Positions 1 through 64,000 of a stretch of 64,000 bases of DNA are shown here, piece by piece; position 1 is the first letter of the stretch, and every line of letters starts with the position of its first letter. Source of the stretch: Pectobacterium colocasium (lineage in GTDB: Bacteria; Pseudomonadota; Gammaproteobacteria; Enterobacterales; Enterobacteriaceae); contig NZ_CP084032.1 of assembly GCF_020181655.1 (NCBI RefSeq), positions 3,844,001-3,908,000 on the forward strand. Reading direction: 5' to 3'. Made by a program: the position numbers and the translations under genes. Under the pieces are notes generated by a model. That model saw only the letters and a program-made list of their open reading frames with translations, searched no databases and was not told where the DNA came from.

Positions 1-322
1 AATTTCTTCACTCATAGCATTCACAACACCAAAACCGCGTTCATTATCCTGTCAGTAAATAACATTTTACTTCGCCTTACTACCCTTACCGTACACACTC
101 TTTTTCACCTGCGAACAAGCGCGCATTTCTTATGCAAACCTGTCACCAGTACGCTATTTTCCGCGCTTAAACACCGTCTAAGAACCTGTTCCAGCAGGTG
201 TGATTGATGTGAAATAGCCCTAATGGCTAGGTTCTAAGACTGTTCTCATTTCGGTTTATACGTTGCCTCGTCAGACTTAAGCCTCTACTATCAGACCACC
301 ATTAACGCAACATGATGATCTT
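1..322. other. Intergenic region upstream of ygiM
   Basis: No ORF with coding character is seen in the first 322 bases. The stretch is AT-rich and carries one notable structure, an imperfect inverted repeat at 176-240 (listed separately). The promoter of ygiM is expected here, but I cannot identify clear -35 and -10 hexamers. Confidence 0.6.
176..240. repeat. 65-bp segment bounded by 12-bp inverted repeats
   Basis: GTCTAAGAACCT at 176-187 is matched 11 of 12 by the inverse complement of AGGTTCTAAGAC at 229-240. The interior is not obviously palindromic. The layout resembles a very small inverted-repeat element or an operator pair, but no target-site duplication is visible and no second copy was noticed in the window, so its nature is open. 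Confidence 0.45.
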
Positions 323-943
323 ATGCAGAAATTAGGCTTACTCTGTTTTACTTTATTTTCTCTCACGCTGAGTTGGACCACACAGGCGGAAGAAAAACGC
401 TATATTTCCGATGAGTTATTGACGTATGTCCACAGTGGCCCGGGCAATCAATATCGTATCGTCGGCACACTGAATGCGGGTGCAGAGGTCACGCTACTCA
501 GCGTTAATGAAAACGCGGGCTATGCACAGATTCGTGATGACAAAAACCGCACCACCTGGATCCCGCTCGACCAGTTGAGCAATACGCCGAGCCTGCGCAC
601 GCGGGTGCCCGAACTGGAGAATCAGGTCAAAGACCTGACGGACAAACTGAATAATATCGATCAGACCTGGAACCAGCGCACCGCAGATATGCAGCAGAAA
701 GTCGCGGGCAGCGATAGTGTTATCAACGGATTACGTCAGGAAAATCAGGATCTGAAAAATCAGCTTATCGTGGCGCAAAAGAAAGTCAGCGCGGCGAATG
801 TCCAGCTTGATGATAAGCAACGCACCATCATTTTACAGTGGTTTATGTACGGCGGCGGCGTGGCAGGCATCGGCCTGCTGCTGGGTCTGCTGTTGCCACA
901 CATCATCCCGCGCAAAAAGAAAAATGACCGCTGGATGAACTAA
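323..943 (+). CDS. ygiM: SH3 domain protein YgiM (TIGR04211 family)
   Basis: A 206-residue envelope protein of unknown biochemical role. An N-terminal signal peptide (residues 1-22, ending TQA) is followed by a bacterial SH3 domain (about 25-88, containing YVHSGPGNQYRIVG). A coiled coil follows (about 95-165), then one transmembrane helix (about 172-190, rich in Gly and Leu) and a basic tail with KKKK. The family is known as signal peptide-SH3-coil-TM proteins next to cca, and that linkage holds here. A 234-bp gap holding a MITE separates it from cca. Function is not established by the sequence. Confidence 0.9.
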   Translation: MQKLGLLCFTLFSLTLSWTTQAEEKRYISDELLTYVHSGPGNQYRIVGTLNAGAEVTLLSVNENAGYAQIRDDKNRTTWIPLDQLSNTPSLRTRVPELENQVKDLTDKLNNIDQTWNQRTADMQQKVAGSDSVINGLRQENQDLKNQLIVAQKKVSAANVQLDDKQRTIILQWFMYGGGVAGIGLLLGLLLPHIIPRKKKNDRWMN

Positions 944-968
944 TCGAAATAAGTGCCTGCTTCTTGCA

Positions 969-1082
969 TAATGCCGATCGTTTAAGAATCGAGATACCGG
1001 GGGCTACCACCGTGCGAGGTATCCCTGCGGGAACCTCATCACCGTGTTTCCCCCTAAATCCACGCTTAAGTGAACAGTATTA
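969..1082. mobile_element. 114-bp MITE, copy 1 (IS4-like ends)
   Basis: The element starts TAATGCCGATCG and ends CAGTATTA. Its ends are imperfect inverted repeats, 13 of 18 positions matching. It is flanked by a perfect 12-bp direct repeat CTGCTTCTTGCA at 957-968 and 1083-1094, the expected target duplication. A second 114-bp copy at 34198-34311 differs at only three positions. It has no coding capacity. From memory, the terminal TAATGCCGATC and the long duplication match the IS4 subgroup, so a trans-acting IS4-family transposase is inferred. Confidence 0.88.
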
Positions 1083-1177
1083 CTGCTTCTTGCAGGCATT
1101 TTTCTTTGCAGCCTACGCGGCGGCGCAAAGATGGTAGTATGTGGTGAAGTATTGGTTATTGATTCAGGAGCCCGACG

Positions 1178-2422
1178 TTGAAGATTTACCTTGTCGGCGG
1201 CGCTGTTCGGGACAGCATGCTGGGTTTACCCGTCACCGAGAAAGATTGGGTGGTGGTCGGCGCGACGCCGGAGAATCTGCTAGAGCAGGGTTACCAGCAG
1301 GTTGGAAAGGATTTCCCCGTTTTCTTACACCCCGTTAGCCGCGATGAATACGCACTCGCACGTACCGAGCGCAAATCCGGCAAAGGCTATACCGGTTTTG
1401 TCTGCCATGCCGCGCCCGATGTCACGCTAGAGCAGGATTTGCTTCGCCGCGATTTGACCATCAATGCCATTGCCCGCACTGAGCGGGGAGATCTCATCGA
1501 TCCTTATCATGGCCGTCGCGATCTTGAGAATCGCGTACTGCGCCACGTATCCGACGCGTTCAGCGAAGATCCGTTACGAGTGCTGCGCGTTGCCCGTTTT
1601 GCCGCGCGTTTTGCTCATCTCGGCTTCCAGATTGCAGAAGAAACCATGGCGCTGATGCAAAAAATGGCGCATGAGGGCGAATTGGCTTACCTGACGCCAG
1701 AGCGGGTCTGGAAAGAAACGGAAAAAGCGCTTGGCACGTCATCGCCAGATGTCTATTTTCAGGTGCTGCGTGACTGCGGCGCGCTGGCCGTACTGTTTCC
1801 AGAGATCGATAATCTGTACGGTGTGCCCGCCCCTGCCAAGTGGCACCCAGAAATCGATACCGGCATTCATACCATGATGACGGTGGCGATGGCCGCACGC
1901 CTCAGCCCTGAGATTGACGTACGCTTTGCCACGCTGTGCCACGATTTAGGGAAAGGGCTGACGCCTCCTGAACTGTGGCCACGGCATCACGGTCATGGCC
2001 CGGCGGGTGTCAAACTGGTTGAAGCGCTGTGTCAGCGCCTGCGCGTGCCTAACCCGATTCGCGATTTGGCAAAGCTGGTTGCGGAATATCATGACCTGGT
2101 TCATACCGTACAGGTGTTGCAACCCAAAACGCTGCTGAAGTTATTTGATGCCATTGATGTCTGGCGCAAGCCGCAGCGCCTGGAGCAGTTAGCGCTCACT
2201 AGCGAAGCCGACGCCAGAGGGCGGGCGGGTTTTGAAGATACGCCTTATCCACAAGGCGACTATCTGCGTGAAGCCTTCCGCGTTGCCAGTCTGGTCAGCA
2301 GTACGGCCGTCGTCGCTGACGGTTTTAAAGGCATTGACGTGCGCAATGAGCTGACACGTCGCCGCACTCAGGCATTGGCAGACTGGAAAGCCCAGCAGCC
2401 GGATGCCTCAGCCCCATCCTGA
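1178..2422 (+). CDS. cca: Multifunctional CCA-adding enzyme (tRNA nucleotidyltransferase)
   Basis: Adds and repairs the 3' CCA of tRNAs. The 414 residues fit the enterobacterial enzyme, which also has an HD phosphohydrolase domain. The class II nucleotidyltransferase head shows GGAVRD at 7-12, then E21-K22-D23 where E. coli has, as I recall, a DxD metal pair. The [10 protein letters not shown] and [16 protein letters not shown] motifs follow. The HD domain is marked by CHDLGKG and HHHG-like histidines in the second half. The start is TTG at 1178, chosen because AGGAG lies at 1166-1170 and the protein then begins [12 protein letters not shown] like its homologues. A strong hairpin terminator follows the stop directly. 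Confidence 0.96.
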
Positions 2423-2427
2423 AACAA

Positions 2428-2453
2428 AGAGGCCACGCTAATGCGTGGCCTCT
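2428..2453. terminator. Terminator between cca and uppP (convergent)
   Basis: A perfect 11-bp stem AGAGGCCACGC with loop TAAT and the matching arm, starting six bases after the cca stop. Both strands have short T-rich flanks, so it may serve both cca and the opposing uppP. Confidence 0.85.
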
Positions 2454-2495
2454 TCTCTCTCACGGTCTATCTAACGACTACCGACACGATCGGTC

Positions 2496-3314
2496 TTACA
2501 TAAACACCATGTAAACGACGCCCGCGACGATAAAACGGTAAATCGCAAACGGGACAAACGAGATGCGTTTGATGACTTTCAGGAAGGTTTTAATCGCAAT
2601 CAGCGCCACGATAAACGCCGTCACAAAACCAACGGCAAACATCGGTACATCGGACAGCGACAGGAAATGCCAGCTTTTATACAGATCCAGAACGGTCGCG
2701 CCCATCATCATGGGAACCGCCAGAATAAAAGAGAATTCGGAAGCCGCATAGCGGCTGACGCCCACCAGCATCCCGCCGGAAATGGTCGCCCCCGAACGTG
2801 AAAAACCGGGCCACAGCGCCAGACATTGAAAACAGCCAATCATAAATGCCTGACGATGCGTGATGTCATCCAGCCCGACGGCGCGCGGCTTTTTAGGCTT
2901 AAGCCATTCCGCCGCTAACAGCAGAAAACCACCGATAACCAGCGCATACATCACGTTCTGTGGGTAAAACAACGATTTGATCACGTCATGGAAAATCAGC
3001 CCAAGCACCACAGCGGGAATCATAGCCAGCAAGATGTGCGTCAATTTCAGACGACCCGCCGTATGCCCCTCATGCGGGACTTCACCGAAGTGAATACCAA
3101 TCAAACCAAAGAGACGGCGCCAGAACATCACGACAACGGCCAGAATCGAGCCAAGCTGAATAATCACTTCAAACGTCTTGGCTTTCTCATCAACAAACCC
3201 TAACCAGTGACCAACAATAATCATATGCCCCGTAGACGATACGGGCAAAAACTCGGTCAGTCCTTCGACCACACCAAGAATAAATGCGATTAGCAATGAA
3301 TGCAGGTCAGTCAT
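2496..3314 (-). CDS. uppP: Undecaprenyl-diphosphatase UppP (BacA)
   Basis: Dephosphorylates undecaprenyl diphosphate at the inner membrane, recycling the lipid carrier for peptidoglycan and polysaccharide synthesis; overproduction is known to give bacitracin resistance. The 272-residue length is typical. Family motifs are present: [14 protein letters not shown] near the N-terminus with the conserved Glu pair, and PGFSRSG in the middle with the catalytic Arg. The rest is a string of hydrophobic helices. It lies downstream of folB on the same strand, but a terminator at 3357-3388 separates them, so it is probably transcribed separately. Confidence 0.96.
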
Positions 3315-3356
3315 CTAAAAATCCTTGCCTTTAATAAAAACGAAAATTCAGCCCAT

Positions 3357-3388
3357 AAAAAAGCGGCCGCGTACTTTCGCGAGCCGCT
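3357..3388 (-). terminator. Rho-independent terminator of folB
   Basis: The stem AGCGGC-CGCG pairs with CGCG-A-GCCGCT, and on the minus strand it is followed by six T (complement of 3357-3362). It sits between the end of folB and the start of uppP. Confidence 0.82.
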
Positions 3389-3460
3389 ATAACTGGGGTA
3401 TAGACTATTTGGGTTACGATTTAGTTGCACGTAAATCAGTATTTTTCTGTTAAATAAGAT

Positions 3461-3814
3461 TTATCGTGCGCCACGTTCAATAATGACCCCAACCTGACGC
3501 GCCTGCGCCACCGCCCCCGGCTTGCTGAGCTTGATCCGCAGCCAGGGAATAGAGAAGCGCTGCATCAGCATGTGTGCGACTTCTTCAGCGACACGCTCTA
3601 CCAGAGCAAAGCGCTGATTTGCCACATGGGCAATCACCGCATCGCTGACATCAGCATAGCTCAGGCAGTCATTCACATCGTCACTGGCGGCGGCCTGACG
3701 GTTGTCCCAGCCCATTTCGATATCGAACACCAGTTTCTGCTGGATAGTCTGTTCCCAATCGTAAACACCGATGGTGGTGATTACAGTAAGTTCTTCAATA
3801 AATACGATATCCAT
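3461..3814 (-). CDS. folB: Dihydroneopterin aldolase / epimerase
   Basis: Folate pathway enzyme that cleaves 7,8-dihydroneopterin to 6-hydroxymethyl-dihydropterin and glycolaldehyde. The 117 residues begin [21 protein letters not shown], nearly identical to the E. coli enzyme as recalled, with the conserved Tyr of GVYDWE and the central [14 protein letters not shown] one codon upstream would add a single Met; the ATG at 3814 is preferred because it matches homologues. It is divergent from plsY, sharing a roughly 107-bp promoter region. Confidence 0.95.
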
Positions 3815-3921
3815 CACGCCATTCTCTGTTTTTGTCGCTGTCGGATACCACTTCCGACGGAATGTGCGTATTATCCACAGATGAGAAGAGTAAAACGACC
3901 CTTATTAAACGGAATGGCGTT

Positions 3922-4557
3922 ATGAGTGTTACCGCGCTTGGTATGATGTTAATCGCGTATCTGTGTGGCTCTATTTCCAGTGCGATTTTGTTTTGCAGAA
4001 TTGCTGGGCTACCTGACCCGCGTCAGCATGGTTCCGGGAACCCCGGAGCCACTAACGTATTGCGTATTGGCGGCAAGGCTGCCGCTGCAACCGTATTAGT
4101 TTTTGATGTCCTGAAAGGCATGCTGCCAGTCTGGGCCGCTTACGCACTGGGCGTTCCCCCGCTCTATCTTGGGTTAACCGCCATCGCTGCCTGTCTCGGC
4201 CATATCTATCCGGTCTTTTTCCACTTTCGCGGCGGCAAAGGTGTGGCGACGGCTTTTGGTGCCATCGCACCAATCGGCTGGGATCTGACGGGACTGATGA
4301 CTGGCACCTGGCTACTCACCGTCCTGCTGAGCGGTTATTCCTCACTCGGTGCCATCGTCAGTGCGCTCATCGCACCGTTTTATGTTTGGTGGTTCAAGCC
4401 ACAGTTTACTTTTCCCGTCGCGATGCTCTCTTGTCTGATCCTGATGCGTCACCACGACAATATCCAGCGCCTATGGCGCGGACAGGAAAGTAAAATCTGG
4501 AACAAGCTGCGTAAGAAGAAACAGCCAGAAGACGAACAAACGCCCCCCGAAGCATAA
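3922..4557 (+). CDS. plsY: Glycerol-3-phosphate acyltransferase PlsY
   Basis: Membrane enzyme that transfers acyl from acyl-phosphate to glycerol-3-phosphate in phospholipid synthesis. The 211 residues carry the three family motifs: [12 protein letters not shown], then [17 protein letters not shown], and the short C-terminal loop region, among about five hydrophobic helices. The frame stays open 90 bases further upstream, but starting at 3922 gives [19 protein letters not shown], matching E. coli PlsY in position. The C-terminal tail is strongly charged (KKKQPEDEQ). A terminator follows directly. Confidence 0.94.
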
Positions 4558-4560
4558 GGC

Positions 4561-4592
4561 AAAAAAATTCCCGTTTTCACGGGAATTTTTTT
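4561..4592. terminator. Rho-independent terminator of plsY
   Basis: An A-run, the stem AATTCCCGT / ACGGGAATT with loop TTTC, then seven T. It is symmetrical in A/T flanks and could act in both directions. Confidence 0.9.
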
Positions 4593-4600
4593 ATGAAAGA

Positions 4601-4862
4601 TCCCCCTAAATAATTCGAGTTGCGTGACAAAACGTGAGCGTTTTGAACAACGCTCTGCGTTGGTCCTTTAGGACAAGGCCGCATGGCCTTGTAACGCGGC
4701 GACGCAGTGAATCCCCAGGAGCTTACACAAGTAAGTGACTGGGGTGAGCGAGGACAAATCGGCTTAGCCGATTTGAACGCCGCTTGCGGCGGCCCTTCAG
4801 GGCGAGGCTCAAGATGGGCCGAGTATCGCCAACGCACATGCAGCTTGAAGTATGAAGGGGGA
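4601..4862. repeat. Expanded ERIC element (262 bp, multiple hairpins)
   Basis: The centre holds the ERIC core: GTGAATCCCCAGGAGCTTAC followed by AAGTAAGTGACTGGGGTGAG. The outer arms are also ERIC-like: TAATTCGAGTTGC at the left, GCAGCTTGAAGTATGA at the right, and TCCCCC/GGGGGA at the extreme ends. It is 135 bp longer than the usual 127-bp ERIC. The extra DNA lies on both sides of the core and consists of nearly perfect hairpins: CAAAACG, GTCC, CAAGGCC, CAAATCGGC, GCCGC and GCCC stems. Its right end is one base from the stop codon of the minus-strand chemoreceptor. Confidence 0.88.
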
Positions 4863-4863
4863 A

Positions 4864-6450
4864 TTAGAATCGGCCGATAGCGGCAAACTCCTGCGACTGC
4901 ACTTTAAACTGCGCCATGCTTTCTGCCAGCAGACGCGCCTGATCTTCTAACGAGCGCGTGGCCGCGGCGGATTCTTCGACCAGAGACGCATTTTGCTGGG
5001 CGACCTCATCCATCTGCGACACCGCCAGATTCACCTGCCCAATCCCATTGCTCTGCTCACGCGTTGCCGTTGAGATCTCACGCATCAGGGACGTGACGCG
5101 TGCCACGGCGCCAGAAACGTCATTCATCGTTTCGCCCGCCATTTTTGCCATCGCGGTGCCTTCACTGACACGGCTCTGCGATTCTTCCATCAGCATTTTA
5201 ATCTCTTTAGCCGACTGGGCACTGCGCTGCGCCAGATTGCGGACTTCTCCCGCGACCACGGCAAACCCACGCCCCTGCTCACCCGCACGTGCGGCTTCAA
5301 CCGCTGCGTTCAGCGCCAGAATATTGGTCTGGAACGCAATACCGTCAATCACCGCCAGAATATCGGCAATACGCTCCGAACTGCTGGAAATCATCTGCAT
5401 TTTCTCAATCATGCTGCCGACGGTCTCGCTGCCCTTATTAGCGATATCCGACACATTTTGCGCCAGCGTATGCGCTTGTTCCGCACTCTCCGCATTCAGC
5501 GCTACCGTGGCAGTCAACTGCTCCATACTGGCGGCGGTTTCTTCCAGCGATGAAGCAGACTCTTCCGTGCGCGCAGCCAGATGGGTATTGCCAGAAGACA
5601 GTTCACGCGTGCCGACATCAATTTGCATACCGGCATCGCGAACGCGCCCAACGGCGGTTGCCAGTGAAGACTGCATTACCTGCATCGCCTGAATCAGGCG
5701 GCCTATTTCATTATTCCCCCCCTCGGCGATGCGCTGGGTCAAATCGCCACGGGCAATAAATTCCAATTGGGCGACCGTTTCTTCAAGCGGAGAAAGGATA
5801 GAACGCTTCAGCGCAATCCAGGCAGCCAATACCAGCAGCAGAACGACGACACAGGCAACACCAATGATCGTCAGGCGCTCAAACGCAAAGTTCTCGGCGT
5901 CTGTCAGCATAGTTTCTCCCACTTCCAGGCCGAAGTCGCGGAATTCGTTCGCCACCTTATCCATCTTAACGCTGAGCGGCGGCAGTACGTCTTGCAACAG
6001 CACGTAATAGGCTGCAACATCGCCGCGTTTCAACGCATCGACCATCGGCTGAACGCCAAGGCTCATGTACTGCTCGTAGCTACTTTTCACCTCAGCCGCC
6101 ATTCTGGCGCCGCGCTCCGTTACGGTGCCGTAAGAAAGAAAACGCGCCATTTCTTTTTGGGAGAGCGCCGTGTAGGCTTCCGCTCGCGCGACCGATGCAT
6201 TTGCGAGATCGGTCAACCCGCTTTCCATCTGACGAGCGGCCAACGCCGCGCCCGTTCTTGCACGCAGCGAGGCGGTATAACTCCCCGCCAGCGCCGTGAC
6301 TTCTTTCCCCTGAATCTTGTCGATTGTCGTCAGCGACGTGACTCCCTGATTGATTGAGGTGATGCCAATTCCGCAGACCAGCAATAACAGCAGGACCATC
6401 GTGCCTAACAAAGCAATCAAGCTCGTCTTGATTGTGATATTTCTTAACAT
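4864..6450 (-). CDS. Methyl-accepting chemotaxis protein, TarH-type sensor (MCP-A)
   Basis: Inner-membrane chemoreceptor that senses a periplasmic ligand and controls CheA through the cytoplasmic hairpin. The 528 residues show TM1 at about 10-30 and an alpha-helical TarH-like sensor domain at about 31-190. TM2 spans 192-214, followed by HAMP (about 215-267) and the signalling domain with the invariant tip [20 protein letters not shown]. There is no NWETF-type CheR tether at the C-terminus. The ATG at 6450 is used; an upstream in-frame start adds an unlikely 18-residue leader. A sigma-28-like promoter precedes it. It is similar in build to MCP-D at 40966. The ligand is unknown. Confidence 0.93.
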   Translation of the reverse strand: MLRNITIKTSLIALLGTMVLLLLLVCGIGITSINQGVTSLTTIDKIQGKEVTALAGSYTASLRARTGAALAARQMESGLTDLANASVARAEAYTALSQKEMARFLSYGTVTERGARMAAEVKSSYEQYMSLGVQPMVDALKRGDVAAYYVLLQDVLPPLSVKMDKVANEFRDFGLEVGETMLTDAENFAFERLTIIGVACVVVLLLVLAAWIALKRSILSPLEETVAQLEFIARGDLTQRIAEGGNNEIGRLIQAMQVMQSSLATAVGRVRDAGMQIDVGTRELSSGNTHLAARTEESASSLEETAASMEQLTATVALNAESAEQAHTLAQNVSDIANKGSETVGSMIEKMQMISSSSERIADILAVIDGIAFQTNILALNAAVEAARAGEQGRGFAVVAGEVRNLAQRSAQSAKEIKMLMEESQSRVSEGTAMAKMAGETMNDVSGAVARVTSLMREISTATREQSNGIGQVNLAVSQMDEVAQQNASLVEESAAATRSLEDQARLLAESMAQFKVQSQEFAAIGRF

Positions 6451-6525
6451 CGTTGTTTCCCTGGAATTACAAATGATAAATAAATGCGGAGAAATGCTCC
6501 ACATAACGTGATCTTGATCATGTTC

Positions 6526-6552
6526 CTATCGGTAGCAAGCCTGCTTTCTTTA
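6526..6552 (-). promoter_or_regulatory. Sigma-28 (FliA) type promoter of MCP-A
   Basis: On the minus strand: TAAAGAAA, 11-base spacer, ACCGATAG, against the known class-3 flagellar consensus TAAAGTTT-N11-GCCGATAA. It lies about 75 bases upstream of the receptor ATG. Spacing is exact and 12 of 16 positions match. Confidence 0.75.
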
Positions 6553-6630
6553 AAGAAACTTTAGTAACGAAAGTATTTTTACTTAAACGACCAACGCGAG
6601 CGCACTCCCCCTCACGCACACTAAAAATCA

Positions 6631-6658
6631 GGGACATTAAACGCTTTTTGGCTATAAT
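6631..6658 (+). promoter_or_regulatory. Sigma-70 promoter of ppa
   Basis: A perfect TATAAT (6653-6658) lies 16 bases after GGGACA (4 of 6 match to TTGACA), about 40 bases before the ppa ATG. Confidence 0.65.
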
Positions 6659-6698
6659 GACGGCCACGCTATTTCAGGTTTAAGAGAAGGAAACCGAC

Positions 6699-7229
6699 AT
6701 GAGTCTGAACAATGTCCCGGCGGGTAAAGATCTGCCGGAAGATATCTATGTAGTGATTGAAATTCCCGCGAACGCCGATCCGATCAAATATGAAATTGAT
6801 AAAGATAGCGGTGCGCTGTTTGTAGACCGTTTCATGTCTACAGCGATGTTCTACCCATGCAACTACGGCTACATCAACCACACGCTGTCTCTGGATGGCG
6901 ACCCGGTTGACGTTCTGGTGCCAACCCCGTATCCACTACAGCCAGGCTCCGTGATCCGTTGCCGTCCTGTTGGCGTGCTGAAAATGACTGACGAAGCAGG
7001 CGAAGATGCCAAGCTGGTTGCCGTTCCGCACAGCAAACTGACGAAAGAATACGATCACATTAAAGACGTTAACGACCTGCCTGAGCTGCTGCGTGCACAG
7101 ATCGGCCACTTCTTTGAGCACTACAAAGATCTGGAAAAAGGCAAGTGGGTGAAAGTGGAAGGTTGGGATAACGCTGACGCGGCAAAAGCCGAGATCGTTG
7201 CTTCCTTCGAGCGCGCGAAAAACAAATAA
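6699..7229 (+). CDS. ppa: Inorganic pyrophosphatase
   Basis: Cytoplasmic Mg-dependent enzyme hydrolysing pyrophosphate to two phosphates, driving biosynthetic reactions. The 176 residues are the usual bacterial family I length. The signature DGDPVDVLV with its metal-binding Asp residues is present, as are the N-terminal [12 protein letters not shown] and the C-terminal lysines of the active site region. The RBS AAGGAAACC precedes ATG 6699. It is a single-gene unit: its own TATAAT promoter upstream and a strong terminator at 7281. Confidence 0.97.
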
Positions 7230-7280
7230 GCGCCACGCTATATGCATTAAGCCCCTTACGGCTCAAGATATCGCACGATC

Positions 7281-7307
7281 AAAAACACCGCCTTGCGCGG
7301 TGTTTTT
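7281..7307. terminator. Rho-independent terminator of ppa
   Basis: The stem AACACCGC / GCGGTGTT is preceded by A's and followed by TTT. It sits between convergent ppa and ytfP and probably serves both. Confidence 0.87.
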
Positions 7308-7340
7308 ATTTATGCCCCTGACTTGATTGGCTATTCGACC

Positions 7341-7694
7341 TCAAGCCTCATCTTCTTCGTTACGCTTTAGCCAGTCACCGCTGGCTATACGCGTCAATCC
7401 TGCAACAGAGTGTTTGTACAAATAGATCCAGGCACTGCCCAGAGGGGTGGAAATCAGCTCACGTTGGTATTCGTGACCGTCCCGCTTTAAGGCATCCAGT
7501 TCCGTCAATATCGACGAACTAATGCGATAAACCTCACAATGGATTTCGCCATCACCAGGTACTACTGCCGGATAATGGCCGAGATCGTACAGCTCGAAAC
7601 CTGCGAGCTGACAATCCCCTAGCCATTGCGCATTGGTCATCCAATGACTATTTCCCTGTTTGCGTCGTAAACTGCCGTAAACAATAATTCGCAT
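7341..7694 (-). CDS. ytfP: Gamma-glutamylcyclotransferase family protein YtfP
   Basis: A 117-residue small protein of the AIG2/GGCT fold. It has the N-terminal nucleotide-like loop VYGSLR and the acidic centre GEIHCEVYRI, where the family's catalytic Glu sits. The physiological substrate of YtfP is not known. It starts two bases after the tamB stop, so it is the last gene of a tamA-tamB-ytfP transcription unit, an order conserved in enterobacteria. Confidence 0.9.
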   Translation of the reverse strand: MRIIVYGSLRRKQGNSHWMTNAQWLGDCQLAGFELYDLGHYPAVVPGDGEIHCEVYRISSSILTELDALKRDGHEYQRELISTPLGSAWIYLYKHSVAGLTRIASGDWLKRNEEDEA

Positions 7695-7696
7695 CG

Positions 7697-10600
7697 CTAA
7701 AACTCAAACTGATAGAGCACATCTAATGCCTGGCTAATTCCAGACACCGCTTCCAAGTATAGCTTTGGCATCAGGCGGTAACGCAGCGTTAACGTTGCCA
7801 AAGAATCGAATATGCCAACACCATATTTCACTTGCAGACCCGGAAGGACGTAGCCGCTGACGACAACCTGAGAATTATCGCCAACACCCTGTGTATCCAG
7901 AGCTAAATTACTTACGCCAAAGGCCTCGCCGATTTTACCCACAACTTGACCACTTTGTGCAACCCCTAAACCGACTAACATTGAGGTCATTGCCGAGCTA
8001 TCGGCTCCACCGCTGTCCAAACCCTGTCCGCGCAGCAGATAAGAGAGCGCTTCCTGCTGCGACATGGCCGGATCGGAGAAGACTTCCAGCTTCGGTGTGG
8101 CGGCCATGCCAGTGACGCGCACACCTGCGGTAACGTCATCAGCAGTATTGTCTGGGTTACGAATGGCTTCGATATTCAGGATCGGCTGATCCGGCGGGCC
8201 GGAGAACAGAATCAGCCCCTTGCGGACGATCAAATCCTGTCCGTAGGCTTTGAAGCGGCCAGACGGAATATCGATTTGCCCGTTCAGCCCTAATCCGCGC
8301 TCGTCCTGAACCATTTTCAGGTCGCCCTGTAGGCGGGCAGCCAGCCCGAACGCATCCAGCCGCACATCATTCCCGACACGGATGGTGAGATTGCTGTTAA
8401 TCGGAATTGCCGCACTGGCTTTCTTCAGCGGCTGTCCCTGCGCATCCAGCATCACTTCATCCGATGACACCGCCACCGCGCTTTCCGGCATATCTTTCAC
8501 CACAATACGCGCCCACGGAATACTGACGGAACCGTTCAAGGCAAACAGCTGTGGCGTGGCTTCGAAAACAATGTCCGGTGAGACGTCCAGCCGCGCCATA
8601 GGCGGAATCGTCACGCGTAGCTTCTGGCCTTTCGCTGCGATCCGCGCACGCCAGGCGTCCGGTCGCGACCAGTCGGCATTCCCGCCGAGGTTCAACTGCC
8701 CGTTATCTGTTTTCAGGAAGCCTTGCAGCGTTGACGACATCCCGCTGAAGTTCACCGCCAACCGCCCGTTGGTCAGATCAACCGGCATCCAGTTGCCATC
8801 AATATCCAATCGTTCCAGCACCATCTGGCCGAAGATCTGAGGGCGCGCCGCATCCCCTGCCAGACGCAGGTTCGCATTCAGTATCCCCGCCGCCTTCTCT
8901 CCTTTACTCAACGCAGGGTTGAGCAGCGCCAGCGAAATCGAGTTGATCGTGACGTTGCCGCCGAGATTGCGCCGACCCTGTGGATCACTTACCTGAATAT
9001 CGCCGCTGAATCGCCCGTTATCCCGAATGGCCATCAGCCAGCCAAGCTGCGCCCGCCCGCGATCGATCCCCGCATTCAGCGTAAAGGTGTCGAAATCAAT
9101 CGGCAGCGTGTTGCCTTGCAACTGCTGACGAACGCTCACCCCGTTGCCCACCAGCGACACTTTCGCCTGCGGTAAGCCTTGTCCCGCCTGCCAACTGATA
9201 TCGGCACCGCCAGTGAACGTTCCAGCCAGCACGGTATCCGCCGTCAGGAACGGCTTTAACATCGCGAGATCGAAGCGATTCAGTCGAATGCTCGCCTGCC
9301 CGCTCGGCCCGGCTTCAATCGCCTTAGGTACGCAAAGCTCTGCGTTCGGGTTCCTCCAACAGTGCGTACCGATAGTGATTTTCTGCTGTGCATTCAGGTA
9401 ATCCAGCGCCATATCCTGTGTCAGACGCCACTCTCCCACTGGCGTGTCGAAGCGGGTATTGTTCAGCGTACCGCGCCAGCGCTGTTCCTGACGATCGAAG
9501 CTGCCCGAAAGCGCCAACTGACCCGCGACCGGCTCACCCTGCATATTCAGCCGAAGCTGATGCTGTTTTTCATTGCCGCTGGCATCCAACGTCAACAGCG
9601 CAATATTCAGGTCGTCCTGCTTCAGTGCTTCGAGACGTATAGCCAGCTTGCCCTGAATTTGCTGTTCGGAGCGGACATCACCCTCTACTCTCACCTGACG
9701 AATCGTCATCGCCTGCCAGCGCAGGCCGGAAGCGGTGATATCCGCCAGCATCTGAGGTTCACGCAGATTGCCGCGTAATTTGAGCGTACCGAGGGCGCGC
9801 CCTGCCAGACCGGGTAACATGCCGTCCAGCGATGGCGCATTGATATCTGCATCCAACTGCCACTTGTCGCTCAGTTCACCTTTGACATTCAACTGGTTGC
9901 GGCCTAATGCCAGATTCAGCGCGGGTATTGTCCACTGACCCGCCGCGTTGCCGCGGAGTTCACCTCTGGCCGTGAGCTTATTCGCTTTTACGTTGCCATC
10001 CAACCGTAACTCCGGCACCTGTAATTGCCAGCTCCCGCCATAGACGCTGCCGCGCGTCGTTATCTTGCCATCTATTTTCGCGGGCCATTCAGGCCACTGT
10101 TTTGCAGTGTTAATCCCGTTCAGCAGCAGCTCACTGCGCCAGCTAATCGCTTTGCTCCAGTCGATAAGCGCGCTTAGATCGGCATTCCCTTGCAACGCCG
10201 CCAACCGCAGGCGGCTCAGCGTAAACTGCTGTTCGTTACCTTTGCCATCCAGCAGCAGCGTCGCGGGGGGAATATCCGCACCGCTCAGATCGCCTCGCAG
10301 CGACAGCGCATAGTCGGTCGCTTTGCCGTTAAAACGCAGCCTGACGTTGCTGGCCTGATACTGCGTGGCGCCCGTCAGCGGCCAACGCACACGCTCGGTT
10401 TGCAGCGTCAATGCCAGCGGCAGCCCGGCTTCTGCCAGTTTGGTTTGCACATCCAACTGAGCGCGCTGCGGCCCCGAGAGGTTCAGCGCCACATTCAGCT
10501 GTTCGCGCAGGCCACCATCAACCGCCAGTTTCAGCGTTTCACCTTTGAGCGGTTCGACATTCAACACGCCGTTTGCCGTCAGAGAGACAGGCCAGCTCTC

Positions 10601-11752
10601 GCTGAGAGTTGCCTCACCGCGTACATTCAATCCACCCTGCGGCGATTGCACGATCAACTTATCCAACCGCAAATGCTGTTGCTGGGTCGATGCCTGCACG
10701 AACAGGTTATTAATCACAATGTCCCGATCGCCCGTCAGCCGCAGCTGTTCGCCGTGAATCTCGACAATGTTCAGATCCAGGGGCAACGTGAACTGCGGCA
10801 AATCAGGTAATAACGGTTTGGAGAACAGCTCGCTCAGGCGTTCCCCCAGCGGCTGTTCAGGGACTGTCGGCTTGTCAGCGGTGCTATCCGTTTGTGGCGA
10901 CGACGCGGTCGGTATCGGTGATGTCGTTGTGGCGGCCGCGACCGTATTATTGGCCCCTAACGCTTTATCGATTTGCAGCGTGTGATCGATATGAACGGTT
11001 TGCGATGCGCCTTGCTCGGCGGCATCACGCACGTTCTTCGCGGTTTCTTTAACGACAGACGCCAATTCCGCCGCCGTTACTTTGCCATCCTCCAATACGT
11101 CAACGGGCGTTTTCGGCAAAGCCACCAGCAACGCGCTGATTTTGGTCGGTAGCAGCGTCAACGCACGCCCTTCCCACTGCATTCCGGTGCGGAATTCGCT
11201 CAGTGAAATCGCCGTGTCATCCACGGTAACCTGAACGTTGCTAAGCGTTAGCTGGCGCAGTGAAATCGGGAACGGTGCGGAGATCTCCGTTACCGGCGTC
11301 GAAGGCGGCGGTGTCGCTTCCGCCACGGGTAAGGCTTTGGTATCGACGATTACATCAACGCGGTTCGCCGAGAGATCGTTAATACACAACTGACTTTTGC
11401 GCAGGCAGCCCAGTGCGAGCGACAGGTGAAATGCCTCGCTCTTTACCGTCACACCCGGCATCTCGTAGCTGACATTTCTCAGCGTTAAATCACGCCAGCC
11501 GCCGCTCATGCTGGCAATATCCAACCCCGGCACCACGCGTGCGGCGGTATTCAGCAACAGATGCAGGCCCGGCGTGGTGCCCACCAACATCCCCAACCCA
11601 ACCACGAGCAGCAGTAAGAATACCACAAGGCCAATACCGACCTTTTTCCACCCGCGCCCTTTTCGTGCAGGCCGCGTCGGCGCGTTATCGTGCGCGACGT
11701 TTTCTTCTGTCACCGGATCCTGTACTTTTTTTTCGTTTTTCTCATCCATCAT
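7697..11752 (-). CDS. tamB: Translocation and assembly module subunit TamB
   Basis: A 1351-residue inner-membrane-anchored protein that spans the periplasm and works with TamA in outer-membrane protein assembly and lipid traffic. The N-terminus has a cytoplasmic basic stretch and one transmembrane anchor at about residues 36-58. A long beta-rich AsmA/TamB-type body follows. The C-terminal DUF490 domain (about the last 350 residues) ends in a beta signal LDVLYQFEF. Its ATG overlaps the tamA TGA, indicating translational coupling. Residues about 230-310 are Ala/Thr/Pro-rich, a likely linker. The length is somewhat above the roughly 1260 residues recalled for E. coli. Confidence 0.95.
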
Positions 11753-13626
11753 AATTCAGGCCCCAGCGCGATATAGAACTGAACATCATTCTTCTTCTCT
11801 GCATCGCCGATCGGCATGGCGACATCAAGTTTCACTGGGCCAATCGGCGAGGCCCAGCGTACGCCGACGCCCGTGCCCGTCTTGAAGTTACTCCGTTTGA
11901 TGTCATTCACTGCTTCACCTGAATCAACAAAAACCGCGCCCCACCATTTTCCCGTTACGTTGTATTGGTATTCGAGCGAGCCAGTCGCCAGCTTGGACGC
12001 ACCGGTCAGTTTGCCATCGTCGTCGCGTGGCGAAATAGATTTGTACTTATACCCACGAATGCTGCGATCGCCACCAGCAAAGAAACGCAGTGAGGGAGGA
12101 ACGCGGGAGAAATTGTTGGTCTCAATCCAGCCCAGATTACCGCGTGCGACAAAGCGGTGTTTATCCGCCAGCGTACGAATCCAGACGTTTTGTGCCTGAA
12201 CCACAGCAAAATCGATATCCGACCCCCAGGAGGTGTCAGAGATGTCGATGGAATAACGCTGTGTATCGCCCCACACCGGCATCAATCCGCCGCGTTGGCG
12301 AGTTCGATTAATGCTGACACCCGGATAGATCAGCATCGTGGTATCCGTCACACTCGCCTGCGTAAAGTGGTCGAGACTCCAGCGCAGGTTAATCGCCCGT
12401 TGCCACCCGCTGGAAAGATCCCAGTAGCGTGCCACGTTCAACGTCGTGCCATCCGATTTAGTATCGTTAAGATCTTCACGTTTGAAGCCGCCTTGCAGCA
12501 GGTAATACTGCTCAAGCGGACTCTTCAGCAAGGGGATTTTGTAGCTAAAATCAAGCGATTGCTCCGGTGCGGACACGCTCAGGCTGCTTTCAAGACTGTG
12601 GCCGCGTGAATTCACCCAAGGCTTATTCCAGGTTGTTTTAAAACGCGGCCCCACATCGGTAGCGTACCCCACCCCGGTTTCGATACGGTTACGGGTTCGC
12701 GGTGTTACCACGGCTTCCAACGGCAGCACTTTGGTGCTTTTTGACTGGTCGAAATCAGGCGACACCACGACGGAATTAAACCATCCCGTCGCAGAAAGAC
12801 GGCGGTTTAACTCACCGAGATCTTCACTGGTATACGCATCACCTTCATGAAACGGTACCAGATTTTGCAGATAATCCTCGCGGATTTGTGCGCCCTGAAA
12901 GTGTACGGCGCCAAAGCGGTAGCGTTCACCGCTATCAAAGTCGATATCCCAAAACGCCTCTCTCTCTTCCCGCATCACGCCAAGCTGACTTTGCTGGAAG
13001 CGGGCATCGAAATAGCCTTTGCGTAATGACAAACCGTTCAGCCCGCTTTTAAAACGATCGAAATCGCCGTGGTTCAGCACTGAACCGATTGCGGGGCGAT
13101 CGTCTTTAACCCGTTGCTGGTAATCTTTATCGTCATGCGCACCACCGCGCAAGGTGATGTTCACCCCGGCAATTTTTACCGGTTCACCGGGCGTGACGGT
13201 AGCAATCAGTACAGGTCGCCCGCCGTTAACGGCAGGCCGGAATTCGAAACCGATCTGTGGATCGTAATAGCCAAGCGCACGCAATCCCTGACGGATCGCT
13301 TCATCAACGCGTGAACGGAAACGCCCATCGGCATTGACCTCATCGACCGCGATGGTGGATAAACGTGCCCGCACATTCTTTTGTAGTTGCCCTTCCAGCC
13401 CCATGACTTGCAGGCGCACATTCGCCGCCTGGCTCTCCGGTGCCAACATAAGCAGCGCGCACATCAGGCCAAGAAACCGGTACCGTGGCGAACCACAGCC
13501 AGCAAAACTGTTTTTTTGTCCTGCTATGCTTTTTTGCCCGGTAACGCTTTTTTTTCCAATGAAGCGGTTCTTTGAAGTGAAACGTCTTTTTGCAATGAAA
13601 CGTTTGTCTGCAATGAAAATAGTCAC
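11749..13626 (-). CDS. tamA: Outer-membrane assembly protein TamA (Omp85 family)
   Basis: A 625-residue Omp85 protein: POTRA domains at about residues 70-310, then a 16-strand barrel containing the [15 protein letters not shown] motif and ending [11 protein letters not shown]. It partners TamB. The start is GTG at 13626 with AGGGAG at 13631-13636. The N-terminus is unusual: six hexapeptide repeats (residues 4-39) precede the hydrophobic signal core [12 protein letters not shown] and cleavage site SQA-AN. E. coli TamA starts directly at its signal peptide. No better start lies closer to the hydrophobic core. The extension could be genuine or translation could begin inside the repeats. Confidence 0.94.
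13510..13617 (-). repeat. Six degenerate 18-bp tandem repeats in 5' end of tamA
   Basis: On the coding strand, units such as TTCATTGCAGACAAACGT and TTCATTGCAAAAAGACGT run in frame for six copies. They encode a pattern [FIV]-[IT]-[AGS]-x-[KNR]-[RSN]. Decay increases toward the 3' end, as in an old tandem expansion. Confidence 0.8.
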
Positions 13627-13973
13627 TGAGCTCCCTGATAAATCGGTCTGTCGCCTAAAACCTCGTCGTCTAAAACCTATAGCATGGCTTTTATCACTTC
13701 GCCCGCCGCGTTGACGGACGACGCTGTACGCTTACCTGGCAATCCGCCACGTAGCGCCGAAATTCCCTACCAATATTGAATTATCTTAGTGATAAATACT
13801 AATTTTTCATCTTAAGAATAGATTTTCAACTACAAACATCAATATGCGGCATTACAGATAAACATTACCTTAACATTAAACCCCAGTAAGATATAAAGAC
13901 AGGTCAATGCTTCTTGGTTATGCTTTCCATGAAAGCAGGTTATTTACCCAGTCTAGCTGGAGTTAACAACGTG

Positions 13974-14612
13974 ATGAGTTCGATTGATAAAACGCAGCGG
14001 ATTACACAATCCGATGCTTTACCGGGACGTTCCACCCCGATGCCGGTGGCCAGACTTCATGTCGTTCATGAACATTCCATGACACATGTGCCGGATCACA
14101 TGTCCGTGGCAATTTTTGCGATGGGCTGCTTCTGGGGAGTAGAGCGCCTATTCTGGCAACAGCCAGGCATCTACAGCACCGCAGCAGGTTACACTGGCGG
14201 TTACACGCCCAACCCGACCTACCGTGAAGTGTGCAGCGGGCTGACCGATCATGCCGAAGCGGTGCGTATCGTGTTTGATCCTGCGGTTATCAGCTACGAT
14301 CGCTTGCTGCAACTGTTCTGGGAAAATCACGACCCCGCGCAAGGTATGCGTCAGGGCGGTGATATCGGCAGCCAATATCGCTCCGCTATCTATACACTTT
14401 CCCCCGAACAGGAACAGGCCGCACAGGACAGCCTTCAGCGTTTTCAGCAGGCGATGAGAGAAAACGGTGACAGCCGCGTTATCAGCACAGAAATCGAGCC
14501 TGCGGGCCCGTTCTATTATGCGGAAGACGACCACCAACAATACCTGCACAAGAACCCGAACGGCTACTGCGGGCTAGGCGGCATCAGCATCTGTCTTCCG
14601 CCCCCGCGTTGA
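13974..14612 (+). CDS. msrA: Peptide methionine sulfoxide reductase A
   Basis: Reduces methionine-S-sulfoxide in proteins and free methionine, repairing oxidative damage. The 212 residues fit E. coli MsrA. The active-site motif GCFWGVE places the catalytic Cys at 52, and resolving Cys residues lie in the C-terminal segment [17 protein letters not shown] 13974 aligns with homologues; the frame is open 60 bases further upstream. It is divergent from tamA across a roughly 350-bp AT-rich intergenic region, as in E. coli. Confidence 0.95.
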
Positions 14613-14653
14613 CCACTGGCGGTAAATTCACCGCTCCTGCTATAATGCCCCGC

Positions 14654-14677
14654 AACCGGGCAGATCGTTGCCCGGTT
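14654..14677. terminator. Hairpin after msrA
   Basis: A 9-bp perfect stem AACCGGGCA / TGCCCGGTT with loop GATCGT lies 42 bases after the msrA stop. No T-run follows, so it may be a terminator of low efficiency or an mRNA 3' end stabiliser. A TATAAT at 14641 could also make it part of a paeA leader. Confidence 0.5.
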
Positions 14678-14704
14678 ATAGACCTTCAATTATTGCTATT
14701 AATT

Positions 14705-14831
<127 letters not shown>

Positions 14832-14888
14832 CTCACCTTTCTGAGGATCGCTGCGTCAATCTCGACTCATGCGAAAACGTTAAAAATG

Positions 14889-16214
14889 ATGTTAAACAGT
14901 CTATTGCTGATTCTTTGTCTCATTGCCATCAGTGCGTTTTTCTCGCTGTCCGAGATCTCGCTGGCGGCATCCCGTAAAATTAAACTCAAACTGATGGCCG
15001 ACGAGGGAAACCTCAACGCCGATCTGGTGCTCAAATTCCAGGAGACACCGGGCATCTTCTTTACCGTGATTCAAATTGGCGTCAACGCCGTCGCAATTCT
15101 GGCCGGTATTATCGGCGATGCGGCATTTTCCCCGACGTTTTCCATTCTGTTTGAACGCTTCATGTCACCCGAAGCCGCAGATAAAGTCAGCTTCATTTGT
15201 TCATTCGTCCTCGTCACCAGTCTGTTTATCCTGTTTGGCGACCTCACCCCGAAACGCATTGGTATGATTGCGCCGGAAGCCGTCGCGGTCCGCATAATCA
15301 ACCCCATGCGCTTCTGCCTGTTTCTCTTCCGTCCACTGGTGTGGATCTTTAACGGCCTGGCTAATGTTATTTTCCGCCTGCTCAAGCTGCCGATGGTGCG
15401 TAAAGATGACATCACGTCCGATGATATTTACGCCGTGGTGGAAGCGGGTGCATTGGCTGGCGTGCTGCGTAAGCAGGAGCACGAACTGATCGAGAACGTA
15501 TTTGAACTGGAATCCCGCACCGTGCCGTCTTCAATGACCTCACGCGAAAGCGTGGTTTATTTCGATCTGCGCGAGCAGGAAGACAGCATTAAGGAAAAGA
15601 TCGCCCAGCAGCCGCATTCCAAGTTTCTGGTTTGCGATGGCACGATTGATCAGATCGTCGGCTACGTGGATTCCAAAGACCTGCTGATTCGGGTGTTGGG
15701 AAACCAGAGCCTGACGCTGAGTAGCGGCGTGCAGATTCGTCCAGCGCTGATCGTACCGGATACGCTGACGCTGTCCGAAGCGTTAGAAAGCTTTAAAACC
15801 GCGGGCGAAGACTTTGCGGTCATCCTGAACGAATATGCGCTGGTCGTCGGCATCATCACGCTTAACGACGTGATGACCACGCTGATGGGCGATCTCGTCG
15901 GTCAGGGAATGGAAGAACAGATTGTCGCGCGCGATGAGAATTCCTGGCTGGTTGAAGGCGGCACGCCAATAGAAGACGTGATGCGCGCGCTGAATATTGA
16001 TGATTTCCCGCATTCCGGCAACTACGAAACCATCGGCGGCTTCATGATGTATACGCTGCGGAAAATCCCGAAACGGACCGATGCGGTGCGCTTCTCAGGC
16101 TATAAGTTTGAAGTGGTAGATATCGACAGCTACAAGATCGATCAGCTGTTGGTGACGCGTCTGGAAGACCGCCCGATTGTCTCATCAAGCGTGAAGATTG
16201 ATAGCGACGATTAA
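14889..16214 (+). CDS. paeA: CorC/HlyC-family membrane protein PaeA (YtfL)
   Basis: A 441-residue inner-membrane protein. A DUF21/CNNM transmembrane domain (about 1-190, with ASRKIKLKLMADEGN and DLTPKRIGM) is followed by a CBS-domain pair (about 205-330). A CorC_HlyC C-terminal domain (about 345-430) completes it. The E. coli homologue YtfL/PaeA is reported to export putrescine and cadaverine under stress; the same role here is inferred. The ATG at 14889 gives MLNSLLLILCLIAISAFFSLSE, matching homologues; 23 extra in-frame codons reach back into the ERIC element and are rejected. A terminator follows at 16258. Confidence 0.9.
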   Translation: MLNSLLLILCLIAISAFFSLSEISLAASRKIKLKLMADEGNLNADLVLKFQETPGIFFTVIQIGVNAVAILAGIIGDAAFSPTFSILFERFMSPEAADKVSFICSFVLVTSLFILFGDLTPKRIGMIAPEAVAVRIINPMRFCLFLFRPLVWIFNGLANVIFRLLKLPMVRKDDITSDDIYAVVEAGALAGVLRKQEHELIENVFELESRTVPSSMTSRESVVYFDLREQEDSIKEKIAQQPHSKFLVCDGTIDQIVGYVDSKDLLIRVLGNQSLTLSSGVQIRPALIVPDTLTLSEALESFKTAGEDFAVILNEYALVVGIITLNDVMTTLMGDLVGQGMEEQIVARDENSWLVEGGTPIEDVMRALNIDDFPHSGNYETIGGFMMYTLRKIPKRTDAVRFSGYKFEVVDIDSYKIDQLLVTRLEDRPIVSSSVKIDSDD

Positions 16215-16257
16215 CCGCCAGAAGACATGCGTAACCCACCAGTCTTCATAACAAACC

Positions 16258-16286
16258 AAAACGGCCCGCTACGGGCCGTTTCTTTA
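16258..16286. terminator. Rho-independent terminator of paeA
   Basis: The stem AAACGGCCCG / CGGGCCGTTT with a 3-base loop, then TCTTT. It lies between convergent paeA and ytfK and is probably bidirectional. Confidence 0.88.
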
Positions 16287-16290
16287 TCAC

Positions 16291-16497
16291 TCATCCCATC
16301 TCAGCCTGAAGCCGGATGACCTGGCGATTCACTTCGGACATCACCAGAAGATGCTGCTTATCCTGTTTCTTTGGCAGTAGAATTTTGCCGTAGTCGAACT
16401 CAAAAGCACCAACCCCTTTTATGTACAGCCGCCCGCGAAACAGGGTTTTCACATATTTAGCGACTTTCAAAGGATTGTAACGTTCGAAAATCCTCAT
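16291..16497 (-). CDS. ytfK: YtfK, DUF1107 small protein
   Basis: A 68-residue protein beginning [20 protein letters not shown], with [20 protein letters not shown] and the C-terminus [16 protein letters not shown]. It is nearly collinear with E. coli YtfK as recalled. In E. coli YtfK stimulates (p)ppGpp accumulation through SpoT during phosphate or fatty-acid starvation; here that is inferred by homology. It is monocistronic, with an upstream intergenic region that carries a TCTGTAAAAA direct repeat. Confidence 0.93.
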
Positions 16498-16845
16498 CGT
16501 TTTACTCTCCCGTTTTATTTTTCTACGCTCTCCCTTTCGCCAACATGACTGAGGTTCTGGAGCGCTAATGAGATAACGGATACTGCTAATTAGTACAGCA
16601 AAACGGCATTTAGTTCCCCACAGCCCAGTATTCTTAACTGCTTTTACAGATTTTTACAGAGTAGTGTTTAAGTAAACCCCTAGTCATCAGTATAAACCTT
16701 CAAAAACAAGGGTTTTGTGCACTCAGGCACAAACCGTTTTACTGCGAAGCAGGACAGACCAGTTTCCTGAATCTACGCTTATTCCATAGCCTGATCTTTT
16801 CCATCACTGACATCGCATCAGGTTCCCTACACAGAAGGACATACC
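16498..16845. other. Intergenic region ytfK / ytfJ
   Basis: 348 bases without a credible ORF, shared by divergent ytfK and ytfJ. Two structures are visible. One is the direct repeat TCTGTAAAAA on the minus strand (complement of 16641-16660). The other is an imperfect hairpin GGTTTTGTGC / GCACAAACC at 16711-16734 followed by GTTTT. The repeat has a 10-base period rather than the 11 of a Pho box, so PhoB control of ytfK is only a weak suggestion. Confidence 0.4.
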
Positions 16846-17424
16846 ATGATAAAAATACGCCACCTGCTCCTCGCTCTTGCTATCACGCCGCTGTTAGGGC
16901 TTGCCTCGCTTCCTGCCTCAGCCCATACGCTAGTGCTCAACCAATTGGTTCCTCCCGTCGGCGTCGCGGACAGAGGGGAACTTCAGTACCAGAATAATCA
17001 GTTTAGTTATAAAAACTGGAACAGCGCGCAATTGCCCGGAAAAGTACGGGTGATACAACATATCGCTGGCCGCACCTCCGCCAAAGAGATGAACGACCCG
17101 CTCATCTCCGCACTGAAGGCCGCTAACCTACCGCACGATTATTACCAAACGACGACAATCGTGAATACCGACGATGCCATTATCGGCACCAGCATGTTTG
17201 TGCGCAGTAGCCTTGAGGACAACAAGAAAGCCTTCCCGTGGTCGCAATTTATTGTCGATAGCAACGGTAACGTGCGGAAAACCTGGCAGCTACAGCCGCA
17301 AAGCTCAGCTATCGCCGTGCTGGATAAACAAGGGAAAGTCCGTTTCGTGAAGGATGGCGCACTGAATGGGCAGGAAGTGCAGCAGGTGATGTCCCTGCTG
17401 CGCCAGTTGCTGGAAGAGAAATAA
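16846..17424 (+). CDS. ytfJ: YtfJ family periplasmic protein
   Basis: A 192-residue exported protein with a clear signal peptide (residues 1-26, ending ASA-HT). A thioredoxin-like fold follows, with PGKVRVIQHIAGRTSAKEMNDP and a C-terminal LDKQGKVRFVKDGAL segment typical of TlpA/AhpC-like folds. There is no CxxC pair, so disulfide chemistry is not expected. The function is unknown in the family. ATG 16846 is preceded by AGAAGGAC. Confidence 0.9.
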   Translation: MIKIRHLLLALAITPLLGLASLPASAHTLVLNQLVPPVGVADRGELQYQNNQFSYKNWNSAQLPGKVRVIQHIAGRTSAKEMNDPLISALKAANLPHDYYQTTTIVNTDDAIIGTSMFVRSSLEDNKKAFPWSQFIVDSNGNVRKTWQLQPQSSAIAVLDKQGKVRFVKDGALNGQEVQQVMSLLRQLLEEK

Positions 17425-17445
17425 CAAACGAGAGCGTCTGGCAGG

Positions 17446-18186
17446 CTAAAATAAAGAGACGCGAAAGCCGGGGTTGAGGAAGGATTCACGCGGCGTATAG
17501 GATAACGGCTGTCCTTGCCAGTCGTGAATCTGTGCCCCGGCAGCCACCGCCACCGCGTGGCCCGCCGCCGTATCCCAAATGTTTGTCGGTCCGAAGCGCG
17601 GGTAAAGCTGTGCTTCGCCTTCCGCCACCAGACAAAATTTGAGCGATGACCCAATCGCCACCGTCTGGTGCTCGCCCAGTTGGTTGAGGTAGTCCTTTAA
17701 TTCACGATCGGCATGAGAACGACTGACCACCACCAGCGGCGGGTGAGCCTGCTTCACCGTAATGTGCCGACGCTGGCCGTTCTCTTCTTTCCAGGCTTTA
17801 CCTGCCGCCGCAGAATACATCACGCCCGTGACCGGTACATAAACCACACCCAGAACGGCTTGACCATGCTCGATCAGCGCAATATTCACCGTGAACTCAC
17901 CATTGCGGCTGAGGAATTCTTTGGTGCCATCCAACGGATCAACCAGCCAATAGCGCTGCCAGTGCTGACGGATTTCCCATGTGGGCGGATCTTCTTCTGA
18001 CAGCACGGGAATATCAGGGAACGCCGCGGTCAGCCCATCCTTAATGACCCGGTGCGCCGCCAGATCGGCGGCGGTCACTGGCGAATCATCGTTCTTATGC
18101 GCGACATCCACAGGATGTTGCCCTTCGTAAACCTGCATAATGGCAGTACCGGCATCGCGAGCCAGTTGGCAAACAGTTTCTAACAT
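17446..18186 (-). CDS. cysQ: 3'(2'),5'-bisphosphate nucleotidase CysQ
   Basis: Hydrolyses adenosine 3',5'-bisphosphate (PAP) to AMP, protecting sulfate assimilation from product build-up. The 246 residues belong to the inositol monophosphatase superfamily. It has the metal-binding motifs [15 protein letters not shown] and the late [10 protein letters not shown]. The ATG at 18186 is preferred over a TTG two codons earlier because GAGG sits six bases upstream of it. It is convergent with ytfJ (21-bp gap) and divergent from cpdB, the same arrangement as in E. coli. Confidence 0.95.
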
Positions 18187-18390
18187 GATCAACCTCGTCG
18201 TTATCGGTTACGCGTAACGCAGACTTCATCTCTGTCATTCATTATACATCTGTGAGGCAATCTACGATTATTGCCATTATTGATGTCATCCTCAGTATTT
18301 AGAGACGATAATCACTTTAACTTCATCATGATATGAAAGACACCCCCGATCGCCTCACGCGTCGATAATCACCGCACAAGGAGTTACACA

Positions 18391-20343
18391 ATGAAGCATT
18401 CATTGGCACTCAGCCTGCTTGCTACGCTGGTCGCCACGACCGTTCATGCCGCTACCGTTGATCTACGGGTATTGGAAACCACCGATCTGCACAGCAATAT
18501 GATGGATTTCGACTACTACAAGGATACGCCAACCGATAAGTTTGGTCTGGTGCGTACCGCCAGCCTGATTAACGCCGCACGCGAACAGGCCACTAACAGC
18601 GTGCTGGTGGATAACGGCGATTTGATCCAGGGTAGTCCGTTGGGCGATTACATGGCCGCAAAAGGGCTGAAAGCCGGCGACGTGCACCCGGTTTATCAGG
18701 CGATGAACACGCTGGATTATTCCGTCGGCAACATCGGTAACCACGAATTCAACTATGGCCTGGACTACCTGCACAAGGCGCTGTCAGGCGCGAAATTCCC
18801 TTATGTGAACGCCAACGTGCTGGATGCCAAAACGGGTAAACCGCTGTTTACGCCTTATCACATTGAAAACAAGTCGGTTAAAGACCGCGACGGCAAACCG
18901 CATACCCTGCGCATCGGCTATATTGGCTTCGTCCCGCCACAGGTCATGGTGTGGGATAAAGCCAATTTAACAGGAAAGGTCACCGTGGAAGACATCACGG
19001 AGAGCGCCAAAAAATGGGTGCCGGAAATGCGTAAGCAAGGGGCCGATCTGGTCATTGTTATCCCCCATTCCGGCCTTTCTGCCGAGCCGTACAAAGCGAT
19101 GGCGGAAAATTCTGTTTACTATCTCAGCCAGGTTCCGGGCGTTGACGCGATCATGTTTGGTCATGCTCACGCGGTTTTCCCCAGCAATGACTTTGCCAAC
19201 ATCAAGGGCGCTGACATCAAACAGGGAACGCTCAACGGCATCCCTGCGGTGATGCCAGGACAATGGGGTGACCATCTCGGCGTCGTCGATTTCACGTTGA
19301 ATAACGACAGCGGCACATGGAAGGTGGAACAGGCGAAAGCGGAAGCCAGACCGATCTATGACAAAGCGCAGAAGAAATCACTGGCGGCGGAAGACGACAA
19401 GCTGGTGAAAGAGCTTTCCGATGCACACCAGAATACACGCGAGTTTGTCAGCAAACCGATCGGCAAATCCGCAGACAACATGTACAGCTACCTGTCGCTG
19501 ATTCAGGACGATCCTACCGTGCAGATCGTCAACAATGCCCAGCGTGCCTATGTAGAACACTTTATTCAGGGCGATCCCGATCTGGCCGATTTGCCGGTAC
19601 TTTCCGCCGCCGCACCGTTTAAAGCCGGTGGACGTAAAAACGATCCGGCCAGCTATGTCGAGGTAGAAAAAGGCCAGCTTACCTTCCGTAACGCTGCCGA
19701 TTTGTATCTTTATCCAAACACGCTGGTCGTTGTGAAAGTGAACGGACAGCAGGTGCAGGAGTGGCTGGAATGCTCGGCGGGTCAGTTCAAACAAATCGAC
19801 ACCAGCAAGCGTGAGCCGCAATCGTTGCTCAACTGGGATGGCTTCCGCACGTATAACTTCGACGTGATCGACGGCGTCAACTACCAGATTGATGTGACGC
19901 AACCTGCCCGTTATGACAGCGAGTGCGCGTTAATCAACGATAAGGCACACCGTATTAAAGGACTGACGTTTAACGGTAAACCGATTGATCCCAAAGCAAC
20001 CTTCCTGATCGCTACCAACAACTACCGCGCCTACGGCGAGAAATTTGCCGGTACGGGTGAGAAATACGTGGCCTTCGCCTCGCCGGATGAAAACCGCTCC
20101 GTTCTGGCGGCCTACATCAGCGCGGAAACGCAAAAGTCGGGAGAAGTGAAACCGCAGGCGGATAACAACTGGCGCCTGGCACCTATCGTCAGCGATACGC
20201 CACTGGATGTCCGTTTTGAAACGTCGCCGTCAGAGAAAGCCGCGACGTTTATCAAAGAGAAAGCCCAGTACCCGATGACGTCCATCGGTAATGATGAAAC
20301 GGGCTTTGCGGTTTATCGCCTTGACCTTCAGCACGCCAAATAA
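18391..20343 (+). CDS. cpdB: Periplasmic 2',3'-cyclic-nucleotide 2'-phosphodiesterase / 3'-nucleotidase
   Basis: Periplasmic scavenging enzyme that opens 2',3'-cyclic nucleotides and dephosphorylates 3'-nucleotides. The 650 residues have a signal peptide (1-20, VHA-AT). The N-terminal metallophosphatase domain carries [25 protein letters not shown] and FGHAHAVFP metal ligands. The C-terminal 5'-nucleotidase substrate domain is marked by NNYRAYG. The RBS AAGGAGT is nine bases ahead of the ATG. A hairpin at 20363-20392 ends the unit. Confidence 0.96.
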
Positions 20344-20362
20344 GGGCTGATCGCGTTGTGTC

Positions 20363-20392
20363 CACAGGCTCTTGCTACCGCAGGAGCCTGTG
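20363..20392. terminator. Hairpin between cpdB and ytfH
   Basis: A perfect 9-bp stem CACAGGCTC / GAGCCTGTG with a 12-base loop, in the 57-bp convergent gap. No long T-run, so the confidence as an intrinsic terminator is moderate. Confidence 0.6.
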
Positions 20393-20400
20393 CGTTGCGC

Positions 20401-20784
20401 TTAGAGCGGTTCAGCCGTACTATTCGCCGACGCATCAAACTTTTGCTGAGATAACAGCACATTATCCATGTTCTGTTCTGCCCAATACGTGAGCTCGGCA
20501 ATCGGCTTGGCCAGCGTTTTCCCCATTTGAGTCGAGGCGTATTCCACCGTCACGGGAATCGTCGGAAAGACGGTTCGCTCAACAAAGCCGTCACGCACCA
20601 GATTTTTTAGCGTTTGCGACAATACCTTTTGTGAAATCCCTTCTACGTCGCGTCTTAGCTGATTAAAGCGCATCGGTCGCTCAACCAAAATATTGAGGAT
20701 CAGCAACGTCCATTTATCCGCCACGCGATCCAAAATCATGCGGGTCGGGCAGTTTTGTGCATAAACATCATAACGTTTGCTCAT
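20401..20784 (-). CDS. ytfH: HxlR-family transcriptional regulator (YtfH-like)
   Basis: A 127-residue winged-helix regulator. The conserved near-N-terminal Cys is in QNCPTRMILD, followed by the HxlR core KWTLLILNILVERPMRFNQLRRDVEGISQKVLSQTLKNL. HxlR proteins often respond to electrophiles or quinones through that Cys. It is divergent from a flavodoxin-like quinone reductase gene, which is the probable target, matching the E. coli ytfH-qorB logic although the partner enzyme differs. Its upstream region contains a 23-bp ERIC fragment. Confidence 0.88.
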   Translation of the reverse strand: MSKRYDVYAQNCPTRMILDRVADKWTLLILNILVERPMRFNQLRRDVEGISQKVLSQTLKNLVRDGFVERTVFPTIPVTVEYASTQMGKTLAKPIAELTYWAEQNMDNVLLSQQKFDASANSTAEPL

Positions 20785-20801
20785 CGGCGAGTTTCCATAT
20801 A

Positions 20802-20824
20802 GCAGCCTGAAGTATGGCGGGTAT
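20802..20824. repeat. ERIC right-end fragment
   Basis: GCAGCCTGAAGTATGGCGGG and the following TAT resemble the terminal GCAGCTTGAAGTATGACG of the complete ERIC elements in this window. No left arm is visible, so this is a remnant or a chance match. Confidence 0.45.
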
Positions 20825-20999
20825 GGTTACCTTGAAGATACCAACTCACTTAAAAGTGCTGTCTTAACAGAACCATAAGGCTCCGATATAGTCCTCACAT
20901 TATAAAGTTAGTATCGATTAGAAAGCACGTATCACTTGCGGGGCAGCATGACAAGGCTCCAGCGTATTGTTGATAAACACAGAGAAACGAGGAAAGGTT

Positions 21000-21554
21000 A
21001 TGTCAAAAGCAGTCGTTATTTATCATTCAGGCTATGGTCACACGCAACGTTTAGCTCATGCCGTCGCCGAGGGTGCCAACGCCGAACTGATTGCCATCGA
21101 TGCGGAAGGAAACATCAGCGATGCAGAGTGGGAGAAACTCGCCGCCGCCGACGCGATTATCTTTGGTACGCCGACCTACATGGGTGGCCCGACCTGGCAG
21201 TTCAAGAAATTTGCGGATGCCAGCTCGAAAGCCTGGTTTACCCGTGCCTGGAGCAACAAGGTGTTTGGCGGTTTTACTAACAGCGCCAGCCTGAACGGGG
21301 ACAAGCAGGTCACCCTGATTTATCTGCAAACGCTGGCTTCACAGCACGGCGGAATTTGGGTCAGCCTGAACCAACTGCCCTCCAATGCCAAAGCGGCAAA
21401 ACGCGACGATTTGAATAACCTCGGTGGTTCCGTGGGTCTGCTGGCACAGACGCCGTCTGACGCCAGCGCAGATGAAGTGGTTGCCGGCGATCTGGCGACC
21501 GGTAAGCTGTATGGTCAACGCATCGCTGATATCGCTGCAAAACTGGCTAACTAG
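21000..21554 (+). CDS. Flavodoxin-family NAD(P)H:quinone oxidoreductase-like protein
   Basis: A 184-residue flavodoxin-fold protein. The FMN phosphate loop is YHSGYGHTQ near the N-terminus, and the second FMN loop is GTPTYMGGPTWQFKKF. WrbA-related proteins reduce quinones by two electrons. ATG 21000 is preceded by GAGGAAAGG; an upstream in-frame TTG is rejected. It is divergent from the HxlR regulator across a 215-bp region and is probably controlled by it. A strong terminator follows at 21593. It is too short and divergent for me to name it wrbA or qorB. Confidence 0.82.
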   Translation: MSKAVVIYHSGYGHTQRLAHAVAEGANAELIAIDAEGNISDAEWEKLAAADAIIFGTPTYMGGPTWQFKKFADASSKAWFTRAWSNKVFGGFTNSASLNGDKQVTLIYLQTLASQHGGIWVSLNQLPSNAKAAKRDDLNNLGGSVGLLAQTPSDASADEVVAGDLATGKLYGQRIADIAAKLAN

Positions 21555-21592
21555 TTCAGCAACACACTCTACGTACCATTATCCAATGCACA

Positions 21593-21620
21593 AGCGCCGC
21601 CCTTTCGCGGCGCTTTTTTT
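21593..21620 (+). terminator. Rho-independent terminator of the flavodoxin gene
   Basis: The stem AGCGCCGC / GCGGCGCT with a 6-base loop, followed by six T on the plus strand. Confidence 0.92.
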
Positions 21621-21625
21621 ATCCG

Positions 21626-22048
21626 CTAGTCGCGAAACGATCCCCGCCCATTGCGATAATACCCATTCCCCCGCTCATGCCCGCGTCGGTCCCAATCACC
21701 GCGACGCGGCCCGCGATCGTCAACGTAGCGAGGGGGATCAAAGCGGCGATTATCATAATCGCGCCTGTCGCGCTGGCTCTCACGCCACCAGCGGGCATCG
21801 CGCCAACGCCAGCCATCCCAATAGTAACCGTGCCGATTACGTTCGCCACGGTGATAACCCCGATGCTCCTGCCACCAGCGCTCGCTGCGCCAGTCATAGC
21901 CATCCCAGTAATTACCACGTCTGTCACGTTCACCAATATTCAACGTGATACCGGGCATCAGATCAATGCTGGCCCCCTTAGCCTCTGGTGCTGGCATAAC
22001 CGCAAACATTCCCATAAACAGGGCACTGATGACGAGTGGCTTAAACAT
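21626..22048 (-). CDS. DUF2502 exported protein (YpeC-like)
   Basis: A 140-residue exported protein with a signal peptide (about 1-25). The body is very rich in Arg, Asp, Gly, Tyr and Trp. It has two tandem versions of a block built on G-x-YWDG-x-x-WR-x-x-RWW (about residues 42-100), then an Arg/Asp-rich tail. It resembles E. coli YpeC in the opening LMPGITLNIGERD-like motif. No function is known. The compositional bias gives many long shadow ORFs on the other strand, which were ignored. Confidence 0.82.
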   Translation of the reverse strand: MFKPLVISALFMGMFAVMPAPEAKGASIDLMPGITLNIGERDRRGNYWDGYDWRSERWWQEHRGYHRGERNRHGYYWDGWRWRDARWWRESQRDRRDYDNRRFDPPRYVDDRGPRRGDWDRRGHERGNGYYRNGRGSFRD

Positions 22049-22347
22049 AGGGTAACTCCTTGCTCACCGCGACTGCGGCCTTGCAAAGGTATACGGGGAA
22101 TTCCTCTGCGCCACTATCAGATAAATACGCATTTTCCTGACTTTACCATTCTTAACGTTTCGCTAACGCCAATGCCCGCTATACATCATCACCCTATTAA
22201 TTCATTAATAAATTTAATACCAAAAAACCTGAAATATACGAATAAATGCAGAATAACCGAGTAACCATAGGGAATAAATATTAGAAATATTCACCTAAAG
22301 GTTAATACTTACTCTCAGAATATCCGTCATTCATAGAGGGAACAGCG

Positions 22348-24015
22348 ATGAGCGAAAACTATACGGTGGGCGATTACTTACTGGATCGCCTGACACAAGT
22401 TGGTATTCAGCATCTCTTCGGCGTGCCGGGCGATTACAATCTGCATTTTCTCGACCACGTTATCAGGCACCCGGATATCACCTGGGTGGGTTGTGCGAAC
22501 GAATTAAACGCCGCTTACGCCGCCGATGGCTATGCACGACGTCGTACAGCGGCGGCGCTGCTCACCACCTTCGGCGTGGGGGAACTCAGCGCAATTAACG
22601 GCATTGCGGGCAGCTACGCGGAATGCCTCCCCGTTATTCACATTGCCGCCGCGCCCAGTCTCGCTTCACAACGCAACGGTGAATTACTCCACCATACATT
22701 AGGCGACGGCGATTTCAGTCACTTTTCCCGCATGGCGGCCGAAGTCACTGTCGCACAGGCCAGCCTCACCGTCGAAAACGCCACCACAGAGATTGATAGG
22801 ATTATTGGAGAAGCACTTTCTCAGCACAAACCGGTATATCTGTTTCTGCCATTGGACGTGGCTGCGGCACCGATCGACGCGCAACCGTACCCACTCGCGA
22901 TCCCTAAACCCTTGCGCTCTGACGATGCTCTACGAGCCTTTACCGCAGCCGCCACAGCGATGCTCAGCGAGGCAAAATCGGTCTCACTGCTGGCCGACTT
23001 TCTGGCGCAGCGTGCTGGCGTCGCTGGGCAAATTCAACGCTGGCTCGATAAAACACCGTTCCCACACGCTACGTTGCTAATGGGGAAAGGCACATTAAAC
23101 GAACAGCACCATAACTTTACTGGCACCTACGCGGGTCGCGGCAGTCACGAAGCGATCCGGGCACACATCGAAGACGCTGATGTTATCATTAGCATCGGCG
23201 TACGCTATACCGATACGATTACCACTGGCTTCAGCCACCAGATTTCCTGCGAAAAAAACATCGATATCCAGCCAACATTGGCTCGTGTCGGCAGTCAGGT
23301 TTTTCCTTCTGTTCCAATGTCGGATGCTATCGCCGCGTTGGAAAAAATCACCGCGCCGCTCGCGCCCCGCTGGGATCGCAGCCCCATTACGCCTCCGGCT
23401 TTACTGCAATCAGAGCATAAAGGCATGCTCAACCAGCGCGAGTTTTGGCAACAGATACAGCATTTCCTCCGCCCTGGCGATATTCTCGTGACGGATCAAG
23501 GAACCTCCTGTTTTGGGGCCGCAACACTCCGACTGCCGAGGGACTGTCATTTCATCGTTCAGCCACTGTGGGGCTCGATAGGCTACTCTCTGCCAGCCGC
23601 ATTCGGCGCACAAATTGCCGAACCAGAACGGCGCGTGGTGCTATTGATCGGCGACGGCTCACTTCAGCTCACCGTACAGGAACTTGGCTCTATCATTCGG
23701 GATCGCTTGAACATGGTCATTGTGGTGCTGAATAACGAGGGCTACACCGTCGAACGGGCGATTCACGGCCCTGAGCAGCGCTACAATGATATCGCCGCCT
23801 GGAACTGGACGCAGCTTCCCGCCGCGCTAGGCGCGGATGACAACGAGATACTCTGCGAACAGGTGCGCTCACCGGAAGCTCTCGCCCAGGTGCTTGAACT
23901 CGTGAACGCAGAATCTCGCTTGTCGCTTATAGAGGTTGTGTTGCCGAGAATGGATATACCCGCGCTTTTACACACCATCACGCAGTCGATTGAGACCCGC
24001 AATACCGTGCAATAG
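22348..24015 (+). CDS. ipdC: Indolepyruvate decarboxylase
   Basis: ThDP-dependent decarboxylase of 555 residues. It converts indole-3-pyruvate to indole-3-acetaldehyde in the tryptophan route to the plant hormone auxin; phenylpyruvate and pyruvate are possible alternatives. It has the FGVPGDYNL opening, the catalytic Glu in CANELNAAYAADGYAR, the HH pair in LLHHTLGDG, and the ThDP motif GDGSLQ...NN near residues 435-463. It stands alone between the DUF2502 gene and ytfE. Substrate preference cannot be fixed from sequence, but similarity is closer to IpdC than to pyruvate decarboxylases as recalled. Confidence 0.87.
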   Translation: MSENYTVGDYLLDRLTQVGIQHLFGVPGDYNLHFLDHVIRHPDITWVGCANELNAAYAADGYARRRTAAALLTTFGVGELSAINGIAGSYAECLPVIHIAAAPSLASQRNGELLHHTLGDGDFSHFSRMAAEVTVAQASLTVENATTEIDRIIGEALSQHKPVYLFLPLDVAAAPIDAQPYPLAIPKPLRSDDALRAFTAAATAMLSEAKSVSLLADFLAQRAGVAGQIQRWLDKTPFPHATLLMGKGTLNEQHHNFTGTYAGRGSHEAIRAHIEDADVIISIGVRYTDTITTGFSHQISCEKNIDIQPTLARVGSQVFPSVPMSDAIAALEKITAPLAPRWDRSPITPPALLQSEHKGMLNQREFWQQIQHFLRPGDILVTDQGTSCFGAATLRLPRDCHFIVQPLWGSIGYSLPAAFGAQIAEPERRVVLLIGDGSLQLTVQELGSIIRDRLNMVIVVLNNEGYTVERAIHGPEQRYNDIAAWNWTQLPAALGADDNEILCEQVRSPEALAQVLELVNAESRLSLIEVVLPRMDIPALLHTITQSIETRNTVQ

Positions 24016-24065
24016 CACCGCATACTTTATACCGCTTACCTCGTAAGCGGTATATTCAACGCATA

Positions 24066-24088
24066 AAGATGCATTTAAAATACAATTT
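24066..24088 (+). promoter_or_regulatory. NsrR operator upstream of ytfE
   Basis: AAGATGCATTTAAAATACAA plus TTT is, from memory, nearly the NsrR consensus (AAGATGCATTTAAAATACAT and onward). It lies 30-52 bases before the ytfE ATG, where it would overlap the promoter. The gene for NsrR itself is at 40246-40671. Confidence 0.85.
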
Positions 24089-24117
24089 ATAGACTACATT
24101 CGTTGAGAGGCATCATC

Positions 24118-24783
24118 ATGGCATACCGCGATCAATCTCTGGGTGAGTTGGCTATCGCTATTCCGCGCGCGACCAAACTCTTTCGTGAACTCAATCTGGA
24201 CTTCTGCTGCGGCGGAAAGCAAACGCTCAGTCGCGCTGCGGGCAAAAAGGATCTCAATATCGACGAGCTGGAAGCGCAGTTAGAAAAACTGGCTGCTCAG
24301 CCTTCCGATGCGCGGGACTGGCGTGAAGCGCCGCTGGCCGACATTATCGCGTACATCATCCCTCGTTTTCACGATCGCCATCGCGAACAACTGCCGGAAC
24401 TGATTCTGATGGCAGAAAAAGTCGAACGTGTGCATCACGATAAAGCCGATTGCCCGCACGGCCTCGCCAACCAACTGACCGCCATTTATCACGAGCTGTC
24501 TCAGCACATGATGAAAGAAGAACGTATCCTCTTCCCGATGATCGGTCAGGGAATGGGGGCAAATGCCGCAGCGCCGATTTCAGTCATGGAGCATGAACAC
24601 GATGACGCCGGGCGTGATGTGGAAGTGGTCAAAGAACTGACCAACGGCGTCGTGCCACCGGAAGGTGCCTGCAACACCTGGCGTGCACTGTATTCCGGTA
24701 TCAACGAGTTCATTACCGACCTGATGGAGCACATCCATCTGGAAAACAATTTGCTGTTCCCACGCGCGCTGCGCGGTGAGTAA
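24118..24783 (+). CDS. ytfE: Iron-sulfur cluster repair di-iron protein YtfE (RIC)
   Basis: Di-iron hemerythrin-like protein that helps restore Fe-S clusters damaged by nitric oxide or peroxide. The 221 residues comprise a ScdA N-terminal domain with the Cys pair C30-C31 in DFCCGGKQ, then a hemerythrin domain. Its His/Glu ligands are visible in [28 protein letters not shown] and [11 protein letters not shown]. The ATG at 24118 is chosen to match homologues; an in-frame start 15 bases earlier is less likely. Regulation by NsrR is strongly indicated by the upstream site. Confidence 0.95.
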
Positions 24784-24835
24784 TGTCGCTTCAATAAAAA
24801 AAGAAAGTCAGTAGAAAATAAAAAAGGCTGACGAG

Positions 24836-24940
24836 CGGGAATAACGGATAGATCGTAAAGACGCTGTGAACACCTCCCTGTGCGCTCGAGTTGCGCCATC
24901 CATGGCGCAAACGCTTTACTCTTCTATTCCGTTACTCCCG
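24836..24940. repeat. 105-bp long inverted-repeat element
   Basis: The outer arms CGGGAATAACGGATAGATCG-TAAAG (24836-24860) and CTTTACTCTTCTATTCCGTT-ACTCCCG (24914-24940) pair over about 25 bp with a few mismatches. Inside is a perfect 8-bp stem TTGCGCCA / TGGCGCAA with loop TCCA (24891-24910). There is no ORF. It lies between ytfE and fklB and has the look of a dispersed palindromic element, or of a structured RNA. Confidence 0.65.
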
Positions 24941-24974
24941 TTTGCGGTCAACAAATAGATTTGTCAACGATCTG

Positions 24975-25000
24975 AAAGGCGCTCAGTGAGCGCCTTTCTT
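24975..25000. terminator. Terminator between ytfE and fklB
   Basis: A perfect 10-bp stem AAAGGCGCTC / GAGCGCCTTT with loop AGT, then CTTTGTCT. It is positioned just after fklB (minus strand). Confidence 0.83.
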
Positions 25001-25010
25001 TGTCTGGAGA

Positions 25011-25631
25011 TTACAGAATTTCCAGCAGTTCCACTTCAAAAATCAGCGCGCTGAACGGCGGAATGGAAGCACCCGCGCCACGTTCGCCATACGCCAAATT
25101 GTGCGGAATATAGAGTTCCCACTTGGAACCGACTGGCATCAGCGTCAACGCTTCAATCCAGCCTGGAATCACACCGCTTACCGGGAATTCAGCAGGCTGA
25201 CCGCGCTGAACGGAGCTGTCGAACACGCTGCCGTCAATCAGACGGCCAGTGTAATGTACACGTACGCGATCCTGACGAGCTGGGATAGCGCCTTCACCCT
25301 GCGTCAACACACGGAATTGCAGACCAGATTCCGTGCTGTTCACACCTTCTTTCTGCGCGTTTTCAGTCAGGAACTGCTGACCTTCTACTGCCAGCACCTG
25401 TTGGCGCTCACGACGTACCGCATCGGCACGTTCATGAATTTCACGCAGCGCACGATGAACCACATCCACAGGCACCGCAGGCGCATTACCTTCCAGCGCG
25501 TCACGTAAACCAGCAAGCAGAGCTTCTGGGATCAGACCTTCAAGACCTGATTCCTGTAACTGTTGACCAACCTGTAAGCCGATGCCGTAACTTGCCTGCG
25601 CTTCGACGCTATCAAAAGAAGGAGTTGTCAT
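25011..25631 (-). CDS. fklB: FKBP-type peptidyl-prolyl cis-trans isomerase FklB
   Basis: A 206-residue prolyl isomerase (FKBP22 class). The N-terminal helical dimerisation region (about 1-100, starting [20 protein letters not shown]) is followed by the FKBP domain (about 110-206). That domain has [38 protein letters not shown] and [24 protein letters not shown]. It has no signal peptide, so it is cytoplasmic. It is divergent from ytfB as in E. coli. Confidence 0.95.
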
Positions 25632-26009
25632 GGATGTTCCTTTTAATCTGTAAAAAACTGAAAGCGCAGCATAACAGCGACAGGGATTGGGGTAAAATCA
25701 TGTGTGCAGGTAATCACGTTAACCGCACGCCAGCCAAGCCATTCCGGGAAGCTGTCCTATACTGGTAGTTCCGATGTTTCGGGTTCAGCGGTTACCTTAA
25801 TCATCAACGCGTTAACTGGTCAGCTCATACAGATTATCGGTATACTGGATTGCGTTATCATCCTGATACTGTTTTTATGCCGACGCCGTCTGGCGAGTGA
25901 TATAGCGTAGTGGATGGCGCAGATAGTTGAGCTGCCGATATAGCGTTGCTAATGACATCGTTTTTATACTGAACTGTTTTTATACTGAATTGTAGTAAGA
26001 GAGGTCACC
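25632..26009. other. Intergenic region fklB / ytfB
   Basis: 378 bases between divergent genes. No credible ORF. It contains two adjacent 16-bp direct repeats (25960-25991), each with a TATACT that could serve as a -10 hexamer for ytfB, giving two overlapping candidate start sites. Confidence 0.5.
25960..25991 (+). repeat. Two 16-bp tandem repeats containing TATACT
   Basis: GTTTTTATACTGAACT is followed immediately by GTTTTTATACTGAATT (15 of 16 identical), ending 18 bases before the ytfB ATG. Confidence 0.75.
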
Positions 26010-26720
26010 ATGGGCAGAATTGCGCCCAGGAAGCGGAAAACCACCTGGGATTATCAAACGCTAGTACGCTTCTGCCAGCGAATTATCCAGCGGCAGCCCT
26101 CACATGCTGTAGCCGTAGAAAACGACGGGGAACGCGAAGACCAGGAACGCCTGGCTCCTGCTTCCCGGCGTGAACGCCTTGGTGCCCTGCTGCAAAAAAT
26201 CTGGCATCTGCCCGATGGCTACCACTGGATGGAACCCTTGCCGCTCCTCCACCGCCGTTGGATTTTAATCGCTATCGCCCTGCTTCTGGTTGTCTTGCTC
26301 TGGCCTTACAGCGCACAACACCCGCAACCGACCCGAACCATGCCTATTCCTCTGACCCAGGCGGATAATCAGGCTGCAATGCAGGCGGTGATTATTGAAA
26401 ATCAGCCTTCAACGTCACATCAGCAACCTGCCACAACGCCGCCAACGCCGTCATCAGCACCGTGGCGGCAGTATGAGATTGCTTCAGGGCAAACGCTGGC
26501 TCAGCTCTTTCGCGATAACAATCTGCCCGTCAGCGACGTGTTCGCGATGGCACAGGTGGAAGGTAGGGATAAACCGCTCAGCAATTTACGGGCGGGTCAG
26601 GAAGTTAAATTACAGTTGAATGCGCAAGGCATGGTCGCAGAGTTGGAAATCGAAACCACGGCAAACCAGACGATTCGATTCACCCGCGGTGCAGATGGCG
26701 CTTTTACGCGTACTCGCTAA
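26010..26720 (+). CDS. ytfB: OapA-family cell envelope protein YtfB
   Basis: A 236-residue protein with a basic cytoplasmic N-terminus (about 1-80) and one transmembrane helix at about 84-100. A Pro/Thr/Gln-rich linker follows, then a C-terminal OapA/LysM-like domain (about 150-236) with YEIASGQTLAQLFRDNNLP and LRAGQEVKLQLN. E. coli YtfB is linked to cell division and glycan binding; transfer of that role is inference. Its stop overlaps the last codons of the convergent DUF488 gene by four bases. Confidence 0.88.
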   Translation: MGRIAPRKRKTTWDYQTLVRFCQRIIQRQPSHAVAVENDGEREDQERLAPASRRERLGALLQKIWHLPDGYHWMEPLPLLHRRWILIAIALLLVVLLWPYSAQHPQPTRTMPIPLTQADNQAAMQAVIIENQPSTSHQQPATTPPTPSSAPWRQYEIASGQTLAQLFRDNNLPVSDVFAMAQVEGRDKPLSNLRAGQEVKLQLNAQGMVAELEIETTANQTIRFTRGADGAFTRTR

Positions 26721-27079
26721 TGATTTAGCCGCTCCAATAGAAAATCGCGCAGAACAATAGCATGGTTGTGCTGCGCGTTTTTACTGCCATAAAGCAACGT
26801 GATGGTTTGCTTCTGTTCAAGCAACATCAACAGTCTCTCGCACGCCGTTCCCTGCGCTAACTCATTACGATAATAATCCACAAATTCCATCCAGCGCTCC
26901 GGCTCGGCGTGAAACCATTTCCGCAGCTCGCTGCTCGGCGCGATGTCTTTAAACCACTCCACCCCTTCCAGGCGCGCTTTACTGATGCCACGTGGCCACA
27001 AGCGGTCAACCAGAAAAGTGGGAGAAGAGAAAGGCGCGTGCGCGTCATAGACGCGGATAAGGTGGATTAAATCAGACAT
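26717..27079 (-). CDS. DUF488 family protein (YeaO-like)
   Basis: A 120-residue protein of unknown function. It has the DUF488 hallmarks VDRLWPRGISKARL near the N-terminus and TLLYGSKNAQHNHAIVLRDFL near the C-terminus. ATG 27079 has GGAGG four bases upstream; the frame continues 15 codons further but without a good RBS. It is convergent with ytfB (overlapping stops). The family is widespread and uncharacterised. Confidence 0.85.
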   Translation of the reverse strand: MSDLIHLIRVYDAHAPFSSPTFLVDRLWPRGISKARLEGVEWFKDIAPSSELRKWFHAEPERWMEFVDYYRNELAQGTACERLLMLLEQKQTITLLYGSKNAQHNHAIVLRDFLLERLNH

Positions 27080-27143
27080 GCGGCCTCCGGCCTCATTTTT
27101 TAGGTATCGGTAATGATAAGTCATTTCCCATCCCTAAAATGCA

Positions 27144-27168
27144 AAACGCTGGCACAAGGCCAGCGTTT
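27144..27168 (-). terminator. Terminator of the rpsF-priB-rpsR-rplI operon
   Basis: A perfect 10-bp stem AAACGCTGGC / GCCAGCGTTT with loop ACAAG. On the minus strand it continues TTTTGCATTTT, 41 bases after the rplI stop. Confidence 0.85.
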
Positions 27169-27208
27169 CACATGTTAACTAAAGTATTAATTCGACGACA
27201 AACGTGAA

Positions 27209-27661
27209 TTATGCTTCAGCAACAACAACGACATTCAGCTCAGCAAATACATCGCTGTGTACCTGGAAGCTTACTTCGTGCTCACCCAGAGTACGCAGAA
27301 CGCCGTTCGGCAGGCGAACTTCGCTCTTAGCAATGTCAACACCGGCAGCCGTTACCGCATCAGCGATATCGCGAGTACCGATGGAACCGAACAGTTTACC
27401 TTCGTCGCCTGCTTTAGACGCGATGGTAACGCTACCCAGTTCTTTGATCTTAGCGGCGCGAGCTTCAGCAGCAGCCAGAACGTCAGCCAGTTTGGCTTCC
27501 AGTTCAGCACGGCGTGCTTCGAAGAACTCAACGTTTTTCTTGGTTGCAGGGACAGCTTTGCCCTGTGGAACCAGGAAGTTACGAGCGTAGCCCGCTTTAA
27601 CGTTTACCTGATCACCCAGGCTGCCCAGGTTTGCTACTTTATCAAGCAGAATAACTTGCAT
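27209..27661 (-). CDS. rplI: 50S ribosomal protein L9
   Basis: A 150-residue large-subunit protein that binds 23S rRNA at the base of the L1 stalk. The N-terminal domain [30 protein letters not shown] is diagnostic, followed by the long connecting helix and the C-terminal domain. It is the last gene of the S6 operon, 41 bases after rpsR. Confidence 0.98.
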
Positions 27662-27702
27662 TACTTTATCCTCTCAAAGTCTCGTTAATGGACAGTGGCC
27701 GA

Positions 27703-28255
<553 letters not shown>

Positions 28256-28260
28256 AACAA

Positions 28261-28653
28261 TTACTCTTCAGAATCCCCTGCATCCACATCATCGCCAGCT
28301 TCAGCGAAATCTTCACGACGCTCACGGCGTTCGTCTTTCGCTTTCACCATTGGAGATGCTTCAGTTACCGCGTGCTTAACGCGCATAACCATGCTGCGGA
28401 TAACGGCATCGTTAAAGCGGAAGTTTGTTTCCAGCTCATCGATCGCTTCCTGCGGCGCTTCAACGTTCAGCAGAACGTAGTGAGCTTTGTGCAGTTTGTT
28501 GATCGGGTAAGCCAGCTGACGGCGGCCCCAGTCTTCCAGACGGTGGATCGTGCCCTGCGCACCAGTGATGGTAGCACTGTAGCGCTCGATCATGCCCGGA
28601 ACCTGTTCGCTCTGGTCAGGATGAACCATAAATACGATTTCGTAATGACGCAT
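28261..28653 (-). CDS. rpsF: 30S ribosomal protein S6
   Basis: A 130-residue small-subunit protein with the start [25 protein letters not shown] and an acidic C-terminal tail ending DAGDSEE. That tail is the site of Glu addition by RimK in E. coli. First gene of the operon. ATG 28653 is preceded by AAGGAG and by the S6:S18 leader hairpin. Confidence 0.98.
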
Positions 28654-28678
28654 CGAATTGCTCCTTACGGATTATTCA

Positions 28679-28713
28679 GCCTCCTGTCTGGGTCAACCGC
28701 GGCCCGTGGAGGC
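28679..28713 (-). ncRNA. S6:S18 ribosomal leader RNA motif
   Basis: On the minus strand the 5' leader of rpsF has the stem GCCTCC / GGAGGC enclosing GGGCCGCGGTTGACCC, with the CCG-containing upper part that S6:S18 is known to bind. The surrounding bases match the E. coli rpsF leader closely as recalled. It supports autogenous repression of the operon. Confidence 0.8.
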
Positions 28714-28752
28714 AAGGAACGTGTATGTGTGCGGCTGAAAAAATGACGCGTA

Positions 28753-28781
28753 AGTATAGTGCCCGACATTAAAGAACACAA
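28753..28781 (-). promoter_or_regulatory. Candidate sigma-70 promoter of rpsF operon
   Basis: On the minus strand: TTGTGT, 17-base spacer, TATACT, about 100 bases upstream of the rpsF ATG, which leaves room for the S6:S18 leader. Confidence 0.55.
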
Positions 28782-28816
28782 GGAAGAAACACAGGAGTTT
28801 TCTACGTGGCGATATT

Positions 28817-29587
28817 TCAGCGATCGGTGCAGAATGACAGCGTCCGCAGGAAGAAATCAGCCCCCGCCTGCAACGCCGCTGGCGTAATGCGGTGCTCCAC
28901 GCCCGGCTCGGTCAGATACGTCAGATTGGCCAGTTTATCACGCGCCTGTAATGCCTGATAAAGACGAACACTTTCTGCCGCCGGCACGACGTCATCCGCT
29001 TCACCGTGCCACACCAGCAGCGGTCGTTCGGACAGCGCGTCCAGACGCGCGGTGACATCATAGTCCGCCAGTTTGGTCGCTAGCGCCTGCAACACCGCCT
29101 GATTTTCCTCACGATCGGCCGGAACTGGCGGAAACAGCGCCGACGACAGCGTAGAGAAATAACCGGATCCCATAAATGCCGCCACCGCAGTAATCCAGGG
29201 ATAACGCGCCATACACCCCAGCGCACTCATTCCCCCCAGCGACGCGCCGCAAACGCCAATCTGCTCGCTGTCGATCAAGCCACGCTGCCGATATTCCGCC
29301 ACATAGCCAGGGAGCTCTTCAATATTCGATTGCAGAATATCCCAGAAGTGGCGCAGCCGCTGCGCATCATCCCCGTCATAGCGCGCGCCGTGCATGGCCG
29401 CATCGGGCAGTATCACCCGAAATCCGGCCTGCGCCAGCGCATAGCCAAAATATGAATACACGTCTTTAGATGAGGTGTAGCCATGAAAGAAAAAAATCGT
29501 CGGTAACGGCTGATCTTTTTTTCCCGCAGGTACCGCATGAATCACTTCAATACCGCTACCGAGCTTCTCCAATGACATTTCGACCAT
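28817..29587 (-). CDS. yjfP: Alpha/beta-hydrolase esterase YjfP
   Basis: A 256-residue serine esterase. The oxyanion region is FFFHGYTSSKDVYSYFG and the nucleophile elbow is GASLGG. The acid is in the WHGEADDVVPA loop and the His in GVEHRITPAAL. The E. coli homologue is a carboxylesterase active on short acyl chains; the natural substrate is unknown. ATG 29587 has GAGGGAAAT directly upstream. In E. coli it is a neighbour of bsmA; here bsmA remains about 5 kb away, separated by a receptor and rtcB2-prfH, which suggests insertions between them. Confidence 0.9.
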   Translation of the reverse strand: MVEMSLEKLGSGIEVIHAVPAGKKDQPLPTIFFFHGYTSSKDVYSYFGYALAQAGFRVILPDAAMHGARYDGDDAQRLRHFWDILQSNIEELPGYVAEYRQRGLIDSEQIGVCGASLGGMSALGCMARYPWITAVAAFMGSGYFSTLSSALFPPVPADREENQAVLQALATKLADYDVTARLDALSERPLLVWHGEADDVVPAAESVRLYQALQARDKLANLTYLTEPGVEHRITPAALQAGADFFLRTLSFCTDR

Positions 29588-29801
29588 ATTTCCCTCGTTT
29601 TCAGTTCTGTCAGCCTATTGTTATGTAGCGAAATCGTATTTAGCGGAAAGGAGGCGTCCTTTTACGATAAATCGACTCACAGCCATCTTCTTATCCCGTG
29701 TCGTCATGAATTTCATGCTGATTTAATCGGCACATTTATGTAAATAAAAAAATCACATTGATCCAGATCAATAACTGAAATGAATGTTTACACTCCGTGA
29801 T

Positions 29802-29828
29802 TAATTTTTTTTCATTTACTGCCGTTAA
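29802..29828 (+). promoter_or_regulatory. Sigma-28 type promoter of MCP-B
   Basis: TAATTTTT, 11-base spacer, GCCGTTAA against TAAAGTTT-N11-GCCGATAA (13 of 16), 53 bases before the receptor ATG. Confidence 0.68.
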
Positions 29829-29881
29829 CGCATGTGAAGTAAGACTAAAAAATAACCTTTTTTATTATAAGAGACACACAT

Positions 29882-31822
29882 ATGTTGGGACTTTCTTTTA
29901 AACACTGGGGCCTGGGTATCAAGTTATCGGTCATCGCTTCATTAAGCGTGGCGATACTTTTCATTGCGTTCACCCTATCCCTCACCCGCTCCGCAGGCAA
30001 TCAGCTCAAAGCCCTGACCCTCAACGACATGCAAAGCCAGGTGAATGGCGTCACCGACATGATCAACATGTACGATACCAGCCTGCAAGCCGAGGTCAGC
30101 AACTATACGCGCCTGCTGGCAAGCTTTCTGCCAACACAGTTTTCGCTGGATACCGTTAACCGCACGCCTTTCGGCACCACATCGCAACCAACGCTCAAGG
30201 CTGGCGATACGGTATTGAACCTCAATACCGAAGTGCCGGACGACTTTCTGAGCCGTACTCACGCGATCTCAACGATTTTTGTCCGTGATGGAGACGATTT
30301 TACGCGCGTCACCACGTCACTGAAAAAAGAAGATGGATCGCGCGCAATGGGCACCAAGCTCGATCGCGAAAGCCCAGCCTATGCGCTCGTGGTAAAAGGT
30401 GACACCTACAGTGGGCTAGCAACGCTATTCGGCAAACAATACATCACCCAGTATCAGCCGATACGCGACAGTGCCAATAAGGTTATCGGCATTCTTTTCG
30501 TCGGTGTCGACATCACGAAGCAGTTTACCGAGATGCAACAAACGATTCTGAACAAGAAAATAGGTGAGACAGGCCATTTCTTTGTTCTTAGTACGAAAAA
30601 AGGAAAAGATGCGGGCAACTATCTTTACCACCAAAGTAATGCCAACCAACGCCCTGACTGGTCAGAAGGGGCGTTAGAGAAAGTGTTGGCAACCGGTAAT
30701 GGGACGATCGAATACGACAACAACACGATGACGGGTGAAGAAAAAACCCGAATCATGGTGTATCGCAGCATTCCACAATGGCACTGGATTGTTGCGGGAG
30801 CCGTAAGCAAAGAAAGCCTAATGGCTGAGGTTAATGACACTCGTAATTTATTTTTGGGTGGCGGCATTATTCTGGTTCTGCTCTTCGCTGCATTCTTTGT
30901 CGTGCTGACACGTAAATGGCTGAGCCAGCCGCTGGTTGAAGTCGTCAAGGTGGCGGAACAGTTTTCTGCCGGTAACCTGACAGCAACGCTCTCCACCGAT
31001 CGTACCGACGAAGTAGGTCGCCTGATTAATGCCATTAACGGCATCGGACAGGGGCTGACCACCATTGTGTCACAGGTGAGAAACTCGGCAGAAGAAATCA
31101 GCACCGCGACCGATGCATTGGCTGCCGATAGCGAAAACATCAGCGAGCAGATTGCCCGCCAGGCCAGTAGCGTCGAAGAAACCTCTGCCAGCATGGAGCA
31201 ACTCTCCGCCAGCGTGAAGCAGAACGCCGACAACGTCTCCGCCGCCAAAGGGCTGGCAGAAGAGAGCGCCGCAGCGGCACGTAACGGCAGCCAGACCGTC
31301 ACCGACTCCGTCTCTACGATGAGCGACATCAAGAACTCCTCACAGCGAATTGCCGATATCACGACGGTGATCGAATCTATCGCGTTCCAGACCAATATTC
31401 TGGCGCTGAATGCGGCAGTTGAAGCCGCTCGTGCGGGTGAGCACGGCCGAGGCTTCGCGGTGGTTGCTGCGGAAGTTCGCGCGCTGGCACAGCGCAGTTC
31501 TACCGCCGTGAAAGAGATCGAAACCCTGATTGATGAGTCGCTGGAGAAAATCGAAGCGGGTTACCATTTCTCAGAAAAAACGCAGGCGGTAATGGATGAT
31601 TTGCGCAACCGCATCTTGCAGGTCAGTACCATCGTGAACGATATTGATATCGCCTCACGCGAGCAGTCCGCCGGGATTGGCCAAGTGAATATCGCGATTG
31701 TACAGATTGGTCAGGCAACGCAGGAAAACACCATTCTGGTCAACAACTCGGAAGACACCGCACAGAGTCTGCGCCAGAAAGGCCATCACCTCAGCGAACT
31801 GGTCAGCGTCTTCCGTATTTAA
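29882..31822 (+). CDS. Methyl-accepting chemotaxis protein, Cache sensor (MCP-B)
   Basis: A 646-residue chemoreceptor. TM1 is at about 12-33. A large extracytoplasmic double-Cache-type domain spans about 34-320 (Cache3/Cache2-like, with [13 protein letters not shown] and [10 protein letters not shown]). TM2 lies at about 322-342, then HAMP and the signalling hairpin with [24 protein letters not shown]. Cache domains usually bind small organic acids, amino acids or similar; the ligand cannot be told here. No CheR-tether pentapeptide. It is followed by a 13-bp stem hairpin. Confidence 0.93.
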
Positions 31823-31835
31823 GCTGGTGAGCTAT

Positions 31836-31876
31836 CCGCTTTTGTGCCGCTACTTTATCCTGTGGCGCAAAAGCGG
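31836..31876 (+). terminator. Hairpin after MCP-B
   Basis: A 13-bp stem with one G-T pair: CCGCTTTTGTGCC / GGCGCAAAAGCGG, loop of 15 bases, starting 14 bases after the stop. There is no T-run, so it may act as a 3' stabiliser or a weak terminator. Confidence 0.55.
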
Positions 31877-31890
31877 GAAAACACATCACG

Positions 31891-31920
31891 GCCATCGTGT
31901 TGCAGATATTGCACGATGGC
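31891..31920. promoter_or_regulatory. Palindrome upstream of rtcB2-prfH
   Basis: GCCATCGTG (31891-31899) is perfectly matched by CACGATGGC (31912-31920). It lies about 70 bases before the upstream ORF of the rtcB2 operon. It could be an operator for an activator, or an RNA hairpin; nothing in the sequence decides. Confidence 0.4.
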
Positions 31921-31984
31921 TCCCACTTGCGTATTATGCCGACGTTTTTTCACCCATCCCCCAACTGACAAAGGAGACGACATC

Positions 31985-32029
31985 ATGACAACCATTACTC
32001 TGATTCTTTGCAGGACATCTCGGGACTAA
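31985..32029 (+). CDS. Possible 14-residue leader ORF before rtcB2
   Basis: ATG 31985 follows AAGGAG (31971-31976) with an ideal 8-base spacing, the best Shine-Dalgarno in this segment. The peptide is MTTITLILCRTSRD, ending TAA at 32029. The real rtcB2 ATG is 83 bases downstream with only a weak AGGA. A leader peptide controlling the rtcB2-prfH operon is a reasonable idea, but such a short ORF can occur by chance. Conservation among related genomes would decide. Confidence 0.35.
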   Translation: MTTITLILCRTSRD

Positions 32030-32112
32030 TTCCGCATTCTTTTCCGCTTTGCGTTATCCCCCCAGCTGTAGCCTGCCTTACCCTATTTTTAAATTGATCA
32101 GCAGGATGATCT

Positions 32113-33234
32113 ATGGGCAATGCTATTCGCTCTATTTCGGCGCGCGTCAGTGTGATCGCGACTGAAAATACCTGGATTGAAGATAAAGCAATCCAACAGC
32201 TTCACATTACATCACAACTTCCCGATATGGTTCGCGTGGCCGGTATGCCAGATTTGCATCCGGGACGCGGCTACCCTATTGGCGCCGCCTTTTTCTCACA
32301 ACAGCGCTTCTATCCGGCGCTGGTTGGCAACGATATCGGCTGCGGCATGGCGCTATGGCGCACTGGCCTTAATGCCAACAAGATTTCGTTGGATAAGCTG
32401 GAAAAGCGGCTTGGTAATATCGATGGTCCACAGGAAGACGATATCGAAATTCCCCCATCGCTGGCGGATTTCCGCTATTCGCTGGGCACCATCGGCGGCG
32501 GTAACCACTTTGCGGAATTACAGCAGCTTGATGAAATCTATCAGCCAGATGCGCTGCACGCTCTGCACATCGATCCTAAACAACTGTTGTTGCTCGTTCA
32601 CAGCGGCTCGCGAGGATTAGGGCAAACCATACTGGAAGCCCACGTGCGAGAATTCGGCCATCAGGGGCTTGAAGCCAACACGCCTGCCGCACAAGCCTAT
32701 CTGGAACAGCACCAGTTCGCGCTGACGTTTGCCACCAATAATCGGCGGCTGATCGCACAGCGGATGCTGGATCGCTGGCATACGGAAGGCGATGCCGCAC
32801 TGGACGTGAACCACAATCTGGTGACACCGACAACGATTGAAGGCATTTCCGGCTGGCTGCACCGCAAAGGCGCAACGCCTGCCGACTGCGGCCCGGTCAT
32901 CATTCCCGGTTCTCGTGGCGACTACAGCTATCTTGTGCAACCCATTCCTCACGCAGACAGCCTGTATTCGCTGGCGCATGGCGCAGGCAGAAAATGGATG
33001 CGCACGGAGTGTAAAGATCGGCTGTCTTCACGTTACAGCGTTCAGCAACTGGCGCGAACCCGCTTCGGCAGCCGCGTGATTTGTCAGGACAGGCAGCTGA
33101 TTTTTCAGGAAGCGCCCGAGGCCTATAAACCGATAGACAGCGTGATCGGCGCGATGCAGCAGGCGGGATTAATCACGTTGATTGCGCGCCTGAAACCGGT
33201 TCTCACTTACAAAACGCGCGGGGAGGATAAATGA
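32113..33234 (+). CDS. rtcB2: RtcB-family RNA ligase, RtcB2 type
   Basis: A 373-residue GTP/Mn-dependent RNA ligase that joins 2',3'-cyclic-phosphate or 3'-phosphate ends to 5'-OH ends. RtcB metal and guanylylation motifs are all visible: [24 protein letters not shown] with its metal Cys, GGGNHF, HSGSRG, and [12 protein letters not shown] with the nucleotidyl-accepting His. It is shorter than canonical RtcB (about 408 in E. coli). Its ATGA stop/start overlap with prfH is typical of the RtcB2-PrfH pair, reported to repair 16S rRNA cut in the decoding centre. Neither rtcA nor rtcR is next to it. Confidence 0.9.
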
Positions 33235-33854
33235 TATTACTTCAGCTCTCCGCCGCGCAGGGACCGGAGGAATGCATGCTGGCAACGGCAAAAGCGTTGC
33301 AGGCTCTGGCACAGGATGCAGCACGGCAAGGTATCGAATGTGACATCATCGAAACCGAAGCAGGAAAACGCGCCGGTACGCTGCGTTCCGCACTGGTGCT
33401 GCTAAACGGTGACCAAGCGGAATCGCTGGCTGCTAGTTGGTGCGGCACGCTTCAGTGGACCTGCAATAGCCCCTGGCGTAAAGGTGGCGGACGCAAGAAC
33501 TGGTTTATCGGCGTCGCGCGCTTTCATCAGGAACAGGCGTTTGCCGATAACGAGATTCGTTTTGAAACCACGAAATCCTCCGGCCCCGGCGGACAGCATG
33601 TGAATAAAACCGAATCTGCCGTTCGCGCCACCCATGTCGCCAGCGGCATCACGGTGAAAGTGCAGAGTGAACGCAGCCAGCACGCAAACAAGCGTCTGGC
33701 CTGTTATCTCATCGCCTATCGTCTGGAAGCGTTACAGCAACAGCAGCATGCTGAACTACGGGCACAGCGGCGTCTGTTCCACCATCAGATCGAACGCGGC
33801 AATCCGGTAAAAGTCTTCAAAGGCGAAGATTTCACGCTGGTCACGCCGCGCTAA
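33231..33854 (+). CDS. prfH: Release factor homologue PrfH
   Basis: A 207-residue class I release factor relative with the catalytic GGQ at residues 120-122 inside [17 protein letters not shown]. It lacks the full codon-recognition domain of RF1/RF2 (about half their length). PrfH is reported to release the nascent peptide from ribosomes whose 16S rRNA has been cleaved in the decoding centre, after which RtcB2 religates the RNA. It overlaps rtcB2 by four bases (ATGA). A strong terminator follows, so the operon holds just these two genes plus any leader ORF. Confidence 0.92.
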
Positions 33855-33863
33855 CCTCAACTC

Positions 33864-33896
33864 ACGGGCGGGCACCGACTGCCGCCCGTTATTTTT
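33864..33896 (+). terminator. Rho-independent terminator of rtcB2-prfH
   Basis: The 8-bp stem ACGGGCGG / CCGCCCGT followed by TATTTTT. Confidence 0.87.
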
Positions 33897-33970
33897 CCCT
33901 CTTAAAGAGAATGCCATCGGCCCGGCGATAGCGTTACACTCCCGCTATCGATTCCTATCAGGCTGAAACG

Positions 33971-34406
33971 ATGAACATCGTGCGGATACTTTTCTTACCC
34001 TTAATACTGATGCTATCGGGCTGCCAGATCATACAAGGAAAGCCTGTCGCGCCACCGCCGCCCGCGGAGAACGCCCTCGAAATTCGCTATGCGCAAACCA
34101 GCCAGTTGGAAAAAAATGGGGACGATTTCGGTGAGCATGCGCGGAAACGCAGATGATGTAGATCGCGCCCTTCAACAAAAAGCCGATGCCTCCGGTGTGA
34201 TGCCGATCGTTTAAGAACCGAGATACCGGGGGCTACCACGGTGCGAGGTATCCCTGCGGGAACCTCATCACCGTGTTTCCCCCTAAATCCACGCTTAAGT
34301 GAACAGTATTAATGCCTCCGGTGCGCGCTATTACGTGATAGTGCTGAAATCCGAGGCCGCAACGCTCCCCGGCATGTGGTTCGCGCGTGCCGTGCTGTAC
34401 CGCTGA
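33971..34406 (+). pseudogene. bsmA: bsmA (yjfO) lipoprotein, broken by frameshift and MITE
   Basis: The start encodes a lipoprotein signal (MLSGC lipobox) and a PPPPAEN segment like the E. coli biofilm/stress lipoprotein BsmA (YhcN/DUF1471 family). At 34110-34116 an A7 run shifts the frame; with A6 the reading continues as MGTISVSMRGNADDVDRALQ and on to KADASG. At that point the 114-bp MITE copy 2 is inserted and brings stops. After the element and its 12-bp duplication the domain resumes as GARYYVIVLKSEAATLPG and ends TGA at 34404-34406. Two independent lesions make it almost certainly non-functional. Confidence 0.87.
34198..34311. mobile_element. 114-bp MITE, copy 2 (inside bsmA)
   Basis: It starts TGATGCCGATCG and ends CAGTATTA, with three differences from copy 1 (969-1082). 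The exact 12-bp target duplication ATGCCTCCGGTG lies at 34186-34197 and 34312-34323. Removing the element and one duplicate restores the bsmA reading order, proving insertion. Confidence 0.92.
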
Positions 34407-34514
34407 ATCTGCGGGACAGGTTGTCAAAATGCGGTCAACGAGGATGGCGGACACAAAAGCAGTCCACCATAAAAAATAACGGGCAGATTCTCGGTATTGT
34501 CATGCAACATCACA

Positions 34515-34913
34515 TTAATACGACATACACGCCGCATTCAGAATCCCGCCGCTGAGCGAGGCCGCGCAGAGAAAGGCGCCAGAGGCCATATCGTTATTCT
34601 GGATATGCTGGCTGAGACGCGGCATATACAGACGGACAGCGAAATAAATCAGCAATTGCACCACCAGCGCCACCACGCCCCAGGTAATGTAATCTACCAG
34701 ACTCACGGAATTAATCGCCGCACTGGAAAGCGGGATGACATAACCAATTAACGCCCCACCAAACCCAATGGCTGCCGTACCGTTGTTCTCTTTAATCAAC
34801 GCCCATTCATCATGCGGCGTGACGCGGGTGTAGATAAACAGAAAGGCCAGTACCATGGCAAATCCGATAAAGAAATAGGACGCGAAAGCGAGTAGCGACG
34901 TAACAATAGGCAT
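34515..34913 (-). CDS. yjfL: DUF350 inner-membrane protein YjfL
   Basis: A 132-residue protein with four predicted transmembrane helices in two DUF350 units. The first helix pair spans about 8-70 (SLLAFASYFFIGFAMVLAFLFIYTRV, then GFGGALIGYVIPLSSAA). The second includes VSLVDYITWGVVALVVQLLIYFAVR. The ATG at 34913 has AAAGGAA upstream and gives the E. coli YjfL length; a longer in-frame reading to 35120 is not supported. In E. coli it lies in yjfIJKL next to rnr-rlmB; here only yjfL remains. Function is unknown. Confidence 0.88.
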   Translation of the reverse strand: MPIVTSLLAFASYFFIGFAMVLAFLFIYTRVTPHDEWALIKENNGTAAIGFGGALIGYVIPLSSAAINSVSLVDYITWGVVALVVQLLIYFAVRLYMPRLSQHIQNNDMASGAFLCAASLSGGILNAACMSY

Positions 34914-35323
34914 AGCGATATTCCTTTTAAATGAGCCCCGTTGGCGCATCAGCAATAATAAGAGGAAGCATGAAGAATATAGATGATTCTTGCATAGCAA
35001 AGCGTTTATACATGACTTTACGTGATAAGCAATGCAGGAACCCCCAACGGAGCGCTTTATCCCCCCGGCCATCATATCCGCACGAGTCTCCTCACATTTT
35101 TTAAGAAAACGGATAAGCATTGCGCCTGAAATACCGATAACAGATAAGGCATTTTTTATCAGTTAGATAGTGCCCGTTTCACATTCATCACCTGCCTTTT
35201 TACACAGACACGCAATTTATACAAACACACAATTTAGACAAATACACAACGACAACGCATCCGTTCTTGGCCTGCAATGACGGAAAAATAGATAAATAAT
35301 TAATGAACGAAAGGAAGAGGTTT
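34914..35323. other. AT-rich intergenic region yjfL / MCP-C
   Basis: 410 bases between divergent genes with no supported ORF. It includes two adjacent 17-bp near-repeats (35208-35241), ACACGCAATTTATACAA and ACACACAATTTAGACAA. I could not find a convincing sigma-28 promoter for MCP-C. Confidence 0.45.
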
Positions 35324-36856
35324 ATGCTGCGCTGGATGTCATTTCAAAACCTGTCTGTAACGCGAAAGTTATTGGTAGGATTTGGTTTATTGCTCATCAT
35401 GGGAGTGATTCTCTCCATGGTCGGCTTTTACGGATTAAACAATAGCGATCAGTCGTTAAAACGCATCAGTCGTCTTGGCGCTATGTATGACAAAACCGTT
35501 GTCGCGCGGGAAGGCAACTTTGGTTATGCGTTGGAGCGTAAAGCGCAGTATCTCGAACAGCACGATAGTGCGATCGGTAACATTAAGGAAGAACTCTCAG
35601 CACTGCTGAAAGCGATCGACACCGGTCATTGGCCAACGGAAGATAAAAGCGCAATTCAGGATATCAGCGCATCCCTCAACGCCTATATTTCACAGCGCCA
35701 GCAGGTTATGAGCCCGGATGTCAGCCAACAGCGGCTCAGTGAATTAAACGATCAAATGGCGGGGTTGCAGGAAAACATCAATAAGCTTTACTTCACGGAA
35801 GAGAGCCGCGCGGGCCGTAACGTTATTAGCAGCGATATACAGCTGGGCGTGATCACACTTATCGCCATCATACTCGGTCTGACCACAGCCATCGTTATCT
35901 CACGACAGATTGTACGCCCGCTACATCAGGCGCTACACGCCACCCGCGCGATTGCGGAAGGCGACCTTACCGTACAGCTTCACAACGAACGCCGCGATGA
36001 GCTGGGCCAGCTGATTTCAGCCATGGGGCAGATGAACAACAACTTGCACAGCATGATTGATAAAATTCGCCTCAGCGCAAACCAGATTTCCTATGCTGCT
36101 GGGGAAATTTCTGCCGGTAACACCGACCTCTCTTCTCGCACAACGCAACAAGCTGCCGCACTTGAAGAAACCGCTGCCAGTATGGAACAGCTGACGTCAA
36201 CGGTGAAACAGAATGCCGATAACGCCCATCAGGCCAACCGACTGGTTATGGATGCTTCTGACACCGCAAATCAAGGGGGAGAGCAGGTTTCTAAAGCCGT
36301 CAACACCATGCACGATATTGCGCAAAGCTCACATCGCATCGCTGAAATTACCTCAATGATCAACAGCATCGCGTTTCAAACCAATATTCTGGCGCTCAAT
36401 GCTGCGGTAGAGGCGGCAAGAGCCGGTGAGCAAGGCCGTGGTTTCGCCGTTGTCGCCAGCGAAGTACGTAATCTGGCACAGCGCAGCGCGCAGGCGGCCA
36501 AAGAGATCGATACGCTCATTGGTGAGTCGGTTTCGCAGATTAATAACGGCGCGGCGCTCGTTAACGGTGCGGGGAAAACGATGGAAGGGATTGTCCATTC
36601 AGTGACGCAAGTCCACGCCATCATGAAAGACATTACTACCGCGTCTGACGAGCAGCATCGCGGTATTTCTCAGGTCGGTCAGGCCATTATAGAAATGGAT
36701 CAGAACACGCAGCAAAACACCGTGCTGGTGGAGCAATCCTCTTCTGCCGCTCAGTCGCTGGAACAGCAGGCGATCGTACTTTCTGATGCAGTGTCTGTTT
36801 TCCGGCTTTTACAGCCTTCGCAACACGAGGTTCGCAGACTGACATCTGCTGCATAA
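35324..36856 (+). CDS. Methyl-accepting chemotaxis protein (MCP-C)
   Basis: A 510-residue chemoreceptor. TM1 is at about 18-38, then a roughly 130-residue helical periplasmic domain, TM2 at about 173-193, HAMP, and a signalling domain with the canonical tip [23 protein letters not shown] 35324 has AGGAAGAGG five bases upstream; an ATG seven codons earlier at 35303 is possible. The sensor helices are not a close match to the TarH receptors MCP-A and MCP-D. Ligand unknown. A 12-bp stem follows the stop. Confidence 0.92.
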   Translation: MLRWMSFQNLSVTRKLLVGFGLLLIMGVILSMVGFYGLNNSDQSLKRISRLGAMYDKTVVAREGNFGYALERKAQYLEQHDSAIGNIKEELSALLKAIDTGHWPTEDKSAIQDISASLNAYISQRQQVMSPDVSQQRLSELNDQMAGLQENINKLYFTEESRAGRNVISSDIQLGVITLIAIILGLTTAIVISRQIVRPLHQALHATRAIAEGDLTVQLHNERRDELGQLISAMGQMNNNLHSMIDKIRLSANQISYAAGEISAGNTDLSSRTTQQAAALEETAASMEQLTSTVKQNADNAHQANRLVMDASDTANQGGEQVSKAVNTMHDIAQSSHRIAEITSMINSIAFQTNILALNAAVEAARAGEQGRGFAVVASEVRNLAQRSAQAAKEIDTLIGESVSQINNGAALVNGAGKTMEGIVHSVTQVHAIMKDITTASDEQHRGISQVGQAIIEMDQNTQQNTVLVEQSSSAAQSLEQQAIVLSDAVSVFRLLQPSQHEVRRLTSAA

Positions 36857-36865
36857 TCCCAACGA

Positions 36866-36893
36866 CAGCGGGGTGCCTCATGGCACCCCGCTG
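36866..36893. terminator. Hairpin between MCP-C and rlmB (convergent)
   Basis: A perfect 12-bp GC-rich stem CAGCGGGGTGCC / GGCACCCCGCTG with loop TCAT, between converging stops. No clear T-run; probably a shared 3' end. Confidence 0.7.
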
Positions 36894-36912
36894 CTATCAA
36901 TCACCGTGCTGA

Positions 36913-37644
36913 TTACGCCCGTTGGCGAACAGCCTCAAACAGACACACGCCAGTAGCAACCGACACATTCAGTGAAGACACACTGCCCGCCATCGGAATA
37001 CTGATCAGTTCATCGCAGTGTTCACGAGTCAAACGACGCATACCTTCCCCTTCCGCGCCCATCACCAGCGCCAGCGGCCCGGTCAGCTTGCTCTGATACA
37101 GCGTGTGATCCGCTTCACCCGCCGTGCCAACAATCCAGATATTACGTTCCTGCAACAGGCGCATGGTACGAGCCAGATTGGTCACGCTGATAACCGGTAC
37201 GGTTTCCGCCGCGCCACAGGCAACCTTCTTCACTGTCGCATTCAGTTGCGCAGAACGATCGCGCGGCACGATCACCGCATGCACACCGGCGCCGTCCGCA
37301 TTACGCAAGCACGCGCCCAGGTTGTGGGGATCGGTCACGCCATCCAATATCAGCAGGAAAGGCGTTTCCAGATTGTCTAACAGCGCAGGCAGATCGTTTT
37401 CCTGATATTTCCGCCCTTCTTTGACCTTCGCTACGATCCCCTGATGCACCGCGTCATCAGCCTGCTTATCCAGCCATTGGCGATTCGCCACTTGAATGAC
37501 GATGCCCTGCGCTTCCAGCTCCGCAACCACAGGCTGAAGGCGACGATCGTCGCGCCCTTTCAGAACAAAAACTTCCAGAAAACGCTGTGGATCGCGCTCA
37601 AGCAGTGCTTTAACCGCATGGATACCGTAAATAATTTCGCTCAT
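36913..37644 (-). CDS. rlmB: 23S rRNA (guanosine-2251-2'-O)-methyltransferase RlmB
   Basis: A 243-residue SPOUT methyltransferase that methylates G2251 of 23S rRNA. The N-terminal substrate-binding domain is at about 1-80. The SPOUT motifs [32 protein letters not shown] and [21 protein letters not shown] follow and form the knotted SAM site. It is downstream of rnr in the conserved nsrR-rnr-rlmB order, with a hairpin in the 103-bp gap. Confidence 0.97.
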
Positions 37645-37708
37645 TGATACTCTTCAAATTAACCATAACAGGCGGTGCCCGTTAATTTAGAGATAGCGGT
37701 TTGCCCCT

Positions 37709-37732
37709 GCCCTCCCCTTCACAGGGGAGGGC
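37709..37732. terminator. Hairpin between rnr and rlmB
   Basis: A perfect 9-bp stem GCCCTCCCC / GGGGAGGGC with a 6-base loop, no T-run. It may protect or attenuate the operon mRNA, or be a short palindromic repeat. Confidence 0.5.
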
Positions 37733-37747
37733 GCAGATTCGCTAACC

Positions 37748-40204
37748 TTACTCAGCAGACTTTTTCTTCGCCCGTTTCGCTTTGGTTGCGGCGGCGATTT
37801 TACGCGTTTTTTCCGCGTTCTTTTTCGCTTTATCGCGGTTCTTTTTCGGTTTGGCTTTTGGCTTATCCGATTTCGCGTTGCGGTCGCCTTCTTTACGGAA
37901 CGCGGCATCCGGTTCAAAGTTTGCTGGCGCTTTGCTGGCGCTGCGACGACGTCGGGCTGGCTTAGCCTCACGCGATTCCGGTTTCTTCGCGCGGTCGCGC
38001 GCGGTTTTCCCTTCGCCACGGACCTTGCGCGTGCTGGAAATCAGCGCAAAATCAATGTTGCGCTCATCCATATGCACCGCCTCAACGCGAATTTCGACTT
38101 CATCGCCCAGGCGATAAACCTGCCCGCGCGATTCACCGATCAGGCGCTGACCGATATTATCGTAACGGTAGTAGTCATTATCCAGCGTAGAAACATGCAC
38201 CAGCCCATCAATAAACAGATCTTTCAGACGCACGAAGAAGCCAAAGCCGGTCACGCTGGAGATGATTCCCGTAAAGACTTCCCCCACGTGATCCTGCATA
38301 AAGTCGCACTTCAGCCAGTCCGCAACGTCGCGCGTCGCTTCATCCGCACGGCGCTCCGTCATCGAACAATGCATGCCCAGCTGTAGCATCTCGTTAATAT
38401 CGCTATGCCAGCCGCCCGTTGGTGTCCAACGCTCATGGCGATTGCTCAGCAGATATTTAATCGCACGGTGCAGCGACAGGTCAGGATAACGACGAATCGG
38501 CGACGTAAAGTGGCCGTAAGACGTCAATGCCAGACCGAAGTGACCCCGATTTTCCGGGTCATAAATCGCCTGCTTCATGGAACGCAGTAGCATAGTTTGC
38601 AGCATTTCCCGATCGGGACGCTCCGCTACCTCATTCATCAATTCCGCGTAGTCTTTCGGCTGTGGCTTCATTCCGCCTTTCAGCGTCAGCCCCAGCTCGC
38701 CCAGCACGCTGCGCAGGGCTAATACATGATCTTCACTCGGCTGATCGTGTACGCGGAACAGCGCAGGCTCTTCGTTTTTCTCCACAAATCTCGCGGCGGA
38801 GATATTCGCCAGAATCATGCACTCTTCAATTAGCTTGTGGGCATCGTTACGCACCACGGCTTCCACACGGTCGATACGGCGCTCGGCGTTAAAAATGAAC
38901 TTCGCTTCTTCGGTTTCGAACGCGATGCCGCCGCGCACTTCACGCGCGTGCTCAAGCACCTTATACATGTGGTGCAGCTCTTCCAGCCCGCCCACCAGCG
39001 GTTTGTAGTGCTCACGCAGCTCGGCGTCACCTTGCAGAATGTTCCACACCTTGGTGTAGGTCAGACGCGCGTGTGAACTCATCACTGCTTCATAGAACTT
39101 GTAAGACGACAGCTTGCCCTGCGCCGAGATGGTCATTTCACACACCATACACAGACGATCGACCTGCGGGTTAAGCGAACATAGGCCGTTCGACAGCACT
39201 TCCGGCAGCATCGGAACCACCTGAGACGGAAAATACACCGAGGTGCCACGCGCCCGCGCTTCATGGTCAAGTGGCGTATTCGGCCGCACGTAATAGCTCA
39301 CGTCCGCGATGGCAACCCACAGCCGCCAGCCGCCGCCGCGTTTCTTCTCGCAGTACACCGCGTCATCAAAATCGCGGGCATCTTCGCCATCAATCGTCAC
39401 CAACGGCAGCTTACGCAGATCCACACGGCCTTTTTTCGCCGCTTCCGGCACCTCTTCGGAGAGATCCTTCACCTGCTCTTCCACTTTCGGCGGCCAGGTG
39501 TGCGGAATATCGTGGGTGCGCAGGGCGATATCCACCGCCAGCCCTGTGCCCATATTGTCACCGAGGATCTCGACGATCTTACCGACCGCTTTCGTGCGGC
39601 GTGTGGCGCGTTGCGTCAGCTCTACCACCACAACGAAGCCCATGCGGGCACCATTAATTTCTTCTTTCGGGATCAGAATATCGAAGCTCAGACGACTGTC
39701 ATCCGGTACAACGAACCCGACACCCGCATCGACAAAATAGCGGCCGACAATTTGCCCGGTACGCGGTTCCAGCACGCGCACAATGCGCCCTTCACGCCGT
39801 CCTTTACGATCCGCGCCCAGCGGCTGTGCCAGCACAACATCGCCGTGAATCGCCCGTTTCATCTCTTCAGCTGATAGATACAGATCGTCTTTGCGGCCTT
39901 CCACACGTAGGAAGCCGAAGCCATCGCGGTGACCGATAACCGTACCACGCAGCAGATCGAGTTTTTCCGGCAACGCATAGCACTGACGGCGGGTAAAAAT
40001 CAGCTGACCATCGCGCTCCATCGCGCGCAGACGGCGGCGCAGCGCTTCGAGGGGTTCTTCTCCGGTTAATTGCAGGTCGGCGGCTAATTCTTCCCGGCTA
40101 ATCGGGGTATCGCGCTTGGCGATGTGCGCCAAAATATATTCACGACTGGGGATGGGGGATTCGTATTTTTCTGCTTCTCGTTCCAGGAATGGATCTTGTG
40201 ACAT
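37748..40204 (-). CDS. rnr: Exoribonuclease R (RNase R)
   Basis: An 818-residue processive 3'-5' exoribonuclease that can digest structured RNA; it acts in rRNA quality control, trans-translation and cold shock. There is an N-terminal helix-turn-helix and cold-shock domains. The RNB catalytic domain carries [18 protein letters not shown] and [12 protein letters not shown], and the S1 domain carries [21 protein letters not shown] Lys/Arg-rich tail of about 90 residues is typical. ATG 40204 has GGAGGAACC upstream and matches E. coli; the frame also opens at 40249 on top of the nsrR stop. It is part of nsrR-rnr-rlmB. Confidence 0.97.
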
Positions 40205-40245
40205 TGCGGTTCCTCCGTTGTCATCAGCAGGAGGCTGAACAAAAC

Positions 40246-40671
40246 TCATTCAACCAATAATAATTTATAAAGCGGCGGGTTTTCTTTGACCATATCAGCC
40301 AGCGTGTATTGATCCAGCTCATGCAGGAAATTTTGTACCGCCTGTTGAAGCACCTGCTTTAAGCGACAGGCTGGCGTAATGTGGCAAAACTCATGGCTAC
40401 AGTTAACCAGCGTGAGCGGCTCCAATTCGCGCACGACATCGCCAATTCGGATGGTTTCAGCCGGTTTTCCAAGACGGATACCGCCATTCTTGCCACGCAC
40501 AGCCATCACCAACCCAGCACGACTAAGTTGATTGATAATTTTGACCATATGATTACGGGACACGCCATACACTTCCGTTACCTCAGAAATGCTGGTCATT
40601 TTCCCGCCCGGCAGCGACGCCATATAAATCAGCGCTCGCAAACCATAATCCGTGAAACTTGTTAACTGCAC
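40246..40671 (-). CDS. nsrR: Nitric-oxide-sensing repressor NsrR
   Basis: A 141-residue Rrf2-family repressor. The winged helix at about 1-70 has [27 protein letters not shown]. Three Fe-S ligating Cys are at 91, 96 and 102 ([16 protein letters not shown]). The protein loses DNA binding when NO attacks the cluster. It heads the rnr-rlmB operon. Its likely target ytfE in this window has a near-consensus site. The upstream region to MCP-D is 294 bp. Confidence 0.96.
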
Positions 40672-40856
40672 ATAAACCTCGGATACCTCTGGGTATCATT
40701 AACCGGCGTCTTAAGTACGCCCCTGAAAAACCAACGCTATTGACAGATAATAAACCAGGCGTAAACGCTACGGCTAATTATTTATCCCCTTTGTGTTGCG
40801 AGAAGCGCTCAACTACGCCCTTCTTACCGCCCGTGTTTATCCCTGCCATATCTTTT

Positions 40857-40884
40857 TAATTTTATCTCACCGCAACACAGATAA
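40857..40884 (+). promoter_or_regulatory. Weak sigma-28-like promoter of MCP-D
   Basis: TAATTTTA, 12-base spacer, ACAGATAA, ending 81 bases before the MCP-D ATG. The -10 shares GATAA with the consensus but spacing is one base long. Confidence 0.35.
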
Positions 40885-40965
40885 CGTATTCTCTTTAGTT
40901 ACACACACCACACCCAATGATGACTGGTTTATCACCGACGAAGGCGGCGTAAGGAAAAGGACACC

Positions 40966-42537
40966 ATGAGGTTGAAAAATATTTCTATTCGTACCGGCTT
41001 ATTAACGTTATTGCTGTTAACCACCCTGTTGCTACTTATCGTCAGCAGCATGGGCGTAGTCGCGATTAAGAAGGACAGAGAAACGCTGACCGCGCAAAAC
41101 CAGATTCAGGGCATTGAGCTGGGCAACCTGATGAGCGGCTATAACCAAACGCTCAGCGCACGCGCCTCGGCAACGCTCGCCGTCAGGAAAATCGAAATCG
41201 GCCTACTGGACGACGGGGCGAAGGAAACTGGGGTCGTAGAGAAACACCTCAGCCAATCGCAGGAGGATATTGACCGCGTGATCAAATCAGCCAATGCCGA
41301 TCCGAAGCAGCAGGCGCTCGCGCAGGAGGTATTAAAAACCTATCAGGCCTATTTTCAACAGGGCATGACCCCAATGCTGAGCGCGCTGCAAAAACAGTAT
41401 ACCGACGAATATTATGACGTTCTGGAAAAGCAGCTCGGCCCGCTGAGTGAAGCCTTTGATTTATCGATCCAAAACTTTCGTCAGTATGCCCAACAGCTGT
41501 CCGAACAAGGGCTGGCACAGTCCGAACGTAACGAGAACATGATGCTATTGCTGATTGCCGTTGCCTGCCTGCTGTCTATCACGTTGGTTGTCTTAGCCTG
41601 GATCGCACTGCGACACATGCTGCTCAAACCGCTGGATTATGCCATTGAGCAACTGGAGCAGGTGGCCGCTGGTAACCTGACCCGTCGCCTGATTCAAGGC
41701 GGAGACAACGAACTGGGTAGACTTAATGATGCCATCAGCCGCATGCAGGGTGCGCTGCTGGAGTCGGTTAGCCAGGTACGCGATGCCAGTACGCAAATCG
41801 ATCTCGGCAGCCGCGAACTCTTTGAAGAGAACACCCAGCTTGCCCAACGCACCGAAGAATCCGTTGCTGCACTGGAACAGACGGCAGCAAGCATGGAGCA
41901 ACTCAGCGCCACGGTGAAGCTCAATGCCGACCATGCCGAACTCGCGCACCAACTCGCCAACAACGTCTCGAACACCAGCAGCCGCAGCAACGAATCCGTC
42001 TGTTACGTGATTGAGAAAATGCAGGAGATCGCCGTCAGCGCTAAACGCATCAATGACATCCTCAGCGTCATTGACGGCATCGCGTTTCAGACCAATATTC
42101 TGGCGCTGAACGCCTCCGTCGAATCCGCTCGTGCAGGCGAACAAGGCAGAGGCTTTGCCGTCGTCGCCGGAGAAGTTCGTAATCTGGCGCAGCATAGCTC
42201 TCAGGCAGCAAAAGAGATCCGCTCGCTGATTCTGGATTCCCAGACGCGCGTGTCTGAAGGGCTGGAATTGGCTTCTAAAGCGGGTGAAACCATGGATGAA
42301 GTGACCGAAGAAATCATCCGCATTACGCAACTGATGCGAGATATTTCCACTGCCACGCAAGAGCAGCATCGCGGTATCGAACAGGTTAACGTCGCTTTCA
42401 CACAAATCGACAAAGTCGCTCAACACAATGCACAGCTCGTCAAAGCCTCATCCGCGACTACGCAATCGCTGGAGCAGCAGTCTCAGCAGCTCATGCGATC
42501 GATGGCGCTGTTTCAGGTAGAGCCTCGCCTTTCCTAA
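40966..42537 (+). CDS. Methyl-accepting chemotaxis protein, TarH-type sensor (MCP-D)
   Basis: A 523-residue receptor built like MCP-A: TM1 at about 10-30, helical TarH-like sensor at about 31-190, TM2 at about 191-214, HAMP, and the signalling domain. The tip reads [20 protein letters not shown], so two Ala positions of the otherwise near-invariant [11 protein letters not shown] are Ser. ATG 40966 is preceded by AAGGAAAAGGAC. Ligand unknown. Similarity to MCP-A suggests an old duplication. Confidence 0.92.
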
Positions 42538-43065
42538 TCTGCGGGTGTATTACACCGCCTGTGGTCGGCCTCAGCGCTGGCCACAGGCATCCTCCCATCA
42601 ATCCACTACTTACACCATCCTCTTTAAAAGACGAATAAATAATCGAACAAGGCAGGACCCCTCTTCATACTTAATGCACTTATTTTATAGGTATACTTTC
42701 AGAGAATTTGAGTATTATTTTTTTACCGCTATTCTCTGTTTTTACACATAAGCGTATAAGTAGAGTTTCAACGTAAAAATGGTCAACGTAATTACCTTAA
42801 TGTATTGAATAAAAAGACAATGAGAAGCATTCCTTATTGGTGATATTTGCCGTACGTTTCCGGCCATTAATTACATTCCGATATAATATTTATTAATCTA
42901 ATCAATAGCAGGCTATTTTATTAATTCGTCCCATTGATTTTCGCGTAAAAAAAGGGGGGGACTGCCGATCGCCCGATAACACCACAGACGGCATCACGAT
43001 AAAATCACACCTCTGACAACAGCGAATCAAGGATAAAGACAGAAAGAATATAGGCAGAGATAAAC
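42538..43065. other. AT-rich intergenic region MCP-D / GGDEF gene
   Basis: 528 bases with no supported ORF. A hairpin GCCTGTGG / CCACAGGC (42557-42588) follows MCP-D and may end its transcript. The middle is strongly AT-rich. An A7G7 tract at 42947-42960 sits within a possible sigma-28-like promoter for the GGDEF gene. Confidence 0.5.
42946..42971 (+). promoter_or_regulatory. Possible sigma-28-like promoter with A7G7 spacer
   Basis: TAAAAAAA (42946-42953), a 10-base spacer made of G7 plus ACT, and GCCGATCG (42964-42971). The FliA consensus needs an 11-base spacer, so this is one base short. An overlapping CCCGATAA at 42972 is an alternative -10 without a partner. Confidence 0.3.
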
Positions 43066-44892
43066 ATGAATAATCAGTCAGTTGATTTGATTACCAGGTT
43101 TGACAGTGAAGCCAAACTGCACGCGCTTGATTCCATTTATGCCATTGCCGAATTCGATCTGGCAGGAAAACTGGTTGAAGCTAATCCTCTTTTTTGCAAA
43201 ATGCTGGGCTATAAAAAAGAAGATATTATTCAGAAAAATCACACATTTTTTCTGCCAGAAGCCCAGCGCCAAAAACACGATCATTTCTGGCACGATGTGG
43301 TGAAAGGAAATATCAACGCAGGGGAATTCCAGCGAAAAACGCAAAAAGGAGAAATTATTTGGCTCCATGCTGCTTATACGCCAATTATTGATGATAAAGG
43401 CCGACGTATCGGCATCATAAAACTGGCAACGGATATTACGCAGGAAAGACTTCTTGTGTCAGAGCATCGCGCACGGCTGGATGCGATTGAGAACGCGCAA
43501 GGCGTAATCGAGTTTGATAAAGACGGCTATATTACCCACATCAATAAACATTATCTGGTGCTAACGGGCTATGAGGAAAAGGAATTACTCGGTCAGCACC
43601 ACAGACTACTCTGCAATCCCGTTGATACCGAACAAGCCGACTATCAAACGTTTTGGGAGACCCTGCACCGCGGTCACCCCATCAGCGGGCGCTTCCACCG
43701 GCTGGGCAAAGACAACCATTCATACTGGATACAAGCGACCTACAGCCCGATCATGGATAGCGACGGCAATGTGAGGAAAATCATTAAATATGCTCACAAC
43801 ATCACACAGAACGTCGAAACCGAAAAAAAAGCCCACCAGCAAGGCATCATTCTCGATATCCTGCTATCAGTCCACGATAGCTTTCTGCTCGACCATAATC
43901 TGCCCTCCGCCTGCGATAAAGTCTTTGAACGGCTGCTTGACGTCACCAATAGCACCTTCGGCTTCATTGCCACGTTGCAGGAAGACGAAGACGGTCAGTC
44001 GCTCTACATTCCCGCCATATCCAATCTTGCCTGGGATGAAGATACGCTGGCCTGGTACAGAAACCAGCGCAGAACCCACGGCGGCCTGAGGCTCCGTAAA
44101 CTGGATAATCTGTTTGGTCACGTGGTCACCCACAATACGGTGGTGTGCACCAATAATCTGCTGAGACAAAAGGCTGGCCGGGACCTCCCGCCTATCCATC
44201 CCGCACTCTATTCCCTATTGGGGATCCCTATCACTCACAACGGCAAAGCGATCGGAATGATCGCACTGGCTAACCGTCGGGAAGGTTATGATCAAACGAT
44301 GATCGAGCTACTGGCTCCGCTGGTGAAAACGCTCGGCATCATTATTCACGCCCGTTCACGGGAAGATGAGCGAGCACAGATAGAAGCCTCTCTGCGTTTT
44401 CACGCGGGGCATGATTTTCTTACCGGCCTACCCAATCGCAGCAGTTTCTTCGAACAAGCCAACGCCTTTTTTCTGCACAAGCAGCAACACCAGCAGACGG
44501 ACAAAAGCTGTCTGGCAATTATTGACATCGATTTATTCAAAAGCATCAACGATCAATACGGTCATCTGGCTGGCGATGCCGTCCTCAAAGAGCTGGCGAT
44601 GCTCATGCGCATGTCGCTACGTCAGGAGGATCTCGTCGCCCGCCTTGGGGGAGAAGAGTTCATTATACTGCTAAAAGATGTCTCTTATGAAACGGCGGCG
44701 ATGACCATCGAGCGTATCCGTAAGGCGATTGAGCTACATACGCTGGAATACGAATGCCAGACTCTGCATTTCACGATCAGCGCGGGGATTGCCGCTTACC
44801 GTTCCGACCTTGCTTCCGTTGAGGACTGGATTCAGTTAGCCGATAAAAACCTCTATGCGGCTAAACGGCAAGGGCGCAACTGTGTGAAATAA
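43066..44892 (+). CDS. Diguanylate cyclase with PAS-PAS-GAF-GGDEF domains
   Basis: A 608-residue protein predicted to make cyclic-di-GMP. It has two PAS/PAC units, at about 14-130 (FDLAGKLVEANPLFCKMLGYK) and about 137-255 (FDKDGYITHINKHYLVLTGYE). A GAF domain follows at about 270-430, then GGDEF at about 440-608. The active-site motif is GGEEF at 528-532. The inhibitory I-site RxxD (RQED) lies five residues before it, so activity and product inhibition are both expected. It has no transmembrane segments, so it is cytoplasmic. Its last 32 bases overlap the 3' end of the opposing PilT-like gene. Confidence 0.92.
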   Translation: MNNQSVDLITRFDSEAKLHALDSIYAIAEFDLAGKLVEANPLFCKMLGYKKEDIIQKNHTFFLPEAQRQKHDHFWHDVVKGNINAGEFQRKTQKGEIIWLHAAYTPIIDDKGRRIGIIKLATDITQERLLVSEHRARLDAIENAQGVIEFDKDGYITHINKHYLVLTGYEEKELLGQHHRLLCNPVDTEQADYQTFWETLHRGHPISGRFHRLGKDNHSYWIQATYSPIMDSDGNVRKIIKYAHNITQNVETEKKAHQQGIILDILLSVHDSFLLDHNLPSACDKVFERLLDVTNSTFGFIATLQEDEDGQSLYIPAISNLAWDEDTLAWYRNQRRTHGGLRLRKLDNLFGHVVTHNTVVCTNNLLRQKAGRDLPPIHPALYSLLGIPITHNGKAIGMIALANRREGYDQTMIELLAPLVKTLGIIIHARSREDERAQIEASLRFHAGHDFLTGLPNRSSFFEQANAFFLHKQQHQQTDKSCLAIIDIDLFKSINDQYGHLAGDAVLKELAMLMRMSLRQEDLVARLGGEEFIILLKDVSYETAAMTIERIRKAIELHTLEYECQTLHFTISAGIAAYRSDLASVEDWIQLADKNLYAAKRQGRNCVK

Positions 44893-45877
44893 GCCCATCC
44901 CGACAGCGCTGCTGGTAGCTTTGCTCGAACGTTTGCATTCCCGCCGCCGTTCCCGTTTGAATCAGGCCGGGAAGCTGATGCGTTTTCCCTTCCCGAATCA
45001 GGTTGCTGACCGCCGCAGTCGCCGTCAGCACTTCATAAAGCGCAATGCGGCCGCCTTGCGCTACAGGCAACAGCCTTTGCGTCACCACGGCCTGCAAACA
45101 GGTGGCGAGCTGGCTGCGAACATAGGCTTTTTCTTCACCGGGAAAGACGTCAATCAGACGATCGACCGCCTGCGATGCGCTGCGTGTATGCAGCGTAGAT
45201 AACACCAGATGGCCGGTTTCCGCCGCCGTCAGCGCCAGCCGAATCGTCTCTGTATCACGAAGTTCCCCCAGCAGAATCACATCGGGATCTTCCCGCAATG
45301 CCGCCCGTAACGCCTGCGCAAAAGACGCGCTGTGTGCACCGATCTCTCGCTGTTGAATCAGGCAACGCCGGCTGACATGGATAAACTCGATCGGATCCTC
45401 CAGTGTAATCACATGGCGATCGCTGCTGTCGTTTAACGCCCCGATCATGGCTGCCAGCGTCGTGGACTTGCCACTCCCCGTCGCACCAGTAATCAGGATC
45501 AGTCCGTTCGGTTTCTCCAGCAGCATCGACAGAACGGGTGGCGCCTGTAGCCCGTCCAATGAAGGCTGAGCCGACGGAATAATACGCAGCGCCGCAGACA
45601 GCCCTTCCCGCTGGCGAAACACATTCACCCGCAGACGTTGCCCATCGGGCAGCATTAACGCGCCGTCCACCTGACCAAACTGCCGCAGTTGCTCTCGCTG
45701 CGCGGGTTCGAGCCAGGCATTGCACCATTGCGCCACCTGCTCCGGCGTTAAACGTGGTAAGGTATTTTCAGGCTGTAGCCGCCCATCCACTCGTAGCACC
45801 GGAGGGTGGCCGCTACAAAGGTGCAGATCCGAGGCATTATGTTTTACACTACGCACCATCCACTCATCCAATTCCAT
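44861..45877 (-). CDS. yggR: PilT/PilU-family type IV pilus retraction ATPase (YggR)
   Basis: A 338-residue secretion-type ATPase. The N-terminal PilT domain (about 1-105) precedes Walker A GATGSGKST and the Asp box LEDPIEF. Walker B LLGELRDTETI and HTRSASQAVDRLIDVFP follow. ATG 45877 has AGGAGG seven bases upstream. The family powers pilus retraction and twitching, but no pilus genes are nearby, and E. coli YggR has no proven role. It is divergent from yggS by only 20 bp. Confidence 0.9.
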   Translation of the reverse strand: MELDEWMVRSVKHNASDLHLCSGHPPVLRVDGRLQPENTLPRLTPEQVAQWCNAWLEPAQREQLRQFGQVDGALMLPDGQRLRVNVFRQREGLSAALRIIPSAQPSLDGLQAPPVLSMLLEKPNGLILITGATGSGKSTTLAAMIGALNDSSDRHVITLEDPIEFIHVSRRCLIQQREIGAHSASFAQALRAALREDPDVILLGELRDTETIRLALTAAETGHLVLSTLHTRSASQAVDRLIDVFPGEEKAYVRSQLATCLQAVVTQRLLPVAQGGRIALYEVLTATAAVSNLIREGKTHQLPGLIQTGTAAGMQTFEQSYQQRCRDGLISHSCALAV

Positions 45878-45897
45878 AGATAACCTCCTGAACAACC

Positions 45898-46626
45898 ATG
45901 ACGACAATCCAGCAGAATCTACAGGACATCCGGCAGCAAATCGCCACCGCCGCTGTGCATTGCGCGCGAGCACCAGAAGAAATTACGCTACTTGCAGTCA
46001 GTAAAACCAAACCTGTGAGCGCGATCGAAGAAGCCATCGCGGCAGGGCAAAAGGCGTTTGGCGAGAACTATGTTCAGGAAGGCGTGGAGAAAATTCATTA
46101 TTTCCAGGAAAACCACCCGACTACGCCGCTGGAATGGCACTTTATCGGTCCGTTACAGTCAAACAAAAGTCGGCTGGTGGCCGAGAATTTTGACTGGTTT
46201 CATACCGTAGATCGGCTACGCATCGCGCAGCGTCTGAGTGAACAACGTCCGGCCACGTTGCCGCCGTTAAATGTGCTATTGCAGATTAATATCAGCAGTG
46301 AACCGAGCAAATCCGGCATTATGGTGGCTGAACTCGCGGAGCTTGCCGCCAGCGTCGCCGCGTTACCTAATCTGCAACTGCGTGGCCTGATGGCGATTCC
46401 GGCACCGGAAACCGATTACGAACAGCAGTTGGCGGTTTTTAAACAAATGGCAACGCTGTTCCAAACGTTGTCCGCAACTTATCCGCATATTGATACACTC
46501 TCTATGGGGATGACGGACGACATGCGCGCGGCGATTACCGCTGGCAGCACGCTGGTGCGCATTGGCACGGCAATCTTTGGCGCGCGCGACTATGCTGCAA
46601 AAGACTATGCCGCAAAAAGCGTATAA
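45898..46626 (+). CDS. yggS: PLP homeostasis protein YggS (PLPBP)
   Basis: A 242-residue single-domain fold-III PLP-binding protein. Loss of the family disturbs vitamin B6 and amino-acid pools. The PLP lysine lies in LLAVSKTKP; FGENYVQEG and SLGMSDDM-like SMGMTDDM motifs follow. The C-terminus carries a duplicated DYAAK. Its start is only 20 bp from the divergent yggR start, and no clear RBS is seen. The neighbours proC-yggT-yggU-rdgB-hemW form a same-strand series. Confidence 0.96.
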   Translation: MTTIQQNLQDIRQQIATAAVHCARAPEEITLLAVSKTKPVSAIEEAIAAGQKAFGENYVQEGVEKIHYFQENHPTTPLEWHFIGPLQSNKSRLVAENFDWFHTVDRLRIAQRLSEQRPATLPPLNVLLQINISSEPSKSGIMVAELAELAASVAALPNLQLRGLMAIPAPETDYEQQLAVFKQMATLFQTLSATYPHIDTLSMGMTDDMRAAITAGSTLVRIGTAIFGARDYAAKDYAAKSV

Positions 46627-46710
46627 CTAAACCATCAGCCAAAAGCGCATAAACCGCAGAGGCACGCCCTGAACGGCACGTCATCTTTGACAAACAGGTG
46701 AGCAACGAGG

Positions 46711-47538
46711 ATGCAGATGCAGCAACGTAAAATAGCGTTTATTGGTGCCGGAAACATGGCGCAGGCCATTATCGCCGGATTAGTCAACGGCGGTTACCCC
46801 GCTCAACACATCAGCGTCTGCGCGCCTTCGGGTAAGAACCGCGATGCGCTGGCTGCACAATACGGCGTGATCAGCAGTGCAGACAATGTCCGTTGCGCGC
46901 AGGAAGCGGACGTTATTGTACTGGCCGTCAAACCGCAAATGATGGCGACAGTTTGCGAACCGCTGCATGAACACGTCAACTTCACGGGTAAACTGGTACT
47001 CTCGATTGCGGCGGGCATCAGCATTGCCCGTTTTCAGACCCTGCTGGGAGAACCGCTGAATATCGTCCGGATTATGCCAAATACGCCGTCTCTGGTCGGA
47101 AAAGGCATGAGCGGGATGTATGCCCCCGCGTCCGTCAGTCAGGCTGATAAAGACTTCACCGCACAGCTGATGCAGAGCGTCGGTAAAATTTGCTGGGTGG
47201 ATAGCGAATCAGGCATTAACGGCGTTATCGCCGCGGCGGGCAGCGCACCGGCCTATTTCTTCCTGTTTATGGAAGCCATGCAGCAGGAAGCTATCCGTCA
47301 GGGATTCTGTCAGGAAACCGCTCGCCTGCTGGTGCAACAGGCCGCGTCAGGTGCTGCCGCGCTGGTTGAAGCCAACCCCGATACGGCGCTGTCAACGCTG
47401 CGGGAAAATGTCACCTCCAAGGGCGGCACGACGGCAGAAGCCCTGCGGGTATTTAACGAACAGCAGTTGACGCAAACCGTGGCTGAGGCCATGCAGGCGG
47501 CAATTGCTCGCGCACAGGAAATGGAAACGCTTTTTTAA
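46711..47538 (+). CDS. proC: Pyrroline-5-carboxylate reductase
   Basis: A 275-residue NADPH-dependent enzyme catalysing the last step of proline synthesis. The Rossmann motif is IAFIGAGNMAQAI. VKPQMM, RIMPNTPSLVGKGM and the C-terminal SKGGTTAEALRVF signature follow. ATG 46711 or the in-frame ATG two codons later can start it. The yggS-proC linkage is common in bacteria, and both act around amino-acid and PLP metabolism. Confidence 0.95.
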   Translation: MQMQQRKIAFIGAGNMAQAIIAGLVNGGYPAQHISVCAPSGKNRDALAAQYGVISSADNVRCAQEADVIVLAVKPQMMATVCEPLHEHVNFTGKLVLSIAAGISIARFQTLLGEPLNIVRIMPNTPSLVGKGMSGMYAPASVSQADKDFTAQLMQSVGKICWVDSESGINGVIAAAGSAPAYFFLFMEAMQQEAIRQGFCQETARLLVQQAASGAAALVEANPDTALSTLRENVTSKGGTTAEALRVFNEQQLTQTVAEAMQAAIARAQEMETLF

Positions 47539-47586
47539 CCAAAGCGAGTTCCCCGATTCTTTATCTTATAAGGAAAAGACGTACTT

Positions 47587-48141
47587 ATGCTCACCCTGAC
47601 TTTTCTGGTCAAAACGCTGGTCGACCTCTATGTAATGGTCCTGTTGCTGCGCATCTGGATGCAGTGGTCACGTAGCGATTTCTATAACCCGCTGTCGCAG
47701 TTTGTCGTCAAAATCACCCAGCCGATTGTCGGGCCGCTGCGCCGCATTTTGCCGTCATTAGGGCCGATTGATAGCGCCTCGCTGCTGCTGGCTTTTATTC
47801 TGACGACGATCAAATACCCGTTACTGTTGCTGATTCAGGTTGGCGCGATTTCTCTCAGCCCCATGAACCTGCTGGTCGGGCTCATTTCGCTGATAAAATC
47901 CGCCGGCTATCTGGTCTTCTGGGTCATCATCATCCGTTCCATCATGAGCTGGGTCAGCCAGGGCCGTAGCCCTATTGAGTATCTGCTGCATCAGTTAACT
48001 GAACCGCTAATGGCACCGCTCCGTCGCATTATTCCGGTCATGGGCGGCATTGATTTCTCTGCGATGGCCGTGATTCTGATTCTGTATATGCTCAACTATC
48101 TGGGCATGGATCTGTTCCCGGGGCTGTGGTTCCTGCTGTGA
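47587..48141 (+). CDS. yggT: YggT family membrane protein
   Basis: A 184-residue protein made of two YggT repeats, each with two hydrophobic helices and a conserved RR-(I/L) turn. The repeats contain [26 protein letters not shown] and [23 protein letters not shown]. Function is uncertain; osmotic and secretion roles have been suggested. Its TGA overlaps the yggU GTG start. Confidence 0.94.
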
Positions 48142-48428
48142 GTGCCATTACCCGCCACGGCGATGCGCTGGTGATTCGGCTGTATATTCAGCCAAAAGCC
48201 AGCCGGGATCAGATCGTGGGTTTGCATGGCGACGAACTGAAAGTCGCCATTACCGCACCACCGGTGGATGGGCAGGCCAATGCCCATCTGACCAAATTCC
48301 TCGCCAAACAGTTTCGAGTCGCCAAGAGTCTGGTCGTGATTGAAAAAGGCGAACTCGGGCGGCATAAACAGATTAGAATTACCCATCCGCAACACATCCC
48401 GGCGGACGTCACGGACTTCATTGAATAA
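48138..48428 (+). CDS. yggU: DUF167 family protein YggU
   Basis: A 96-residue small protein of unknown function. It has [23 protein letters not shown] and [20 protein letters not shown], followed by ...[13 protein letters not shown]. The GTG at 48138 overlaps the yggT stop (GTGA) and gives the same start MSA as E. coli; an earlier in-frame GTG at 48126 is rejected. Confidence 0.93.
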
Positions 48429-48459
48429 ACACGCTTGAATAAACACGCAGGACAAGACG

Positions 48460-49053
48460 ATGCAAAAAGTGGTTTTGGCTACCGGAAACCCCGGTAAAGT
48501 GCGCGAGCTCGCCAGCTTGCTGGCCGATTTCGGTCTGGATATTGTGGCGCAGACTGAAATCGGCGTGGATTCCGCCGAAGAAACCGGTCTGACTTTCATC
48601 GAAAACGCCATCCTGAAAGCACGTCATGCGGCGCAAATCACGGGATTACCGGCGATTGCCGATGATTCTGGTCTGGCTGTCGATGCACTGGGCGGCGCAC
48701 CGGGTATTTACTCGGCACGCTACGCGGGTGTGGATGCCAGCGACCAGCAAAATCTGGATAAGCTACTGCTGACACTACAAGACGTACCAGATGCACAACG
48801 CCGTGCCAGCTTCCACTGCGTGTTGGTTTATCTGCGCCACGCTGAAGACCCAACGCCGATTGTCTGCCACGGTAGCTGGCAGGGTGTGCTGACGCATGAA
48901 GCGGCAGGCAACGGCGGTTTTGGCTATGACCCCATCTTCTTCGTGCCTGAGCTGGGTAAAACGGCCGCAGAGCTGACGCGTGAAGAGAAGAACGCACAGT
49001 CTCACCGCGGTCAGGCGCTGCGCTTGCTGCTGGATGCGCTACGCAATGCTTAA
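48460..49053 (+). CDS. rdgB: dITP/XTP pyrophosphatase RdgB
   Basis: A 197-residue HAM1-family enzyme that removes dITP, XTP and other non-canonical purine nucleotides, preventing their incorporation into DNA. It has the motifs [37 protein letters not shown], and the C-terminal [10 protein letters not shown] plus SHRGQAL. It overlaps the hemW start by eight bases. Confidence 0.97.
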
Positions 49054-50188
49054 GCTTCCCCCGCTCAGCCTGTACATCCATATTCCGTGGTGCGTGCAAA
49101 AATGCCCGTACTGCGATTTCAACTCTCACGCGCTGAAAGGCGATGTGCCGCATCAGGAATATGTCGATCACCTGCTGGCGGATCTGGACGCCGATTTGCC
49201 GTTAGCGAGCGGTCGTGCGCTGCATTCGATCTTCATCGGCGGCGGCACGCCCAGCCTGCTGAGCGCGGAAGCGATGCAGGCGCTGCTCGACGGCGTTCGG
49301 GCAAGAATTCCGCTAACGCCGGATGCCGAAATTACGATGGAAGCCAATCCCGGTACGGTTGAAGCCGACCGCTTCAGTGGCTATCAGCGTGCAGGCATAA
49401 ACCGAATTTCCATTGGCGTGCAGAGTTTCGATCCGCAAAAGCTGACGCGCTTAGGGCGTATTCACGGCCCGGACGAAGCCAAGCGTGCCGCACAGCTGGC
49501 GACCGGTCTGGGCTTACGCAGCTTTAATCTGGACCTGATGCACGGCTTGCCGGATCAATCGTTGGACGAAGCGCTGGACGATCTGCGTCAGGCCATTGCG
49601 CTCAATCCACCGCATTTATCGTGGTATCAACTCACCATTGAACCGAATACGCTGTTCAGCTCGCGTCCGCCGACGCTACCGGACGATGACGCACTGTGGG
49701 ACATCTACGAGCAGGGTCACGCGTTACTGAGCGCCGCCGGTTACCAGCAGTATGAAACCTCTGCCTATGCCAAACCGGGCTACCAGTGTCAGCACAACCT
49801 AAACTACTGGCGCTTCGGTGATTATTTGGGGATTGGCTGTGGCGCGCACGGCAAGCTGACCTTCAGCGACGGGCGCATTCTGCGCACGGTCAAAGTCCGC
49901 CATCCGCGTGGCTATATGCAGGGCACCTATCTGGATAAACAACACGACGTCGCTAACGACGATCGGCCATTTGAGTTTTTCATGAACCGCTTTCGCCTGC
50001 TGGAAGCCGCCCCACGCGAGGATTTCACGGCGTATACTGGTTTGGATGAAGAGAGTATCCGCCCGATGTTAGATCAGGCACTGGCACAAGGCTATCTGAC
50101 TGAAACCGCGACGCACTGGCAAATCACCGAACACGGCAAGTTGTTCCTGAATTCCCTGCTGGAGCTGTTTCTGACAGAAGAAGAGTAA
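49046..50188 (+). CDS. hemW: Heme chaperone HemW (radical SAM)
   Basis: A 380-residue radical-SAM relative of HemN that transfers heme to membrane targets rather than acting as coproporphyrinogen oxidase. The CxxxCxxC cluster motif is at C16, C20 and C23 ([11 protein letters not shown]). GGGTPSLL and the HemN-type C-terminal domain follow. ATG 49046 lies inside the rdgB 3' end and matches homologues; the longer frame is rejected. A hairpin terminator follows. Confidence 0.96.
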
Positions 50189-50196
50189 TCATTCTG

Positions 50197-50226
50197 TGGG
50201 CAGGTTTTCTCTGGTAAACCTGCCCA
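50197..50226 (+). terminator. Terminator of the yggS-hemW series
   Basis: A perfect 11-bp stem TGGGCAGGTTT / AAACCTGCCCA with an 8-base loop, eight bases after the hemW stop; only TTT follows a few bases later. Confidence 0.75.
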
Positions 50227-50576
50227 CCGTTTCCCACTATCTTTCTGCTTTTGCAACGCTTACAAACCTTATTTCGAGCCGTCTTCCTTTCCAATCAAAC
50301 ACCGCTTGCCCGCAGTACCAAAATCCTTTTTCCTTGTACTGGACGACGATGTCATCAGTCGCAGGACATTGTGCGGGATCTTAAGTGGCTATGAGCCATT
50401 TTCAGAGACCATAAGTAGCATTAGCTCAGACTTGAACGGACAGTTTTCGCGAACAGAACACGATTAAATCTGACAGGCTGTAATGAGCGAGGAGCGGACA
50501 TATGATGTTTAGAAACCGCGCGATTTGCACGGAGTAAGTGCAATCACCACGGCAGAGACTGCCACAGGAGAAACAG

Positions 50577-50660
50577 ATGTTGTTTATCCACAGATTTTGG
50601 GGATCAGTGCGGAATAACTGGACAGAAACACCGCTGCGTCCAGGTGGTGCGGAGGCCTAA
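50577..50660 (+). CDS. Possible 27-residue ORF
   Basis: ATG 50577 has AGGAG at 50566-50570 (six-base spacing). It encodes a short peptide starting MLFIHRFWGSVRNNW and ends TAA at 50658-50660. A DnaA-box sequence lies inside its first codons. It could be a decayed gene start, a leader peptide, or chance; no family is recognised. Confidence 0.25.
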   Translation: MLFIHRFWGSVRNNWTETPLRPGGAEA

Positions 50661-50909
50661 GTGGTTCCAACATCCAGTGCAAACCACCTGATCTTAAACC
50701 GACTTCATTATCAAACGTTTTTTTAGTTTTAGAGACCACTCACTACATCTAGAGGCAATCGAAACAAAACCACCCACATACAGTGATTGCTGTTCTTTAA
50801 GTGCTTGACAATTCTACATATGGCGTTTAACGGTACCTGTGGTAAACTATCCACAGAATGGTCAACAGTGTTTGATTGTGGATAACCGTTGGATATATGG
50901 GGAGGATAA

Positions 50910-51104
50910 ATGGCTAAATACGAACTTCGACCGCTGTCAGATAACCGTAAGGCTGACATTGCTCGCAGTGCATTAGCACAAAATAGCGCCCCTGCTAAGC
51001 CTGCAGCTTCAATGTCTTCTGGTTCTGCCTCAATGCAGAGATCACGAGATGATGCGCGAATGATGATGGATCGCGCATTCAGGACAGTTGTAGCCAAAGG
51101 ATAA
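50910..51104 (+). CDS. Unknown 64-residue basic protein
   Basis: A 64-residue protein starting MAKYELRPLSDNRKADIARS, rich in Ala, Ser, Arg and Met, with no signal peptide or TM segment. A strong RBS (GGGGAGG, four bases before the ATG) and a Rho-independent terminator just after it argue for a real one-gene unit. Two inverted DnaA-box-like sites lie 25-63 bases upstream, where they could overlap its promoter. I recognise no family. The opposing 122-codon ORF is treated as a shadow. Confidence 0.6.
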   Translation: MAKYELRPLSDNRKADIARSALAQNSAPAKPAASMSSGSASMQRSRDDARMMMDRAFRTVVAKG

Positions 51105-51121
51105 TTTTACTTTAGTTGATT

Positions 51122-51147
51122 AAAGCGCCTTTTTCTGGCGCTTTTTT
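51122..51147 (+). terminator. Rho-independent terminator after the 64-residue gene
   Basis: The stem AAAGCGCC / GGCGCTTT with loop TTTTTCT and six T. It isolates the small gene from the downstream unknown gene. Confidence 0.88.
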
Positions 51148-51163
51148 ATTGCGGAAAAACCAA

Positions 51164-51844
51164 ATGGAAAAGCTCTGGGTTTTTACTCAATTAGTTACAG
51201 GAAAAGATGACACCTCTGGCTTTTTGGCTTACGCGCTCTATAAGCACGACAAAAATGAATACGCAGAGAAGTTGCGCAAGAGTGGCAAATATACAGAAGA
51301 CTATATTAACTCCCAGTTGAAGATCTTTCATGAGCAGACAGTTAATTCGCCAGGCCGAATTGAGTCTTACAAAGAAAAAGCAGAAGCCATCGTCACAAAC
51401 TTAACAAACCAGATAGATGCTGACATCCGGCTTGAGTACGATGCACAATTAGCCGATGCTAACTTGCAGGATGTTGAAATAGAACGGCTGAAAGCAAAAA
51501 TACAGGCTATGAAAGCATCACGTGAGAGCGAATTAAGGAAGGCTGAAGAGGATGCTATTCTCAATTTTCATCGTATGGTTGAAATCACCCAAGCACGCAA
51601 ACGTGGGCGTGTTTCCCGCTCATTAGGATGGTATTGGAATGGGTTTGCCAGCATTTTCGCCACAATAACCTTCGCTGTCATTGTCTATGGCATTTGTACT
51701 TGGGCATTGCCACAAAAATCCAGAGACGACATTGTGGATGGAGCGTTTAAAAATCTGCAGGGATCGTTATTCCAGCAGCCAAACATTCAGCTTAATAGCG
51801 GCAAAAATGAGAACGCTCAGCAACCTAACACAACTGCCGAATAG
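51164..51844 (+). CDS. Unknown membrane protein with coiled coil
   Basis: A 226-residue protein with no family I recognise. The N-terminal globular part (about 1-60) has VTGKDDTSGFLAYALYKHDK. A long charged helix, probably a coiled coil, spans about 66-145 (repeated Glu/Lys/Ala with LKAKIQAMKASRESELRKAE). One transmembrane helix at about 160-181 (FASIFATITFAVIVYGICTW) and a Gln/Asn-rich tail follow. ATG 51164 is chosen over 51116, which would place the start inside the preceding terminator; its RBS is weak. No promoter was identified. The fold suggests a tail-proximal membrane anchor with a large cytoplasmic coil. Confidence 0.7.
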   Translation: MEKLWVFTQLVTGKDDTSGFLAYALYKHDKNEYAEKLRKSGKYTEDYINSQLKIFHEQTVNSPGRIESYKEKAEAIVTNLTNQIDADIRLEYDAQLADANLQDVEIERLKAKIQAMKASRESELRKAEEDAILNFHRMVEITQARKRGRVSRSLGWYWNGFASIFATITFAVIVYGICTWALPQKSRDDIVDGAFKNLQGSLFQQPNIQLNSGKNENAQQPNTTAE

Positions 51845-52318
51845 TACCTCCTTGATGCTCCAATTGCCTCATCATCTCGTGGGCTTTTCTTTTCAACCCC
51901 AGTTCGCCGGCGCGGCTCATTAGAATAGATTTCGCGGGTTGTTACCGTGCGTTTGATTGACGTCCGGATACCTCCTGAGATTCAATGAGTAATTAGAAAA
52001 ATCGTTTCCATCCAGCTAAGGTAATTTACTTGGACGGAATAACCCTAACGTCCAAAAAACGCGTAGTTTCATGTCAAAAAACAAACAACTGAACGTCTAC
52101 TCCTGGCACAAAGCCGCCCGTCAGATTAGGTTTAGCTCCATGCCGTCACCGTACCAACTCAGGCCTAAGCGAATCCACATAGGTAGCAACATAATCTCAA
52201 ACAATATCAGCCGGTTCAGGGCTATCGAGGATTGAATTTTTACCTGCGGTTATGACACAGTAAAACCCTATCACGGTCTTTCTATCAAACCCTATTTATC
52301 AACAACCTGCTGGTAACG
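51845..52318. other. Intergenic region before the entericidin gene
   Basis: 474 bases without a supported gene. A 61-codon ORF (52071-52256) lacks an RBS and any recognisable family, so it is left out. The segment looks like decayed sequence at the edge of the accessory region. Confidence 0.45.
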
Positions 52319-52450
52319 ATGATGAAACGTATAACAACGATCGTAGTGGCGTTGCTGGTCACAGCAACATTGAGCGGCTGTAACACTACACGCGGCTTTG
52401 GCCAGGATGTGCAAAAACTCGGTAGCACCATTTCTCACGCTGCCAGCTAA
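52319..52450 (+). CDS. ecnA: Entericidin A-type small lipoprotein
   Basis: A 43-residue lipoprotein starting MMKRITTIVVALLVTATLSG, with the lipobox LSGC and a mature part CNTTRGFGQDVQKLGSTISH-like typical of entericidins. EcnA/EcnB form an envelope toxin/antidote-type lipoprotein pair in E. coli; only one copy is present here, so its role is open. The RBS is weak. A strong terminator follows. Confidence 0.88.
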   Translation: MMKRITTIVVALLVTATLSGCNTTRGFGQDVQKLGSTISHAAS

Positions 52451-52463
52451 CTCACCGCCAGAC

Positions 52464-52497
52464 AAAAAAAACCGGCCATACGTTAGCCGGTTTTTTG
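52464..52497. terminator. Terminator after the entericidin gene
   Basis: An A-run, the stem ACCGGC / GCCGGT and a T6 run; the A/T flanks extend the stem and allow use in both directions (also elaA). Confidence 0.9.
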
Positions 52498-52542
52498 TTT
52501 AAGCCACAATCCCAATAACTTCCGCTACACGCTCAATAGCTC

Positions 52543-52998
52543 TCAGAACGCCGACAGCATATCAATATGCGGAATGCCGTCTTCGTCGTATACCTCACCG
52601 GTCGCCACAAAGCCGAACGCGCCGTAGAACGCTTGCAAATGAGCCTGCGCGGACAGAAAAAGGTGTTTTTGCGGCCAGTGGCGTGCACAGGCAATCAGCG
52701 CGTGTTCCATCAGCTGATGTCCCAGATGTTGCCCGCGGGCATGCGGCTCGACAATCACACGCCCAATCGTCACCACATCGTTGTTCGGATGGGGCGCGAG
52801 CAACCGGGCGCAGGCAGCCAGCTTGCCGTCACGGTACGCCGTAATATGGCGATTGCCGTCCACCAGATCGCGGCCATCAATATCCAGATAGGGACAGGTT
52901 TGCTCGACCACGAACACCTGATTGCGCAGCGCCAATATGTCATGCAGTGAATACACGTTAAGGTCTGCCACATCCCAGTCATGCCATATCAGACTCAT
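52543..52998 (-). CDS. elaA: GNAT acetyltransferase ElaA
   Basis: A 151-residue N-acetyltransferase of the ElaA family. It has ALRNQVFVVEQTCPYLDIDGRD, the acetyl-CoA loop VEPHARGQHLGHQLM, and FYGAFGFVATGEVYDEDGIPH. The natural substrate is not known. ATG 52998 gives MSLIWHDWDV, in line with homologues; a GTG two codons earlier is possible. Confidence 0.9.
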   Translation of the reverse strand: MSLIWHDWDVADLNVYSLHDILALRNQVFVVEQTCPYLDIDGRDLVDGNRHITAYRDGKLAACARLLAPHPNNDVVTIGRVIVEPHARGQHLGHQLMEHALIACARHWPQKHLFLSAQAHLQAFYGAFGFVATGEVYDEDGIPHIDMLSAF

Positions 52999-53022
52999 TT
53001 CCACCCTTCCCTCTTACACCAT

Positions 53023-53061
53023 ACGTTTATTACACAAGACGTTTATTACATCAGACGTTTA
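53023..53061. repeat. 16-bp tandem repeats at the lplT stop codon
   Basis: ACGTTTATTACACAAG and ACGTTTATTACATCAG (14 of 16 identical) are adjacent, followed by a third partial ACGTTTATT. The third copy contains the lplT stop (TTA at 53059-53061 on the plus strand), so the duplication starts at the gene end. Confidence 0.8.
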
Positions 53062-54288
53062 TTCTTTACCTGCGCCGAGGGAACGATCGCGGCGTTTAGC
53101 CAGAACCAACCATGCCCACAGTAGCGCAATCGCCAGCGCAAACAGGACGCCAAAGCCAATCCCGATAGCGATAACCGACACGCCCAGTTTCACTACCAGA
53201 GAATAGAGCCCAAGCATTAACAGCATAGCGCCGTTCTCACCCAAATTCTGTACGGCGATCGCATTCCCCGCACCGACACTGGCCTTCCCACGTTCCTGCA
53301 AAAGCGCGTTCAGCGGAACAATGAAGAATCCACCCAGCGCCCCCAGCAGAATCAGCAGCGAGTAGGCACTCATGAGGTTATGCTGAAGCGTAAAAATCAC
53401 CACCACTACGCCGATCAGGAACCCCGCAGGCAGGCAGCGCCGCACGCTATCGAGCGTTACCAGCTTCGCAGCCGCACCGGCTCCCACCACGATGCCCACG
53501 GCGACCATTGCGTTAAGCAGCGTCGGCGTCGCATTATCGGTAATGCCGAGCGCATGCGGCACCCACAGCACCAACAGAAAGCGCAGCGTCACTCCCGCCC
53601 CCCAGAACATACTGGTGCCGATGAGCGAGAGTCGGGCATCGCCATCGCGCCACAGCACCCGACAAGCAGAAAAGAAGCTGCTCGCCATCTGCACCGGATG
53701 CCACGGCTGCCCCGGTCGTGCCGCGTTCAGGCGAGGAATCAGCATATTCGCCCCCAGCGCTACGCCGTACGCCACCGCGCAAATCGACAGCGCGCCGTAA
53801 ATGTTCCAGTCCGCCAGCACGCCACCTGCCACGGAACCGGTCAGGATCGCCGCAATCGTCGAGGCTTCCATCAGCCCATTCGCTTTGACTAACTGGTCAC
53901 CACGCGTGATCTCACCCAGAATACCGTATTTCGCCGGGGAATATGCGGCTGCGCCAATGCCCACGAGCGTGTATCCCAGAAACGGATTACCGCCCACGCA
54001 AATCAGCAGCGCACCCGCCAGCTTCAGGGTATTGGCGAACATCATCACCTGACCTTTGGCGAAGCTGTCCGCAATTTGTCCGACAAACGGTGCCAGAATG
54101 ATGTACGCAGCGACAAAGCCTATCTGTAAAAACGGCTGGCTCCAGTCGGGATACACCAGCTGTTTGATCAGCGCTAACGTGGCAAACAGCAGCGCGTTAT
54201 CGCCAAACGCGGAGAAGAACTGCGCAATAATCACCGCATTCATGCTGCGCGACAGCAGGGGCGTCGCAGGTTCAGTCTGTTGGCTCAT
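53059..54288 (-). CDS. lplT: Lysophospholipid transporter LplT
   Basis: A 409-residue MFS protein with about 12 hydrophobic helices. It flips lysophosphatidylethanolamine across the inner membrane to the acyltransferase Aas. The N-terminal segment [28 protein letters not shown] is characteristic of the family. Its start overlaps the aas stop (ATGA), so the two genes are translated together. The C-terminus is short and charged. Confidence 0.95.
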
Positions 54289-56456
54289 GCATTCTGCTCC
54301 GATGCGTTAGTGACAGGCTCTTCGGCCATGTGGCGCAGCGTGACAAAGTCAGGCTTGCCACTGCCGAGTAGCGGTAAGGCTTTCACATAGCGAATATCGC
54401 GCGGCACAGCCAGTTCCGGCACACCGCTACTGCGAGCCTGTGCAAGCAACACATCACGCGTGATCTGGTTGTCCGTCGTAAACAGCACCAGCGCCTCGCC
54501 TTTACTGCTGTCGCTTTTCGCACTAGCAGCATGCTGCGCTTCCGGCGACACCTTCGCCGCCAGCTGTTCTACGCTTTCGAGCGATACCATCTCCCCCGCA
54601 AGTTTGGCAAAGCGCTTCACACGGCCGATGATGGTGCAGAATCCTTTTTCATCCAGTTCGACGATATCACCGGTGTCATACCAGCCCTGCTGCAACTCGC
54701 CCTGTGCATTTTCTGCCGCTGGCGTTTCCAGCACGCCGGGGTTTTCCACCCGCAGATAGCCTTTCATGATATTTGGCCCGCGCAGTTGCAGGCGGCCACC
54801 GCGCGTAATGCCCGGCACCGTGATCAATCGCGATTCAATTTCCGGCAACAACTTGCCGACGGAATGGATTTTCGTCGCCATCGGGACGTTGATCGCCACC
54901 ACTGGCGCGCACTCGGTCACGCCGTACCCTTCCAGAATGCGGATACCAAATTTGTCCTGCCAGACCTGACGCGTGGTTTCAGACAGCTTTTCTGCCCCAG
55001 CAACCACATAGCGCAGGCGAGCAAAATCATACGGATGGGCAAAGCGCGCATAGTTGCCTAAAAACGTAGACGTACCAAACAGCACGGTGCAGTTCTGATC
55101 GTAAACCAGCTCCGGCACGATGCGATAATGCAGCGGGCTGGGATAAAGGAACACGCGGGCGCCCGTCATCAGCGGCGTTAATAGCCCCACCGTCAGACCA
55201 AACGCATGGAACAGCGGCAGCGCAGACATAAAGCGGTCACGCGGCGTGAAGTCCGCCACGGTGCGAATCTGCTCAACGTTCGCCAGCAGGCTGTCATGAG
55301 AATGCACGACGCCTTTCGGGTTTCCCTCGGAACCAGAGGTAAACAGCACGATGGCCGCATCTTGGGGTTTCTGCGGCAGCATCGCACGGGCTGGGAACAG
55401 CAGATGAAACAGGATCCACAGCTTATCCGCCAGCGTCACGGTGTCTTTCAAGTCTTCCAGATAGACCCAGTTGGCCTCGCTGACCTGCTTCGGCAAATCC
55501 GTCAACTTGCCCTTTTCAAGAAACTGGCGGGACGTGACAATCGTTTTGATCCCCGCCGCTTTCATCGCGCTTTGTAGCCCTTTCGCGCCAGCGGTGTAGT
55601 TCAGCATGGCAGGAACGCGGTTACGCAGCGAGGCACCCAGAATGGATGCTGCGGTGATGGTCGCGTTGGGCAACAGCATACCGACATGTTCATCCGCGCG
55701 GGTGAAACGCTGCAAAATGCGTGACACGCCCAGCGATTTTTTCAGTAAGCCCTGATAGCTGTCTTCATTAAAGGAAATATCCGCAATGCTGGCAGAACGC
55801 CGTCCGTAACGGGTTCTCGCCGCCAGAAAGGCCTGATACAGCGTATGCTGTGGACGCGTGTCCATTCGCGCCTTCATCATAATCTGGTGCAAGTGTTCAC
55901 CGGCCAACGCACGGCGTTCTCTGGCACTGCTGGCTTCCGGCATCGGCAGCGTGGTAGGCGGTAAATAGGTGATCGTGATCGATGGGAAACAGCGGCGTTT
56001 AAACACGCCCGCCAACCGGCCAAACGGTGTGAATTCGGCGCCATCAATACGCACGGGGATAATCGTCGCCCCGGATTTCGCCGCGACAAACGCCGCGCCG
56101 CTGTAAATCTTCATCAGCGATCCGGTGACACTGATGCGCCCTTCCGGGAAAACCACGACGGGCTGACCGCGTTCGATCACCTTGATCAGCCCTTTGATCG
56201 CCAGAGGCTTGGTGGGATCTAACGGCACGAAATCGATATAAGGCTTCAGCCAGCGCATAAACCAGCGATCGGAAATGGAGGAGTACACCGCAAAGACGGG
56301 CTTTATCGGTAAGAATAACGCCAGCAAAGCACCATCAAGGAAAGAGACGTGGTTAGGGGTGATGAGCAATTTGGATTGCTGAAACTGGCTGCTGTCGCCC
56401 TCGATCCGGATGCGGTACAGACGCTGGAACACCCAACGTAACAGGGTATGAATCAT
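54285..56456 (-). CDS. aas: Bifunctional 2-acylglycerophosphoethanolamine acyltransferase / acyl-ACP synthetase
   Basis: A 723-residue inner-membrane enzyme that reacylates lysophosphatidylethanolamine supplied by LplT. The N-terminal PlsC-type acyltransferase domain (about 1-200) has [18 protein letters not shown] and IPVRIDGAE. The C-terminal AMP-binding synthetase domain (about 230-720) has [26 protein letters not shown] and [17 protein letters not shown] 56456 has GGGAGAAGG upstream; an in-frame start four codons earlier is less likely. It lies beside an Omr-type sRNA as in E. coli. Confidence 0.96.
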
Positions 56457-56860
56457 GCCTTCTCCCAATAGACAGATAAACGGGCAGCTTGCCGAAGCGC
56501 AAAACCACCGGGCGATACGTCAAAATACTACATACATATCATACTTCAAGTGACGGGTACGCGGCTGCACGTGAAGATTGCCGTCGGCACAGCATTCACA
56601 TAGCATGAAAATTGCGGGAGATAACAAAAACGGAAAATTCAGGCAAAAAAAAACCTACGCATCCGCGTAGGTTGGTGTAATCAAATGGTTTCAATGTACA
56701 GAGCACATCGAATATCACCAATCAATACCTCTGGGACTTGTTACTCTAAGGATCGCCACTTATCTTCACCAGCGATGAATCGAAAGAGTTATTCTATAAG
56801 TGCAACCAACTGTAAAATTCTAGCGAATCATGTAAGGCCGCCCCCTTTTAGCGCGTTTTT
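56457..56860. other. Intergenic region with the Omr sRNA
   Basis: 404 bases between the GNAT gene and aas. The sRNA gene occupies 56645-56735 (listed separately). The part near aas (56457-56640) has no ORF; a TCATACTTCAAG at 56539-56550 resembles the end of an ERIC element but is too short to assign. Confidence 0.6.
56645..56735 (-). ncRNA. omrA: OmrA/OmrB-type small RNA
   Basis: The minus-strand transcript would start CCCAGAGGTATTGATTGGTG, identical to the conserved 5' end of E. coli OmrA/OmrB as recalled. It ends in the stem AACCTACGC / GCGTAGGTT with a run of nine T. The length is 91 nt. In E. coli the pair lies between aas and galR, is activated by OmpR, and represses outer-membrane proteins, csgD and flhDC mRNAs. 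A TAGAGT -10-like box lies at 56743-56748 upstream. Only one copy is present here. Confidence 0.93.
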
Positions 56861-57334
56861 CTAGCGTGATAGCGACTGGTGATATAGGCGTACGGCTTTG
56901 TCCGGGTAGTCCAGCCCCTCACCGATGTAACGCCAGCCGTGTTTTTCGTAATAGCCGCTAAACGTGGCGTACAGGTAGAGATCCTCAAAACCCTGACGGC
57001 GGCAGAAGTCCAGTACGTGCTGTTGCAGCGCGAGACCCAGCCCTTTGTCACGCTGGCTTTCTTCCACATACAGCGAGGCCAGCCAGGGCGTCAGATCCTG
57101 TCGGCTGATTAAATCGCAGCGCCAGAGCCCCACCGTTCCGACTAAGCGCTCGCCCTCCAGCGCGATAAACGTCAGCGGCAGTGCCGCTGGGTTCAGGCTA
57201 TTGCGCACTACGCTTGCAAAGAAGTCGCGGCTGTTCTGGCTGCCGAACGCCTGCCATATCCAGTCAATCACCTGCTCCTGATGCTGGGGATGATCCGCCA
57301 GATAACCAATACTTACCCCAGAAATGTCCGTCAT
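56861..57334 (-). CDS. GNAT family N-acetyltransferase
   Basis: A 157-residue acetyltransferase. The acetyl-CoA-binding segment is YVEESQRDKGLGLALQQHVLD and the conserved Tyr is in YYEKHGWRYIGEG. Substrate unknown. Its start is two bases downstream of the GntR-family regulator stop, so it is probably co-transcribed with it. Confidence 0.85.
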   Translation of the reverse strand: MTDISGVSIGYLADHPQHQEQVIDWIWQAFGSQNSRDFFASVVRNSLNPAALPLTFIALEGERLVGTVGLWRCDLISRQDLTPWLASLYVEESQRDKGLGLALQQHVLDFCRRQGFEDLYLYATFSGYYEKHGWRYIGEGLDYPDKAVRLYHQSLSR

Positions 57335-57336
57335 GA

Positions 57337-58104
57337 TTACACCAGCTTCCCCTGAAAAATCGGTACAGAATCAAACAAATAGCCGTCAAACTCCGGCGCG
57401 TCGGCGTCTGAGATTTCCATCAGCGTATTTTTGACATTTTCGAGGTGCTGCCACATGGCCTGATAAGAGCCGGACACATCGCGACGCCGCAGCGCCGCCA
57501 GAATAGCCTGATGATCCGCCAGCCATTTCAGGCGATAGCCCTGCGTGCCAACATGGGTGTAAAGCTGCTGCCAGAGCGCGTTATCATCACGGCACGCCCA
57601 GATATTGCTGACCGTTTCCAGCAGCATCTGGTTTTGCGTCGCCCCCGCAATTTGCAGGTGGAACAAGCGATCGAAATCGCCACGGTAATCTTTTCCGGCA
57701 ATCGCCGCTTGCTCTTGCTCCAGCGTCTTGCGCAGGTTTTCGATATCCGCCCGCGTTGCCATGCGTGCCGCAAACGCCGCGATGTTGCTTTCCAGCAGTT
57801 GGCGTGCCTGTAACATTTCAAACGCGCCAATATGATTCTTGGCGCTGTCTGCCGCGTCATCTTCATCGGGAATACGCAGGACATAAACCCCAGACCCCTG
57901 ACGAATATCGACCGTGCCTTCCAGCTCAAGCATCAGTAACGCTTCGCGCACTATCGTGCGGCTAACGCCATAGGTTTCCGCAATATTTCGTTCAGGAGGA
58001 AGGCGCGATCCAACGGGGTAATCCCCTGACTGAATCTTCTGACGCAAATCACAGCCGATTTCCTGATATTGCTTCTTCTCTTGCAGAACCACATCCTTCG
58101 CCAC
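57337..58104 (-). CDS. GntR/FadR-subfamily regulator (UxuR/ExuR-like)
   Basis: A 255-residue repressor-type protein. The winged helix at about 10-80 has GSRLPPERNIAETYGVSRTIVREALLMLELEGTVDIRQGSGVYV. An FCD ligand domain follows at about 95-235, with FEMLQARQLLESNIAAFAA and a metal-site His pair. Similarity to UxuR and ExuR is strong, especially AMWQHLENVKNTL and FDGYLFDS. UxuR-type proteins bind TTGG-x4-CCAA palindromes, and three such sites occur upstream of the EIIA and EIIC genes. Control of this PTS operon by it is inferred. Confidence 0.87.
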   Translation of the reverse strand: MAKDVVLQEKKQYQEIGCDLRQKIQSGDYPVGSRLPPERNIAETYGVSRTIVREALLMLELEGTVDIRQGSGVYVLRIPDEDDAADSAKNHIGAFEMLQARQLLESNIAAFAARMATRADIENLRKTLEQEQAAIAGKDYRGDFDRLFHLQIAGATQNQMLLETVSNIWACRDDNALWQQLYTHVGTQGYRLKWLADHQAILAALRRRDVSGSYQAMWQHLENVKNTLMEISDADAPEFDGYLFDSVPIFQGKLV

Positions 58105-58194
58105 GCTTTCACCCTACATGCACTGTCGCCCTAGGTGCGGACGTCAGGCCCGCACCGAATATACCCAGCCACGTACTGACGTCGCGGCGGTGCG

Positions 58195-58512
58195 CTAGTC
58201 TACCAAACTCAGCGCCTGATCCAGCACTTTTGCGCCATTTAATGTGCCGTAGGCGACAGGGTCGATCACTGCGATAGGAATCTGGTAGCTGTCCGTCAGC
58301 TTTTTATTTTCGTTGAGCTTGAAGCGCACCTGCGGCCCCAGCAGAACCGCAATAATCTCGCTGCTGAACTCCTGCAATTCATCTCGCAGATTTTGCTCTG
58401 GAATCGCATAGATCTTCAGCGCCATTCCTCGCGTTTCCGCTTCTTTCTCCATTTTGGTGACCACCAGTGAGGTCGACATGCCTGCTGAACAGGCCAGTAC
58501 GATTCTTTTCAT
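58195..58512 (-). CDS. PTS lactose/cellobiose-type EIIB component
   Basis: A 105-residue cytoplasmic phosphocarrier of the lactose/cellobiose PTS family. The phospho-accepting Cys8 is in LACSAGMSTSLVV. It passes phosphate from EIIA to the sugar bound by EIIC. It lies downstream of the 6-phospho-beta-glucosidase gene and EIIC on the minus strand, forming an EIIC-bgl-EIIB operon; EIIA is divergent. Confidence 0.94.
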   Translation of the reverse strand: MKRIVLACSAGMSTSLVVTKMEKEAETRGMALKIYAIPEQNLRDELQEFSSEIIAVLLGPQVRFKLNENKKLTDSYQIPIAVIDPVAYGTLNGAKVLDQALSLVD

Positions 58513-58541
58513 ATTCCGTTCCTCATTTTGGTTACCTGCAC

Positions 58542-59978
58542 CTATTTCTCTTCATCATCCAAAGTCAATTCAAGCCGACGCGAGTCGTGTAGCTGACGAA
58601 ACCAGGCGGCGGATTTTTTCGGCCTCCGCTGCCGATCCTGTTCCAGATCGATTTCGATCAATCCGTAGCGATTTTTAAACGCGTTCATCGGCGAGACATT
58701 GTCGGTAAACGCCCACAGCATGTAGCCACGACAGTTTGCGCCCTCTTCCTTCGCCTTCAGCGTCCAGTAAAGATGTTCGGCAATAAAAGCGATGCGGTAA
58801 TCGTCCTGAATCACGCCAGCGTCATCTTTAAAGCGCGCTTCGTTCTCGATACCGATGCCGTTTTCTGCCACAAACCACGGCGCGTTGCCGTAGTCACGCT
58901 CCATGCGTTTCGCCATGTCGTAAATGATTTTGGGATTGATTTCCCAGCCGCGCGAGGTGTTCATACGACGCCCCGGCAGCTCAAAATGCTCGTAGTAATA
59001 GGCCGGATGGAACGGGGTCTCCTTGTTCCATTCACGGCTAGGCGCTTTTACCCGATGCGGGTAATACAGGTTGATTCCTACCTCATCGACCGTGTTGTCG
59101 CGAATGATCGCCAGCTCTTCTTCCGTATAATCCCAGTTCACCTGATGCTGCGCCAGTAGCGCGATCAGTTCCACCGGGTATTCCCCTTTCAGCGCCGGAT
59201 CGAGAAAGACCCGGTTATAGAACAGATCGTAAAGGTGTGCCGCTTTCACATCGTGCGCCGCACGGGATCGCGGATACGTCACTTCGGGATTGAGGATCAC
59301 GCCGATCGAGCCGCCATCCCGGTGATAGCCCTGCTGCCGAAACCGCTGTACCACTTTTGCCGTCGCCAGATTCTTATGGTGATTCCACTGCATCCACGTG
59401 TGCGTGTTTTGTTCATAAGGGTAGCGTAGCGCGTCCAGATAAACGCGCGTCTGCACCACAATTGGCTCATTGAAGGTAAACCAGCGCTTCACTTTTCCGG
59501 CATAGCGAGCGAAAACCGCATCGGCGTACAGCACAAACCACTCCACCACCTGCTTTGATGACCAGCCCTGATACTTCTCCAGCAGGCAGGCGGGCAGTTC
59601 GTAGTGTTCAAGGCAGATCATCGGTTCGATCCCCTGCCGGTGCATTTCATCCAGCAGATTATCGATGTAGGCTGCGTACTCCTCATCAACGATGCCTTTC
59701 TCATAATCCAACATGAAGCGTGACCAGTTGATCGACGTACGATAGTGCGTCAGCCCCGCCAACTTCATCAGCGCCACATCTTCCCGATAGCGGTTAAAGA
59801 AGTCCGTCGCTTTCGCCGGGCCATACCCGTTATGCCAGACCTGACGATCCTGCTTGTACCAGAGATCCAGATAGGAATCCTGCCCTGCTTTCTTGCCGCT
59901 CCACCCTTCCGTTTGCCATGCCGATGCCGCCGCACCCAGAATAAAATCAGGTGGAATAGCCAGTGAAACCTTACTCAT
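58542..59978 (-). CDS. GH1 6-phospho-beta-glucosidase
   Basis: A 478-residue glycoside hydrolase of family 1 that cleaves phosphorylated beta-glucosides entering through the PTS. The acid/base Glu171 lies in TFNEP and the nucleophile Glu372 in VAENGIG. Residues 122-127 read CLEHYE, in the usual HxExP loop. There is no signal peptide, so it is cytoplasmic. The gap to EIIC is 24 bases and to EIIB 29. Plant-derived cellobiose, arbutin or salicin are plausible substrates. Confidence 0.93.
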   Translation of the reverse strand: MSKVSLAIPPDFILGAAASAWQTEGWSGKKAGQDSYLDLWYKQDRQVWHNGYGPAKATDFFNRYREDVALMKLAGLTHYRTSINWSRFMLDYEKGIVDEEYAAYIDNLLDEMHRQGIEPMICLEHYELPACLLEKYQGWSSKQVVEWFVLYADAVFARYAGKVKRWFTFNEPIVVQTRVYLDALRYPYEQNTHTWMQWNHHKNLATAKVVQRFRQQGYHRDGGSIGVILNPEVTYPRSRAAHDVKAAHLYDLFYNRVFLDPALKGEYPVELIALLAQHQVNWDYTEEELAIIRDNTVDEVGINLYYPHRVKAPSREWNKETPFHPAYYYEHFELPGRRMNTSRGWEINPKIIYDMAKRMERDYGNAPWFVAENGIGIENEARFKDDAGVIQDDYRIAFIAEHLYWTLKAKEEGANCRGYMLWAFTDNVSPMNAFKNRYGLIEIDLEQDRQRRPKKSAAWFRQLHDSRRLELTLDDEEK

Positions 59979-60002
59979 GCGTTACCTCTCTTCTTGCCCG
60001 TT

Positions 60003-61340
60003 TCAGGCTTTTTCCGCTGCGGCCTGCTTTTCCGCTTCCAACTGCGCCAGTTCAGCACGACGGGACGCCACTTTGACAAACGGCAGATAGATCAGCATCG
60101 CAACGATGATGCACACAATCTGCGTCGCAACCGCCCCCATTGAGCCTGCCGTCGACAGCCAGGCGTTAATGATCGGCGGGGTCGTCCACGGCACCATCAC
60201 CACGGCTTTGCCCGCAAAGCCCATACTGGTGGCGAAATAACCGATCGTCCCCGTCACTAGCGGCGTGATAATGAAGGGAATAGCCAGAATCGGGTTGAGC
60301 ATAATCGGCATACCAAAAATCACCGGCTCATTAATATTGAACACGCTGGGGCCGAAAGAGATTTTGGCAATCTCTTTCATCTCTTTGCGTTTAGACGCAA
60401 TCATCACCGCCAGCAGCAGGCCAATTGTCAGGCCGGAACCGCCGATGCTCATGTACACATCCCAGAACGGCATAGTGATAATGTTCGGTATCTCCTGCCC
60501 TTGTTCGAACGCGGTCATGTTGACGGCAATCGCCCCCAGCAATAGCGGTTCACGAATCGGTTTAATCATCTGGTTGCCGTGAATCCCGATCACCCAGAAC
60601 AGCTGAGCGACAAACATCAGCACCAGTAAACCAGGCAGGCTTTGCACCACGGATTCCAGCGGCTGCTGCACGACTTTATAAACAGCATCATACAGATACA
60701 TGCCCGTCACGCGGTGAAACACAAACCCAAAGGTGGCAATCGCAACCACCGTGATGATGGAAGGAAACAGCGCAGAAAAAGAGGCCGCGACGTTGGGCGG
60801 CACGCTGTCTGGCATTTTAATCTGTAGCCGATCGACATTTTGCAGCTTGGTATACATCTCGACAGACAGAATGGCGATAAACATCCCCAGAAACAGGCTC
60901 TTCGTATCGGAGAACTGTTTCGCCAGCACGTCTTTCACCACCATCATCTGCCCGTTGACGGCCATTTCGATCGTGGTTGGCGTGACGGCAATAAAGCAGA
61001 TCACCGCCAGCAGGCCGGGAAACAGCCCGCGTGAACCGTTAATCTTCCCAAGCTCGATACCAATCAGGAAGACGGCACCGATAGTCAGAAAGCTGAGCGT
61101 GGCGTAGTTAATGCCGCTCATAATCGGTTTAAGTTCAGCCAGAAACGAGAACATGGAAAAACTGGCCAGACCATTTTTCGGATCCATCACCATGTTGGAA
61201 ATCAGAACGGAGAACGCCCCGACGATAATGACAGGCATCAGCGTAATAAAGGATGCCTTAATCGCCATAATGTAACGCAGACTGTTAAATTTATTGGCAA
61301 AGGAGCCCAATGAATCAATCAGTTGGTCCTTAAATGACAT
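60003..61340 (-). CDS. PTS lactose/cellobiose-type EIIC permease
   Basis: A 445-residue membrane permease with about ten hydrophobic helices. PTS EIIC family segments include GIELGKINGSRGLFPGLLAV, IGIHGNQMIKPIREPLLLG and FNINEPVIFGMPIMLNP. It ends in an Ala/Lys/Glu-rich helix (EAEKQAAAEKA). It is the first gene of the minus-strand operon, divergent from EIIA over 238 bp that carries three palindromic operators. Confidence 0.94.
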   Translation of the reverse strand: MSFKDQLIDSLGSFANKFNSLRYIMAIKASFITLMPVIIVGAFSVLISNMVMDPKNGLASFSMFSFLAELKPIMSGINYATLSFLTIGAVFLIGIELGKINGSRGLFPGLLAVICFIAVTPTTIEMAVNGQMMVVKDVLAKQFSDTKSLFLGMFIAILSVEMYTKLQNVDRLQIKMPDSVPPNVAASFSALFPSIITVVAIATFGFVFHRVTGMYLYDAVYKVVQQPLESVVQSLPGLLVLMFVAQLFWVIGIHGNQMIKPIREPLLLGAIAVNMTAFEQGQEIPNIITMPFWDVYMSIGGSGLTIGLLLAVMIASKRKEMKEIAKISFGPSVFNINEPVIFGMPIMLNPILAIPFIITPLVTGTIGYFATSMGFAGKAVVMVPWTTPPIINAWLSTAGSMGAVATQIVCIIVAMLIYLPFVKVASRRAELAQLEAEKQAAAEKA

Positions 61341-61435
61341 AACACCACCTCTTTCATCATCATATTGTTATATCGCGTGTGACACGCGGGATGGCCGTTA
61401 CGCGCAGGGTAAATGCAGGTACCGCGCTTTCGCGT

Positions 61436-61447
61436 TTGGCATACCAA
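61436..61447. promoter_or_regulatory. Operator site 1, TTGGCATACCAA
   Basis: TTGGCATACCAA has the TTGG-x4-CCAA layout of UxuR/ExuR-type operators. It lies 96 bases before the EIIC start. Confidence 0.6.
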
Positions 61448-61496
61448 AAATCAACCATAATGAATTATTTTTCTGTGACAGGATTCTCACAAGGCA

Positions 61497-61514
61497 ATAT
61501 TGGAATTCCAATAT
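61497..61514. promoter_or_regulatory. Operator site 2, perfect palindrome
   Basis: ATATTGGAATTCCAATAT is a perfect 18-bp palindrome. It lies 64 bp centre-to-centre from site 1 and 31 bp from site 3. Confidence 0.68.
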
Positions 61515-61530
61515 GATGAAAATGTGACTT

Positions 61531-61542
61531 TTGGCATACCAT
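61531..61542. promoter_or_regulatory. Operator site 3, TTGGCATACCAT
   Basis: TTGGCATACCAT shares ten bases with site 1 through TTGGCATACC and lies 37 bases before the EIIA ATG. Confidence 0.58.
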
Positions 61543-61578
61543 GAATGGCAACTTCTCAGGCAACGAAGGAAATCTACA

Positions 61579-61923
61579 ATGAAAGACACAGAAAATGCCC
61601 CGGCATTCGATATGGAACAAACCGTGATGGAACTGCTGATCAACGCAGGTGAAGCCCGTTCAAACGCCATGATGGCGATTCAGGCCGCGCGTCAACGGGA
61701 GTGGCAACAGGCTGACGACCTGCTCGCCGCGTCGCTCGAAGCGGCTCGTGAGGCTCACCGTGTTCAAACTCAGTTGATCGGTCTGGACGAAGGACAAGGA
61801 AAGGTGCCCGTCAATCTGATCATGGTACATGCACAGGATCATCTGATGACCGCCATGCTATGCCGGGATTTAGCAGAAGAGATTGTCTTGCTACGGCGCG
61901 AAATGGCTGCATCACAAAACTGA
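61579..61923 (+). CDS. PTS lactose/cellobiose-type EIIA component
   Basis: A 114-residue helical phosphocarrier. It accepts phosphate from HPr on a His in NLIMVHAQDHLMTAM (H84 or H88) and passes it to EIIB. It starts at ATG 61579 (GAAGG upstream). It is divergent from the EIIC operon, which is unusual compared with contiguous chb or cel operons, and is followed on the same strand by the LacI-type regulator. Confidence 0.93.
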   Translation: MKDTENAPAFDMEQTVMELLINAGEARSNAMMAIQAARQREWQQADDLLAASLEAAREAHRVQTQLIGLDEGQGKVPVNLIMVHAQDHLMTAMLCRDLAEEIVLLRREMAASQN

Positions 61924-62042
61924 AAAAACCTGGTTGAGAAACGAGCACCGGACGTTAAATCCAGCAATATGCCTGTGGTAATATGTCGTAACAGGGATGG
62001 ATAGGCGCTTAGCCCGTCATCATACTCAATTAAGGTGCAGCC

Positions 62043-63065
62043 ATGAAAACCATGCAGGAAGTGGCGAAACGTGCAGGGGTGTCTAAAGCGACCGTATCCC
62101 GAGTGCTCAACGGTACTGGTCAGGTCAAACAGGCAACACGCGATGCGGTATTTCGGGCAATGGACGAGCTAGGCTACCGCCCTAATTTTCTGGCTCGTTC
62201 GCTGGCTCGTCGCACCTCAAACAGTATCGGTCTTGTTATCTCTAATTTCGACGGCCCTTACTTTGGCCGCCTGCTGCGCCGTGCTACGGATATCGCGGAA
62301 AGCCACGGTAAACACCTCATCGTGACCGATGGGCACCATACACCGGAGGATGAGCAGCGAGCGGTGCAGCTTCTGTCTGACAGGCAGTGCGATGCGATAA
62401 TTCTCTATACCCGCTATATGTCCGAAGCGGATCTCATGGCGTTACTCAACACGCTGACCATTCCGATGATTGTGATGAATCGCGATCTGCCGCAAGCACG
62501 GGAGCGCTGTATTTTCTTCCGCCAGCAGCAGGCCGCGTTTGACGTGGTGAATTACCTGATCGAACAGGGTCACCGCGAGATCGCCTGCATCACCGCACCG
62601 ATGCAAACGCCGACGGCACAGGCACGGCTTGCGGGCTATCAGCAGGCATTAACCACTCACCAGATCGCGTTTGAACCACAGCGGGTGGCGTATGGAACCA
62701 GCATGGTGGCCAGCGGCTATCAGGCCGCACGGCAGTTGCTGAACAGCGGCATGAGCTTTAGCGCACTGTTTGCCAGCAACGATCACATGGCAATTGGCGC
62801 GATGAAAGCGCTGTACGAGGCGGGGAAAACATTACCGCAGGATGTCTCCGTCTTCGGCTTTGACGATGAACCCTGCGCAACCTACCTGCACCCGTCACTC
62901 TCCACCGTGTACATGCCGATTGAAGAGATGGCCGCCACGGCGATTACCCAAGTGCTGGATCTGATCGCTGGCAAAGACGTTAAACCGCTACAACCTTTTA
63001 CCGGTGAACTGAAACTGCGCGAGTCGGTTCAGAAAGGGCCGTATTATTCTCGTAGCGATCGCTGA
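62043..63065 (+). CDS. LacI/GalR-family regulator (AscG-like)
   Basis: A 340-residue regulator. The N-terminal helix-turn-helix MQEVAKRAGVSKATVSRVLNG (about 4-25) and hinge are followed by a periplasmic-binding-protein-like effector domain with GLVISNFDGPYFG, FASNDHMAIGAMKALYEAG and VFGFDDEP. The resemblance to AscG, regulator of beta-glucoside genes, fits the neighbouring PTS. It is on the same strand as EIIA. The effector is probably a phosphorylated or free beta-glucoside, by context only. Confidence 0.9.
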   Translation: MKTMQEVAKRAGVSKATVSRVLNGTGQVKQATRDAVFRAMDELGYRPNFLARSLARRTSNSIGLVISNFDGPYFGRLLRRATDIAESHGKHLIVTDGHHTPEDEQRAVQLLSDRQCDAIILYTRYMSEADLMALLNTLTIPMIVMNRDLPQARERCIFFRQQQAAFDVVNYLIEQGHREIACITAPMQTPTAQARLAGYQQALTTHQIAFEPQRVAYGTSMVASGYQAARQLLNSGMSFSALFASNDHMAIGAMKALYEAGKTLPQDVSVFGFDDEPCATYLHPSLSTVYMPIEEMAATAITQVLDLIAGKDVKPLQPFTGELKLRESVQKGPYYSRSDR

Positions 63066-63087
63066 CCCCGCCATTCCCGCTGATATC

Positions 63088-63108
63088 GACCTGCTCCCTG
63101 AGCAGGTC
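63088..63108. terminator. Hairpin between LacI-type gene and MFS gene
   Basis: A perfect 9-bp stem GACCTGCTC / GAGCAGGTC with loop CCT in the convergent gap. No T-run, so it is a moderate call. Confidence 0.55.
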
Positions 63109-63169
63109 CGGCAGCCTTGAAGCAAGGGCACCACAGGAGTACGTCCAGCGCCGTGCCCCCTTCGCCTCA

Positions 63170-64000
63170 TTAAGACAGCTTACGTGACAGCAGGTAGGCC
63201 ACCAGCATCACGGGCGGAATCACGGTCAATAATCCAATAGCGCCAACCAACCCGATACTTTCGCCGACATTGCCAAGTAACAGGGGCGCCAGTAAGAGCG
63301 CCAGCCCTACCGACTGCGTTGCTCCCGCCGCGATTTTTGACAGAAACTGCGGCGGTTGCTGCGTTGCAACCGATAATATCAACGGGAAAAAATTCCCCAG
63401 ACAGGCGCCTAAAATCGCCAGGCTCACCAGCGCAACGGTGACATGAGGAACCAGCCACAGAATAACCAAACCGATTCCACCAACGATGATTGCCCCGATC
63501 AGCAGCGTGTTGATTTCATAGCGCAGCAGCAGGCGACTCACCGCAATTCGCCCGACAATCGTACCGCCGAAGTAGGCAGACATCATCCCCACGCTGGTCG
63601 CAACCGTTACGGATAACTGCTCTTCCAGAAACTGTGCGCCCCAAAATCCAATGCCCCACTCGGCTGAAATGCCGAGGAAAATCATGCCGAACATCAGGAA
63701 CGCTACCAGCGGCAGACGAGGGGAACGCTCCGCAGGATTGCTGGTTGAAGTGGCGATATTGACAGGCACCCGCGATAGATTTTCGGGCGCAATAAAGAGA
63801 AGAGGCAGCAGCGCGATGATGGGCACGAACATTGCCATCCGCCATCCCCAACCTGACTCCACCGCGAGGCTGACAAAGACCGGTCCGGCAAAGACCCCGA
63901 TGGCGGCAAAAATGCATCCTTCCGTGATGGCAACCCCGCTGTTTTCACCGTGATGACGTGCCAGCGATTCCTGAATGGCAATTTGCATGGCGCCCCCCGC
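63170..64000 (-). CDS. MFS transporter, 5' part beyond window
   Basis: The C-terminal part (about 276 residues visible) of a major facilitator superfamily permease. About nine hydrophobic helices are visible, with a typical central cytoplasmic loop (NLSRVPVNIATSTSNPAERS). The reading frame stays open to base 64000, and the ATG at 63988 (MQIAIQESLARHHG) looks internal because MFS proteins have about 12 helices. Transport substrate unknown. It is convergent with the LacI-type regulator. Confidence 0.82.
   Translation of the reverse strand, partial: AGGAMQIAIQESLARHHGENSGVAITEGCIFAAIGVFAGPVFVSLAVESGWGWRMAMFVPIIALLPLLFIAPENLSRVPVNIATSTSNPAERSPRLPLVAFLMFGMIFLGISAEWGIGFWGAQFLEEQLSVTVATSVGMMSAYFGGTIVGRIAVSRLLLRYEINTLLIGAIIVGGIGLVILWLVPHVTVALVSLAILGACLGNFFPLILSVATQQPPQFLSKIAAGATQSVGLALLLAPLLLGNVGESIGLVGAIGLLTVIPPVMLVAYLLSRKLS

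What the first reader, a model, noticed from the sequence alone, without database searches (positions are those of the whole stretch)
31836..33896. RtcB2-PrfH ribosome rescue and repair pair among accessory genes
A short RtcB-type ligase overlaps a GGQ release-factor homologue by ATGA, with its own terminator and no rtcA or rtcR. Reported work on this gene pair links it to ribosomes cleaved in the 16S decoding centre (PrfH frees the peptide, RtcB2 religates the RNA), implying defence against colicin E3-like or ribotoxin attack. The operon sits between a chemoreceptor and a decayed bsmA, which suggests it was inserted in the former yjfP-bsmA interval.
Basis: partly seen in the sequence, partly recalled or inferred. 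Interest (0 to 1): 0.72.

Follow-up and report, generated by a model that had tools for sequence, protein, structure and literature searches.

The report
Ribosome-repair operon with stall-sensing leader
A known gene pair that rescues and repairs toxin-cut ribosomes is preceded here by a short conserved RNA switch that probably turns the pair on when ribosomes stall just after they start translating.

Summary
The pair is real: rtcB2 (32113-33234) and prfH (33231-33854) overlap by ATGA and exceed their NCBI family cut-offs. As a defence against colicin E3 damage it is already known. It is not a recent insertion: 20 of 25 Pectobacterium species genomes carry it at this site, and 4 of the 5 without it retain short pieces.

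The new part lies upstream. A 14-codon ORF with a Shine-Dalgarno site (31985-32029) and following RNA recur in 103 of 106 gammaproteobacterial loci examined. Four segments can pair in alternative ways; for all three pairings cognate partners score better than swapped ones. Modelling predicts that a ribosome held on codons 1-4 leaves the rtcB2 start accessible, while one near the stop closes it. E3-cleaved ribosomes initiate but halt within a few codons (PMC2615495), so the leader looks suited to sense them.

Leader-peptide control is known for the Pseudomonas homologue (armZ-prfH, leader PA5471.1). This is a new, apparently translational variant of that kind, and suggests that such control is general to RtcB2-PrfH. 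Nothing was tested at the bench, and the leader model found no convincing match in 15 more distant loci.

The parts
31891..31920 (.). Inverted repeat GCCATCGTG...CACGATGGC overlapping the -35 box; role unknown
   Evidence: read; arms and loop vary among species (by eye)
31909..31937 (+). Promoter-like TTGCAC-17-TATTAT, 47 nt upstream of the leader ORF
   Evidence: a similar site in 29 of 33 leaders with enough upstream sequence, against 0.26 of shuffled ones; five leaders too short to score; not tested experimentally
31965..31976 (+). Segment 1: CUGACAAAG plus the leader ORF Shine-Dalgarno site AAAGGAG
31985..32029 (+). Leader ORF, MTTITLILCRTSRD*
32006..32014 (+). Segment 2: CUUUGCAGG inside the leader ORF; complementary to segment 1 and to segment 3
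32064..32078 (+). Segment 3: GCCUGC (32071-32076) and neighbours; pairs with segment 2 or with the rtcB2 start
32096..32131 (+). Segment 4: rtcB2 ribosome-binding site (AGGA 32103-32106 in a GATCA/TGATC hairpin), start codon and codons 2-6
   Evidence: first 30 nt of the CDS identical in the 18 sequences (2 of 20 dropped there: L068, and L069, which differs at one base)
32113..33234 (+). rtcB2, RtcB-family RNA ligase
33231..33854 (+). prfH, GGQ peptide chain release factor H
33864..33896 (+). Probable intrinsic terminator of the operon
   Evidence: read; not listed by the scan
33971..34156 (+). Remnant of bsmA
   Evidence: NF011433 51.5 bits, below cut-off

Best explanation
rtcB2-prfH is a ribosome rescue-and-repair operon under a leader-ORF attenuator that senses ribosomes which can start translation but cannot elongate. 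Resting state: segment 1 (the leader Shine-Dalgarno site) pairs with segment 2 inside the leader ORF, and segment 3 pairs with the rtcB2 ribosome-binding site and first codons, so rtcB2 is poorly translated. An intact ribosome crosses the 13-16 codon leader; near the stop it covers segment 2, which keeps segment 3 on the rtcB2 start (OFF). A ribosome with a cut decoding centre, or a drugged one, initiates on the leader and halts in the first few codons. It then covers segment 1 and leaves segment 2 free to capture segment 3, so the rtcB2 start opens for the remaining intact ribosomes. PrfH then releases the stuck peptide and RtcB2 rejoins the 16S rRNA. Shown here: presence, conservation, association with this operon in the searches made, cognate pairing, and folding consistent with the switch. 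From print: E3-cut ribosomes halt early; the pair protects E. coli; the Pseudomonas homologue has an inducible leader. Inferred: that the switch operates this way in Pectobacterium and that ribotoxin damage is its natural signal.
For: Leader found by a fixed rule, written after seeing the sequences, in 103 of 106 gammaproteobacterial loci; 28 of the 103 are Pectobacterium loci from 20 genomes (8 fetched twice). ATG to segment 2 is 18, 20, 21 or 24 nt; segment 2 start to end of stop is 24 nt in 97, 22 in 4, 27 in 2. In four leaders (L101, L103, L106, plasmid L180) CTTTGCAG is kept in another reading frame, so the RNA rather than the peptide seems conserved. The 146 nt before rtcB2 are 98.0% identical on average in 18 of the 20 Pectobacterium sequences, against 69.9% at 140 fourfold sites of rtcB2. 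Cognate against partner-swapped pairing in 28 leaders: 1:2 z -3.41 (7/20000), 2:3 z -8.26 (0/20000), 3:4 z -2.83 (77/20000); 3:4 with 20 nt of CDS z -3.23 (13/20000). Count on alignment A3 for 2:3: 11 cells changed on both sides against 3.5 in shuffles, 0/500. Cost of opening the rtcB2 start (-13 to +13) in 26 leaders: 12.3 kcal/mol free, 11.0 with a ribosome at the leader start, 14.7 at the stop; stop minus start 3.65 against -0.17 with shuffled spacer, P=1.5e-7, 25 of 26 above control. Shine-Dalgarno site alone: stop minus start 1.95 against -0.07, P=2.6e-6. Window's own leader, -13 to +13: 9.3-9.5 for codons 1-4, 13.6 at codon 5, about 15 from codon 9. Covariance model R1: 86 bits or more in 21 of 25 Pectobacterium genomes, all at this locus, next best 21.8 bits. 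Its 26 best hits in 394 order genomes lie upstream of prfH (25) or of rtcB2 on a split contig (1). Print: E3-cut ribosomes initiate at about 75%, about 15% make a pentapeptide, essentially none expected past about 8 residues (PMC2615495: abstract, passages, sections 7 and 10); codons 3-4 of the Pseudomonas leader are implicated in induction (PMC13041342, passages); E. coli K-12 ykfJ is reported inducible by 4-azaleucine (PMC3516279, passages).
Against: No expression data from this organism. The leader RNA as a whole is not unusually stable (z +0.75; 153 of 200 shuffles fold at least as well). If only the rtcB2 Shine-Dalgarno site is scored, the window's own leader shows no change (5.2 free, 5.6 start, 5.2 stop); the effect appears only with the first codons included, a window chosen after that negative result. 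In one search start was below stop by more than 0.2 in 23 of 26 and below free in 20 of 26; L141, L156 and L158 show no start-stop effect or the reverse, and L074 (the window), L082, L122, L127, L143 are not cheaper at start than free. The two f27 leaders L086 and L095 were dropped (long spacers; L095 shows no 1:2 pairing). The 1:2 helix on alignment A3 gave no excess covariation; the helix slid by one column scored better, which I put down to a misaligned A-run. L118 (Xenorhabdus) keeps CTGCAAAG with CTTTTCAG, a mismatch in 1:2. The 28 groups of the swap test are not phylogenetically independent. Three of 106 gamma loci fail the rule: L097 (partial rtcB2 match), L115 (ORF without segment 2), L120 (100 nt of upstream sequence). 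R1 gave only chance-level hits in 15 more distant loci (best 13.9 bits) and weak ones for L180 (18.7 bits) and L115 (16.3). In the order sample R1 lies next to prfH (or rtcB2) in 31 of 44 genomes over the PrfH cut-off (my count). Genome searches score only part of the candidates (125 a genome, 7), so further copies elsewhere are not excluded.
Confidence: 0.7

Rival explanations
1. The operon is an ordinary RtcB2-PrfH pair and the upstream conservation reflects promoter and UTR elements without a switch.
For: The global fold is not more stable than shuffles; no expression data; the window's Shine-Dalgarno site alone shows no modelled change.
Against: Near-fixed spacing of ORF start, segment 2 and stop in 103 of 106 loci; partner-swap tests; ribosome-position effect lost on shuffling the spacer; a documented inducible leader on the Pseudomonas homologue (PMC12057347, PMC3516279, passages).
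Confidence: 0.12
2. Nascent-peptide or amino-acid sensor: the peptide (mostly ...LCR/LCG/LFR...) arrests the ribosome or reads a specific charged tRNA, as in ErmCL, SecM or trp-type leaders.
For: A recurrent second half [LIF][CF][RG]-xxx-[QDEKS] in most leaders; AGG/AGA Arg codons in many; codon identity matters at two positions of the Pseudomonas leader when tRNA maturation is impaired (PMC13041342, passages).
Against: Four leaders keep the nucleotides in another frame and encode FAG or FAD instead; Gly replaces Arg in Morganella, Proteus and most Providencia leaders; in several Xenorhabdus leaders a segment 1 change accompanies the Cys-to-Phe change, though not in L118.
Confidence: 0.12
3. 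Same sensor, but the output is transcription termination (intrinsic or Rho) rather than rtcB2 translation, as proposed for Pseudomonas PA5471.1.
For: The Pseudomonas model uses a 3:4 terminator (PMC13041342, passages); three clostridial loci (L166, L167, L172) have a leader ORF followed by a terminator-like hairpin before rtcB2.
Against: In the window the only plus-strand terminator-like hit between leader ORF and rtcB2 is a 5-pair stem at 32021-32034, in a scan that finds no more hits than shuffles would give (9 against 7.2, sd 2.4); in the Enterobacterales sequences the U-run stands several nt beyond the 2:3 hairpin (by eye); the 3:4 arm pairs with the rtcB2 start.
Confidence: 0.25

Closest known systems
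E. coli RtcB2-PrfH (PMC9223846; Tian et al. 2022 PNAS known here only from citations)
   Same: Same two families, order and overlap; the E. coli leader has the same segments (L178)
   Different: 'leader' and 'upstream' have 0 occurrences in the main text of PMC9223846
P. aeruginosa armZ(PA5471)-prfH(PA5470) with leader peptide PA5471.1 (Morita 2009, known here through passages of PMC3516279, PMC12057347, PMC13041342)
   Same: RtcB-like gene of the PRK09588 cluster plus prfH; short leader ORF; induced by ribosome-targeting drugs; early codons implicated
   Different: Described as transcriptional attenuation (the 2025 review says this needs confirming) and, as leader control of an anti-repressor, as apparently unique to MexXY; the Pseudomonas sequence was not obtained, so homology to the R1 leader is untested
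erm/cat-type translational attenuators (logic recalled; ermC described in a passage of PMC10219788)
   Same: Leader ORF, alternating segments, stalled ribosome frees the downstream start
   Different: Stall would come from an elongation-impaired ribosome near the start codon, not from a drug-dependent peptide arrest; the leader's own Shine-Dalgarno site is masked by segment 2
RtcBA operon under RtcR (recalled; seen only in citations and a discussion section of PMC9223846)
   Same: RNA repair ligase induced by damage
   Different: No RtcA match in this genome; its regulation was not studied here

Membership tests
RtcB2 (TIGR03073 / NF007153) | Score over curated cut-offs | tested here: met
   623.7 bits against 271.8, 585.8 against 407
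RtcB2 (TIGR03073 / NF007153) | Ligates cut 16S rRNA | not testable with these tools
   reported for the E. coli system, PMC9223846
PrfH (TIGR03072) | Score over cut-off, GGQ motif, short form without domain 1 | tested here: met
   330 bits against 166.65; SGPGGQHVN and 207 aa; closest solved sequences are annotated PrfH, 7sa4 and 9mor
Leader-ORF translational attenuator (erm/cat logic) | Short ORF with its own Shine-Dalgarno site upstream of the gene | tested here: met
   31985-32029; 103 of 106 loci
Leader-ORF translational attenuator (erm/cat logic) | Mutually exclusive pairings 1:2, 2:3, 3:4 | tested here: met
   one search shows no excess covariation for 1:2 on alignment A3
Leader-ORF translational attenuator (erm/cat logic) | Stalled ribosome exposes the downstream start | tested here: inconclusive
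   supported in silico, not for the Shine-Dalgarno site alone in the window; no experiment
PA5471.1 leader of armZ-prfH | Leader ORF upstream of an RtcB2-PrfH operon | tested here: met
PA5471.1 leader of armZ-prfH | Transcription terminator formed by segments 3 and 4 | tested here: not met
   no strong terminator-like site between leader ORF and rtcB2 in the window; a pattern scan only
Any Rfam 15 family | Match over gathering score | tested here: not met
   window 31700-32300: two matches, both far below gathering score

The most novel reading that the evidence does not exclude
RtcB2-PrfH operons in several phyla carry a dedicated damaged-ribosome sensor: a leader ORF on which decoding-impaired ribosomes become trapped near the start codon and thereby switch on their own repair, with a translational output in Enterobacterales and a transcriptional one in Clostridia and Pseudomonas. 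The antibiotic-inducible armZ leader would be one derived case.
Probability: 0.5. Interest if true: 0.85.

Novelty: new variant of a known kind. Interest (0 to 1): 0.68.

Why it matters
How cells notice cut ribosomes in time to make the repair enzymes is, as far as I could see, unanswered for RtcB2-PrfH. The leader offers a direct, testable answer: the broken ribosome is the signal. It would also place the clinically studied armZ leader, whose leader control of an anti-repressor a 2025 review calls apparently unique to MexXY (PMC12057347, passages), in a wider family whose other members stand before rRNA-repair genes.

Tried and rejected
Recent insertion into yjfP-bsmA: rejected for Pectobacterium. 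Peptide-sequence sensing: disfavoured by the frame change in four leaders. A wider regulon: none found. Of the weaker R1 hits, five also lie next to prfH (G030, G036, G038, G061, G196); three others that I looked at (L200, L201, L202) have no rtcB2 or prfH match and stand before unrelated ORFs; the rest were not looked at. Viral carriers: two scans of viral contigs gave none; in the phage collection one record covers 98% of PrfH, a 4.8 kb record without annotation. Scoring only the Shine-Dalgarno site gave no effect for the window's own leader; the wider window was tried afterwards. Alignment A2 held L073 on the wrong strand and was not used; A1 was a trial. In one search segment 2 of L156 was misplaced by the script; corrected. 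One search failed on a wrong offset and was rerun. Alpha and clostridial leaders were judged by ORF scan, terminator scan and eye only; no swap test was made for them.

Literature: the paper search. In what I saw of them no paper describes this leader outside Pseudomonas; the library holds open-licence papers only. Seen: PMC9223846 (abstract, sections 3, 9, 22, passages), PMC1586002 (abstract, first part of section 5, passages; 'leader' 0 occurrences), PMC2615495 (abstract, sections 7 and 10, passages), and passages of PMC6514570, PMC12320835, PMC10219788, PMC3516279, PMC12057347, PMC13041342, PMC13159725. Tian 2022 and Tian 2025 are not held; Morita 2006 and 2009 were not looked up.

Full report
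Observation. rtcB2 (32113-33234) and prfH (33231-33854) overlap by ATGA and pass the NCBIfam cut-offs for TIGR03073, NF007153 and TIGR03072. PrfH keeps SGPGGQ and its closest solved sequences are annotated PrfH (7sa4, 9mor). The genome has two further RtcB-like frames and no RtcA match. The window belongs to Pectobacterium: eight same-genus contigs have the lengths of named Pectobacterium records, for example G004:C1 and P. aroidearum L6 NZ_CP065044.1, both 4,995,896 bases.

Site. In 25 genus genomes yjfP is present in 25 and rtcB2 in 20. In all 20 the pair sits between the first chemoreceptor and the bsmA / rlmB side; in one (G020) rtcB2 is split by a frameshift. A bsmA match was seen in 19 of the 25 loci. 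Of the 5 without the pair, G007 holds the leader, rtcB2 residues 1-70 and the prfH end; G009 and G002 hold 52 and 24 nt of prfH; G013 holds a 44-nt match at the prfH stop and terminator; G021 holds none. This looks like loss, not recent gain. Brenneria and Lonsdalea have the pair in the same rlmB-yjfP interval but turned round, with rtcB2 split in the Lonsdalea record; E. coli has it between yafP and pepD. No Dickeya record is among the 71 loci, but that search reaches close relatives only, through six peptide patterns.

Leader. Between the chemoreceptor and rtcB2 an ORF (31985-32029, MTTITLILCRTSRD*) follows AAAGGAG. Aligning 20 genus sequences shows near-invariance from the Shine-Dalgarno site to rtcB2: 98.0% mean identity over 146 nt in 18 of the 20, against 69.9% at 140 fourfold sites of the same gene (L068, with a run of N, and L069, with the broken rtcB2, were left out). 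By a fixed rule it is found in 103 of 106 gamma loci and 0 of 10 others. The three misses are L097 (partial rtcB2 match), L115 (ORF without segment 2) and L120 (100 nt upstream).

Anatomy. Segment 1 is CUGCAAAGGAGG or similar (leader Shine-Dalgarno site), segment 2 is CUUUGCAGRC inside the ORF, segment 3 is GYCUGCC, and segment 4 is the rtcB2 ribosome-binding site and first codons. ATG-to-segment 2 is 18, 20, 21 or 24 nt, and segment 2-to-stop is 24 nt in 97 of 103. Pairing 1:2 shows a C-G to A-U change in Xenorhabdus and several wobble changes; with the best register chosen for each of the 38 leaders listed, 8 of 8 pairs form in 25, 8 with one bulged base in the window's own, and 6 or 7 in the other 12. 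L118, not in that list, has a mismatch.

Tests. Partner-swap tests over 28 leaders searched a whole region each time rather than a chosen site: 1:2 z -3.41, 2:3 z -8.26, 3:4 z -2.83; 3:4 including 20 nt of CDS z -3.23 and CDS alone z -3.36. The 28 are not phylogenetically independent. On alignment A3 the 2:3 helix exceeds all 500 shuffles for cells with double changes; 1:2 does not exceed them, which I put down to register. In the genus its strong hits are only at this locus. Its 26 best order-wide hits lie upstream of prfH, or of rtcB2 where the operon is split between two contigs. It finds only chance-level matches in 15 more distant loci. Both genome searches score part of the candidates only.

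Switch. Treating a ribosome as a block of unpaired bases, the rtcB2 start (-13 to +13) costs 12.3 kcal/mol to open with no ribosome, 11.0 with one at the leader start and 14.7 with one at the stop (26 of the 28 leaders; the two f27 leaders with long spacers left out). Shuffling the spacer removes the difference (stop minus start 3.65 against -0.17). Start is below stop in 23 of 26 and below free in 20 of 26. By codon, 2:3 pairing falls from 0.91 at codon 1 to 0 at codon 7, not smoothly, and the window's own leader switches between codons 4 and 5. Scored on the Shine-Dalgarno site alone the window's leader shows nothing; its OFF helix reaches into codons 2-6 of rtcB2. In the window, free and start-bound costs are alike (9.4 and 9.9), so the model there speaks for closing by completed translation more than for opening by the stall.

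Why early codons. Colicin E3-cleaved ribosomes initiate at about 75% of control, about 15% make a pentapeptide, and essentially none are expected to pass about eight residues (PMC2615495). Such ribosomes would be trapped about where the model says the operon opens. Other blocks of early elongation should act too, and the Pseudomonas homologue is in fact induced by ribosome-targeting antibiotics through a 13-residue leader, with codons 3-4 implicated (PMC3516279, PMC12057347, PMC13041342). E. coli K-12 ykfJ, the truncated rtcB2, is reported inducible by 4-azaleucine (PMC3516279).

Beyond. Three clostridial loci have a leader ORF followed by a terminator-like hairpin (L166, L167, L172); L168, L169, L173 and L170 look alike by eye. 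Five of seven alphaproteobacterial records (two Methylosinus, Tritonibacter, Rhizobium, Shinella) have a short ORF after a Shine-Dalgarno-like string, by a looser rule without a chance estimate; Novosphingobium, Skermanella and the one actinobacterium, Nonomuraea, gave none. These are leads, not results.

Verdict. The gene pair is known. The leader is a new variant of a kind of control described, in what I could see, only for Pseudomonas armZ. The mechanism is the most likely reading but unproven.

Noticed in passing
L180 (NZ_CP086440.1, IncC conjugative plasmid), 3001-4712: rtcB2-prfH with its leader sits between qnrA6 and sul1 on a conjugative Klebsiella plasmid, so the pair travels with a resistance region.
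   Followed up: partly
L084 (G044) and L085 (G362): prfH without an rtcB2 match within the 1.5 kb upstream; R1 gave no hit in these two genomes.
   Followed up: partly
L206 (G779:C5:81346-81945): PrfH match within a 676-residue open frame and no rtcB2 match in the locus: possibly a fusion.
   Followed up: no
between prfH and bsmA in L053, L054, L055, L059, L068, L069, L072, L073: 8 of the 20 pair-bearing Pectobacterium loci carry an extra 0.5-0.9 kb with an opposite-strand ORF of about 150 aa, and in five of them a further 111-aa ORF.
   Followed up: partly
L117, L159, L179 leaders and the 5' ends of several genus sequences such as L053, L059, L060: A short intergenic repeat (ATAATTCGAGTTGCA...CTTGAAGTATGACGGGTAT and variants) lies in leader spacers or upstream of the promoter.
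   Followed up: no
31891-31920: Inverted repeat over the -35 box, varying in loop length among species; possible operator or hairpin.
   Followed up: no
E. coli genomes: The E. coli leader matches 5343 of 5426 complete genomes, including listed records where the match is partial and no rtcB2 is annotated under it.
   Followed up: partly
L057 and L072: Chemoreceptor genes flanking the pair are split or internally deleted in some species.
   Followed up: no
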